From an uncultured Bacteroidales bacterium (GTDB taxonomy: Bacteria; Bacteroidota; Bacteroidia; Bacteroidales; Bacteroidaceae): a stretch of 45,646 bases of DNA. Made by a program: the position numbers and the translations under genes. Where the stretch lies: the NCBI GenBank assembly GCA_902775975.1, contig CACYOC010000019.1:1-45646 (forward strand). Direction: 5' to 3'. The number at the start of each line of letters is the position of its first letter. Within the stretch, counting starts at the first letter, position 1. The notes beneath the pieces were generated by a model. That model saw only the letters and a program-made list of their open reading frames with translations. It made no database searches and was not told the DNA's origin. Below, in pieces: positions 1 to 45,646 of the stretch.

Positions 1-95
1 AAGTTTGCAAGCAAACTTCATGCTGCCCCTCGACTTGCATGTGTTAAGCCTGTAGCTAGCGTTCATCCTGAGCCAGGATCAAACTCTACATTGTA
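1..95 (-). rRNA. rrs: 16S ribosomal RNA, 5' end (partial)
   Basis: On the minus strand this is the start of the small-subunit rRNA: the universal AGAGTTTGATCCTGGCTCAG block begins at about position 87 and runs leftwards. It is followed by the Bacteroidetes-type GATGAACGCTAGC and the ACATGCAAGTCGA block. The palindrome at 1-18 is the variable V1 hairpin. The rest of the gene lies outside the window. The exact mature 5' end (about 94-96) is estimated by comparison with the E. coli end. Confidence 0.97.
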
Positions 96-337
96 AAATC
101 TTTTATCTTCGGACCACGCGGCAGAACCGCGCGGCACCATTTACTCTGTCCCAGAACGCTCTATCCGGTAGTTTAAAAGCTTCATACCTTATTTAATATA
201 AGAATGACGGTTCGTTCAATTACCCAAGAGACTCAAAGTCTCTCGCTTCTTGTACTACTTCTTTCTCTGTCTATGTAAGTCTTTCAAAGAACTCTTTCTT
301 CAATGCTCAAGCGCTATTGTTAGCGCGAAAGCGGATG
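96..337 (-). other. 16S rRNA leader region
   Basis: This is the transcribed spacer between the rRNA promoter and 16S, read on the minus strand. It holds no credible gene. Two stem-loops are visible: GCGCTA (311-316) with TAGCGC (321-326), right at the start of the predicted transcript, and CCACGCGG (114-121) with CCGCGCGG (127-134), a strong GC hairpin just before the mature 16S end. The second could belong to the pre-rRNA processing structure, but its 3' partner region is not in the window. Confidence 0.6.
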
Positions 338-368
338 CAAAGGTACGACAAATTTCCGAACTACCAAA
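338..368 (-). promoter_or_regulatory. rRNA operon promoter, Bacteroidetes type
   Basis: On the minus strand a perfect -7 element TACCTTTG lies at 338-345 and a TTTG -33 element at 365-368, 19 bp apart. This fits the Bacteroidetes primary sigma factor consensus (TTTG, 19-21 bp, TAnnTTTG). Transcription should start near 331 and run into 16S. The stretch 369-518 between it and the PBP stop codon shows nothing else that I recognise. Confidence 0.8.
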
Positions 369-518
369 ACTTTTCCGGCTTTTTTTGAATGAAAATAAAA
401 AAGTTTTCGCATTAATTGACAATGCGAAAACTTCTGTGACTTCCTCCTCGCGCGCACAATCCTTTATTAATATATAGAGGGAGAAATAACTCATTTCTAT
501 AGAAGGGAGCGCCGATTA

Positions 519-2846
519 TTATTCCTCGACTACTTCCTCCATAGCCTCTCCACCTTCACCATCACCCATTTCTGTACTCTCTGAATAGCATGGGTTATAC
601 CCCTGGGGAAGATTGAAGGTGTCTGTGACACTATACCCAAGTGAGCTATCCTTATAGATCTGTTGCATATAGAGTGCAAATATAGGCAAAGCCATCGTAG
701 CACCCTGACCCATAGCCATAGAGTCGAAATGGATATCACGGTCATCGCCGCCAACCCATACGCCACTCACCAACTTCGGAGTAAGTCCCATAAACCAAGC
801 GTCGCTATTGTTGTTGGTTGTACCTGTCTTACCTGCCAGTTCGTTATTCAATCCATAGCGGAAACGCAGGCGGCCTGCAGTACCTCCGTCAACGACAGCT
901 TTCAGCATATAAAGCATCTTATAGGCACTTTCCTCACCAATGACTTCGTTCATGCGAGGCTGGAACTGAGCGATGATATTTCCTTCATTATCCTCGATTC
1001 TAGTAACGAACATGTGGGCTGCACGTATTCCCCTATTGACAAATGCAGTATATGCGCTAACCATCTCTCCTACAGTAATTTCGCAAGGTCCGAGACAGAG
1101 TGCCATAGACGGATGGATTTCCGGATTACGGATGCCGTACTCATGTAACAGTGTAACAAAGGCCTGCGGATTGAGCTTGCTCATGAGGTATGCTGATATC
1201 CAGTTGTTCGACTGCTGCAATCCCCATTTCAAAGTAACCATCTCGCCATATCTTGCCTTACCACTGTTACGAGGCGTCCACGGCTGCCCGGCAACGATGT
1301 AGGTTTGCTGGACATTAGGTGCCAGGTCACAAGGTGAGAACCCATTTTCCATAGCCAGCGAATAGAGGAAAGGTTTGATAGTAGAACCCACCTGGCGACG
1401 CCCCTCCATAGCCATGTCGTATGCGAAATGCGTAAAGTCCATACCACCGACATACGCCTTAACATGTCCGTTCTGAGGATTCATGCTCATAAAGCCGGTA
1501 CGCAGGAACGACTTATAGTAACGTATGGAGTCGAGGGGCGTCATCACAGTATCGATGTCACCATGATAAGAGAACACTGACATTTCCGTCTTGGTCCTGA
1601 AAGCCCGCATAATTTCCTCTTCTGAAGCACCTGCCGCCTTCATTACCCGATAACGTTCACACTGACGTACGGAGCGCATCAGGATATTGTTCACCTGATC
1701 GACGGACAGACTTCCTGAGAACGGAGCAGTCTGACGACCTCGTTTCTCTCTGGTAAAAGCAGGCTGAAGAAACTTGGCAACATGTTCATAAACAGCCTTT
1801 TCTGCATAAGTTTGCATACGAGAGTCTATTGTCGTATAAACCTTCAATCCATCGGTATAAACGTTGTAGTAGTCACCATCTTTCTTGCGATTCTTATTAC
1901 ACCATCCGTAGAGAGGGTCATTCTCCCAGTTGAGCGAGTCGATATGGAACTTTACCATGTTCCATGACGGATAGTCCTTTCGCTCCGGACGCTTTGCCAT
2001 CATATAACGGCGCAAGAAGTCGCGGAAATAAGTGGCAATACCATCCTTATGATCTGCTACATGGAACTTCAGGTTCAGAGGTTCAGCGACATACTTGTCA
2101 TACTCTTCCTGCGAAATATAATCTGCTTTCAACATTTGGTGAAGCACCACATTGCGACGTTCCATGCTTCGCTCAGGATAGCGTATAGGATTAAAGTAAG
2201 ACGGATTCTTACAGAGTCCGACGAGCAATGCCGACTCAGTAGGTGTCAAGTCTTTCGGATCTTTACTGAAATAAGTGTTGGCAGCTGTCTTAATGCCCAC
2301 GGCATTATGGAGGAAGTCAAAGTAGTTAAGATACATGGCAATGATTTCATCCTTCGTATAGGTACGTTCCAACTTGACAGCTATCACCCACTCTATCGGT
2401 TTCTGCAGCAAACGCTCCATGACGCTGTGAGCAGCATCGGAATAGAGCTGCTTTGCCAACTGTTGCGTAATGGTCGAACCACCTCCGGCACTTTTCTGTC
2501 CAAATATTCCGCGCTTGACAATGGCACGTCCCAAAGCAATGAAATCTATTCCCGAATGGTCGTAAAAACGAACATCTTCAGTAGCTACAAGCGCCTGAAT
2601 GAGAGACGGAGGCAGTTGCGTGTAATCTACCATAACACGATTCTCACGGTTGTAGTTCCATGTTCCCATAATTTTGCCATCAGCTGAATAAACCTGAGTG
2701 GCAAATCGGTTGATAGGATTCTGTAAATCCTCAATCGGCGGCATATATCCAATCCAGCCTTCGCTAATGGCTGTAAACCCGAGAGTTCCAACAAGGATAG
2801 CCAAGGCCAACATCCCCCATAATATGCGTACTATAATCTTCTTCAT
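519..2846 (-). CDS. mrcA: Class A penicillin-binding protein 1A (glycosyltransferase/transpeptidase)
   Basis: A bifunctional peptidoglycan synthase: it polymerises lipid II into glycan strands and cross-links the stem peptides on the outer face of the inner membrane. Visible in order: a short cytoplasmic start and membrane anchor (about residues 5-28), a GT51 domain with the EDVRFYDHSGID motif and the GGSTITQQLAKQL motif, then a transpeptidase domain with GSTIKPF (the SxxK nucleophile motif), QSNN and AGKTGTT (KTG motif). The C-terminus is an acidic tail rich in Glu and Gly. I chose the ATG at 2846 (775 residues); a TTG 18 bp upstream is also in frame but would put charged residues before a normal membrane anchor. 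The gene stands alone, divergent from pyrB and co-directional with the rRNA operon. The family is certain; the exact paralogue name is less so. Confidence 0.93.
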   Translation of the reverse strand: MKKIIVRILWGMLALAILVGTLGFTAISEGWIGYMPPIEDLQNPINRFATQVYSADGKIMGTWNYNRENRVMVDYTQLPPSLIQALVATEDVRFYDHSGIDFIALGRAIVKRGIFGQKSAGGGSTITQQLAKQLYSDAAHSVMERLLQKPIEWVIAVKLERTYTKDEIIAMYLNYFDFLHNAVGIKTAANTYFSKDPKDLTPTESALLVGLCKNPSYFNPIRYPERSMERRNVVLHQMLKADYISQEEYDKYVAEPLNLKFHVADHKDGIATYFRDFLRRYMMAKRPERKDYPSWNMVKFHIDSLNWENDPLYGWCNKNRKKDGDYYNVYTDGLKVYTTIDSRMQTYAEKAVYEHVAKFLQPAFTREKRGRQTAPFSGSLSVDQVNNILMRSVRQCERYRVMKAAGASEEEIMRAFRTKTEMSVFSYHGDIDTVMTPLDSIRYYKSFLRTGFMSMNPQNGHVKAYVGGMDFTHFAYDMAMEGRRQVGSTIKPFLYSLAMENGFSPCDLAPNVQQTYIVAGQPWTPRNSGKARYGEMVTLKWGLQQSNNWISAYLMSKLNPQAFVTLLHEYGIRNPEIHPSMALCLGPCEITVGEMVSAYTAFVNRGIRAAHMFVTRIEDNEGNIIAQFQPRMNEVIGEESAYKMLYMLKAVVDGGTAGRLRFRYGLNNELAGKTGTTNNNSDAWFMGLTPKLVSGVWVGGDDRDIHFDSMAMGQGATMALPIFALYMQQIYKDSSLGYSVTDTFNLPQGYNPCYSESTEMGDGEGGEAMEEVVEE

Positions 2847-2872
2847 GAGCAAATATTCTTTCAAAGTTTGTG

Positions 2873-2880
2873 CAAAATTA
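2873..2880 (-). promoter_or_regulatory. Probable -7 element for the PBP1A gene
   Basis: On the minus strand TAATTTTG matches the TAnnTTTG -7 consensus and lies 27 bp before the ATG at 2846. I see no good TTTG -33 element at the expected distance, so the call rests on the -7 box alone. It is divergent from the pyrB promoter. Confidence 0.5.
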
Positions 2881-2923
2881 CAAATTTCTTTGGAATAATC
2901 GCACTTAAATCAGAAATTATGTG

Positions 2924-2931
2924 TAATTTTG
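2924..2931 (+). promoter_or_regulatory. Probable -7 element for the pyrBI operon
   Basis: TAATTTTG followed by C matches the Bacteroidetes -7 consensus and lies 22 bp before the pyrB ATG. The nearest TTTG upstream (2889-2892) is too far away to be a standard -33 element. The short leader leaves no room for a pyrimidine-dependent attenuator of the enterobacterial pyrL type. Confidence 0.5.
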
Positions 2932-2953
2932 CCGTTGAAATAAAAATTTATAG

Positions 2954-3898
2954 ATGGAAAAGCATGATTTTGTGACCATCGCGGACCTTACACGCGATAA
3001 GATTATGTACATGATTGAGATGGCGAAAGAGTTTGAGCGCCATCCTAATCGTGAAATTCTCAAAGGAAAAGTAATTGCCACCCTATTTTTCGAGCCTTCG
3101 ACACGCACACGTCTCAGTTTTGAGACTGCCGCCAATCGCCTGGGTGCAAGGGTTATCGGTTTTGCAGACCCGAAGGTTACTAGTGGGACAAAAGGTGAAA
3201 CGCTGAAAGATACCGTACTAATGGTGTCCAATTATGCGGACGTCATCGTGATGCGTCACTATATCGAGGGAGCAGCACAATACGCTTCCGAGGTAACAGA
3301 CGTTCCTATTGTTAATGCCGGCGACGGAGCGCACCAGCACCCTTCACAGTGCATGCTTGACCTCTACTCTATCTATAAGACTCAGGGAACACTGGAGAAT
3401 CTAAACATCTACCTTGTCGGTGACTTGAAGTACGGCCGCACCGTCCACTCGTTGCTGATGGCCATGCGCCACTTCAACCCCACATTCCACTTCGTAGCCC
3501 CAAAAGAACTGGCCATGCCCAACGAATACAAGCTCTACTGCAAGGAGCACGGCATCCAGTATCAGGAACACACCGCCTTCAACGATAAGATTATTGCTGA
3601 TGCCGACATTCTCTACATGACACGTGTTCAGAAAGAACGCTTCAGTGATTTAATGGAGTACGAACGCGTAAAAAACATTTACGTACTCAACAACGAAATG
3701 CTGCGCTTGGCAAAGCCCAACATGAAAATTCTGCACCCCCTGCCACGCGTCAACGAAATAGCTTACGATGTAGATGAAAATCCACATGCCTACTATATCC
3801 AACAGGCCGGTAACGGACTCTTTGCACGAGAGGCTATCTTTTGTGATGTACTGGGCATTAGCCTTGATGAAGTAAAGAACGATAAAACAATTATTTAA
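2954..3898 (+). CDS. pyrB: Aspartate carbamoyltransferase catalytic subunit
   Basis: It catalyses carbamoyl phosphate + L-aspartate to N-carbamoyl-L-aspartate, the committed step of pyrimidine synthesis, in the cytosol. The 314-residue length is normal for the family. The carbamoyl phosphate loop FEPSTRTR is at residues 46-53, the RHY motif at 101-103, HPSQ at 129-132 and HPLPR at 261-265, all intact. It is followed 19 bp later by pyrI, so the enzyme should be the allosteric dodecamer of catalytic trimers and regulatory dimers as in E. coli. Confidence 0.97.
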
Positions 3899-3917
3899 AA
3901 TTGGTTTTCAATATATT

Positions 3918-4364
3918 ATGAACAAAAAAGAACGTCTGGTGGCTGCCATTGAGCACGGTACCGTCATAGATCACATACCCGCCGAAAAGACCTATCAGGT
4001 AGCAAGTCTTTTGGGACTCTTTGAAATAGACAACCCCGTTACCATCGGTATTAACTATCCGTCACAAAAGGTAGGCAACAAAGGTATTATTAAAGTGTCC
4101 GACAAGTTTTTTACTGACGACGAAATTTCACGACTATCCGTCGTTGCGCCAAACGTAATCCTCAGCATTATACGTGACTATGAGGTTGTAGAGAAAAAGA
4201 CCGTAGAAACTCCCAACGAGATTATCGGCATCGTGAAATGTAATAACCCCAAATGTATCACTAATAACGAACCCATGGCAACCCATTTCCACGTCATGGG
4301 CAACACGCTGACCTGTCACTATTGTGAGAAAGAACAAGATATCAACAAGGTGGAACTTTGTTGA
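3918..4364 (+). CDS. pyrI: Aspartate carbamoyltransferase regulatory subunit
   Basis: The non-catalytic, zinc-containing subunit of aspartate carbamoyltransferase, which binds nucleotide effectors (CTP/ATP in the family) and links catalytic trimers. It has 148 residues, close to the usual length. The four zinc ligands of the C-terminal domain are visible as C108, C113, C133 and C136 (Cx4C...CxxC). The N-terminal effector domain carries the GTVIDHIPA motif. It is co-directional with pyrB and lies 30 bp before a COG0523-type GTPase, which suggests one operon. Confidence 0.96.
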
Positions 4365-4394
4365 ATTATTGATAATTGACAATTGAGAATTGAT
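4365..4394 (+). repeat. AATTGA/AATTGAC-type intergenic repeat
   Basis: The whole gap between pyrI and the next ATG consists of imperfect copies of a 9-10 bp AT-rich unit (TTGATAATTGAC, AATTGAGAATTGA). A related string fills the gap between atpD and atpC (25461-25474), and a partial one lies downstream of atpG near 19727-19742. It holds no visible Shine-Dalgarno sequence. Confidence 0.6.
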
Positions 4395-5606
4395 ATGAAT
4401 AGAGAAATCCCCGTACTGCTGCTCACCGGATATCTTGGCAGCGGTAAAACAACCTTGTTAAATAGAATACTGAGCAATAAACGCGGTATTAAGTTTGCAG
4501 TCATTGTCAATGACATTGGTGAAGTGAACATTGATGCCGACCTGATACAGGCAGGAGGTGTCGTCAACCAACAGGATGACAGTCTCGTAGCCCTACAGAA
4601 CGGCTGTATTTGCTGTACGCTGAAGATGGACTTAGTGAAACAGTTACAGGACATTATTCAGATGAACCGCTTCGACTACATCGTTATCGAGGCAAGTGGC
4701 ATTTGCGAACCAGGTCCTATTGCCCAGACAATCTGCAGTATTCCTACGATGGCTCCTGAAATGGAGTGCCAGCCACGACTGGACTGCATAGTCACCATGG
4801 TAGATGCCCTGCGCATGAAGGATGAATTCGGCAGCGGACTGGACCTGACACGCCCCAATATTGACGAGGAAGATATTGAAAACCTCGTTATCCAACAAAT
4901 CGAATTCTGCAACATCGTATTACTGAACAAGGCTTCAGAGGTTAGCACCGATGAATTAGGTCGCATCCGCCAAATAGTACGTACCCTCCAACCGAAAGCA
5001 GCAATTATCGACACCAACTATGGCGATGTGGAACTGGACAAGATTATTAACACTGGGCTCTTTGACTTTGACGAAGTAGCCACGTCAGCCACATGGATTC
5101 AGGAAGTGGAACGTCACGATGACGACGAAGATGACGACGAAGATGACGACGAAGATGATCATCATGAACATGAACACGAACATGAACATGAACATCACCA
5201 CCATCATCATCACCACCACGATGACGAAGGAGAAGCAGAAGAATACGGCATCGGTACCTTTGTCTATTATGCCCGCAGACCGTTTAACATTGGCCTTTTC
5301 GATGAATTTGTGGCACGCAAATGGCCCGAAGGTATTATTCGTGCCAAAGGCATCTGCTGGTTCAAGGACGAAGCCGACATCTGCTACGTCTTTGAACAGG
5401 CCGGCAAACAAGTCAGTCTGCGCAATGCCGGACAATGGTATGCCACCATGCCACAAGACGAACTGGAACAAACCATGCGCAACAATCCTGGATTGCAACG
5501 CGACTGGGACGAACAATACGGCGACCGCATGCAAAAGCTGGTCTTCATCGGTCAACATTTGGACAAGGAGCAAATTACCCGTTTATTAGACTTTTGTTTA
5601 GCGTAG
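4395..5606 (+). CDS. COG0523/CobW-family GTPase, probable metallochaperone, with Asp/His-rich loop
   Basis: A G3E-class P-loop GTPase of the CobW/YjiA/ZNG1 group, whose characterised members insert or traffic metals such as zinc, nickel or cobalt. The 403-residue protein has Walker A GYLGSGKT (residues 12-19), the hallmark metal-binding CxCC motif (CICC, 71-74) and a C-terminal CobW domain (about 285-400). The guanine-specificity motif reads NKAS (178-181) rather than NKxD. Residues 241-277 form an acidic stretch followed by an EH/H-rich run, a clear metal-binding loop. I chose the ATG at 4395; an in-frame TTG 12 bp upstream lies inside the AT-rich repeat. It sits 30 bp behind pyrI, a zinc protein, so zinc delivery to aspartate carbamoyltransferase is a reasonable inference, not shown. 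Confidence 0.9.
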   Translation: MNREIPVLLLTGYLGSGKTTLLNRILSNKRGIKFAVIVNDIGEVNIDADLIQAGGVVNQQDDSLVALQNGCICCTLKMDLVKQLQDIIQMNRFDYIVIEASGICEPGPIAQTICSIPTMAPEMECQPRLDCIVTMVDALRMKDEFGSGLDLTRPNIDEEDIENLVIQQIEFCNIVLLNKASEVSTDELGRIRQIVRTLQPKAAIIDTNYGDVELDKIINTGLFDFDEVATSATWIQEVERHDDDEDDDEDDDEDDHHEHEHEHEHEHHHHHHHHHDDEGEAEEYGIGTFVYYARRPFNIGLFDEFVARKWPEGIIRAKGICWFKDEADICYVFEQAGKQVSLRNAGQWYATMPQDELEQTMRNNPGLQRDWDEQYGDRMQKLVFIGQHLDKEQITRLLDFCLA

Positions 5607-5628
5607 ATGGCAATGTTTCCACCATTTA

Positions 5629-5660
5629 TTTGGTCATTAGCAAGAAAATATGTACCTTTG
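5629..5660 (+). promoter_or_regulatory. glyA promoter
   Basis: TTTG at 5629-5632 and TACCTTTG at 5653-5660 are 20 bp apart, an ideal Bacteroidetes promoter. It is 62 bp before the glyA ATG, so glyA is probably transcribed separately from the pyrBI-GTPase operon. Confidence 0.8.
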
Positions 5661-5722
5661 CGCCCTATATAACGAAAGAATCAGGTATCTCAAACATAAA
5701 AACCCAATAGACATAAAAAGAA

Positions 5723-7003
5723 ATGGAAAGAGACAACGCAATTTTTGAGTTGATTGAGCAAGAGCACCAGCGCCAATTGAAAGGCATTGAGCTCATTGCC
5801 AGTGAGAACTTCGTCAGTGACCAAGTTATGGAAGCCATGGGCTCGTATCTGACAAACAAATACGCCGAGGGCTATCCTGGCCACCGTTACTATGGCGGTT
5901 GTCAGGTCGTTGATAAAGTAGAGCAACTGGCCATTGACCGCGTATGCAAGCTGTTTGGTGCAGAATATGCCAACGTACAGCCCCACTCTGGCGCTCAGGC
6001 AAACGCTGCCGTTCTTTTGGCCGTGCTACAACCTGGAGACACATTTATGGGACTGAATCTAGCTCATGGTGGTCACTTGTCACACGGTTCACTGGTCAAC
6101 ACATCTGGTATTCTGTACAAGCCCGTAGGTTACAATCTGAAAGAAGAGACCGGTCGTGTTGATTATGACGAGATGGAACAACTGGCATTGGAACACAAGC
6201 CAAAGCTGATTATTGGCGGTGGCTCTGCCTATAGCCGTGAGTGGGACTACAAACGAATGCGTGAAATAGCTGACAAAGTAGGAGCACTGCTGATGATTGA
6301 CATGGCTCACCCTGCCGGACTGATTGCTGCAGGACTGCTGGATAATCCTGTTAAGTATGCCCATATTGTCACTTCTACCACTCACAAGACGCTCCGTGGT
6401 CCTCGAGGCGGTATTATCCTCATGGGTAAGGATTTCGAGAATCCTTGGGGTCTGAAGACGCCAAAAGGACAGGTCAAGATGATGTCGCAACTCTTGAACA
6501 GCGCCGTTTTCCCCGGTCAGCAGGGAGGTCCGCTCGAGCACGTCATTGCTGCTAAGGCTGTGGCCTTTGGCGAAGCACTGAAGCCTGAGTTTAAGGAATG
6601 GGCTAAGCAGGTTCAGAAGAATGCCAAAATTCTGGCAGATGAACTAATGAAACGTGGTTTCAAGATTGTCAGTGGTGGTACGGACAACCACTCCATGCTG
6701 GTTGACTTGCGTCCGAAGTATCCTGAACTGACCGGAAAAGTTGCTGAGAATGCACTCGTTGCCGCTGATATTACAGTGAACAAAAATATGGTACCTTTCG
6801 ACACTCGCTCTGCCTTCCAGACCAGCGGCATCCGATTGGGAACTCCTGCCATCACCACACGTGGTGCCAAGGAAGACCTGATGGTTGAGATTGCTGCCCT
6901 TATCGAGGAAGTGCTGAATGACCCTGAAAACGAACAGGTAATCAGCAGCGTTCGCCAACGTGTCAACGAGCGAATGAAACAATATCCGCTTTTTGCTTAC
7001 TAA
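5723..7003 (+). CDS. glyA: Serine hydroxymethyltransferase
   Basis: A PLP enzyme of the cytosol that converts serine and tetrahydrofolate into glycine and 5,10-methylene-tetrahydrofolate, the main one-carbon source. It has 426 residues, the usual bacterial length. Visible motifs: the N-terminal [10 protein letters not shown], the [13 protein letters not shown] substrate segment, and the PLP lysine in [15 protein letters not shown] (K222). It has its own upstream promoter. The stop codon is followed by a remnant of an unrelated gene rather than by an operon partner. Confidence 0.97.
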
Positions 7004-7022
7004 GCAATTACATTCCCACTAA

Positions 7023-7193
7023 ATACCTCTAACTAACTTTAAGTCAATACTATCAACACTGCTTGCCGTACTGGCTCTCACGACTCCAACGAGTCTGAGA
7101 AGCCAGTACTTGCAGGTTACTCTATCCCACTATTCAGTTGACAACGGACTGACCTGCAATACAATTTTATCAATTATAAAGCACAACGAGCGA
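7023..7193 (+). pseudogene. Relic of the 5' end of a periplasmic-propeller sensor (hybrid two-component type)
   Basis: One uninterrupted frame without a start codon reads, in order, a signal-peptide-like stretch (7035-7106: NFKSILSTLLAVLALTTP, then SLRSQ) and HYSVDNGLTCNTILSII (7128-7178). The second part closely resembles the first blade of the Reg_prop/Y_Y_Y sensor domain (pattern hYsvedGLsqntV..IlqD) at the mature N-terminus of Bacteroidetes hybrid two-component regulators. The ATA at 7023 is one base from ATG. Similarity ends near 7190, where the rest of a gene of more than 1,000 codons would be expected. I infer a truncated, dead gene; this is pattern recognition, not an alignment. Confidence 0.5.
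7068..7109 (+). repeat. Long interrupted inverted repeat downstream of glyA
   Basis: GTACTGGCT (7068-7076) pairs with AGCCAGTAC (7101-7109). Inside, CTCA and CGACTC pair with GAGTC and TGAG around a CAAC loop, giving a stem of about 18 pairs. No T-run follows, so it is not a standard intrinsic terminator, but it may stabilise or end the glyA transcript. It overlaps the sensor-gene relic. Confidence 0.55.
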
Positions 7194-7209
7194 AAAAAAG
7201 AAAGAAAAA

Positions 7210-7241
7210 TTTGTTTTTTTGCCCGTTTTTCTTTATCTTTG
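7210..7241 (+). promoter_or_regulatory. Promoter of the ribE leader / structured RNA
   Basis: TTTG at 7210-7213 and TATCTTTG at 7234-7241 are exactly 20 bp apart, a near-ideal Bacteroidetes promoter. Transcription should start near 7247, about 240 nt before the ribE ATG, which leaves a long untranslated leader. Confidence 0.8.
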
Positions 7242-7246
7242 CAGTC

Positions 7247-7454
7247 AGAAACTACAGAATAGTATAGGGGCCGTTCCGGTTCGATCGGGATACTCATCAA
7301 ATTAAAATTGAAAACCGGGTCAACTACTCTTGCCAATGGCGGGCCACAACCCTGTTTAGGCAGGAAGCCGCAAGGCCGGTGGATTACAAAAGCAGAGAGC
7401 ACCCAAATCTTCCAACAAAGGAGTTTTCATCACATCATCGGGCGGTCCCTTTTT
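7247..7454 (+). ncRNA. Unidentified structured RNA / long 5' leader before ribE
   Basis: Between a strong promoter and ribE lies a GC-rich, non-coding stretch with nested pairing seen by eye. GGGGCCG (7267-7273) pairs with CGGTCCC (7443-7449), directly followed by TTTTT. Inside, GGGT pairs with ACCC, and CTCTTGC with GCAGAG. CCAC/GTGG encloses two hairpins, CCTG-CAGG and GCC-GCAA-GGC. It could be an independent small RNA with an intrinsic terminator or a cis-regulatory leader of riboflavin synthesis. It lacks the hallmarks of the FMN riboswitch, tmRNA, RNase P and SRP RNA, so I cannot name a class. A 6S-like RNA cannot be excluded. Confidence 0.5.
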
Positions 7455-7488
7455 ATCATATGAATTAAGAATTAAATTTCAAAGAACA

Positions 7489-8088
7489 ATGTTTTCAGGC
7501 ATTATTGAAGAGTTTGCTACCGTTGTAGCCATCAAAAAAGACCGAGACAATATTGACTTCACACTGACCTGTTCGTTTACCGGCGAGTTAAGTATCGACC
7601 AAAGCGTTGCCCACAACGGTGTCTGTCTGACGGTTGTAAGCATCGACGGTGACAACTATGTCGTTACCGCCATGAAGGAAACCCTTGACCGTTCAAATCT
7701 GGGACTGCTGAAGGTTGGCGACAAAGTGAATGTCGAGCGCTCCATGCTGATGAACGGCCGTCTAGACGGCCACATCGTGCAGGGCCACGTTGACGAGACC
7801 GCCCGCTGTATCGCCATGGAGGATGCCAACGGCAGTACCTACTTCACCTTCGAGTACAAGCTGGACCGAGAGATGGCTCGCAACGGCTACTTCACGGTCG
7901 ATAAGGGCAGCGTGACTGTTAACGGCGTATCGCTGACTGTCTGCAACCCCACGCAAAATACGTTTCAGGTAGCCATCATCCCCTACACCATGGAGCATAC
8001 CAACTTCCAGGACATCCGCGTCGGAACGGTCGTCAACCTCGAGTTCGACATCATCGGCAAGTACATTGCCCGCTTGCAGCAGTTTTGA
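7489..8088 (+). CDS. ribE: Riboflavin synthase (alpha subunit)
   Basis: It dismutates two 6,7-dimethyl-8-ribityllumazine molecules into riboflavin and a pyrimidinedione, the last step of vitamin B2 synthesis. The 199 residues show the typical N-terminus MFSGIIEE and two tandem lumazine-binding barrels. The first has VAHNGVCLTV (about residues 40-49) and GHIVQGHVD (about 94-102); the second has SVTVNGVSLTV (about 141-151). No other rib gene is adjacent. The 240-nt leader with a structured RNA suggests post-transcriptional control. A strong terminator ends the unit, so it is monocistronic. Confidence 0.96.
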   Translation: MFSGIIEEFATVVAIKKDRDNIDFTLTCSFTGELSIDQSVAHNGVCLTVVSIDGDNYVVTAMKETLDRSNLGLLKVGDKVNVERSMLMNGRLDGHIVQGHVDETARCIAMEDANGSTYFTFEYKLDREMARNGYFTVDKGSVTVNGVSLTVCNPTQNTFQVAIIPYTMEHTNFQDIRVGTVVNLEFDIIGKYIARLQQF

Positions 8089-8090
8089 GT

Positions 8091-8147
8091 ATAGTCCGCA
8101 TCGACGTTGCGCATAGTCCGGACAAAGAGTGCGCATAGTCCGGAACG
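8091..8147 (+). repeat. Short tandem ATAGTCCG repeats behind ribE
   Basis: ATAGTCCG occurs at 8091-8098, 8113-8120 and 8135-8142, spaced 22 bp apart, and a fourth diverged copy (AATAGTTCGGAC) becomes part of the terminator hairpin. Two copies share the longer GCGCATAGTCCGGA. The terminator may have grown from this repeat. Confidence 0.6.
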
Positions 8148-8175
8148 AGAGTCCGAATAGTTCGGACTCTTTTTT
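8148..8175 (+). terminator. Intrinsic terminator of ribE
   Basis: AGAGTCCGAA (8148-8157) pairs perfectly with TTCGGACTCT (8161-8170) around a 3-nt loop TAG and is followed by further Ts to 8175. Confidence 0.88.
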
Positions 8176-8260
8176 CGCGCTATTCCTTTAAGGAATGAGA
8201 TAAGAGGTGAAAGATAGTTAATAATATAAAGGAACGCGCGCGTAATTTGAGAATTCTTTG

Positions 8261-8268
8261 TACTTTTG
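8261..8268 (+). promoter_or_regulatory. Probable -7 element for the efflux operon
   Basis: TACTTTTG followed by C fits TAnnTTTG and lies 40 bp before the first gene of the TolC-MacAB operon. No convincing -33 element at 19-21 bp. Confidence 0.5.
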
Positions 8269-8308
8269 CAAGGTTAAACGTATTAGAAACTAAACGAGAG
8301 AATCGCTC

Positions 8309-9643
8309 ATGAAGAATATCGTATTAGCCATGGTCATGCTGATGAGCATCACGACACAGGCTCAGGAAAAATGGACCCTGCGCCAATGCTTGGAGTACGC
8401 CATGCAAAACAACATCACGCTCCGTCAGGATAAGCTACAGGAGCTGTCGGCTACCGAGGATCGCAAGCAGTCACAAGCTGCCCTGCTGCCCTCGTTGTCG
8501 GCATCGACCAACCATACCGTCGGCTACCGTCCTTGGCAGGACGCAGGAATCGCTACCGTCAGCAATGGAACAGTCAGCACCAAGGTTCGCAAGACTTACT
8601 ACAACGGCACCTATGGCATCAACACCTCATGGACCGTATGGAACGGCAATAAGAACCATAATCAGGTGAAGCTGAACAAGCTGTACGAACAGCAGGCCCA
8701 TCTGAACACGCTTCAGAGTGCCAACACCATTCAGGAGAAGATAGCCCAACTGTACGTGCAAGTGCTCTACACCAACGACGCCATTGCCGTCACCCGCCAG
8801 AGCCTGGCCGCCAGCAAGAAGAACGAGGAGCGCGGCGAACAGATGGTCGAGGTGGGCAGCATGTCGAAAGCCGAGCTGGCTCAGCTGACTGCCCAGCGAG
8901 CCACCGATGAATACAACCTGGTGGATGCTGAAACCAAACTGGCAGACTATAAGCTGCAGCTGAAGCAACTATTAGAGATTACCGGCGACCAGCCCTTCGA
9001 CGTAGCCACACCGACCGCCAGCGACGAGCAGGCACTGCAGGACATCCCTGCACTCAGCAGCGTCTATGAACAGGCATTGCTGACCCGTCCTGAAATCAAG
9101 AATGCACAGATAGACTTGCAGGCCAGCGACCTGGAAATCAAGATTGCACGTTCCGGCCACATGCCAACCATCAGCATGACGGGCGGCGTGGGAACCAGCA
9201 CGACGACCAACAACTCGAATGAGTGGGGTCGGCAGATCAAGACCAACTTCGACGCCTCTGCCGGCGTGGGGGTCAGCGTCCCCATCTTCGACCAGCGCAA
9301 GACGCGTACCGCTCTAAATAAGTCAATAATCGAGCGTGAGAAAGCCATGCTGGCCATCGAACAACAGCGCAAGACCCTCTATCAGAAGATTGAGACCTTT
9401 TGGTTGGATGCCCTGACAAACCAGCAGAAGTTCCGCTCTGCTCAAGTTAGCGTGGAGAGCGCCCAACAGTCATACGACCTACTGTCGGAGCAGTTCCAAC
9501 TGGGTCTGAAGAACATCGTGGAACTGATGAACGGCAAGACCAACCTGCTGAAAGCCCAGCAGAACATGCTGCAGTCGAAGTACGTCACCATCCTGGCACA
9601 ACAGATGCTACAGTTCTACCAAGGCAGCGAGATTATGATGTAA
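8309..9643 (+). CDS. TolC-family outer membrane efflux protein
   Basis: The outer-membrane channel of a tripartite exporter. It has 444 residues with a clear signal peptide (cleavage near residue 19, after TTQAQ). The mature protein contains two repeats of the outer membrane efflux protein family: WTLRQCLEYAMQNN at the start of the first and a matching long helical segment in the second half. It is the first gene of a four-gene operon with a MacA-like adaptor, an ABC ATPase and a MacB-like permease. The substrate cannot be told from sequence; MacAB systems export macrolides, peptides or other amphiphiles. Confidence 0.92.
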   Translation: MKNIVLAMVMLMSITTQAQEKWTLRQCLEYAMQNNITLRQDKLQELSATEDRKQSQAALLPSLSASTNHTVGYRPWQDAGIATVSNGTVSTKVRKTYYNGTYGINTSWTVWNGNKNHNQVKLNKLYEQQAHLNTLQSANTIQEKIAQLYVQVLYTNDAIAVTRQSLAASKKNEERGEQMVEVGSMSKAELAQLTAQRATDEYNLVDAETKLADYKLQLKQLLEITGDQPFDVATPTASDEQALQDIPALSSVYEQALLTRPEIKNAQIDLQASDLEIKIARSGHMPTISMTGGVGTSTTTNNSNEWGRQIKTNFDASAGVGVSVPIFDQRKTRTALNKSIIEREKAMLAIEQQRKTLYQKIETFWLDALTNQQKFRSAQVSVESAQQSYDLLSEQFQLGLKNIVELMNGKTNLLKAQQNMLQSKYVTILAQQMLQFYQGSEIMM

Positions 9644-9679
9644 GAATCAGCAATTAGAAATAAGGAAACAGAAACAGAT

Positions 9680-10858
9680 ATGAAGAACAAAAAGATTTGG
9701 ATTACCGTCTGCGCCATTGCAGTAGTAGTTTTGCTCGTCTGGCTGCTGTCGGGCGATAAAAAAGAAGAGAAAGTAACGTTCGAGACCGCCAAGGTGGAAC
9801 GTCAAAATATCCATACCAGCATCACTGCTACAGGAACCATTGAGCCCGTCACCAGCGTGACCGTCGGTACTCAGGTCAGCGGCATTGTAGCCCATCTGTA
9901 TGTCGATTACAACTCGGTCGTCAAAAAGGGTCAAGTGATTGCCGAGCTGGACAAGACCAACCTGACCAGCGAGCTGAATACCGCCAAGGCCAACCTGGCT
10001 TCTGCCCAGAGCACACTGAACTACCAGAAAAGCAACTTCCAGCGTTACCAGACGCTGTTTGACAAAGGGCTGGTATCTGCCAACGACTACGAGAATGCCA
10101 AGTTGAACTACGAGAAGGCCCTGGAGTCAGTCAAGTCGTCGCAGCAGAGTGTCAACAAGGCACAGACCAATCTGGGTTATGCCACTATCACCAGCCCTAT
10201 CGACGGCGTTGTACTGTCAAAGGCTGTGGAGGAAGGCCAGACGGTAGCCGCCTCGTTCAACACCCCTGAGCTTTTCATCATCGCGCAGGATCTGACAGAC
10301 ATGCGCGTCATTGCCGATATTGACGAAGCAGACATCGGTGGTGTAAAAGAAGGACAACGTGTGAGCTTTACTGTTGATGCCTTCCCCGACGATCATTTTG
10401 AAGGGCAAGTGACTCAGGTACGCCAACAAGCAACAACACAAAGTAATGTTGTTACTTACGAGGTCGTTATCAGTGCTCCTAACAAGGAGTTGAAGTTGAA
10501 ACCCGGACTAACGGCTAACGTCACTATCTTCACGATGGAAAAAGATAACGTTATTGCTGTTCCCTCCAAAGCCCTGCGTTTTACACCTAACGAAGCGCTT
10601 TTACAAGAAGGGCAGCAGATAGAAGATATTGAGGCACCGGCAAAAGTCTGGACATTGGATAACAACACTTTCAAAGCACATGCTGTTGAGACAGGTACAA
10701 CCAATGGCATGATGACCGAAATCACCAGCGGCATTAATGAAGGAGCAGAAGTCTTAGTTGACTTCACACTTAATAACGGGGAAACAGCGGAGGAACAGAA
10801 GACAACCAATCCATTTATGCCGCGTCCGCGAAACAAGAATAACCAACAAAAGAAATAA
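9680..10858 (+). CDS. MacA-like periplasmic adaptor (membrane fusion protein)
   Basis: It links the inner-membrane transporter to the TolC channel. The 392 residues start with an uncleaved membrane anchor (about residues 4-24), followed by a biotinyl-lipoyl-like half (VTVGTQVSGIVAHLYV), a coiled-coil hairpin (about 90-165), the second lipoyl half (ATITSPIDGVVLSKAVEEG), a beta-barrel and a membrane-proximal domain. The C-terminus is basic and Asn/Lys-rich. The TolC gene is 36 bp upstream and the ATPase gene 20 bp downstream. The MacA assignment rests on the neighbours; the domain order alone also fits RND adaptors. Confidence 0.9.
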   Translation: MKNKKIWITVCAIAVVVLLVWLLSGDKKEEKVTFETAKVERQNIHTSITATGTIEPVTSVTVGTQVSGIVAHLYVDYNSVVKKGQVIAELDKTNLTSELNTAKANLASAQSTLNYQKSNFQRYQTLFDKGLVSANDYENAKLNYEKALESVKSSQQSVNKAQTNLGYATITSPIDGVVLSKAVEEGQTVAASFNTPELFIIAQDLTDMRVIADIDEADIGGVKEGQRVSFTVDAFPDDHFEGQVTQVRQQATTQSNVVTYEVVISAPNKELKLKPGLTANVTIFTMEKDNVIAVPSKALRFTPNEALLQEGQQIEDIEAPAKVWTLDNNTFKAHAVETGTTNGMMTEITSGINEGAEVLVDFTLNNGETAEEQKTTNPFMPRPRNKNNQQKK

Positions 10859-10878
10859 AGGCAAGAATAAATAAGATA

Positions 10879-11634
10879 ATGGACGAAAACAAGAAAGTTG
10901 TCATCGAACTGAAGGATGTTAAGCGCTACTTCCAGGTAGGTTCTGAAACGGTAAAAGCCCTTCGTGGCGTATCGTTCAAGATCTACGAAGGCGAATTTGT
11001 CACTATTCAGGGGACATCAGGCTCAGGAAAATCGACACTGCTGAACCAATTGGGTTGTCTGGACACACCGACCAGTGGCGAATATTTTCTCGATGGTACA
11101 CCTGTTCGCTCTATGTCAAAGACCCAGCGCGCTCATCTACGTAACCAGAAGATAGGTTTCGTCTTCCAAAACTACAATCTGCTTGCCAAGACTACTGCTG
11201 TAGAGAATGTGGAGCTACCACTGATGTACAATTCAAAATATAATGCCCAACAACGTCGCAAAGCAGCTATCAAGGCATTGGAAGCTGTTGGATTAGGAGA
11301 CCGCCTGTACCACAAATCCAATCAGATGTCAGGAGGTCAGATGCAGCGTGTAGCCATTGCCCGTGCTTTGGTAAACAATCCCGCCGTGCTACTTGCCGAT
11401 GAAGCTACAGGTAACCTCGACACTCGGACCTCGTTTGAGATGTTAGTGCTCTTTCAGGAACTTTATCGTCAGGGACATACCATCATCTTTGTCACTCACA
11501 ACCCTGAAATAGCCGAATATTCAAGCCGTAACATCAACTTACGCGATGGCAATATTCGTGAAGATACTCTCAACCCCAACATCAAATCGGCTGCAGAAGC
11601 CTTAGCTGCGCTTCCAAAGCCGCAAGACGACTAA
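10879..11634 (+). CDS. ABC transporter ATP-binding protein (MacB/LolD type)
   Basis: The nucleotide-binding subunit that powers the exporter. The 251 residues carry Walker A GTSGSGKS (45-52), the Q-loop glutamine (about 96), signature MSGGQ (149-153), Walker B with the catalytic glutamate (VLLADEA, 169-175) and the switch histidine in VTHNPE. All are intact. In E. coli MacB this domain is fused to the permease; here it is a separate gene, as in many Bacteroidetes, with the permease starting 42 bp downstream. Confidence 0.94.
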   Translation: MDENKKVVIELKDVKRYFQVGSETVKALRGVSFKIYEGEFVTIQGTSGSGKSTLLNQLGCLDTPTSGEYFLDGTPVRSMSKTQRAHLRNQKIGFVFQNYNLLAKTTAVENVELPLMYNSKYNAQQRRKAAIKALEAVGLGDRLYHKSNQMSGGQMQRVAIARALVNNPAVLLADEATGNLDTRTSFEMLVLFQELYRQGHTIIFVTHNPEIAEYSSRNINLRDGNIREDTLNPNIKSAAEALAALPKPQDD

Positions 11635-11676
11635 TCAATTTGCAGTAACGAAACAACGATATTTCAAAACAAGACA

Positions 11677-12894
11677 ATGAATATCCTGAATCTTTTCAAA
11701 GTAAGTATCAGGGCCGTAGCTAATAACAAGATGCGGTCGTTCCTCTCTATGCTGGGCATTATCATTGGCGTTGCAGCAGTGATCATCATGATGTCTATCG
11801 GACAAGGCTCGAAGGAAAGTATTCGTAAAGACTTAGCCACCATGGGTACCAATTTGCTCACTATCAGACCTGGTGCCGATATGAGAGGAGGAGTCCGCCA
11901 AGATCCGTCTGCCATGCAAACACTAAAGATGGCAGACTATGAGCGAATTGTCCGTGAAAAGAAATTCGTCACCAAAGTATCACCTGAAGTCACTGCCAGT
12001 GGTCAGGCTATTTATGGCAACAACAATACTACGACCTCCATGTACGGAGAATCAACGGAATACCTTGATATTAAACTTTGGACTATAGAGGAAGGCGATT
12101 GTTTTACTGAGGAAGACATCAAGAAAGCTGCCAAAGTCTGTGTGGTAGGTGCTACGATTGTCAAGGAGTTGTTTGGCAACCAACACCCTATTGGCAAGAC
12201 CATTCGTTTCAAGTCGATTCCCATGCGTGTCATAGGAGTCCTAAAATCAAAAGGGTACAATTCTTGGGGTATGGACCAAGACAACGTTATCATTGCCCCC
12301 TACACTACTGTCATGAAACGCATCAATGCTCAAACCTATTTCTCGAGCATTGTGTGCTCTGCCATCACTGAAGAATTAAGCGATGCAGCCATCGAGGAAT
12401 TGACACAGATGCTACGTGACAACCATAAGTTAAAGGGCGATGCCGTTGATGACTTCACCATTCATTCACAGGCAGAATGGATGGAGACCATGTCGAGCAC
12501 GATGGATACAGTGACTCTGATACTTGTTGTTGCTGCAGCCTTCTCACTGCTTGTAGCCGGCATCGGCATTATGAACATCATGCTTGTATCGGTCACCGAA
12601 CGCACCAAAGAAATTGGTCTGCGCATGGCCGTAGGAGCAACGGGCCCCGTCATTTCACTGCAATTCCTGATAGAGGCTGTACTCATCAGTGTCACCGGTG
12701 GACTATTAGGCATCCTTTTAGGTTGTACCGTAGGAGAAATCCTTATTCCTATGATGGGTATGCCCAGCAGTGTGCCAGCATGGTCAATATATGTTTCGTT
12801 CATGGTATGTGTTTTCATCGGTATGCTCTTCGGTTACATTCCTGCACAAAAAGCAGCTAACATGGATCCCATCGAAGCCATCCGTCACGAATAA
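11677..12894 (+). CDS. MacB-like ABC transporter permease (FtsX family)
   Basis: The membrane subunit of the tripartite exporter. The 405 residues have the type VII ABC (mechanotransmission) layout: one N-terminal membrane helix (about 22-41, SMLGIIIGVAAVI), a large MacB periplasmic core domain (about 45-270), and three C-terminal helices (about 275-300, 325-350, 368-392). The FtsX-domain motif VTERTKEIGLRMAVGA and the C-terminal PAQKAANMDPIEAIRHE are typical. The stop is 14 bp before ruvC, so ruvC may be read from the same transcript. Confidence 0.93.
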   Translation: MNILNLFKVSIRAVANNKMRSFLSMLGIIIGVAAVIIMMSIGQGSKESIRKDLATMGTNLLTIRPGADMRGGVRQDPSAMQTLKMADYERIVREKKFVTKVSPEVTASGQAIYGNNNTTTSMYGESTEYLDIKLWTIEEGDCFTEEDIKKAAKVCVVGATIVKELFGNQHPIGKTIRFKSIPMRVIGVLKSKGYNSWGMDQDNVIIAPYTTVMKRINAQTYFSSIVCSAITEELSDAAIEELTQMLRDNHKLKGDAVDDFTIHSQAEWMETMSSTMDTVTLILVVAAAFSLLVAGIGIMNIMLVSVTERTKEIGLRMAVGATGPVISLQFLIEAVLISVTGGLLGILLGCTVGEILIPMMGMPSSVPAWSIYVSFMVCVFIGMLFGYIPAQKAANMDPIEAIRHE

Positions 12895-12908
12895 ACTTAC
12901 GTCTTGAT

Positions 12909-13463
12909 ATGGAAAAAGTCATACTGGGTATCGACCCTGGAACAAACATCATGGGCTATGGCATCATCAAAGTCATGGGCAACAAGGTGGAGATGGTAAC
13001 GATGGGAGTTATCGACTTGCGTAAGTTTGGCGACGGCTATCTGAAGTTAGGGCATATCTTCGAACGGGTGACAGGCATCATTGACGGCTATCTTCCTGAC
13101 GAGATGGCCATTGAAGCTCCATTCCTGAACAAAAACGTACAGACCACTCTGAAGCTGGGGCGAGCGCAGGGAACAGCCATCGCCGCCGCCATCCAGCATG
13201 GGGTACCTGTCCATGAATATGCACCGATGAAAATAAAGATGGCCATTACAGGTAACGGTGCAGCATCAAAGGAGCAGGTGGCAGGCATGTTACAACGTTT
13301 ATTGAAGTTTGACAAAGAGGCTCTTGGAAAATTCATGGATGCCACCGATGCACTTGGCGCTGCTTACTGTCACTATATGCAGATGAACCGTCCTGAGTCG
13401 CAGGTCAGTTATAAAGGATGGAAGGATTTTGTCACCAAAAACAAGGATAAAGTAAGAGGCTGA
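12909..13463 (+). CDS. ruvC: Holliday junction endonuclease RuvC
   Basis: It resolves Holliday junctions during recombination repair together with RuvAB. The 184-residue protein has the RNase H-like fold, and its four acidic catalytic residues are visible: D9 (GIDPGTNIMGYG), E69 (AIEAPFLNKN), D144 and D147 (MDATDALGAA). The length is normal. It lies only 14 bp behind the exporter permease and 39 bp before a tandem ABC ATPase; no ruvA or ruvB is nearby, which is common in Bacteroidetes. Confidence 0.96.
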   Translation: MEKVILGIDPGTNIMGYGIIKVMGNKVEMVTMGVIDLRKFGDGYLKLGHIFERVTGIIDGYLPDEMAIEAPFLNKNVQTTLKLGRAQGTAIAAAIQHGVPVHEYAPMKIKMAITGNGAASKEQVAGMLQRLLKFDKEALGKFMDATDALGAAYCHYMQMNRPESQVSYKGWKDFVTKNKDKVRG

Positions 13464-13502
13464 AAGGGCTCGCAAATCATTATCACCAACAAAAGAAAGA
13501 TT

Positions 13503-14849
13503 ATGAAGATAACAGCCATCGTTGGCCGTAACGGCAGTGGAAAAACACAATATGTTGAGCAGTTGAGAAAGAAACTGGCATCAGACAGAGTACGATACAT
13601 CGCTTTTAGCGACTCGTATGGACCGAATGTCGATAACCAGTACTATCTGCAACTACGATGGAACCAGCATGACATTGACCATGAAACGCCAACCGTTGGT
13701 GATTTGCTTCATAGTGCCTACTTACTGGCTGGTGAGGATACTGAGGAGCGCCGACTAATGAAGGAGCAATTATACCATTTGTTCCACATGGATGATTTCT
13801 TGGACAAGTACATCATCACGTTATCCAGCGGTGAATTGCGTAAGTTCCAGTTGACTAAAACGTTGTTTGCCAATCCGAAATGGCTTATCATGGAGAATCC
13901 ATTCATTGGACTGGATGCCGAAACACGTGAGCAGTTAAAAGAGCTACTATATTTACTTGGAACTAAACGTGATATGGAAATCATACTCGTTCTTGCCAAG
14001 ACTGACGATATTCCAGAATACGTAACAGACATTCTTGAGATAGATCATAATGGTAAGCATAGGAGCTATGTGACTTATGAAAGCTATAAGGCTGTGCAAC
14101 CATCAATTTCTCCTCATGTGTTGCCACGAGAAAAACAAGAAGCAATTCTTTCGCTTCCCTATACAGACAACAATTACAACTGCCATCGGGTCGTCGAGAT
14201 GCACCACGTCAGCATACGCTATGGTGAACGTACCATTTTGCGCGATCTGGACTGGACGATCCTCAATGGAGAACGATGGGCACTATCAGGACAAAATGGC
14301 AGTGGCAAATCGACATTGCTATCACTCGTTTGTGCTGATAATCCGCAGAGCTATGCCTGTGATATCACCTTATTCGACCGCCCTCGTGGTTCTGGAGAGA
14401 CGATATGGGACATTAAACGTCACATTGGCTACGTTTCTCCTGAGATGCATCGTTCGTACAAACGTAACCTCCCTGCCATCCGCATTGTTGCCAGCGGACT
14501 GATGGACTCGATAGGACTATACGCCGTACCAGATAAGAAGGACTATGACAAATGCCGTTGGTGGCTTGACATCTTTGGCATCGCCCATTTGGCCGATCGT
14601 CCGTTCTTACAGCTCAGCAGTGGTGAGCAACGGCTTGTATTACTGGCAAGGGCTTTTGTGAAAGACCCTCAACTGCTAATCTTGGATGAGCCCCTGCATG
14701 GATTAGACTTGTGGAATCGTCGATTGGCAAAAGATGTCATAGAGACATTTTGTCAGCGCCAAGGAAAAACACTTATCATGGTGACACATTATCAGGAGGA
14801 GTTGCCTAATGTTATTACCCATCAACTCTATCTACAGAAACAACAATAA
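13503..14849 (+). CDS. Tandem-domain ABC ATPase (ModF/PhrA-like)
   Basis: Two ABC ATPase domains in one soluble 448-residue protein, without membrane segments. Domain 1: Walker A GRNGSGKT (8-15), signature LSSGE (107-111), but Walker B reads WLIMENP (127-133), with Glu and Asn where Asp and the catalytic Glu are expected, and the H-loop histidine is missing (LAKTDD). Domain 2: Walker A GQNGSGKS (263-270), signature LSSGE (371-375), Walker B LLILDEP (391-397) and switch VTHYQEE, all intact. The layout matches ModF/PhrA-type proteins, often annotated as molybdenum transport ATP-binding, although no transporter genes are here. Function unknown; domain 1 is probably structural or regulatory. Confidence 0.85.
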   Translation: MKITAIVGRNGSGKTQYVEQLRKKLASDRVRYIAFSDSYGPNVDNQYYLQLRWNQHDIDHETPTVGDLLHSAYLLAGEDTEERRLMKEQLYHLFHMDDFLDKYIITLSSGELRKFQLTKTLFANPKWLIMENPFIGLDAETREQLKELLYLLGTKRDMEIILVLAKTDDIPEYVTDILEIDHNGKHRSYVTYESYKAVQPSISPHVLPREKQEAILSLPYTDNNYNCHRVVEMHHVSIRYGERTILRDLDWTILNGERWALSGQNGSGKSTLLSLVCADNPQSYACDITLFDRPRGSGETIWDIKRHIGYVSPEMHRSYKRNLPAIRIVASGLMDSIGLYAVPDKKDYDKCRWWLDIFGIAHLADRPFLQLSSGEQRLVLLARAFVKDPQLLILDEPLHGLDLWNRRLAKDVIETFCQRQGKTLIMVTHYQEELPNVITHQLYLQKQQ

Positions 14850-14867
14850 TAATGGGTGCAAGTGCCC

Positions 14868-14890
14868 TATATATATAATAAGGTATATAA
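14868..14890 (+). repeat. TATATAATAAGG leader element, copy 1
   Basis: An AT-rich string ending in ATATATAATAAGGT, 12-20 bp before the next ATG. Nearly the same string occurs before valS (37131-37155) and before uvrA (42092-42114). Confidence 0.6.
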
Positions 14891-14902
14891 GAAACGAAAA
14901 AA

Positions 14903-15388
14903 ATGAAAATGAAGAAAGTTATCATGCTCCTCATGCTGGCAGTCAGCATCAGTGCCCAAGCCCAGCAAGCCTATAGTGAACTGCGCCAAAAAGCTCAGAA
15001 CACAGTCAACGATGCCAATGCACAACCATTGGTGAAACAAATCAGTCAGTTTAAGTTAGATGCCCTCAACTACATGGCTATAAAAATGCGCGAGGAAATG
15101 CCCGACTCTACAGTTTACTTCCTTGACAAGCAAGCCATGGCAATGGACAACTTCGTCAACTTCTACATCGAGAAACTTATCGAGTCCATGCAACAGCCCA
15201 ACGCTGTTCAGGTTAAAATGATTAAGATGTTCATGGATGTCAGCTACTCCAACCCCTTATTCAACGACAAAGACAAGGAACTGACACTGGCCTATTACAA
15301 CCGTCCAGAGTGTCTGACACGTTTCTCGTTAGACACTGACTGGCGTAAGGCAGCAACTGCCATTGCACACCTGTATAATATTCAGTAA
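14903..15388 (+). CDS. Exported protein of unknown function
   Basis: I do not recognise a family. The 161-residue protein has a typical signal peptide (MKMKKVIMLLMLAVSISAQA, cleavage near residue 20), so the mature part is periplasmic or surface-exposed, predicted mostly helical, with no cysteines that suggest a lipoprotein. The body is acidic-amphipathic; a conserved-looking core is FKLDALNYMAIKMREEMPDS. A second in-frame ATG lies 6 bp downstream. It sits 53 bp behind the ABC ATPase and before the sigma-54 promoter of clpC. It looks like a small Bacteroidales-specific protein with no nearby partner. Confidence 0.8.
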   Translation: MKMKKVIMLLMLAVSISAQAQQAYSELRQKAQNTVNDANAQPLVKQISQFKLDALNYMAIKMREEMPDSTVYFLDKQAMAMDNFVNFYIEKLIESMQQPNAVQVKMIKMFMDVSYSNPLFNDKDKELTLAYYNRPECLTRFSLDTDWRKAATAIAHLYNIQ

Positions 15389-15409
15389 ACGTCACTATGA
15401 CACAGGCAA

Positions 15410-15426
15410 TTGGCACGATATTTGCA
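15410..15426 (+). promoter_or_regulatory. Sigma-54 (RpoN) promoter of clpC
   Basis: TTGGCACG-ATAT-TTGCA fits the sigma-54 consensus (TTGGCACG-N4-TTGCA) at every position, with GG at 15412-15413 (-24) and GC at 15424-15425 (-12), exactly 10 bp between them. Transcription would start near 15437, about 37 nt before the GTG of clpC. No TAnnTTTG element is visible in this gap. A sigma-54 promoter requires an NtrC-type activator; none is encoded nearby. Confidence 0.75.
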
Positions 15427-15473
15427 ATAATATGAATGAATGTAAATTGTAAATAACCAAATTGTATATTATA

Positions 15474-18017
15474 GTGTCCAGTCAATTTTCACAAAAGGTA
15501 TCAGAAATCTTGGCGTTCTCACGAGAGGAAGCTAATCGTCTGGCCAGCCGTAGCGTAGGGCCAGAGCACCTGTTGTTGGGAATGTTGCGCATCAAAGATA
15601 GCACTGTGACAAACGTCTTCAACCGGCTGGACATCAACATACAGTCGGTGAAGACTGAATTAGAGCAACGAGTCCGAGAGAACGAGATAGGAACACCCAT
15701 TACCACTATGGAACTGGTGCTCAACGAAAAGGCCAGTAACATTCTTAAATTGGCTGTATTGGAGGCACGCCTGCAACACACACAACGAGTTGACGAGCAA
15801 CACTTGTTGCTGGCTATCTTACATGACCAAGTGGAAAATGGAGCAAAACAAGTATTAGAAATGAATAACATGAATTATGAAGACGCTTTAACCTTACTGA
15901 GTGTTAAAGATAGCGTCAGTAACGGAATAGGACTACCCGACGAGGATTTCGAGGAAGAGGAGGCTGACACTGGCACCAACTCTTCTAACAACAAGAGCGG
16001 GCCATCTGCAACTACGACCACTACTCAGCAACAGAAAGTCAAATCCAAGACTCCTGTACTGGACAGTTTTGGAACCGATTTGACAGAACAAGCAGCGTTG
16101 GGCAAGTTAGACCCTTGTGTAGGACGCGAGCGAGAAATACTGCGCGTGGTTGAGATTTTAGGCCGGCGCAAGAAGAACAATCCCATCCTTATTGGTGAAC
16201 CGGGAGTCGGTAAAAGTGCCATCGTTGAGGGACTGGCAGAAATGATTGTCATGCACCGCTGCTCGCCTACTCTGTTTAACAAGCGCATTATGACACTTGA
16301 TATGACAGGTGTTGTAGCTGGTACAAAATATCGAGGCCAATTTGAAGAGCGCATGAAAATGCTCGTCAAAGAACTTGAGCAAAATCCAGACACCATCATC
16401 TTCATCGACGAGATACATACACTCATAGGAGCAGGCTCGACTCCTGGCTCTATGGATGCTGCTAATATTCTGAAACCGGCATTGGCACGTGGCACAATTC
16501 AGTGCATTGGTGCCACAACCCTTGACGAGTATCGCAATAGCATTGAGAAAGATGGTGCCTTGGAGCGCCGATTCCAGAAAGTTCAAGTGGAACCAACCAC
16601 CAACGAAGAAACACTGGAAATCTTAAAGAATGTTCGCGGCAGATATGAATATCACCATCATGTCATCTATAGTGACGAAGCTCTTGAAGCATGTGTCAAA
16701 CTGACAGACCGATACGTTACAGATCGGTTTATGCCTGACAAAGCCATTGATGCCATGGACGAAGTTGGATCCCATCTCCATTTGCAGACTGCCAGTGTTC
16801 CACCTGAGATAGCAGAAAAAGAAAAGGAAATCAAGCAAGTTAAAGAGAAGAAACAACAGGCCGTAGGTAACCAAAACTTTGAACTGGCAGCAAGTTATCG
16901 TGACCGTGAGACTCAGTTAAACAGAGAACTGCAAGAACTGAATCGCAAGTGGCAGGACGGAGATGTTGATGTAAGACAGACTGTCAGTGCTGAGCAGGTG
17001 GCAGAAGTCGTATCCATGATGACTGGTGTTCCTGTTCAACGGATGGCACAAGAAGAAGGCATTCGACTCAAAGGAATGTCACAGGAGCTCAAGAGGCTTG
17101 TCATTGGTCAGGACAAAGCTATTGACAAGATGGTTCGAGCCATCCAGCGCAACCGTGTAGGACTGAAAGACCCCAATCATCCCATCGGTGCTTTCATGTT
17201 CCTCGGACCTACTGGTGTCGGAAAAACCTATCTGGCAAAAAAACTTGCCGAGTTTATGTTTGGCTCGCCAGATGCCTTGATTCGTGTTGACATGTCAGAA
17301 TACACTGAGTCATTTAACGTATCACGACTGATTGGTGCTCCTCCGGGCTATGTAGGGTATGAGGAAGGAGGCCAACTGACTGAACGAGTACGCCGCCATC
17401 CCTACTCCATTGTCCTTCTTGACGAAATCGAGAAAGCACATGGCAATGTGTTTAATCTGCTACTGCAAGTATTGGACGAAGGACGGCTGACTGATGGAAA
17501 CGGACGTTTCGTGGATTTCCGCAATACCGTCATCATCATGACATCTAATGCCGGTACACGACAGTTAAAGGATTTCGGACGTGGCGTAGGTTTCACCACT
17601 TCTTCATCTACCGCACTGGCTCTCGACGAGAAGGATAAGGAGCATGCACGTCAAATAGTACAGAAAGCACTATCCAAGCAGTTCTCTCCAGAGTTCCTGA
17701 ATCGTCTTGACGAGATTATCACCTTTGACCAATTGGATATTGATGCCATTAAGAAAATAATAGATGTAGAACTAAAAGGACTCTACAAGCGCATTGAGGA
17801 CTTAGGTTACACCATTGACCTTTCTGACGAAGCAAAGCAATTTGTCGCTGAAAAAGGTTATGACGTACAATATGGTGCCCGTCCACTAAAACGCGCCATC
17901 CAGTCGTATATCGAAGATGGTATTTCGGAACTAATCGTCAATGGCGATTTGCCTACCGATGCTACCATACATATCCGTAAAGAGGAAGGTAAAGAAGAAT
18001 TGTCGTTCACAGTGTGA
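15474..18017 (+). CDS. clpC: ATP-dependent Clp protease ATP-binding subunit ClpC
   Basis: A Hsp100 unfoldase that feeds substrates to ClpP. In order: N-terminal double Clp_N repeat (about residues 5-145), an acidic, Asn/Ser/Thr-rich linker (about 150-195), AAA+ domain 1 with Walker A GEPGVGKS (about 241-248), a short coiled-coil middle domain (about 445-490), AAA+ domain 2 with Walker A GPTGVGKT (about 578-585) and the C-terminal domain. A VGF tripeptide in GRGVGFTT fits the ClpP-docking loop. I prefer the GTG at 15474 (848 residues), which gives an N-terminus SSQFSQKVSEIL like other ClpC proteins; a TTG 12 bp upstream is the alternative. The sigma-54 promoter is its main regulatory feature. 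Confidence 0.93.
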   Translation: MSSQFSQKVSEILAFSREEANRLASRSVGPEHLLLGMLRIKDSTVTNVFNRLDINIQSVKTELEQRVRENEIGTPITTMELVLNEKASNILKLAVLEARLQHTQRVDEQHLLLAILHDQVENGAKQVLEMNNMNYEDALTLLSVKDSVSNGIGLPDEDFEEEEADTGTNSSNNKSGPSATTTTTQQQKVKSKTPVLDSFGTDLTEQAALGKLDPCVGREREILRVVEILGRRKKNNPILIGEPGVGKSAIVEGLAEMIVMHRCSPTLFNKRIMTLDMTGVVAGTKYRGQFEERMKMLVKELEQNPDTIIFIDEIHTLIGAGSTPGSMDAANILKPALARGTIQCIGATTLDEYRNSIEKDGALERRFQKVQVEPTTNEETLEILKNVRGRYEYHHHVIYSDEALEACVKLTDRYVTDRFMPDKAIDAMDEVGSHLHLQTASVPPEIAEKEKEIKQVKEKKQQAVGNQNFELAASYRDRETQLNRELQELNRKWQDGDVDVRQTVSAEQVAEVVSMMTGVPVQRMAQEEGIRLKGMSQELKRLVIGQDKAIDKMVRAIQRNRVGLKDPNHPIGAFMFLGPTGVGKTYLAKKLAEFMFGSPDALIRVDMSEYTESFNVSRLIGAPPGYVGYEEGGQLTERVRRHPYSIVLLDEIEKAHGNVFNLLLQVLDEGRLTDGNGRFVDFRNTVIIMTSNAGTRQLKDFGRGVGFTTSSSTALALDEKDKEHARQIVQKALSKQFSPEFLNRLDEIITFDQLDIDAIKKIIDVELKGLYKRIEDLGYTIDLSDEAKQFVAEKGYDVQYGARPLKRAIQSYIEDGISELIVNGDLPTDATIHIRKEEGKEELSFTV

Positions 18018-18035
18018 GCGGCAATTCTTCTTTTT
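17994..18035 (+). terminator. Intrinsic terminator overlapping the clpC stop codon
   Basis: GAAGAATTG (17994-18002) pairs with CAATTCTTC (18022-18030), and the inner bases TTCAC and GTGAG also pair, followed by TTTTT (18031-18035). The 5' arm lies inside the coding region and the stop codon is in the hairpin. Confidence 0.85.
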
Positions 18036-18094
18036 GTAGAACACTTATATTTTGCTTCCTTTTTGTTCTCGTACACATATAACCTGACACTTTA

Positions 18095-18130
18095 TGTCAC
18101 TTTTGCTTGATTTATATCAATAAAGTGACA
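18095..18130 (+). promoter_or_regulatory. Nested palindromic operator upstream of gdhA, FNR/CRP-type core
   Basis: The inner palindrome TTGAT-TTAT-ATCAA (18107-18120) is identical to the consensus of FNR-type regulators (TTGAT-N4-ATCAA). It sits inside an outer perfect 9-bp inverted repeat, TGTCACTTT (18095-18103) and AAAGTGACA (18122-18130). A further half site, TGACAC, lies at 18085-18090. The core is about 90 bp upstream of the predicted gdhA start, a spacing used by class I activators of the CRP/FNR family. Which regulator binds is inferred, not known. Confidence 0.65.
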
Positions 18131-18166
18131 AAACGTAAGCGTTTCCGATATTTTTATAATAAAATG

Positions 18167-18198
18167 TTTGGTTTTTATGAGTTTTTACTTTAATTTTG
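18167..18198 (+). promoter_or_regulatory. gdhA promoter
   Basis: TTTG (18167-18170) and TAATTTTG (18191-18198) are 20 bp apart, an ideal Bacteroidetes promoter, 56 bp before the gdhA ATG. Confidence 0.8.
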
Positions 18199-18254
18199 CA
18201 TGCAGAAAAAGAAAACAATACAAACATTAGTCTAACAATTAAAGGAAAAAGATT

Positions 18255-19592
18255 ATGAATGCAGCAAAAGTTGTAGAAGATCTGAAGCAGAGATTTCCCA
18301 ATGAGCCTGAGTACATCCAGGCCGTAAGTCAGGTACTTCCCACTATTGAGGAAGAGTACAACAAGCACCCCGAGTTTGAGAAGGCCAATCTGATTGAGCG
18401 CCTTTGCATTCCCGATCGTGTCTATGAGTTCCGTATCACATGGGTTGACGACCAGGGAAAAGTCCAGACCAACATGGGTTATCGTATTCAGCACAATAAC
18501 GCCATTGGTCCGTACAAAGGCGGTCTGCGTTATCACAAGAGCGTAAATCTGGGTATTCTGAAGTTCCTCGCTTTCGAACAGACCTTCAAGAACTCACTGA
18601 CTACACTTCCCATGGGTGGTGCTAAAGGAGGTTCTGACTTCTCTCCTCGTGGCAAGAGTGACGCAGAGGTGATGCGTTTCTGTCAGGCATTCATGAACGA
18701 GTTGTATCGTGTAATCGGTCCTGACGAGGACGTTCCCGCTGGTGATATAGGTGTTGGTGGTCGTGAGGTAGGTTACCTCTTCGGACAGTATAAGAAGTTG
18801 ACTCACCAATTCCAGGGTGTTTTGACCGGTAAGGGTATTCCCTTCGGTGGTTCACTCATCCGTCCTGAGGCTACCGGTTACGGTTGTGTATATTTCCTGA
18901 ATTCCATGCTGCAGACCCGCAACATTGACATCAAGGGTAAGAAAGTCCTGATTTCCGGTTCTGGTAATGTTGCTCAGTATGCTACCGAGAAGTGCATTCA
19001 GCTGGGTGCTATTCCCTTGACGCTGTCTGATTCTGACGGTTACATCTACGATCCCGATGGTATTGATGCTGACAAGTTGGCATTTGTAAAAGAGCTGAAG
19101 AACATTGAGCGTGGTCGTATCAAGGAATACGCCGAAGAATATCCCAATGCTGTTTATCACGCTGGCGAGCGTCCTTGGCATGAGAAGGCAGATATTGCCC
19201 TGCCTTGCGCTACTCAGAACGAGATCAACGGCGAGCAGGCTCAGGCCCTGATTAACAATGGTGTCATCGCTGTTGCTGAGGGTGCTAACATGCCTTCTCT
19301 GCCTGAAGCTATTAAGATTTTCCAGGATGCCAAGATTCTGTATGCTCCTGGTAAGGCTTCTAACGCCGGTGGTGTATCAGTCAGTGGTTTGGAGATGTCT
19401 CAGAACTCAGAGCGTCTGAGCTGGACAGCCGAAGAGGTTGACAACTACCTGAAGCGCATCATGAATGACATTCACGAGAACTGTGTGAAGTATGGAACGC
19501 AAGCTGATGGCTATATTAACTATGTTAAGGGTGCTAACGTTGCAGGTTTCATGAAGGTTGCAAGTGCTATGATGTCTCAGGGCATCGTCTAA
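18255..19592 (+). CDS. gdhA: NADP-type glutamate dehydrogenase
   Basis: It interconverts 2-oxoglutarate + ammonia and glutamate, the main ammonium assimilation route in gut Bacteroidales at high ammonia. The 445-residue length fits the hexameric small GDH family. Visible: PYKGGLRYHKSV (86-97), the glutamate-dehydrogenase active-site segment LPMGGAKGGSDF with the catalytic lysine K124, PAGDIGVGGREVGYLFGQY, and a Rossmann fold with SGSGNVAQY. The length and motifs suggest NADP specificity; the cofactor is inferred. It is monocistronic, with its own promoter, an upstream palindromic operator and a terminator. Confidence 0.96.
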   Translation: MNAAKVVEDLKQRFPNEPEYIQAVSQVLPTIEEEYNKHPEFEKANLIERLCIPDRVYEFRITWVDDQGKVQTNMGYRIQHNNAIGPYKGGLRYHKSVNLGILKFLAFEQTFKNSLTTLPMGGAKGGSDFSPRGKSDAEVMRFCQAFMNELYRVIGPDEDVPAGDIGVGGREVGYLFGQYKKLTHQFQGVLTGKGIPFGGSLIRPEATGYGCVYFLNSMLQTRNIDIKGKKVLISGSGNVAQYATEKCIQLGAIPLTLSDSDGYIYDPDGIDADKLAFVKELKNIERGRIKEYAEEYPNAVYHAGERPWHEKADIALPCATQNEINGEQAQALINNGVIAVAEGANMPSLPEAIKIFQDAKILYAPGKASNAGGVSVSGLEMSQNSERLSWTAEEVDNYLKRIMNDIHENCVKYGTQADGYINYVKGANVAGFMKVASAMMSQGIV

Positions 19593-19629
19593 TTTAGTCC
19601 CAACACGAAAACATATTTATAAATCGTTC

Positions 19630-19670
19630 GAGTGCGATGTTCTTCCAAGGAACATCGCACTCTTTCTTTC
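19630..19670 (+). terminator. Intrinsic terminator of gdhA
   Basis: GAGTGCGATGTTC (19630-19642) pairs perfectly with GAACATCGCACTC (19650-19662) around a 7-nt loop and is followed by TTTCTTTC. Confidence 0.9.
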
Positions 19671-19689
19671 TCGCAGGGGCATACAACAT

Positions 19690-19724
19690 AAAAATCGCCT
19701 CCATTCTTGGATAAACGGAGGCGA
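19690..19724 (-). terminator. Intrinsic terminator of the ATP synthase operon
   Basis: Read on the minus strand, TCGCCTCC (19717-19724) pairs with GGAGGCGA (19695-19702), followed by TTTTT (19690-19694). It lies 22 bp behind the atpG stop codon and faces the gdhA terminator. Confidence 0.87.
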
Positions 19725-19745
19725 ATTATAAATTGAGAATTTCCA

Positions 19746-20717
19746 TTAGTTGTTGATGCTGCCACCCACAATGTCGAGCAGTTCACTGGTAATTGCCTGC
19801 TGGCGACTCTTGTTATATTGAAGGTTCAACTGGCGCAGCAACTCATCAGCATTGTCTGTAGCAGTCTGCATAGCGACCATGCGTGCTGCATGTTCCGATG
19901 CTACGCTGTCGAGCAGGGCTGTATAGAGCATGAGATGAGCCAACTTAGGCAACAACAGAGAGAGCACCGTGTTCATGTCAGGCTCTACGATAAAGTTATC
20001 GTTCAATGGTGCTGCTTCGCCTTCCTTCTTGGCCTGCTGACCACGACGTTTCTTCTTCAGATAGTCCTGTGCCTTCTTGGTGACAACATTAGTCGTCAGG
20101 TCACGCTCATGGTCACGCTCTAACTCACTCTCTAAATCAATAGGCAGGAACTGCTTATTGGTAAGTATCTGCGAGCCGGCAGACTTGAAATGGTGGTAGA
20201 TTATCTCCACACGGTCCACCTCACCATTGGCAAATTTCGTGCCTAACTCCATAGCCAAGTCAATACATTTCTGCACATTAGGATGGTCGATAAGTTCCGC
20301 ACAGTCACACTTAACATCGTAACCCAACTTACGGGCTTTCTCTGTCACCTTACGACCGATTGGATACACCTCTACACTACCCTCGCCCAACTCAGCAGTA
20401 TATGCTTCGACGGTGCGTTGCATGAGTTTGATGACGTTGGCATTGAAACCGCCGCAAAGCGACGAGTTGCTAGAGAATACCACCAATGCCACGCGCCGTA
20501 CGGGACGTTCTTGGTCGAACACCGTCTGTGCCTCTGCCTCGGAAGCGAGGAACGACTTGAGAATGTGTTCCAACATAGTCTCGTAGGGCAGCATGTTTTG
20601 GATAGCCACCTGAGCATGATGCAACTTGCTGCTGGCCACCATTTTCATGGCAGAGGTTATCTTGCGCGTCGAGTTGACGGAGGCAATGCGACCTTTGATT
20701 TCTTTTAATGATGGCAT
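19746..20717 (-). CDS. atpG: ATP synthase F1 subunit gamma
   Basis: The rotating central stalk of F1, which transmits rotation of the c-ring to the catalytic sites. The conserved N-terminal helix (PSLKEIKGRIASVNSTRKITSAM) and the C-terminal helix (NADELLRQLNLQYNKSRQQAITSELLDI) are intact. At 323 residues it is longer than E. coli gamma (about 287). The extra length includes a charged, Lys/Arg-rich insertion around residues 205-250. It is the last gene of the operon, with its start 6 bp behind the atpA stop. Confidence 0.96.
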   Translation of the reverse strand: MPSLKEIKGRIASVNSTRKITSAMKMVASSKLHHAQVAIQNMLPYETMLEHILKSFLASEAEAQTVFDQERPVRRVALVVFSSNSSLCGGFNANVIKLMQRTVEAYTAELGEGSVEVYPIGRKVTEKARKLGYDVKCDCAELIDHPNVQKCIDLAMELGTKFANGEVDRVEIIYHHFKSAGSQILTNKQFLPIDLESELERDHERDLTTNVVTKKAQDYLKKKRRGQQAKKEGEAAPLNDNFIVEPDMNTVLSLLLPKLAHLMLYTALLDSVASEHAARMVAMQTATDNADELLRQLNLQYNKSRQQAITSELLDIVGGSINN

Positions 20718-20723
20718 AGGCGT

Positions 20724-22310
20724 TTACTTCTTGAACGTTCCGGCGATATCGGCCATTACAGCCTCGATCTTTGCGGTTGTGTCGTCATCAATCTTTCCGG
20801 CAGCCAGTGTCTCAATGACTTCGGGAGCCGAGGAGCGCAACTTGTCCAGGAACTGATTCTGACAGTTACGAACCTGATCAATGGGAACCTCGCGCATCAG
20901 ACCATGTACACCGCAATACAGGATGGCAATCTGCTCGCCAACAGGCATGGGTGAATATTGGGGCTGAATGAGCAGCTGGTTATTCTTTCGACCACGGTCA
21001 AGGGTCATGGCTGTCACGGCATCCATATCGCTGGAGAACTTAGAGAAAGCCTCAAGCTCACGATACTGTGCCTGGTCAATCTTCAGTGTACCAGCCACTT
21101 TCTTCATTGACTTAATCTGTGCCGAACCACCTACACGAGACACCGAAATACCTACGTTGATGGCAGGACGGAAGCCCTGGTTGAAGAGGTCGCTCTCCAA
21201 GAATATCTGACCGTCAGTAATAGAAATCACGTTTGTCGGGATGTATGCAGACACGTCACCAGCCTGAGTCTCGATGATAGGCAGAGCAGTGAGAGATCCA
21301 CCACCTTTCACATGACCTTTCATGCATTCTGGCAGGTCGTTCATCTGCTCGGCAACCTCCTGCTGTTCATTCATCTTGGCAGCACGCTCCAAGAGACGAG
21401 AATGCAGGTAGAATACGTCACCAGGATAAGCCTCACGTCCAGACGGACGACGCAGAATCAGTGACACCTCACGGTATGCTACGGCCTGTTTTGACAGGTC
21501 ATCATAGACAACCAATGCAGGCAGACCTCTGTCACGGAAGTACTCACCGATAGCGGCTCCAGCGAAGGGAGCATAGTACTGCATGGCAGCAGGATCTGCA
21601 GCAGTAGCAGCCACAACGATGGTGTAAGGCATTGCACCGTGTTCTTTCAAAGTCTGAACGAGCGTTGCCACAGTACTTGCTTTCTGACCGATGGCTACAT
21701 AGATACAATAGACAGGCTTTCCTGCCTCATAGAAACTTTTCTGGTTGATGATGGTATCAACAGCAATAGCCGTCTTACCTGTCTGACGGTCACCGATAAT
21801 AAGCTCACGCTGACCACGACCGATAGGAATCATCGAGTCGATAGCTTTCAAGCCAGTCTGCAGCGGCTCTTTCACGGGCTGACGATAAATCACACCGGGA
21901 GCCTTTCGGTCCAGTGGCATCTCAAAAGCATCTTTCAGGTCGATGTCGCCACGTCCGTCAACAGCCTGTCCGAGTGGATTGATCACGCGGCCAAGCATGT
22001 TGTCGTTGACACGGATGGAGGCAATACGCTTGGTGCGCTTCACCACCATACCTTCCTTGATGCCCGAGGTATTACCCAGCAGCACGCAGCCTACATTGTC
22101 TTCCTCGAGGTTCATCACGATAGCCATCGTACCGTTTTCGAACTCCAGCAACTCGCTAGCCTCGGCATTACGAAGACCATAGATACGTGCCACGCCATCG
22201 CTGACGGTAAGTACAGTACCTACTTCATCAAACTGCTCAGCATTCTGAATGCCCTTCAGCTGGTCGATAAGTACCTGACTGACTTCGCTTGGTTTAATTT
22301 TATCTGACAT
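20724..22310 (-). CDS. atpA: ATP synthase F1 subunit alpha
   Basis: The non-catalytic nucleotide-binding subunit of the F1 hexamer. It has 528 residues with Walker A GDRQTGKT (173-180), the family segment [16 protein letters not shown] and the arginine-finger region [13 protein letters not shown]. The N-terminus ([18 protein letters not shown]) is the part that contacts delta. It lies between atpH and atpG on the minus strand. Confidence 0.97.
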
Positions 22311-22360
22311 TTGTTTTCTTTTTATTCGTTATTGCGTTGTAACGTTTGACGTTATGACGC

Positions 22361-22897
22361 CTATTTACTTAACTGTATGAGTATAGAATTGAGTTTTGTC
22401 TTGACACTGGCATCCATACGATACGTATCATATTCCAATATGAATCCGCCAATGATGTCGGGATCAATCTCTGTTTCAAACTCTACAGTACCTTGAGTAT
22501 TCTTCTCGACCAAGTGACGCATCTTCTGCTCAGTCTGAGCCGAGACACGTGCAGCAGTGGTGAGTTTTCCTCGGATGAGATTCTTCTGCTTGCGGTAGAG
22601 CGTGACATACGAATTAGCAATAAACTGCATTACCGTCTCGCGGTCTTCCTTCAGCACGAGGCTGATGAACGAACGCGTAAGCTCAGCAGCCTTCTCGCCG
22701 GCGGCAGCCTCCAGCAGAGCCTGCTTTTTTTCTTTGGGAAGCATGGGCCCTGCGATGGTATGACGCAACTGCGGCACTTCGATGTAGCTCTGTGCCACGG
22801 TCATCATGTCATGATAGACCTGATCTTCGAGCTTAGCATCGGTAGCCGTGCGGAGCAGTGCTCTCGCATATCTCGTCGATATTACTCCGATATCCAT
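22361..22897 (-). CDS. atpH: ATP synthase F1 subunit delta
   Basis: The peripheral-stalk subunit that holds the F1 head to the b dimer (OSCP homologue). It has 178 residues, the usual length. The N-terminal helical domain begins ISTRYARALL, and the C-terminal region includes the family hallmark IDPDIIGGFILEYDTYRMDASVK. It lies between atpF and atpA, its stop 50 bp before atpA. Confidence 0.94.
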   Translation of the reverse strand: MDIGVISTRYARALLRTATDAKLEDQVYHDMMTVAQSYIEVPQLRHTIAGPMLPKEKKQALLEAAAGEKAAELTRSFISLVLKEDRETVMQFIANSYVTLYRKQKNLIRGKLTTAARVSAQTEQKMRHLVEKNTQGTVEFETEIDPDIIGGFILEYDTYRMDASVKTKLNSILIQLSK

Positions 22898-22912
22898 ACG
22901 CGCACCTTATTA

Positions 22913-23425
22913 TTAATTAGCAGAAACACCATCCAGCATGCGGTCTATCAAGTCCATCTGCGACTTGTCGTCACGGAGGTTCTGACGGAGCACCTTCTCG
23001 GCAATGTCAACACTCAGGATTGCCACCTGCTTACGAATGTCAGCAATGGCAGCTTTCTTCTCCTGTTCGATGGTTGCCTTGGCTTCCTCTAACAGTCGAG
23101 CGCCTTCTGTGCGAGCCTTCTGCTGAGCCTGCTCCACGATAGCGTCGCGCGTCTCAGCGGCCTCCTTCAGTATCTGAGCCTGTTTCTCGCGTGCCTCCTG
23201 CAAGATGGACTCACCTTCCTGTTGGATATTGGCCAGACGCTCCTCAGCCTCCTTTGCCTTGCCCAGACTTTCGTTGATATAGCGGTTGCGCTCCTCCACC
23301 ATACCTACGATGGCTGGGAACCCCCACTTTGCAAGACAGAAGAAGATTACCAAGAACGCCAGAAGCATCCAGAACAAGAGTCCTATGTCAGGCGTCAGGA
23401 TTGCTGGTAATTGAGTGAAATCCAT
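22913..23425 (-). CDS. atpF: ATP synthase Fo subunit b
   Basis: The peripheral-stalk dimer subunit. It has 170 residues with one N-terminal membrane helix (about 12-32, LLFWMLLAFLVIFFCL) followed by a long charged coiled coil (about 40-150) rich in Ala, Glu, Gln and Lys. The start is 13 bp behind the atpE stop. Confidence 0.94.
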   Translation of the reverse strand: MDFTQLPAILTPDIGLLFWMLLAFLVIFFCLAKWGFPAIVGMVEERNRYINESLGKAKEAEERLANIQQEGESILQEAREKQAQILKEAAETRDAIVEQAQQKARTEGARLLEEAKATIEQEKKAAIADIRKQVAILSVDIAEKVLRQNLRDDKSQMDLIDRMLDGVSAN

Positions 23426-23438
23426 TTGCTAAACGGTT

Positions 23439-23714
<276 letters not shown>

Positions 23715-23735
23715 TTAATTTCTGAAATTTATTGT

Positions 23736-24761
23736 TTATTCGTGTTCCTTGTGTGCCAAACCGATAAATACGGCACTCAGCATGGTAAATACGTATGCCT
23801 GCACAAAAGCTACCAGCAGTTCCAGTGCGTTCATGAACAGCAGCATGATGGCACTGAAGATGTTCAGTCCTGTACCCATGGCAGGTCCCAGTGTCCATCC
23901 TAAGAAGATGACGCAGGTGAAAGCCAGTATCATAGCGTGTCCCGCCATCATATTGGCAAAGAGACGGATCATGAGTGCAAAAGGCTTTGTAAACACGCCA
24001 AAGAGTTCTATGGCTGGCATGATAGGAATCGCTTTCAGGAAAATAGGTACATCGGGCCAGAAGATTTCCTTCCAATACTCTCTGTTACCAAAGAGGTTTA
24101 CCGCCAGGAATGTACATACTGCCAGGAAGAACGTGATGTTGATGTTACCGGTCACGTTCGATCCACCTGGGAAGATAGGAATCAGTCCCAACATGTTGGT
24201 GAAGAAGATGAAGAAGAACACTGTCAGCAAGTACGGAGCGTACTTCTTATAGTGCTTCTCACCTATTGACGACTTGATGACGTCATCGTTGATCATCATC
24301 ACCAGCATCTCCACAGCACCCACGAAGCCTTTGGGAGCCTCACTGGTCTTGTCACGTTTCTTGTACCAGCGAGCACAGCTGAGGAAAACTATCAGCAACA
24401 AAGCCACCACAATCCATATCTGCAGGACGTTGCGGGTAATGCTCAAGTCCAATGGACGCTCGGTGGTACCGTCTGCCATACGCTCATAAATCTTGCCGTG
24501 AGCTTCCTCGTTGAAGAAGAAGTTGCCGGGCAGCGACTGTGCCGTACAGCAATGCCACTCACCAGTCTCGCCGCTACGTATAATAATAGGTAGCGGGATG
24601 CTGATGTCGCTGACGATATGCCATTCATAGGTATCTGCCAAGTGATGTAGCACTATCTCGGGGATGTCCAACGCCTCGCCCTCTTTCTGCTCATTGGCCA
24701 TCAGTGGCAACGGCATCAGTGCCATCATCAGCAGGATACATATAGACTTTAATTGTTTCAT
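23736..24761 (-). CDS. atpB: ATP synthase Fo subunit a with periplasmic N-terminal extension
   Basis: The stator subunit that forms the two proton half-channels. The essential arginine is R266 in MIRLFANMMAGH. At 341 residues it is longer than E. coli a (271). The extra part is N-terminal: a signal-peptide-like sequence (1-22) and a soluble region of about 85 residues (23-108, containing a CC pair) before the first membrane helix of the core (about 112-130). This extension is a Bacteroidetes trait. It has five to six membrane helices in the core and lies upstream of atpE. Confidence 0.95.
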   Translation of the reverse strand: MKQLKSICILLMMALMPLPLMANEQKEGEALDIPEIVLHHLADTYEWHIVSDISIPLPIIIRSGETGEWHCCTAQSLPGNFFFNEEAHGKIYERMADGTTERPLDLSITRNVLQIWIVVALLLIVFLSCARWYKKRDKTSEAPKGFVGAVEMLVMMINDDVIKSSIGEKHYKKYAPYLLTVFFFIFFTNMLGLIPIFPGGSNVTGNINITFFLAVCTFLAVNLFGNREYWKEIFWPDVPIFLKAIPIMPAIELFGVFTKPFALMIRLFANMMAGHAMILAFTCVIFLGWTLGPAMGTGLNIFSAIMLLFMNALELLVAFVQAYVFTMLSAVFIGLAHKEHE

Positions 24762-24785
24762 TATAATCAGTTGGTTTTTAACTCA

Positions 24786-25175
24786 TTATACTCGATTAGA
24801 CACTTTCGAAAAGAAGATAGAATGATGAATAACGGAAGCGATGTAATAGACAAAGAAAACGGCGATGAATGTCATGATGCTTTCGCGTTCTATTGCCAGA
24901 TACCACACCGTCATCATCAGCAGCGCTCCAAAGAAGCGGAAGCCTGACACACCAGTGAAGAACGAGGGCAGCATCTCCTTGTGCTTCTTGACCACCCAGC
25001 GCCAGACAAGGATAGCGGCGATGTCAACCACCAGCACGAAAATCATGCTGACAGCCATGGCACCAGCCAGTTCCAATCCCCACTGTCGCATTGCAATGTT
25101 CCCCAGGATATTGAGGAATACCACAAGAAAGATGGTCTGCGTGATGTAGTTCCTGCACTGTTTGTTAACTTCCAT
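24786..25175 (-). CDS. Small membrane protein in the atp operon, possible AtpI-like factor
   Basis: A 129-residue protein with four predicted membrane helices (about 12-30, 36-58, 76-96, 100-120) and a basic patch (KKHKEM) between helices 2 and 3. It sits between atpC and atpB, the place where many bacteria carry atpI (an assembly factor for the c-ring). Sequence identity to AtpI is not obvious to me, so the assignment rests on position, length and topology. Its stop is 24 bp before atpB. Confidence 0.75.
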   Translation of the reverse strand: MEVNKQCRNYITQTIFLVVFLNILGNIAMRQWGLELAGAMAVSMIFVLVVDIAAILVWRWVVKKHKEMLPSFFTGVSGFRFFGALLMMTVWYLAIERESIMTFIAVFFVYYIASVIHHSIFFSKVSNRV

Positions 25176-25199
25176 TTGTCGTTTCTTTCTTTCGCAAGG

Positions 25200-25460
25200 T
25201 TACCCTTCACTGATTTCTACACAGAGACTGACAACATTCTTCTGCACTTCCACGAAGCCTCCAGTAATACTGAGACTTTTCTTCTCGCCATCAGGTAGCG
25301 CATAGACCACCTTACCCTTATCGAGTGAAGAGATGATGGGAGCGTGATTGACCAGAATCTCAAACTGGCCCATCGTACCCGGTACGAGCACACTATTCAC
25401 CTCGCCTTCGAACTCAATCTTTTCGGGAGAAACTATCTTCAGTTTTAACATCATTGTCAA
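25200..25460 (-). CDS. atpC: ATP synthase F1 subunit epsilon, short form
   Basis: The central-stalk subunit that contacts gamma and the c-ring. At 86 residues it contains only the N-terminal beta-sandwich (KLKIVSPEKIEFEGEVNSV, PGTMGQFEILVNHAP, ITGGFVEV). The C-terminal helical hairpin that inhibits ATP hydrolysis in E. coli epsilon (139 residues) is absent. This short form is usual in Bacteroidetes, so it is not a truncation within this strain, but epsilon-type autoinhibition cannot operate. An AT-rich repeat fills the 14-bp gap to atpD. Confidence 0.93.
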   Translation of the reverse strand: MTMMLKLKIVSPEKIEFEGEVNSVLVPGTMGQFEILVNHAPIISSLDKGKVVYALPDGEKKSLSITGGFVEVQKNVVSLCVEISEG

Positions 25461-25474
25461 TTATCAGTTATCAA

Positions 25475-27067
<1,593 letters not shown>

Positions 27068-27100
27068 CTAGAAAAAGAATTATTTGCCGATTTTTTTTAC

Positions 27101-27108
27101 TAATTTTG
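27101..27108 (+). promoter_or_regulatory. Probable -7 element of the small lipoprotein gene
   Basis: TAATTTTG followed by C, 36 bp before the first ATG at 27145. A TTTG at 27083-27086 is too close (14 bp) to be a standard -33. Confidence 0.5.
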
Positions 27109-27144
27109 CATTCTGAGACAACAAATAGGTAATAAAGGACACAA

Positions 27145-27546
27145 ATGATGAAGTATTATTTCTTTCTTTTCGCCATCATAGCGATGGTTTCTTGTCAGGA
27201 GTCCATGGAGGAACGCTGTGCAAGAGAAGCTCGGAGTTACACTAAAAAGCACTGCCCCATGCTGGTGACGAAAGACATTATCCTGGACAGTATGTCGTTC
27301 GACAAGGCGTCGCACACCATCGGCTACCACTATTCCGTGAAAGGGCTGCTCGACGACGCCGAGCTCATCAACCGCAACATGCCGCGTGACTTATTGCTGA
27401 AAGAAGTCAAGAACTCCCCGCACTTGAAGTTATACAAGGAAGCGGGCTACAACTTCCGATACGTCTATTATTCTACTAAAAAGAAAGGAACGCAGCTTTT
27501 TGAGGCTACGTTCCGTAAGTCGGATTATTCGGAGCCGGCTAAATGA
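27145..27546 (+). CDS. Small lipoprotein of unknown function
   Basis: A 133-residue protein with a type II signal peptide: hydrophobic stretch YYFFLFAIIAM and lipobox MVSC with the acylated cysteine at residue 17. The mature part contains two further cysteines (ERCAREA, KHCPML) that could form a disulfide, and a C-terminal segment rich in Tyr and Lys. I do not recognise a named family. A second ATG directly after the first is equally possible. It is alone on its strand, divergent from the atp operon and convergent with yebC. Confidence 0.8.
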   Translation: MMKYYFFLFAIIAMVSCQESMEERCAREARSYTKKHCPMLVTKDIILDSMSFDKASHTIGYHYSVKGLLDDAELINRNMPRDLLLKEVKNSPHLKLYKEAGYNFRYVYYSTKKKGTQLFEATFRKSDYSEPAK

Positions 27547-27589
27547 CAAGGTGTCACCAGCACGATTCCGAGTTATCGCAATCAACTGA

Positions 27590-28327
27590 TTATTCTTCGA
27601 CGGGCTCAGGTTTCATGTTCGTATAGACGGTCTGCACGTCGTCGAAGTCTTCCAGCTTCTCAATCATCTTGTCGATGGTCTCGCGCTCCTCGGGGGTCAC
27701 GTCCTTCAGGTCGTTGGGGATGCGTGTAAACTCTGCACCCGTCACCTCGAAGCCGTTCTCCTCCAGATGTTTCTGGATGGCAGCGAACGACGAGGGGTCT
27801 CCATAGATGGTGATGCTGTTCTCCTCCTCGTCTTCGTCGTACTCGTCCTCAACACCGAAGTCAATCAGGTCCAGAATCATCTCGTCCATATCCAGGCCGT
27901 CCTTCTTCTTGAAGGTGAAGACGGCTTTATGGTCGAAGAGGAACGACAGTGAACCCTGAGTACCCAGATTGCCGTTGAACTTGTTGAAGACTGAGCGCAC
28001 ATCGCCTACCGTACGGGTGGTGTTGTCGGTCAGCGTCTCTACAAAGACAGCAATGCCATGAGGGCCATATCCCTCGTAGGTCACCTCCTTATAGTCTGCG
28101 TGGTCCTTGCCCATGGCATTCTTGATGGCACGCTCGATGTTGTCCTTCGGCATATTCTCGCGCTTGGCATTGGCTATGCATGCACGCAGGGCGGGGTTCA
28201 TGTCCGGATCAGGACCGCCAGCCTTGACGGCAATAGCTATCTGCTTGCCGATTTTGGTGAATGTCTTGGCCATGTGGCCCCATCTCTTCAGCTTTGTTGC
28301 TTTACGATATTCAAATGCTCTTCCCAT
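27590..28327 (-). CDS. yebC: YebC/PmpR family protein (translation/transcription factor)
   Basis: A conserved 245-residue cytosolic protein. The family was long annotated as a transcriptional regulator; recent work on some members links it to translation through proline-rich stretches. Visible: the N-terminal KRWGHMAKTFTKIGKQIAIAVKAGGPDP, NMPKDNIERAIKNA, and the YEGYGPHGIAVFVETLTDN segment. An acidic insertion (EDEYDEDEEENS) lies in the middle. It is downstream of pheT, separated by a T/A-rich tandem repeat, and probably in the same transcript. Confidence 0.94.
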   Translation of the reverse strand: MGRAFEYRKATKLKRWGHMAKTFTKIGKQIAIAVKAGGPDPDMNPALRACIANAKRENMPKDNIERAIKNAMGKDHADYKEVTYEGYGPHGIAVFVETLTDNTTRTVGDVRSVFNKFNGNLGTQGSLSFLFDHKAVFTFKKKDGLDMDEMILDLIDFGVEDEYDEDEEENSITIYGDPSSFAAIQKHLEENGFEVTGAEFTRIPNDLKDVTPEERETIDKMIEKLEDFDDVQTVYTNMKPEPVEE

Positions 28328-28331
28328 TGGA

Positions 28332-28395
28332 TTACTTTTTAATATTTTACTTTTTTACCTTTTTACTTTTTTTACTTTTTTACCTTTTTACTTTT
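28332..28395 (-). repeat. Low-complexity TTTTTAC tandem repeat before yebC
   Basis: The whole pheT-yebC gap is built from imperfect units TTTTTTAC and TTTTTACC (on the minus strand GTAAAAA and GGTAAAAA). Seven or more units are seen. It overlaps the pheT stop codon and ends a few bases before the yebC start. Slippage could easily change its length. Confidence 0.75.
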
Positions 28396-30865
28396 ATCTC
28401 AGTTCAGCACCCAGTTGCTTCTTCAGGTTGGCAATGAGTTTCTGCATGATAGCGTCAATCTGCTTGTCGCCCATGGTCTTCTCGGCATCCTGCAGGATGA
28501 AGTTGACGGCGTACGACTTCTTGCCGGCAGGCAACTTGTCGCCTTCATAGACGTCGAAGAGTTCGACCTTCTTCAGCAGCTTGCGCTCTGTCTGGCGTGC
28601 CACTTCCTCAATCTGTGCAAATTCGACGTTTTGGTCGATGAGCAGGGCGAGGTCACGGCTGACGGCAGGATACTTGGGAATATCGGTAAATTCCACCTTC
28701 TGCTTGCGTACCACCTTCATCAATGCCGTCCAGTTCAGTTCAGCATAATAGACGGGTGTGTCGATGTCGAACTGTTTCTGCAGCTTTTTGCTGATGATGC
28801 CCATTTCCACCAGTTGTTTTCCGCCACGGTTCTCGTAGGTGATACCGGCAGCGAAGACGGGGTTCTCAGACTTCTTGCGAACCACCATTCCGGGTTGTAC
28901 GCCGATGCGTGCCAGGATGTTCTGCACACAAGCGTCCAGTTCTGCATACGACGTATTCTCGTTGGCATGAGCCCAGGAGCCTTCGACGCGCTTGCCGGTA
29001 ATCCACAAGCCCATGTGGTATTGCTCCTTATAGGCCTGTATGGGGTCGTCGTCGTTCTGTTTCTCGGGCGAGAAGTGATAGACGTTGCCGAACTCGAAGA
29101 AGTGGCAGTTGCCGTTCTTGCGCTTGACGTTGTGCTCCACACTTTCCAAGCCGCCGTAGAGCAGCGTGCCACGCATCACATTCAGGTCGCTCGACAGCGG
29201 GTTCATGATGTGAACCAGCGTCTGGTTCTGAGTCTCGTCGTAGTATGCCGATTTCGTCAGCGAGTTGTTCAGTATCTCATTGAATCCTGCACCCACCAGC
29301 TGCTCGCTCACCAGATTTGCCAGCTTATGCTTCTGGTCCTCGTCGCCCTTGATGACCAGCGACGATTTCAACTGGGTGGGAATCTCCACATTATTATATC
29401 CATAGATACGCAGAATATCCTCTACGACGTCGCAAGGACGCTGCACATCGACGCGGTAGGCGGGAATTTCGAGTTTCAAGCCCTCGGCACTCTCGCTGAG
29501 CACTTTCATCTCCAGGCTGTCGCAAATGCTCTTGATGGTCTCCACGGGGATGTCCTTACCCACCAGCGAGTGTACGTAGCTGTACGTCAGGTCAACAACG
29601 GCATTCTCCATCTTTTCGGGATAGACGTCCTTGATGTCCATCGACACCTTGCCGCCTGCCAACTGCTGACACAGCAGGGCAGCGTACTTCAGTGCGTCAA
29701 TCGTGCCGTTAGGGTCAACGCCACGCTCGAAGCGGAACGAGGCATCGGTAGAGAGGCCGTGGCGACGGGCAGACTTACGAATCCATGTGGGATGGAAGTA
29801 GGCTGACTCCAGTACGACATTCTTCGTCGTCTCGTAGGTTCCACTACCCTTTCCGCCAAAGACACCGGCGATACACATGGGTTCCTCGGCATTGCAGATG
29901 GCGAGGTCGTGGTCGCTGAGTTTGTGTTCCACACCGTCCAACGTCTGGAAAGGCGTACCCTCGGGCATGGTCTTTACTACTATCTTATGACCCTTCACCA
30001 TGTCGGCATCGAAGCAGTGCAGGGGTTGTCCCAAGGCCATCATCACATAGTTCGTAATGTCAACGATGTTGTTGATGGGGCGCAGTCCGATCACCGTCAG
30101 ACGCTCCTTCAACCATTCGGGCGACTCCTTCACCTCGCAGTCGGTCACGCTGACACAGGCATAGCGCTTGCACGCCTCCTGATTCTCAATGACCACATCG
30201 ACGGGCAGGTCGTGATTGTCCACCTTGAAGGCCTCATCAACAGACAATCCATTGACCGTAGGACGGTGCATGGCAGTCTGGTAGCCGTTCTGCTTCAGCC
30301 AGGCATAGAGGTCGCGGGCCACACCCCAGTGCGACAGACCGTCGGCACGGTTGGCCGTGATATCCACCTCGATGAGCCAGTCGCTCTCCAGATGGTAGTA
30401 CTCTGCGGCAGGGGTTCCCACCTTGGCGTCGTCAGGCAGCACGATGATTCCGTCGTGCGAAGTGCCCACACCAATCTCGTCTTCGGCACATATCATGCCG
30501 AACGACTCCACTCCGCGCAGTTTTGACTTCTTAATCTGAAACTCCTTGTCACCGTCATAGAGCACGCATCCCAGGTCGGCCACGATTACTTTCTGACCGG
30601 CAGCAACGTTGGGAGCGCCACAGACAATCTGCTGCGGTTCGCCTTTACCTAAATCGACGGTTGTCACGTGCAGGTGGTCGCTGTCGGGGTGCATCTCGCA
30701 GGTCAACACCTTGCCTACGTACAAGCCCTTCAGACCGCCCTTGATACTTTGTACTTCCTCGAGTGCATCGACCTCAAGACCTGTTGACGTCAGTGCGTCG
30801 CACACCTGTTGCGGCGTGAGGTCGAAATCGACATACTCCTTTAACCATTTATACGAAATGTTCAT
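28394..30865 (-). CDS. pheT: Phenylalanine-tRNA ligase beta subunit
   Basis: The non-catalytic, tRNA-recognising subunit of the alpha2-beta2 PheRS. It has 823 residues from the ATG at 30865, which gives the standard start MNISYKWLKEYVDFDLTP; the longer frame would begin with a spurious 25-residue hydrophobic extension that contains the promoter. Domains: EMAP-like tRNA-binding OB fold (about 40-155), B3/4 editing domain (about 210-370, with GFG-like FGGKGSGTYE), B5 domain (about 400-470), and the C-terminal anticodon-binding FDX-ACB domain (PKYPAVSRDLALLID). pheS is not adjacent. Confidence 0.95.
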   Translation of the reverse strand: MNISYKWLKEYVDFDLTPQQVCDALTSTGLEVDALEEVQSIKGGLKGLYVGKVLTCEMHPDSDHLHVTTVDLGKGEPQQIVCGAPNVAAGQKVIVADLGCVLYDGDKEFQIKKSKLRGVESFGMICAEDEIGVGTSHDGIIVLPDDAKVGTPAAEYYHLESDWLIEVDITANRADGLSHWGVARDLYAWLKQNGYQTAMHRPTVNGLSVDEAFKVDNHDLPVDVVIENQEACKRYACVSVTDCEVKESPEWLKERLTVIGLRPINNIVDITNYVMMALGQPLHCFDADMVKGHKIVVKTMPEGTPFQTLDGVEHKLSDHDLAICNAEEPMCIAGVFGGKGSGTYETTKNVVLESAYFHPTWIRKSARRHGLSTDASFRFERGVDPNGTIDALKYAALLCQQLAGGKVSMDIKDVYPEKMENAVVDLTYSYVHSLVGKDIPVETIKSICDSLEMKVLSESAEGLKLEIPAYRVDVQRPCDVVEDILRIYGYNNVEIPTQLKSSLVIKGDEDQKHKLANLVSEQLVGAGFNEILNNSLTKSAYYDETQNQTLVHIMNPLSSDLNVMRGTLLYGGLESVEHNVKRKNGNCHFFEFGNVYHFSPEKQNDDDPIQAYKEQYHMGLWITGKRVEGSWAHANENTSYAELDACVQNILARIGVQPGMVVRKKSENPVFAAGITYENRGGKQLVEMGIISKKLQKQFDIDTPVYYAELNWTALMKVVRKQKVEFTDIPKYPAVSRDLALLIDQNVEFAQIEEVARQTERKLLKKVELFDVYEGDKLPAGKKSYAVNFILQDAEKTMGDKQIDAIMQKLIANLKKQLGAELR

Positions 30866-30897
30866 TGCAATGTTTGATGTTTTTTCGAAAATCCCTG

Positions 30898-30929
30898 CAA
30901 AGGTAGTGCAAACCGAGCGAAAAACCAAA
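30898..30929 (-). promoter_or_regulatory. pheT promoter
   Basis: On the minus strand TACCTTTG (30898-30905) and TTTG (30926-30929) are 20 bp apart, a perfect Bacteroidetes promoter, 32 bp before the pheT ATG. No T-box-like or attenuator structure fits in the short leader. Confidence 0.82.
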
Positions 30930-30965
30930 AGAAAAAGCAATTTTCTTTCGTTTTTCCTACATCAA

Positions 30966-31145
30966 AGCAGTTGATGAGCATATTCCCGTTCTTCGTGAGA
31001 GACGGTGTTTACACCCTGTCAGAATCGTTCTTGCACGTTGCAAACCCTATACTTGAAGGACGCGAAAGCCGTTCTCATCGGGTGCGAGAGCCGTTCTCGC
31101 CAGGGGTGAGAGCCGTATTTGCAGGGTGAGAAATCCGTTCTCGCT
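30966..31145. repeat. Degenerate 20-24 bp repeat array in the pheT-uxaC spacer
   Basis: The stretch contains four recognisable copies of a unit around GAGAGCCGTTCTC: about 31060-31081, 31082-31104, 31105-31126 and 31127-31144. Two more diverged copies lie further left (around 30993-31017 and 31018-31048). The second copy forms a perfect hairpin GCGAGA (31084-31089) with TCTCGC (31095-31100). No gene lies here. Confidence 0.55.
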
Positions 31146-31146
31146 T

Positions 31147-31231
31147 ATTTTTAGCGCCCGCTAAAAATATTTTTGCCTCCCGCCAAAAATAAACGTAGCG
31201 CCCGCCGAAAATATTTTTGGCGGCCGCTACG
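31147..31231 (-). terminator. Hairpin cluster, likely uxaC terminator
   Basis: Three inverted repeats follow one another. The strongest is CGTAGCG (31194-31200) with CGCTACG (31225-31231); CCGCC and GGCGG further inside extend it to a stem of about 18 pairs. Read on the minus strand it is followed by TTTATTTTT and would stop uxaC transcription. The next is TTTTTAGCG with CGCTAAAAA around 31147-31166. The two share a direct repeat of about 22 bp beginning TAGCGCCCGC. The plus-strand T-run (31234-31241) could make the large hairpin bidirectional. Confidence 0.65.
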
Positions 31232-31249
31232 TACCTTTTTTATAACATG

Positions 31250-31270
31250 CACTCGCTTAATAGAACTTGA
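31250..31270. repeat. Duplicate of the 3' end of uxaC
   Basis: These 21 bp are identical to 31317-31337, which contain the last codons and stop of uxaC. The copies are 67 bp apart. The left copy also forms a near-perfect 11-bp hairpin with 31275-31285. Confidence 0.8.
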
Positions 31271-31323
31271 CTACGTCGAGTTCTAACACGCTCGGAAATT
31301 CAAACAAGTTTGATTTCACTCGC

Positions 31324-32730
31324 TTAATAGAACTTGAAATAGCGGCGAGCGTTGTTATAGCTGATGTCCTCGACCATCTTGCCCAGCAACTCGCGATCGT
31401 CAGGCAGCAGGCCCTTCTCCACGTCGTTGCCCAGCATGTTGCAGAGAATACGACGGAAGTACTCGTGACGCGGATAGCTCAGGAACGAGCGACTATCGGT
31501 CAGCATACCCACGAAGCGGCTCAGCAGACCCAGCACGCTGAGGGCGTTCATCTGGCGCTCCATACCGTCCTTCTGGTCGTTGAACCACCAGCCGGAACCG
31601 AACTGAATCTTGCCGGGTTCGCCACCCTGGAAGTTACCCAGCATGGTAGCAATCACCTCGTTGGCGCAAGGATTCAATGTATATAATATGGTACGCGTGA
31701 GCTTGTCCTCCATATTCAGCTTATTGAGGAACTTCGACATAGCCTTGGCGGTATTGAACTCACCGATAGAGTCGAAGCCCGTGTCAGGACCCAGCTGGTT
31801 GTACATCTTCGTGTTGTTGTTACGGATAGCACCGTAGTGGAACTGCTGTGTCCAGTCGGCGTCGGCATCCATCTCGGCCATCACGGTCAGGAAGCAGTGC
31901 TTGTACTGGCGAATCTCCAAGTTTGAAAGCTGCTGGCCGCGCATAGCCTTCTCGAAGATGGTCTCTATCTGCGAGTCGGTGTATTCCTCATCGTAGAACT
32001 CCTCGATGCCGTGGTCAGAGAGCTTACAGCCGTTGGCAGCAAAGAAGTCGTGACGCTTCTTCAGTGCATCGACCATATCGGCAAACTTGGTGATGGTAAC
32101 ACCGCTCACCTGCTCCAGCTGGTTCACGTAGGCAGCAAACTCGGGAGCCTCGATGTTCATGGCCTTGTCAGGACGCCATGCAGGAATCATCATGGGGTCA
32201 TCGGCAGCCTTGTGCTTGGCATACTCGATGTGGTTGTGCAGGTCGTCAACGGGATCGTCGGTCGTGCAGACGCACTCCACATGGTAGTGCTTCATCAGAC
32301 CACGGGCAGAGAACTCGGGACTCTTCAGCTTCTCGTTACACTCGTCGAAAATCTCGCGGGCGGTCTTGGGACTCAACAGCTTGTCAATACCGAAGGCAGT
32401 CTTCAGCTCCAGGTGGGTCCAGTGGTACAGCGGGTTACGCAGCGTATAGGGAACCGTCTCTGCCCACTTCTCGAACTTCTCCCAGTCGGTAGTGTCCTTA
32501 CCCGTGCAGTACTTCTCATCAACACCGTTGGTACGCATGGCACGCCACTTGTAGTGGTCGCCACCCAGCCACAGCTCGGTGATACTCTTAAAGCGATGGT
32601 CGTTGGCCACCATTTCGGGAATCAGGTGACAGTGGTAGTCGATGATGGGCATCTTAGCCGCATGGTTGTGGAAAAGGTCTTGTGCTACCTCGTTGTCGAG
32701 CACAAAATTCTTGTCATTGAATTGCTTCAT
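31324..32730 (-). CDS. uxaC: Glucuronate isomerase (uronate isomerase)
   Basis: It converts D-glucuronate to D-fructuronate and D-galacturonate to D-tagaturonate, the first step in using uronic acids from pectin or glucuronic-acid polymers. The 468 residues fit the family. Visible: the metal-site motif IDYHCHL near residue 31, the TELWLGGDHYKWRAMR segment, CVCTTDDPVDD and QFHYGAIRNNN. The other uronate genes (uxaA/B, uxuA/B, kduD) are not in the window. The last codons are duplicated 67 bp downstream. Confidence 0.96.
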   Translation of the reverse strand: MKQFNDKNFVLDNEVAQDLFHNHAAKMPIIDYHCHLIPEMVANDHRFKSITELWLGGDHYKWRAMRTNGVDEKYCTGKDTTDWEKFEKWAETVPYTLRNPLYHWTHLELKTAFGIDKLLSPKTAREIFDECNEKLKSPEFSARGLMKHYHVECVCTTDDPVDDLHNHIEYAKHKAADDPMMIPAWRPDKAMNIEAPEFAAYVNQLEQVSGVTITKFADMVDALKKRHDFFAANGCKLSDHGIEEFYDEEYTDSQIETIFEKAMRGQQLSNLEIRQYKHCFLTVMAEMDADADWTQQFHYGAIRNNNTKMYNQLGPDTGFDSIGEFNTAKAMSKFLNKLNMEDKLTRTILYTLNPCANEVIATMLGNFQGGEPGKIQFGSGWWFNDQKDGMERQMNALSVLGLLSRFVGMLTDSRSFLSYPRHEYFRRILCNMLGNDVEKGLLPDDRELLGKMVEDISYNNARRYFKFY

Positions 32731-32779
32731 AATTCTTCAGTTTATTGTTTTAGTATAAAATAGTCGCGCTTTGAGAGTG

Positions 32780-32787
32780 CAAATATA
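32780..32787 (-). promoter_or_regulatory. Probable -7 element of uxaC
   Basis: On the minus strand TATATTTG followed by C, 49 bp before the uxaC ATG. The nearest -33 candidates are at non-ideal distances. Confidence 0.5.
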
Positions 32788-32874
32788 GCAATTAAAATCC
32801 ATATACGTGCAACAAAATAAACTTTTTGAAGAAAAATTAACGTATCGTTTTCGCTATCTCTCATTTTTTATTTG

Positions 32875-32882
32875 TATTTTTG
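32875..32882 (+). promoter_or_regulatory. -7 element only 4 bp before the asparaginase ATG
   Basis: TATTTTTG followed by C lies at 32875-32882 and the ATG begins at 32887. If the start site is the usual few bases after the box, the mRNA has almost no leader. The -33 region reads TTTTCG rather than TTTG. Confidence 0.5.
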
Positions 32883-32886
32883 CAAC

Positions 32887-33918
32887 ATGCAAAGTAAAGT
32901 ACTGCTTATATACACTGGCGGAACCATCGGCATGAACCGCAATCCGCAGACAGGAGCTCTGGAGCCTTTCGACTTTGAGCACCTGCTGCAGAACGTTCCC
33001 GAACTGAACCAGTTCGACACGCAGATTGCCAACTACCAGTTTACGCCGCCCATCGACTCCAGCGATATGTCGCCTAAACTGTGGACAGACCTGAGCCACG
33101 TCATCAGCGACCACTACGACGACTACGATGGCTTTGTGGTATTGCATGGTACGGACACGATGGCCTATACCGCCTCTGCCCTCTCCTACATGTTGGAGAA
33201 CCTCACCAAGCCCGTTATCTTCACGGGGTCGCAACTGCCCATCGGACAGCTGAGAACCGACGGTAAGGAGAACCTCATCACCAGCATAGAGATAGCTGCG
33301 GCAAAAGACGACAACGGTCACGCCATGGTACCTGAGGTAGGTATCTACTTCGGCGGTCATCTGTTGCGCGGCAACCGTACCACCAAGCAGAGCGCTGAAG
33401 AGTTCAACGCCTTCGAGTCTTTCAACTACCCACACCTGGTAGAGGCCGGCGTCAACATTCTCTATCACCGCGACCTGATGCTGCAACCCCAATGGGATAA
33501 GCCCATGACGCCCCACTTCCGACTGGACAACAACGTCATCATCTTCTCCCTCTTCCCTGGAGTTCGCGAAGACTTGATACGCCACATCATCCACACGCCT
33601 AACCTGCGAGCCATCGTCATGCGAACCTTCGGCTCCGGTAATGCCCCGCAGAACCCCTGGCTGCTGAATGCGCTGAAGGAAGGAACACGCAACGGTAAAG
33701 TCATCGTCAACATCAGCCAATGCATGCAAGGCAAGGTGGAAATGGGACGCTACGACACAGGCTATCACCTACAGGAGGCGGGTGTCGTCAGCGGCTACGA
33801 CTCAACAGTCGAAAGCGCCGTCACCAAACTCATGTTCCTACAGTCGCACTACGACGACCCGGACATGGTGCGCCACTACATGAACCAGAGCATCCGAGGT
33901 GAAATCTCCCTCCCCTAA
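32887..33918 (+). CDS. ansA: Type I L-asparaginase
   Basis: It hydrolyses asparagine to aspartate and ammonia; the lack of a signal peptide suggests the cytosolic AnsA type. The ATG at 32887 gives 343 residues with the nucleophile threonine in YTGGTIG (T13) and the second catalytic site HGTDTMAYTASAL (T89-D90), both intact. A frame 15 bp longer begins with TTG inside the promoter and is rejected. Its product ammonia links it to gdhA only by metabolism, not by position. A 9-bp tandem repeat begins 4 bp after its stop. Confidence 0.94.
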   Translation: MQSKVLLIYTGGTIGMNRNPQTGALEPFDFEHLLQNVPELNQFDTQIANYQFTPPIDSSDMSPKLWTDLSHVISDHYDDYDGFVVLHGTDTMAYTASALSYMLENLTKPVIFTGSQLPIGQLRTDGKENLITSIEIAAAKDDNGHAMVPEVGIYFGGHLLRGNRTTKQSAEEFNAFESFNYPHLVEAGVNILYHRDLMLQPQWDKPMTPHFRLDNNVIIFSLFPGVREDLIRHIIHTPNLRAIVMRTFGSGNAPQNPWLLNALKEGTRNGKVIVNISQCMQGKVEMGRYDTGYHLQEAGVVSGYDSTVESAVTKLMFLQSHYDDPDMVRHYMNQSIRGEISLP

Positions 33919-33921
33919 CCC

Positions 33922-34007
33922 CCCATTAAACCCATTAGACCCATCAGCCCCATCAGACCCATCAGGCCCATTAGCCCCATCAGACCCATCAGACCCATTA
34001 GCCCCAT
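33922..34007 (+). repeat. 9-bp tandem repeat CCCATYAGN
   Basis: Nine complete copies (33922-34002) plus a partial CCCAT fill most of the gap between ansA and rubrerythrin. The consensus is CCCAT(C/T)AG(A/C/G); no two neighbours differ by more than three bases. The unit is a multiple of three, so it makes open frames on both strands without stops. Confidence 0.92.
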
Positions 34008-34032
34008 TTTTTCAACTAAACAACATACAATT

Positions 34033-34575
34033 ATGAAAGAATTAAAAGGAACAAAGACAGAAAAGAACCTGCAGGAAGCATTCGCAGGTGAGAGCATGGC
34101 TCGCAACAAGTATTCGTATTGGGCATCAAAAGCCAAGAAGGACGGTTTCGTACAGATTGCCGCTATCTTTGAGGAGACGGCTGCCAACGAGAAGGAACAC
34201 GCCAAGATGTGGTTCAAGCTCTTGGAAGGCGGTGCCATCAAGGACACTGCTGCCAATCTGGAGGCTGCTGCCAGCGGCGAGAACTTCGAGTGGACAGACA
34301 TGTATGCCCGCATGGCCCGTGAAGCCCGTGAAGAAGGCTTCGACGAGATTGCCGAGAAGTTCGAGGGTGTTGCCAAGATTGAGAAAGAACACGAGGAGCG
34401 CTATCGCAAGCTGTTGGACAATGTCCGCAAGGAGCGTGTATTCTCTAAGGACGGCGACGTCATCTGGCAGTGTTCTAACTGCGGCCACATCGTTGTCGGC
34501 AAGAAGGCTCCCGAGGAGTGCCCCGTCTGCAACCATCCGCAAGCCTACTTCCAGGTAAAGGCTGAGAACTACTAA
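34033..34575 (+). CDS. rbr: Rubrerythrin
   Basis: A diiron peroxide-scavenging protein of anaerobes that reduces hydrogen peroxide in the cytosol. The 180 residues contain the ferritin-like four-helix domain with ligand motifs ExxH at 53-56 and 117-120 plus E20, and a C-terminal rubredoxin domain with C147, C150, C163 and C166. I see no promoter of TAnnTTTG type in front, so it may be read through from ansA across the repeat array. It ends at a bidirectional terminator. Confidence 0.95.
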
Positions 34576-34611
34576 AAGGGACTGGTTGTCAGACCCTCAA
34601 GACAAGCAAAA

Positions 34612-34641
34612 GAAAAGCTCCCGATTGGGAGCTTTTCTTTA
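34612..34641. terminator. Bidirectional intrinsic terminator between rubrerythrin and the peptidase
   Basis: GAAAAGCTCCC (34612-34622) pairs perfectly with GGGAGCTTTTC (34627-34637) around GATT. It is T-rich on the plus side and, read on the minus strand, followed by TTTTGC, so it can serve both convergent genes. It touches the stop codon of the peptidase. Confidence 0.88.
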
Positions 34642-36837
34642 TTTCATTTCTCTCTTCAGGAAGTTCACACACTGACGGAACAAATGGTTGCGGGTGTTGC
34701 CGCCGGAGATGCCGTGACGACGATTGGTATATACCAACTGCTGGAAGTCCTTGTCGCACTGTACCAATGTCTCAGCATACTCTGCCGTATTGCGATAGTG
34801 AACATTATCGTCAGCCATTCCGTGACACAGCAGCAACGCTCCGTGCAACTTGTCGGCACGTGTCAAAGGACTGTCGTCGTACCCCTGAGGGTTCTCCTTC
34901 GGTGTTCGCATATAGCGCTCCGTATAAATGGTGTCGTAATAGCGCCAGGAAGTAGGAGGTGCAATGGCAATGCCGGCACGGAACACTTCCCTACCCTCCG
35001 ACATGGACATCAGGGTATTGAAACCGCCAAAGCTCCAGCCCCAGATGGCGATACGGTCTTTGTCCACGAACGACTGCTGTCCCAACCAAAGAGCAGCCTC
35101 CACTTGATCGCGGGCTTCCAGCTGTCCTAACCTCAGATAGGTACATTTCTCGAAGTCGGCACCACGGCCACCCGTTCCGCGATTATCTACACAGACACAG
35201 ACAAAGCCTTGCTGACAGAGATATTGCTCCATCATGGCACCCTGACCGCACATGCCGACCGACCAGGCGTTGCGAACCTGCTGATTGCCCGGGCCGCCAT
35301 ATTGATACATGACGACGGGATATTTCTTCGTAGCATCGAAACCGGCAGGCTTCACCATCCAACCGTTCAGGGTTACACCTTCTGAAGTAGTCAGCGTAAA
35401 CAACTCGCGACTGCCCAAACGGTAGTCCTTCAGCTTTTCTTGCAGCGCCTTATTGTCAATGAGCGTTGCCAACGACTTCCCACTGGCTGAGCAGAGGTCA
35501 TAAACGGCAGGTGTCTGCAGGTCGCTCCACGAATGGATAAAGTATTGGAAATGCTTGTTGAACGTTGCCGTATGCCAACCGGCTTTCGGTGTCAGACAGT
35601 CACGCTTGCCGTTTTCATGAGCTACCCAAATCTGCTGCTCGGTAGCACCCTTTTCGTGTGAGGCGAAATAGGTGTTGCCCGTCTTCTCATCATAGCCATA
35701 GACGGCACTCACCTCATAATTACCACTATCCACTTGTCGGAGCAGTTGTCCGTTCATGTTGTAAAGATAGAGGTGCATATAGCCGTCGCGGTCGCTGGGC
35801 AGCAGGATGTGCTTGTCGGTTAGGTGGATGCCGTGTATCACTTCCTCACGGACGTACTTGCTGACTTTTTCCTCTATGATGAGTTTGCTGATGGTAGAGA
35901 GCGGATGAGCCAGATAGAGGCGCAAGCAGTCCTGATGACGGTTCAGCGTATAGACCATCACCTGCGAGGCGTCGCTGGTTTTCTTCAGCAGAGGAATATA
36001 GTCATCCTGCTCCATCGGCACCTGCAACTGCCGTGTCTGACGACTCAGAATGTCGAAGCTCCATACCGTACAACGGGCATTCTCCTCACCGGCTATGGGA
36101 TATTTATAGGTATAGTAGCCCGGATAGTCGGCATATTCCTCACGGGAAGGATTCAGGCCCTTGAACAGCGGCATGGAGTATTCCTTGACAGGACGCTCGT
36201 CGTAGCGCACCCAAACCAACTGTTCGCTATTAGCGGTGAAGACCATTGCACGGCTGTTGCCGAACTCTTCTTCATTCACCCAATCGGGAATGCCGTTGAT
36301 AATCTCGTTGCGCCTGCCGTCTTTCGTCACCTGCACCTCGGCATTGTCATAGAGCAGCTTCACCAGGAAGATGTTGTTGTCACGCACAAAAGCAATCTGT
36401 TGACCGTCAGGCGAGAACAGCGGTGTCTGCTGAGGGCCACCATCCGACAATGGCACGATGCGGTTGTTACGGATGGTATATATATAATAGGTGGCGGTCA
36501 GCGAGTGACGATAGACGGCTTTGCTGTTCGTGCGCAGCAACATGCGCTGACCGTCAGGACTCATCTGGAAACCATCCAATCGTTCCACTTTAGCTCCCTT
36601 CACTGTTGCAAGGTCCAGTAGCGTACCTATCTCCTTGCCCGTCTTGAAGGCATACTGAACGATGCGTTTCCGGTCGTCCGACAAGCGGGCATAGCTCTCG
36701 CCGTCGGGCAATGCATGCACGCCACTCATGGTCTCGCCATAGAAGGCATTGGTGGCAATGTCCTTCAGTTCCAAATCTTTAGCACTTGTTGTCAATGTCG
36801 TAAGCAACGTCATTGCTATCATCATGATTTTTTTCAT
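34639..36837 (-). CDS. S9 family dipeptidyl peptidase IV-type serine peptidase
   Basis: A periplasmic or exported prolyl-type dipeptidyl peptidase that removes N-terminal dipeptides. The ATG at 36837 gives 732 residues with a signal peptide (KKIMMIAMTLLTTLTTSA, cleavage near 19). An N-terminal beta-propeller (DPPIV_N, about 80-440, with LSPDGQ-like repeats) precedes the alpha/beta-hydrolase domain. The catalytic triad is visible: serine in GWSFGG (about 602), aspartate in ADDNVH (676-677) and H708 (RRHGISGG). The frame 39 bp longer starts with a non-signal sequence and overlaps the promoter. It stands alone. Confidence 0.93.
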   Translation of the reverse strand: MKKIMMIAMTLLTTLTTSAKDLELKDIATNAFYGETMSGVHALPDGESYARLSDDRKRIVQYAFKTGKEIGTLLDLATVKGAKVERLDGFQMSPDGQRMLLRTNSKAVYRHSLTATYYIYTIRNNRIVPLSDGGPQQTPLFSPDGQQIAFVRDNNIFLVKLLYDNAEVQVTKDGRRNEIINGIPDWVNEEEFGNSRAMVFTANSEQLVWVRYDERPVKEYSMPLFKGLNPSREEYADYPGYYTYKYPIAGEENARCTVWSFDILSRQTRQLQVPMEQDDYIPLLKKTSDASQVMVYTLNRHQDCLRLYLAHPLSTISKLIIEEKVSKYVREEVIHGIHLTDKHILLPSDRDGYMHLYLYNMNGQLLRQVDSGNYEVSAVYGYDEKTGNTYFASHEKGATEQQIWVAHENGKRDCLTPKAGWHTATFNKHFQYFIHSWSDLQTPAVYDLCSASGKSLATLIDNKALQEKLKDYRLGSRELFTLTTSEGVTLNGWMVKPAGFDATKKYPVVMYQYGGPGNQQVRNAWSVGMCGQGAMMEQYLCQQGFVCVCVDNRGTGGRGADFEKCTYLRLGQLEARDQVEAALWLGQQSFVDKDRIAIWGWSFGGFNTLMSMSEGREVFRAGIAIAPPTSWRYYDTIYTERYMRTPKENPQGYDDSPLTRADKLHGALLLCHGMADDNVHYRNTAEYAETLVQCDKDFQQLVYTNRRHGISGGNTRNHLFRQCVNFLKREMK

Positions 36838-36862
36838 AAATATGTTTATTTCGAATACTATG

Positions 36863-36894
36863 CAAAGATACGACAAATAACACGAACAGCCAAA
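36863..36894 (-). promoter_or_regulatory. Promoter of the DPP IV gene
   Basis: On the minus strand TATCTTTG (36863-36870) and TTTG (36891-36894) are exactly 20 bp apart; 25 bp before the ATG. Confidence 0.8.
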
Positions 36895-36942
36895 TTATTT
36901 TGCATTTTTTCAAATTAGCAGTCACAAATAATTCGTATAATA

Positions 36943-36974
36943 TTTGGCAGTTTCAGAAATTAGTCGTACCTTTG
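36943..36974 (+). promoter_or_regulatory. tRNA-Ser(CGA) promoter
   Basis: TTTG (36943-36946) and TACCTTTG (36967-36974) are 20 bp apart; the tRNA begins 13 bp after the -7 box. Confidence 0.82.
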
Positions 36975-36987
36975 CATCCGATTTTCG

Positions 36988-37078
36988 GGAAGGTTGGCAG
37001 AGTGATCGATCGCGCTGGACTCGAAATCCGGTATACCCCTTTCGGGTATCGGGGGTTTGAATCCCTCACCTTCCGCCA
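36988..37078 (+). tRNA. tRNA-Ser (anticodon CGA)
   Basis: A type II tRNA with a long variable arm (TACCCCTTTCGGGTA). The acceptor GGAAGGT pairs with ACCTTCC, the anticodon loop is CTCGAAA, the T-arm contains GGTTTGAATCC, and GCCA is encoded at the 3' end, unlike in the other four tRNAs of the window. It reads UCG codons. Confidence 0.95.
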
Positions 37079-37105
37079 AAAGGAGTCTCGTTCTCCTCCA
37101 ATTCA

Positions 37106-37134
37106 AAAGGAAACCTTACGGGGTTTCCTTTATA
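37106..37134 (+). terminator. Terminator behind tRNA-Ser(CGA)
   Basis: AAAGGAAACC (37106-37115) pairs with GGTTTCCTTT (37122-37131), followed by a weak ATAT run rather than a pure T-tract, so read-through into valS is possible. Confidence 0.7.
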
Positions 37135-37155
37135 TATAATATATATTAATAAGGT
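37131..37155 (+). repeat. TATATAATAAGG leader element, copy 2
   Basis: An AT-rich string ending TTAATAAGGT just 3-4 bp before the valS ATG. It shares TATATAATA...AATAAGGT with copies before the genes at 14903 and 42125. Confidence 0.6.
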
Positions 37156-37157
37156 AT

Positions 37158-39851
37158 ATGGAATTAGCAAGTAAATACGATCCTAAAGAGGTCGAATCAA
37201 AATGGTATCAGTATTGGCTGGACAACAAGTTGTTCGCCTCAAAGCCTGATGCGCGTGAACCTTATACTATCGTCATCCCACCCCCCAATGTTACTGGTGT
37301 GCTGCACATGGGTCACATGTTGAACAACACCATTCAGGACATTCTGGTACGCCGTGCCCGAATGGAGGGAAAGAACGCCTGCTGGGTTCCCGGCACTGAC
37401 CATGCCTCGATTGCCACTGAAGCAAAGGTGGTGAAGAAGTTGGCTGAGCAGGGTATCAAGAAGCACGACCTGACCCGCGACGAGTTCCTGAAACACGCCT
37501 GGGAATGGACGGACGAGCACGGAGGCATCATCCTCAAGCAGCTCCGCCGACTGGGTGCCAGCTGTGACTGGGACCGTACGGCTTTCACCATGGACGAGAA
37601 ACGCTCCAAGAGCGTCATCAAGGTGTTCGTCGATTTGTATAACAAGGGACTTATCTATCGTGGACTGCGCATGGTGAACTGGGACCCCAAGGCCCTGACA
37701 GCGCTCTCTACCGAAGAGGTCATCTATAAGGAGGAGCACTCCAAGCTGTACCACCTGAAATATTATGTGGATGGTCCTGTGGATGCTGATTCCGTCAAGG
37801 GAGAAGGCAATGTCGTTCATCAAGACGAAAAAGGCTACTATGCCGTTGTTGCCACCACGCGTCCTGAGACCATCATGGGCGATACCGCCATGTGTATCAA
37901 TCCTAAGGACCCGAAGAACCAGTGGCTGAAAGGTCACAAGGTCATCGTTCCGCTGGTAGGTCGCGTGATACCCGTCATCGAAGACCGCTATGTGGATATC
38001 GAGTTCGGTACGGGCTGTCTGAAGGTTACTCCTGCTCACGACACCAACGACTACATGCTGGGCAAGACACACAACCTGGAGACCATCGACATCTTCAATG
38101 CTGACGGTACCATCTCGGAGCAGTCTCCCCTGTATGTCGGTATGGATCGCTTTGCCTGCCGCAAGCAGATTGCCAAGGACTTGGAGGCTGCCGGACTGAT
38201 GGAGCGTGTAGAGGACTATACCAATAAGGTAGGCTATTCTGAGCGTAATCCTGACACTGCCATCGAGCCACGTCTCTCACTGCAGTGGTTCCTCAAGATG
38301 AAACACTTTGCCGACATCGCACTGCCGCCCGTCATGAACAACGAGCTGAAGTTCTATCCTGAGAAGTACAAGAATACTTATAAGAACTGGTTGGAGAACA
38401 TCCAAGACTGGTGTATCTCACGTCAGCTGTGGTGGGGTCATCGCATTCCTGCTTACTACTACAACGACCAGGACGACTATGTGGTGGCTGTCAATCGTGA
38501 AGAGGCATTAAAGCTGGCACAGCAGAAAGACCCGAAGGTGACTGATGCTGACCTCCGTCAGGACGAGGACGCTTTGGACACTTGGTTCTCATCGTGGCTA
38601 TGGCCTATCTCGCTGTTCGACGGCATCAACAATCCCGGGAATGAGGAGTTGAACTACTACTACCCCACCTCAGACTTGGTGACAGGTCCCGACATCATCT
38701 TCTTCTGGGTTGCCCGCATGATTATGGCAGGTTACGAGTATGTAGGCAAGATGCCTTTCAAGCACGTCTATTTCACTGGTATCGTTCGCGATAAGCTGGG
38801 ACGTAAGATGTCGAAGTCGCTGGGCAACAGCCCCGACCCCATTGAACTCATCGAGAAGTTCGGTGCCGACGGCGTTCGCATGGGTATGATGCTTTCTGCC
38901 CCTGCAGGCAACGACATTCTGTTCGACGAGTCGCTCTGTGAACAAGGCCGTAACTTCAACAACAAGATATGGAACGCCTTCCGTCTGGTGAAGGGTTGGC
39001 AGGTGGCCGACGTGGAACAGACCGAGGCAGGAAAGACTGCCACACAATGGTTCGACGCCAAGTTGAAGGCTGCCAACGAGGAACTGCAAGACTTGTTCTC
39101 GAAGTACCGCATCAGCGAGGCGCTGATGGTAGTTTATAAACTCTTCTGGGACGAGTTCTCCAGCTGGTATCTGGAAATGGTAAAGCCCGCTTACGTCAAC
39201 GGACAGCCTCAGCCTATTGCCCGAAAGACTTACGAAGAGACACTGCGTTTCTTCGACATCCTGCTTAAGATGCTGCATCCCTTCATGCCTTTCATCACCG
39301 AAGAACTGTGGCAGGCTCTCTATGAGCGTAAGGAGGGTGAGAGCATCATGCGTGAGAGTCTGAAACTGGCAGCGCCTACCGCCGAAGAGCAGCAGTTGCT
39401 GAACGACATGGAACAGGTGAAGCAGATTGTCAGTGGAGTACGCATGGTACGCAGTCAGAAGAACATTGCCCCCAAGGAGCAGCTGCAGTTGCAGGTTGTA
39501 GGCCAGAACGCTTACGCCGCCTACAATGCCGTCGTTACCAAGATGGCCAACCTCAGCGCCATCGACGTGGTCAACGAGAAAGACGCCACCGCTTCTGCCT
39601 TCATGGTAGGTACCGACGAATTTGCCGTTCCCTTAGGAAACATGATTGACGTTGCAGCAGAAATCGAGAAGATGGAAGCTCAGCTGAAACACTTAGAAGG
39701 TTTCTTGGCAGGTGTCCAGAAAAAGCTCTCTAACGAGAAGTTTGTCGCTAACGCCCCAGAAGCTGTCGTGGCTATGGAGCGCAAGAAGCAAAGTGACTCT
39801 GAGGAGAAGATTGCAGCTTTGAAAGAATCGATAGCCGCCCTGAAAGGATAA
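37158..39851 (+). CDS. valS: Valine-tRNA ligase
   Basis: A class Ia aminoacyl-tRNA synthetase that charges tRNA-Val. The 897 residues contain the HIGH-type motif HMGH (50-53) and KMSKS (550-554), a CP1 editing domain between them (about 190-340), an anticodon-binding domain with the family-typical [11 protein letters not shown], and a C-terminal coiled coil (about 835-895). It lies between a tRNA-Ser gene and a bidirectional terminator. I see no T-box leader. Confidence 0.96.
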
Positions 39852-39873
39852 GGCATCATCGAATCAATAAAAG

Positions 39874-39912
39874 AAAAAACTGTGTCAGTAGCTATTGCTA
39901 ACACAGTTTTTT
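39874..39912. terminator. Bidirectional terminator between valS and gldB
   Basis: AAAAAACTGTGT (39874-39885) pairs perfectly with ACACAGTTTTTT (39901-39912), with a T-run on each strand. The minus-strand gldB stop codon directly abuts it. The loop TAGC-TATT-GCTA is itself a small hairpin. Confidence 0.9.
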
Positions 39913-40691
39913 TATTCTTCTAACAATTGGAGGAAGGTGACTTGCGGATGAGCATGCATGTATTGTTTCACTGCCGCAACTTGTTCGTTGTCGAACACAT
40001 GACGTTTCGTCAACTGATTGACAATCCATTGTATCTTTCCCATGTGGTAGTCACGCGACTGCTGTAAAACGGCATTCACTCCGCGAAGGGGATACTGGCT
40101 GAGGATAAAGAACGCCAGACAGTCAGGGACGATCATCTGCCTGGTCATCAGTTTACGTTGCTCCTGCGTGTAGTGCTGCTGATAGAAAGGATAGTCTGCA
40201 CCAAGATACTTGTCAAGACTGATGCCCAACGTTCCCGCCCCGACAATGATGCTTTGGTCAAAAGAACCTATCTGGGTATATACCTCGGGCAACTCCAAAG
40301 CAGGGAACTCTTCGTGCAGCCGCTCGAAAGCAGCCATCAGTTCATCGTTGACGTCGTCCATGTCAGCATACTGCTGCTGGACATCTGCCAACATACGCTG
40401 CAGCGTAGAGTCTTGGAAGAAATACAGGAACTTGGTGTTGATGTCCGTATCGTTCACACGTCCCAGATGCAGCACGTCTTCCATCAGCATACGGGTCTGC
40501 ATGGGGTAGTTGGTATTCAACTGTTGCATGGCAGCGACATCACCTGTCGTCAGGTAGAGGCTCTCTATACGGTCAAAGCGCTGAATGCCAGAACGACTGA
40601 CTTCAGCATCTGCATCTGATGTCCTCAATTTCCATTGACATCCTACGCAGACGAGCATTACAACTAATAATATGCCGTATATCTTACGCAT
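39912..40691 (-). CDS. gldB: GldB-like gliding-motility lipoprotein homologue
   Basis: A 259-residue lipoprotein: lipobox VGC with cysteine at residue 18. Its sequence resembles GldB of Bacteroidetes, with the typical core IVGAGTLGISLDKYLGADYPFY. In gliding species GldB is needed for motility and works near the type IX secretion apparatus, but homologues are common in non-motile Bacteroidales, where the role is unknown. No other gld, spr or por genes are here. The call rests on recognised motifs without an alignment. Confidence 0.82.
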   Translation of the reverse strand: MRKIYGILLVVMLVCVGCQWKLRTSDADAEVSRSGIQRFDRIESLYLTTGDVAAMQQLNTNYPMQTRMLMEDVLHLGRVNDTDINTKFLYFFQDSTLQRMLADVQQQYADMDDVNDELMAAFERLHEEFPALELPEVYTQIGSFDQSIIVGAGTLGISLDKYLGADYPFYQQHYTQEQRKLMTRQMIVPDCLAFFILSQYPLRGVNAVLQQSRDYHMGKIQWIVNQLTKRHVFDNEQVAAVKQYMHAHPQVTFLQLLEE

Positions 40692-40735
40692 GCTCTTATA
40701 TGTAACAAATGTTTAATTTGTTTTAAAATCTGGCG

Positions 40736-40767
40736 CAAAATTACTAAAAAACATTGTAAAAACCAAA
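40736..40767 (-). promoter_or_regulatory. gldB promoter
   Basis: On the minus strand TAATTTTG (40736-40743) and TTTG (40764-40767) are 20 bp apart, 44 bp before the ATG. Confidence 0.75.
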
Positions 40768-40806
40768 TTTTAACCTAAAAAAGATAAAAATCAGTATAAT
40801 TTTATG

Positions 40807-40814
40807 TATTTTTG
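40807..40814 (+). promoter_or_regulatory. Probable -7 element of the DUF4861 gene
   Basis: TATTTTTG at 40807-40814, 24 bp before the ATG at 40839; no clear -33 element. Confidence 0.5.
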
Positions 40815-40838
40815 TACGTAAACAAATCTATCGAGACA

Positions 40839-42086
40839 ATGAAAAGATTTCTATCATTCGCATTGCTGGCACTCGTTGGCCAGTTGGCTCAAGGACAGAA
40901 AGTCCTGGAAGTAAGCGTATCGAACACGACCAAGACGGCACGTACGGCACAGCCCGTTGTATTGCCGCTCAAATCATATTCACCGGACGTCAAGTCTGCT
41001 TTAGTGACCTTGGAGGGCGTGGAAGTGCCCTGCCAGTTAGACGATCTGAACCAGGACGAGGTCTTTGATGAGTTATGCTTCCTGGCCGACGTTGACAAGA
41101 AACAGACACAAACCTACACCGTCACGCTCTTCAGCGAGGGTACTCCCCGCTCCTATCCGGCACGGGTATATGCTGAGATGGTGTTGCCCAATACCAAGAA
41201 CAAGAAGTTAAAGAAGAATCAGCAGAACAACTATATAGAATCGCTGACAGCTCGTGGCGATGCGGCCTACACCTATAATGTCCAGCACCACCACGGAGTT
41301 GATTTCGAGAGCGAGCTGAACGGCATTCGCATCTATTTCGATGCTCGTCAGACTTTAGACCTCTACGGCAAATACCACAAGCAGCTGGAGCTGAAGGAGA
41401 CGCAGTTTTATACTGACGACGAACAAAAAGCGAAGGGCTATGGTGACGACGTGCTGTGGGTGGGCCAGACCTTTGGATTAGGAGCTTTCCGCGGATGGGA
41501 TGGCAGCCACCCCACACTGGTGGAGCCCGTCCGTACTCGTACACAGCGCATCATCAGCTATGGCCCGTTGCGCACCATCGTCGAGGTAGTTGACCGTGGA
41601 TGGAAAGCGCCATTAGTCACCGATGCATCCTCTGATAAGACTATCAATATGACGCTGCGCTATACACAGTACGCCGATCACCACGATACGGATATCGATG
41701 TGTTCTTCAACAAAGACGTTAGCGACTATCGCTTCTCCAGCGGTATCATTAACGTAAAGGGTTCGCAGGAGTTCAGCGACAAGTGCGGACTGCGTGCTTG
41801 CTGGGGTACCGACTATCCTTCGACGGACACGCTGAAATGGAGCCGCGAGACGGTAGGACTGGCCATCTATGTGCCCAGCAAGAACATTGTCAGCGAAGAA
41901 CCGGCCAATAAAGACAACTACACCTACGTCCTGAAGGCCGATGGACGTTCACTGTCTTACAAGGTCAACTATTGTTCCGACAAGGAGACTTTCGGCTATC
42001 ACTCGGCGAAGGACTGGTTTAATTATCTGAAAGTCTGGAAGCGTGAGGTAGAGAATCCCGTCACGGTGACGGTCAACGAGAAATAG
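40839..42086 (+). CDS. DUF4861 domain-containing exported protein
   Basis: A 415-residue protein (ATG at 40839; the longer frame starts inside the promoter) with a signal peptide (KRFLSFALLALVGQLAQG, cleavage near 19). The body resembles DUF4861 proteins, often found near polysaccharide-utilisation genes in Bacteroidales: KEVEVSVSNTTKTART-like start, YNVQHHHGVDFESELNGIRIYFD, KGYGDDVLWVGQTFGLGAFRGWDG and YHSAKDWFNYLKVWKREVENPV near the end. Function not established; carbohydrate-related activity is only inferred from the family's usual context, and no such context is here. Confidence 0.82.
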   Translation: MKRFLSFALLALVGQLAQGQKVLEVSVSNTTKTARTAQPVVLPLKSYSPDVKSALVTLEGVEVPCQLDDLNQDEVFDELCFLADVDKKQTQTYTVTLFSEGTPRSYPARVYAEMVLPNTKNKKLKKNQQNNYIESLTARGDAAYTYNVQHHHGVDFESELNGIRIYFDARQTLDLYGKYHKQLELKETQFYTDDEQKAKGYGDDVLWVGQTFGLGAFRGWDGSHPTLVEPVRTRTQRIISYGPLRTIVEVVDRGWKAPLVTDASSDKTINMTLRYTQYADHHDTDIDVFFNKDVSDYRFSSGIINVKGSQEFSDKCGLRACWGTDYPSTDTLKWSRETVGLAIYVPSKNIVSEEPANKDNYTYVLKADGRSLSYKVNYCSDKETFGYHSAKDWFNYLKVWKREVENPVTVTVNEK

Positions 42087-42091
42087 TCGCT

Positions 42092-42114
42092 TTTATATAA
42101 ATATATAATAAGGT
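42092..42114 (+). repeat. TATATAATAAGG leader element, copy 3
   Basis: TATATAA...TATATAATAAGGT, 11 bp before the uvrA ATG. It shares its last 14 bases with the copy at 14868-14890. Confidence 0.6.
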
Positions 42115-42124
42115 TCGCGTACGC

Positions 42125-44962
42125 ATGAAGGACTATATCGAGATAAAAGGTGCCCGAGTCAACAATCTCAAGAACGTCAATGTCAAGATACCACGCAACA
42201 AGCTGGTCGTGGTAGCCGGAGTATCGGGTAGCGGCAAGTCGTCATTGGCGTTCGACACGCTCTATGCCGAGGGGCAACGTCGCTATGTAGAGAGTTTGTC
42301 GAGCTATGCACGCCAGTTTTTAGGACGCATGAACAAACCTGAGTGCGACTTCATCAAAGGCATTCCTCCCGCTATCGCCATTGAGCAGAAAGTCATCTCG
42401 CGCAATCCCCGAAGCACCGTTGGCACCACGACGGAAATCTACGAATACCTTCGTCTGCTTTTTGCCCGTATCGGACGCACCTACTCTCCCATTTCCGGTC
42501 AGGAAGTCAAGAAGCACTCAACAGACGACGTGCTCGAATGTCTGCGCCAATACCAGAAAGGCACCAAGTTTGTCATCATGGCTCCTATCCATCCTGTCGA
42601 AGGACGAACCATGGAAAGACAGCTGCAGATGTACGTTCAGAATGGCTATGCCCGCATTGCTGCCAACGGAACGATTGTCAGGATAGACGACTATCTGGCC
42701 GGTCAGGAGACGGCATCGTCGCTCTATCTTGTCATTGACCGACTGTCAGTTGATGATGCCAAGGATGTGGTGTCACGCATCATCGACTCTTCCGAGACGG
42801 CGTTTTACGAAGGACAGGGCGAGATGCGCCTCATGGTCGATCCGGCAGGCATCACTTATGACTTCTCCACGCGCTTCGAAGCTGATGGCATAACCTTCGA
42901 AGAGCCTTCCGACCAGATGTTCTCATTCAATTCGCCAGTGGGTGCCTGTCCTGAATGTCAGGGGTTTGGCAAAATCATCGGCATTGACGAACATCTTGTC
43001 ATTCCCAATACCTCGCTGTCCGTCTATGACGGCTGCGTAGTCTGCTGGCATGGAGAGAAGATGGGCATGTGGAAAGAGGAGTTCTGCCGAAGGGCTGCCA
43101 AAGACGACTTCCCCATCTTCGAGCCTTACTATCAGCTGACGCAACAACAGAAAGACCAGCTCTGGCACGGTCTGCCATCGGAACGTCACAAGGACATTCA
43201 CGACCAGGTGAGCATTGATGCTTTCTTCCAGATGGTGACAGAGAACCAGTATAAGATACAGTATCGTGTCATGCTGTCGCGCTATAGAGGAAAGACCACC
43301 TGTCCCAAATGTCACGGCACTCGCTTGAAGCCCGAGGCCGACTATGTCAAGATTGGCGGACGCAGCATTTCTGACCTGGTGCAGATGCCTATCGTCAGGC
43401 TGAAGCACTGGTTCGACACGGTGGAACTGACAGAGCAAGAACAGCTGATAGGCAAACGGCTGCTGAAGGAAATCAACGCCCGTCTCCAGTTCTTGTTAGA
43501 GGTCGGACTGGGCTATCTCACCCTGAACCGCATGTCGAACACCCTGTCGGGAGGAGAGAGCCAGCGCATCAATCTGACGACATCGTTGGGAAGTTCGCTG
43601 GTAGGGTCGCTATATATTCTCGACGAACCCAGCATCGGTCTTCATGCCCGTGACACCGACCGTCTCATCAAAGTGCTCAAAGAACTTCGGGATATAGGCA
43701 ACACGGTTGTCATTGTCGAACACGACGAGGAAATCATGAGGGCTGCCGACTACCTCATCGACGTAGGACCTGACGCTGGACGACTGGGCGGTGAGATCGT
43801 CTTTGAGGGCAATGCGGCAGACGTCAACAAAGACTCGCTGCAGAAGTATCCGCACAGCTACACCGTTCGCTATCTCACTCACACAGAGCAGATACCTCTT
43901 CCTGCCAGCCATCGCCCATGGAATCAGAAGATTACTGTCAAGGGAGCACGCATGAACAACCTCAAAGGCATCGACGTCGATTTCCCCCTCAACATCATGA
44001 CCGTAGTCACTGGCGTCTCAGGCTCGGGAAAGTCGTCGCTGGTCAAGGGCATCCTCTACCCTGCCCTCAAGCGACATTTGGGTGAAGTCTTCGATGCCCC
44101 TGGAGAATATATGGGACTTGAAGGCGACTACTCTGCCGTCAAGCACGTCGAATTCATCGACCAGAATCCCATCGGCAAATCCACCCGCTCAAATCCAGCC
44201 ACCTACGTCAAGGCCTACGATGCCATTCGCGACCTCTTCTCCGAGCAGCCCCTGGCACAGCAGATGGGATTCAGCAGCCAGTACTTCTCGTTCAACACCG
44301 ACGGAGGACGCTGCGACGAGTGTAAAGGAGCGGGCGTCATCACCGTAGAGATGCAGTTCATGGCCGACCTGGTGCTGGAATGCGAGGTGTGTCATGGTCA
44401 TCGTTTCAAGCACGACATTCTGGACGTGCGCTTCCAGGGACGCAACATCGATGATGTCTTGAACATGACCATCTCTGAAGCCATCCAGTTCTTCGGCGAT
44501 GCAGCAGCCAACCAGCAAGCGCTCGACAAGGCGCAATTGTCACTCTGCAAGACCATCGTCAACAGACTCAAGCCCCTTGAGAGCGTCGGACTGGGCTATA
44601 TCAAGCTCGGACAAAGCTCCAGCACCCTTTCCGGCGGTGAGAACCAACGCGTCAAGTTAGCCTATTTCATTGGTCAGGAGCGACAAGAGCCCACCCTCTT
44701 CATCTTCGACGAGCCCACGACGGGTCTGCACTTCCACGATATCCAGCGCCTGCTCAGCGCCTTCAATGCCTTGATAGAGCGCGGCCATACCATCCTCATC
44801 ATTGAGCATAACATGGAAATCATCAAGTGCGCCGACCACGTCATCGATATCGGTCCCGAAGGTGGAGACCGCGGTGGTGAGATTGTAGCTACCGGAACCC
44901 CCGAGCAGATTGCAGCCAACGAGCGCAGCCTGACAGGAAAATTCCTAAAAGACAAACTGTAA
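42125..44962 (+). CDS. uvrA: UvrABC system protein A
   Basis: The damage-recognition ATPase of nucleotide excision repair. The 945 residues hold two ABC modules: Walker [10 protein letters not shown] at about 32-40 and 630-638, signatures LSGGESQR and LSGGENQR, Walker B ILDEPS and IFDEPT, and zinc-binding CxxC modules ([16 protein letters not shown], and CDECKGAG with CEVCHG). All look intact. The gene is alone; uvrB is not nearby. The region behind its stop (44963-45104) holds only a low-complexity repeat and the tRNA promoter. Confidence 0.97.
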
Positions 44963-45013
44963 ATACGCCTTTTCGGGGCTTAAAACAAAAAAAATGTAAA
45001 AGCAGAAGCAAAT

Positions 45014-45041
45014 TTTTCACTTTTCACTTTTCACTTTTCTC
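45014..45041 (+). repeat. TTTTCAC tandem repeat
   Basis: Four copies of a 7-bp unit (three TTTTCAC, one TTTTCTC) directly upstream of the tRNA-cluster promoter, overlapping its -33 region. Similar in style to the TTTTTAC repeat before yebC. Confidence 0.8.
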
Positions 45042-45050
45042 TTTTTTTCG

Positions 45051-45058
45051 TATCTTTG
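45051..45058 (+). promoter_or_regulatory. -7 element of the tRNA-Thr/tRNA-Gly unit
   Basis: TATCTTTG followed by C, 46 bp before tRNA-Thr. The -33 position falls into the TTTTCAC repeat and is not a clear TTTG. Confidence 0.65.
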
Positions 45059-45104
45059 CACCCGCATTTGAAAGATGCACCTCAAAAGAGTTCTTTGAAA
45101 GACT

Positions 45105-45177
<73 letters not shown>

Positions 45178-45218
45178 CACTCTCTCACGAGCTGTCGTAC
45201 AACAACGATGCTTCACAG

Positions 45219-45291
45219 GCGGAATTAGCTCAGTTGGTAGAGCATTGGCTTCCCAAGCCGAGGGTCGCGGGTTCGAGTCCCGTATTCCGCT
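45219..45291 (+). tRNA. tRNA-Gly (anticodon CCC)
   Basis: Acceptor GCGGAAT with ATTCCGC, D-arm GCTCAGTTGGTAGAGC, anticodon loop TTCCCAA, T-arm GGGTTCGAGTCCC. No CCA is encoded. It lies 41 bp behind tRNA-Thr. Confidence 0.96.
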
Positions 45292-45337
45292 CGAAATAGA
45301 GAAAAAAGGATGTATAGTGAAAAAAGTCCTCGAAAAA

Positions 45338-45369
45338 TTTGCAAGGTTCAAATAAATATTGTACCTTTG
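45338..45369 (+). promoter_or_regulatory. Promoter of the tRNA-Ser/tRNA-Glu unit
   Basis: TTTG (45338-45341) and TACCTTTG (45362-45369) are 20 bp apart. It divides the tRNA cluster into two transcription units. Confidence 0.8.
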
Positions 45370-45420
45370 CACCCGCAATCAAGGAGATAACCCCACGGTT
45401 GAAGCTTAAAACCTCCTTTT

Positions 45421-45507
45421 GGAAGGATGGGTGAGTGGCTGAAACCAGCAGTTTGCTAAACTGCCGTACGGGTTCCCGTACCGGGGGTTCGAATCCCCCT
45501 CCTTCCG
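45421..45507 (+). tRNA. tRNA-Ser (anticodon GCT)
   Basis: A type II tRNA: acceptor GGAAGGA with TCCTTCC, anticodon loop TTGCTAA, long variable arm TACGGGTTCCCGTA, T-arm GGGGGTTCGAATCCCCC. No CCA is encoded. It reads AGC/AGU codons. Confidence 0.96.
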
Positions 45508-45547
45508 CAGCCGGTGGGATTTCTCTGCGAGAGCATACTAACACGAT

Positions 45548-45619
45548 GGTCGATTCATCTAATGGTTAGGATACAAGATTCTCAATCTTGGCATAGGGGT
45601 TCGATTCCCCTATCGACTA
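45548..45619 (+). tRNA. tRNA-Glu (anticodon CTC)
   Basis: Acceptor GGTCGAT with ATCGACT (one G-U), D-arm with AATGGTTAGGAT, anticodon loop TTCTCAA, T-arm GGGGTTCGATTCCCC. No CCA is encoded. It reads GAG codons. Confidence 0.94.
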
Positions 45620-45623
45620 CTTA

Positions 45624-45646
45624 AAACCGCCTATTTAGGGCGGTTT
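45624..45646 (+). terminator. Terminator hairpin behind the tRNA cluster (cut by the window end)
   Basis: AAACCGCC (45624-45631) pairs with GGCGGTTT (45639-45646). The expected T-run lies at or beyond the window edge. Confidence 0.7.

Follow-up and report, generated by a model that had tools for sequence, protein, structure and literature searches.

Features of the locus

The window, as we call the whole stretch of 45,646 nucleotides analysed here from an uncultured Bacteroidales bacterium (contig CACYOC010000019.1), carries a non-coding element downstream of a gene that Pfam identified as glyA, and ahead of a riboflavin synthase gene (Table 1). The original prediction had drawn attention to this element on account of a promoter, of the pairing of its two ends (GGGGCCG 7267-7273 with CGGTCCC 7443-7449, followed by TTTTT), of inner helices (GGGT 7317-7320 with ACCC 7401-7404; CTCTTGC 7327-7333 with GCAGAG 7392-7397; CCAC 7344-7347 with GTGG 7379-7382) and of a hairpin closed by a GCAA loop (GCC-GCAA-GGC, 7367-7376), all of which are present as described. 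The promoter consists of TTTG, 20 bp and TATCTTTG; a counterpart (score 9 or 10 of 10) was found upstream of the RNA in 119 of 147 homologous loci as against 6% of random control windows, which could themselves overlap the promoter. These 147 loci comprise the best hits of each search and a hand choice of the rest, and are thus a selection of the matches. Since the box of the Bacteroidota sigma-A consensus, given as TAnnTTTG, is placed at -12 to -5 (PMC9723704), transcription would start near 7246, and the whole RNA probably spans about 7246 to 7455.

Table 1. Positions of the 6S RNA gene, its structural elements and its downstream neighbour in the window.
Feature	Position	Strand	Evidence
Own promoter, sigma-A type	7210-7241	+	TTTG 7210-7213, 20 bp, TATCTTTG 7234-7241; read from the sequence
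6S RNA, RF01693 match	7269-7453	+	120.2 bits, E 1.5e-19
Closing stem P1, 5' strand	7267-7279	+	7275 bulged; 4/12 pairs at E < 0.05, tree-aware test
P2, 5' strand	7289-7295	+	1/7 pairs at E < 0.05; others nearly invariant
Large loop, 5' side	7296-7316	+	No supported pairs; conserved CUCAUCA at edge
P3, 5' strand	7317-7319	+	0/3 pairs at E < 0.05, best E 0.062; middle pair kept in 145/146
P4, 5' strand	7324-7333	+	7/9 pairs at E < 0.05
P5, 5' strand, with conserved internal loop	7337-7347	+	4/6 pairs at E < 0.05
Terminal hairpin 1, CCUG 7351-7354 / CAGG 7361-7364	within 7351-7376	+	Sequence
Terminal hairpin 2, GCAA loop	GCC 7367-7369 / GGC 7374-7376	+	1/4 pairs at E < 0.05
P5, 3' strand	7379-7388	+	Same test as 5' strand
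P4, 3' strand	7392-7399	+	Same test as 5' strand
P3, 3' strand	7402-7404	+	Clear covariation in 40 distant homologues
Large loop, 3' side	7405-7420	+	No supported pairs; putative bubble
P2, 3' strand	7421-7428	+	Same tests as 5' strand
Closing stem P1, 3' strand, doubling as terminator stem	7438-7449	+	Tree-aware test and both-side changes
Terminator U-run (TTTTT)	7450-7454	+	Sequence
Riboflavin synthase gene (neighbour only)	7489-8088	+	Lum_binding, two stretches, E 3.6e-45 (Pfam)

Two other stretches flank these features. Between glyA and the promoter lies an open frame (7023-7214, forward strand; translation HYSVDNGLTCNTI) that gave neither a Pfam nor a plasmid match; its translation resembles the start of the sensor domains of hybrid two-component regulators, and the frame is possibly a gene remnant. 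Behind the riboflavin synthase gene, 8089-8175 of the same strand holds repeats of ATAGTCCG and ends in a terminator-like AGAGTCCGAA/TTCGGACTCT hairpin with T6.

Identity of the RNA

Searching the whole window against Rfam returned a single match other than tRNAs, to RF01693 (Bacteroidales-1), which covers the entire model (positions 1-179 of 179) at twice the gathering score of 60. The RNA is therefore not unclassified, as had been supposed. When a 301-base stretch was scanned alone, the second-best family was RF01685 (6S-Flavo), at 7292-7426 of the same strand, with 23.7 bits (E 0.31) against a gathering score of 85. Across the organism's own genome RF01693 was matched once, RF01685 was unmatched at E ≤ 0.001, and RF00013 was unmatched at E ≤ 1. 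In view of this last result the RNA is not filed under RF00013; 6S-Flavo is likewise a separate Rfam family. The Rfam entry for RF01693 reads "6S-Bacteroidales RNA suggested", so that the 6S role is there put forward only as a suggestion.

Two readings had been offered in the original prediction, one of them a leader of the riboflavin synthase gene that would respond to a flavin or another metabolite, with the closing stem and a small terminator hairpin as its alternative states. A 3-bp hairpin able to compete with P1 does exist in the window (7440-7442/7447-7449), and within the window's genus the riboflavin synthase gene follows the RNA on the same strand in 36 of 39 loci. A comparison of neighbours, in which both window proteins were set against the 147 homologous loci by tblastn (E ≤ 1e-5), found this gene behind the RNA in 0 of 108 loci outside the genus, although five of these have fewer than 300 bases downstream; glyA stood ahead of the RNA in 4 of the 147. 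As the linkage is thus limited to the genus, a flavin leader is unlikely. Even there, the spacing between RNA and gene ranges from 16 to 310 bases. Moreover, all three pairs of the competing hairpin form in only 71 of 146 homologues, with hardly any double changes, and the Rfam scans of the window and of the stretch matched no riboswitch family. We consider such a leader highly improbable; the comparisons show the RNA to be independent of the riboflavin synthase gene.

It is the second reading, an independent small RNA of 6S-like kind, that the evidence supports. We are confident that the element is the 6S RNA gene of its genome, a stand-alone gene of about 210 nt with its own promoter, ended by the closing stem and U-run. 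With this assignment the identity of the element is settled as a housekeeping RNA and not a new riboswitch. It belongs to a curated family and a well-known functional class, and is thus of an already known kind; what is added here is the wider distribution of the RNA, the zapA-6S-rny gene order and the boxA-like leader in relatives.

Secondary structure and covariation

The folding energy of the single sequence was ordinary (z -1.45 and -1.68), and its minimum-energy fold misses several of the conserved helices; the case for the structure therefore rests on comparison. Alignment by sequence only of 146 of the 147 loci (L094, cut by a contig end, was left out) placed 13 of the 14 top covariation scores on pairs of P1, P2, P4 or P5. 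Of 41 pairs tested against a tree-aware null, using our own script modelled on R-scape rather than R-scape itself, those reaching E < 0.05 are listed by helix in Table 1. They confirm in the family the core helices of RF01693 with its two hairpins, and extend to the closing stem, P1, which is the end pairing of the original prediction lengthened inwards to 7279/7438 (about 12 bp).

Alignment A1, a set of 54 of the 146 loci picked by hand for spread, gave a similar picture. The full structure left 92.3% of its cells paired, compared with 79.1% in shuffles and 40-50% in slid versions, and double changes were present in 32 of its 35 pairs, where shuffles averaged 18.2; every one of the 10 pairs counted in P1 was among them. 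In 40 distant homologues from the order, again aligned by sequence only, P1, P2 and P3 were retained with changes in step. Double changes were counted at three pairs of P1 (13, 14 and 10 of about 40 sequences), at two of P2 (11 and 16 of 38) and at three of P3 (16, 13 and 14 of about 40).

The layout that emerges, with a closing stem, a central open bubble and a terminal stem, is that of the 6S class, the bubble being defined by the absence of supported pairs. The large loop between P2 and P3 would accordingly be the site of the 6S central bubble and of the template for product RNA.

Two other arrangements of this region were considered but not adopted. The CUC/GAG hairpins flanking the bubble, which RNAalifold chose, have 95.7% of cells paired but covary no more than shuffles, and the middle pair of the 3' hairpin is lost in 10 of 146 sequences as against 1 of 146 for that of P3; they are unsupported as a release fold. 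The idea that the 5' bubble strand holds the -7 box in template form (CAAAnnTA) was discarded, as CAAA is not conserved there.

Distribution

At E ≤ 0.001, RF01693 was matched in 51 of the 60 genus genomes and in 118 of the 121 family genomes; with completeness of 90% or more and contamination of 5% or less required, these counts are 32 of 32 and 85 of 86. It was matched as well in 48 of 198 genomes sampled from the order (36 over the cut-off) and in 10 of 149 from the class, where RF01685 was matched in five. A covariance model with the fuller structure, R1, built on A1 and hence on 54 RF01693-type sequences, found the RNA in 40 of 148 genomes of the class at E ≤ 0.01, a looser threshold than the E ≤ 0.001 used for the Rfam families, with 38 of them at E ≤ 0.001. 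A second model, R2, built from 66 sequences that include order and class loci of genomes later searched, matched 176 of 196 genomes of the order and 59 of 148 of the class (E ≤ 0.001). As the model ends in a U-rich run of eight positions, the terminators of model hits are not independent of it. All but two of the 176 and all but one of the 59 genomes had a single R2 match; such near-uniformity is not that of chance hits, which would be spread less evenly. The RNA is thus shown to be near-universal and usually single-copy. With R2, which includes the covarying closing stem, reaching 176 of 196 genomes against 48 of 198 for RF01693, annotation by Rfam alone would miss the RNA in most genomes of the order.

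One genome of the family, G319, had three RF01693 matches of differing scores, on contigs C219, C214 and C107; the other matched genomes of that search had one each.

One family with 6S-Flavo

All five class loci matched by RF01685 (149 genomes, E ≤ 0.001) fall below the gathering score of that family. R1 matched each of the five (E 1.2e-14, 2.4e-12, 2.4e-11, 3.3e-8 and 6.5e-8), none of which was in its training set, and one of them, L091, also has an RF01693 match at the same place and strand. We then turned to 40 order loci lacking an RF01693 match, which were fetched from the better-scoring R2 matches. An Rfam scan of 20 of them at E ≤ 10 gave sub-threshold matches inside the RNA, on the right strand, to RF01685 in 12, to RF01693 in seven and to either or both in 13. 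These overlaps show that the RF01693 RNA shares descent with 6S-Flavo and with the RNAs found between zapA and rny (see below), and the two Rfam families look like one.

Sub-threshold matches to RF04319 (FopS, paralogous sRNAs; gathering score 56) stand near the RNA in two order loci, on the reverse strand at L029:2352-2433 (46.5 bits) and L005:2520-2595 (35.8 bits).

Gene order and the leader of distant homologues

The promoter found in the window and its close relatives is lacking in most distant homologues: a promoter score of at least 9 was reached in 0 of the 40 order loci missed by RF01693 (controls 1%) and in 7 of 31 distant loci (controls 4%), the control windows of the distant loci again being able to overlap the promoter. 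It was this absence that led to zapA and to a boxA-like element. In all 40 of the order loci missed by RF01693, a short gene on the same strand, identified by Pfam as that of the cell-division protein ZapA, ends just before the RNA. A zapA profile was trained on these 40 loci, which makes its own 40/40 there circular, the Pfam scan being free of this circularity. With the profile, zapA was recognised as the gene directly ahead of the RNA in 9 of the 12 order loci that RF01693 matches weakly and in 16 of 31 loci from the class, including four of the five RF01685 loci, but in 0 of 130 RF01693-type loci, the window among them. As L091/L115 and L163/L114 each represent one place twice, the class count corresponds to 15 of 29 distinct loci. 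On the other side of the RNA, the start of rny (RNase Y) was found in 39 of 39 loci scanned, in a frame running to the end of the piece; L221, the fortieth, has no open frame to the piece end and fell outside the scan.

In 20 RF01693-type genomes, including that of the window, zapA was found once each and RNase Y came after it in every case. The two genes have thus stayed together, with the RNA elsewhere; in the window's genus the RNA has the riboflavin synthase gene behind it and glyA or other genes ahead. Its earlier position was probably between zapA and rny, from which the 6S RNA would have been relocated in the lineage of the window. In 14 of the 20 genomes the zapA-rny gap contains a hairpin with T5 behind it, as do 20 of 400 control windows; the arms of the hairpin are often GCACT/AGTGC. 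None of four genomes in the window's genus has it. One might guess that this hairpin is the 6S closing stem left behind.

The interval from the zapA stop to the RNA contains the string G(T/C)TCTTT(G/A) in 31 of the 40 order loci (L189-L228; controls 3/1824), in 12 of 31 class loci (controls 4/1659) and in 4 of the 12 weak order loci, whereas it occurs in 1 of 130 RF01693-type loci, 101 of which have the promoter instead. The same string was found in the leaders of three of four rRNA operons; of 16 genomes searched for 16S genes only 4 yielded any, and that of the window was not one of these. The string resembles the boxA of rRNA operons, and in the relatives may act as such. Among the boxA literature searched, no paper clearly concerned the 6S RNA of this phylum.

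Taken as a whole, these observations lead us to a tentative scheme, whose chances we would place a little short of even. RF01693 and RF01685 would be one 6S family, near-universal in Bacteroidales, with zapA-6S-rny as its older gene order (the zapA-6S pair being shared with Proteobacteria). At that place transcription from zapA would continue through a boxA antitermination element (GTTCTTTG/A, as in rRNA leaders) into the RNA, which would have no promoter of its own, while the lineage of the window would have left that place and gained a promoter, without boxA. If true, this would be a change in how the cell sets the amount of a polymerase-sequestering RNA, and a comparison of self-promoted copies with those behind zapA and a boxA-like string makes a coupling of 6S supply to antitermination, part of the machinery of rRNA synthesis, testable. 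The literature searched yielded nothing on a covarying closing stem of RF01693, on the near-universal presence of the RNA in the order, on its relocation, or on a boxA-like leader in a zapA-6S-rny arrangement. Wehner et al. (2014), on the distribution of 6S RNA, reportedly lengthened 6S-Flavo and studied gene order, and parts of the wider picture may already be published there.

Predicted function

The RNA folds into a rod, in which P1, a small internal loop and P2 lead to the large open bubble, followed by P3 and the P4-P5 arm with its two hairpins. By analogy with 6S RNAs elsewhere, the bubble would imitate an open promoter and capture the housekeeping (sigma-A) RNA polymerase holoenzyme. 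On return of nucleotides, the polymerase would use the 5' side of the bubble as template for a short product RNA. This product would reproduce the 3' strand of P2, thereby opening P2 and P1 and freeing the enzyme. Both holoenzyme binding and product-RNA synthesis by the RNA of the window are predictions. Among relatives, Flavobacterium psychrophilum expresses a 6S RNA (PMC9723704), and for B. thetaiotaomicron a 6S RNA with two classes of product RNA was described from dRNA-seq, in a passage that does not name RF01693 (PMC7366714).

A 6S-like fold might bind polymerase in some other way than by promoter mimicry towards the sigma-A holoenzyme, for instance to the core enzyme, as does Ms1, which is structurally related to 6S RNA (PMC9130861, PMC4191392); the missing sequence match to RF00013 would fit such a mode. 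Against it stand the product RNAs described alongside the 6S RNA of Bacteroides (PMC7366714) and the gene order common to the relatives and ssrS, and we think it improbable. Even less probable, in our judgement, is that this conserved and structured RNA serves some unrelated purpose, such as base-pairing to mRNAs. The 6S name is only "suggested" in Rfam, and Weinberg et al. (2010), who described Bacteroidales-1, marked both cis-regulation and switch with a "?" in the entry for it (PMC2864571). This possibility is opposed by the common family with 6S-Flavo, the rod with its open bubble, the zapA linkage in relatives, and a genome that, by RF00013 and RF01685, holds no other 6S candidate. Capture of the sigma-A holoenzyme is thus the function that we favour.

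Comparison with known systems

With the FMN riboswitch (RF00050), the RNA of the window shares only its position before a riboflavin gene, and no match to it was found. Its own Rfam model, RF01693, leaves P1, P2 and P3 unpaired, in contrast to the present comparison, which supports all three. To 6S-Flavo (RF01685) it is linked by common descent, through the shared loci and the R1 matches, although its score lies far below the gathering score of that family.

6S RNA is built as a rod with a closing stem and a central open region. Such an architecture is described for Alcanivorax, in a paper that also mentions earlier reports of the order zapA-6S-ygfA from other taxa, especially Gammaproteobacteria (PMC9788540). 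In E. coli K-12, 41 bases separate the end of zapA (3055941) from the start of ssrS (3055983). R2 does not match E. coli ssrS, and the covariance model to which ssrS belongs (RF00013) has no match in the genome of the window. Kinship with the proteobacterial 6S RNA thus rests on architecture and gene order. The copy in the window is not beside zapA, a location that is customary for 6S genes without defining the class, but the place behind that gene is common to ssrS and many relatives of the window's RNA, and in ssrS, as in the window, the RNA forms a rod with a closing stem and a central open region.
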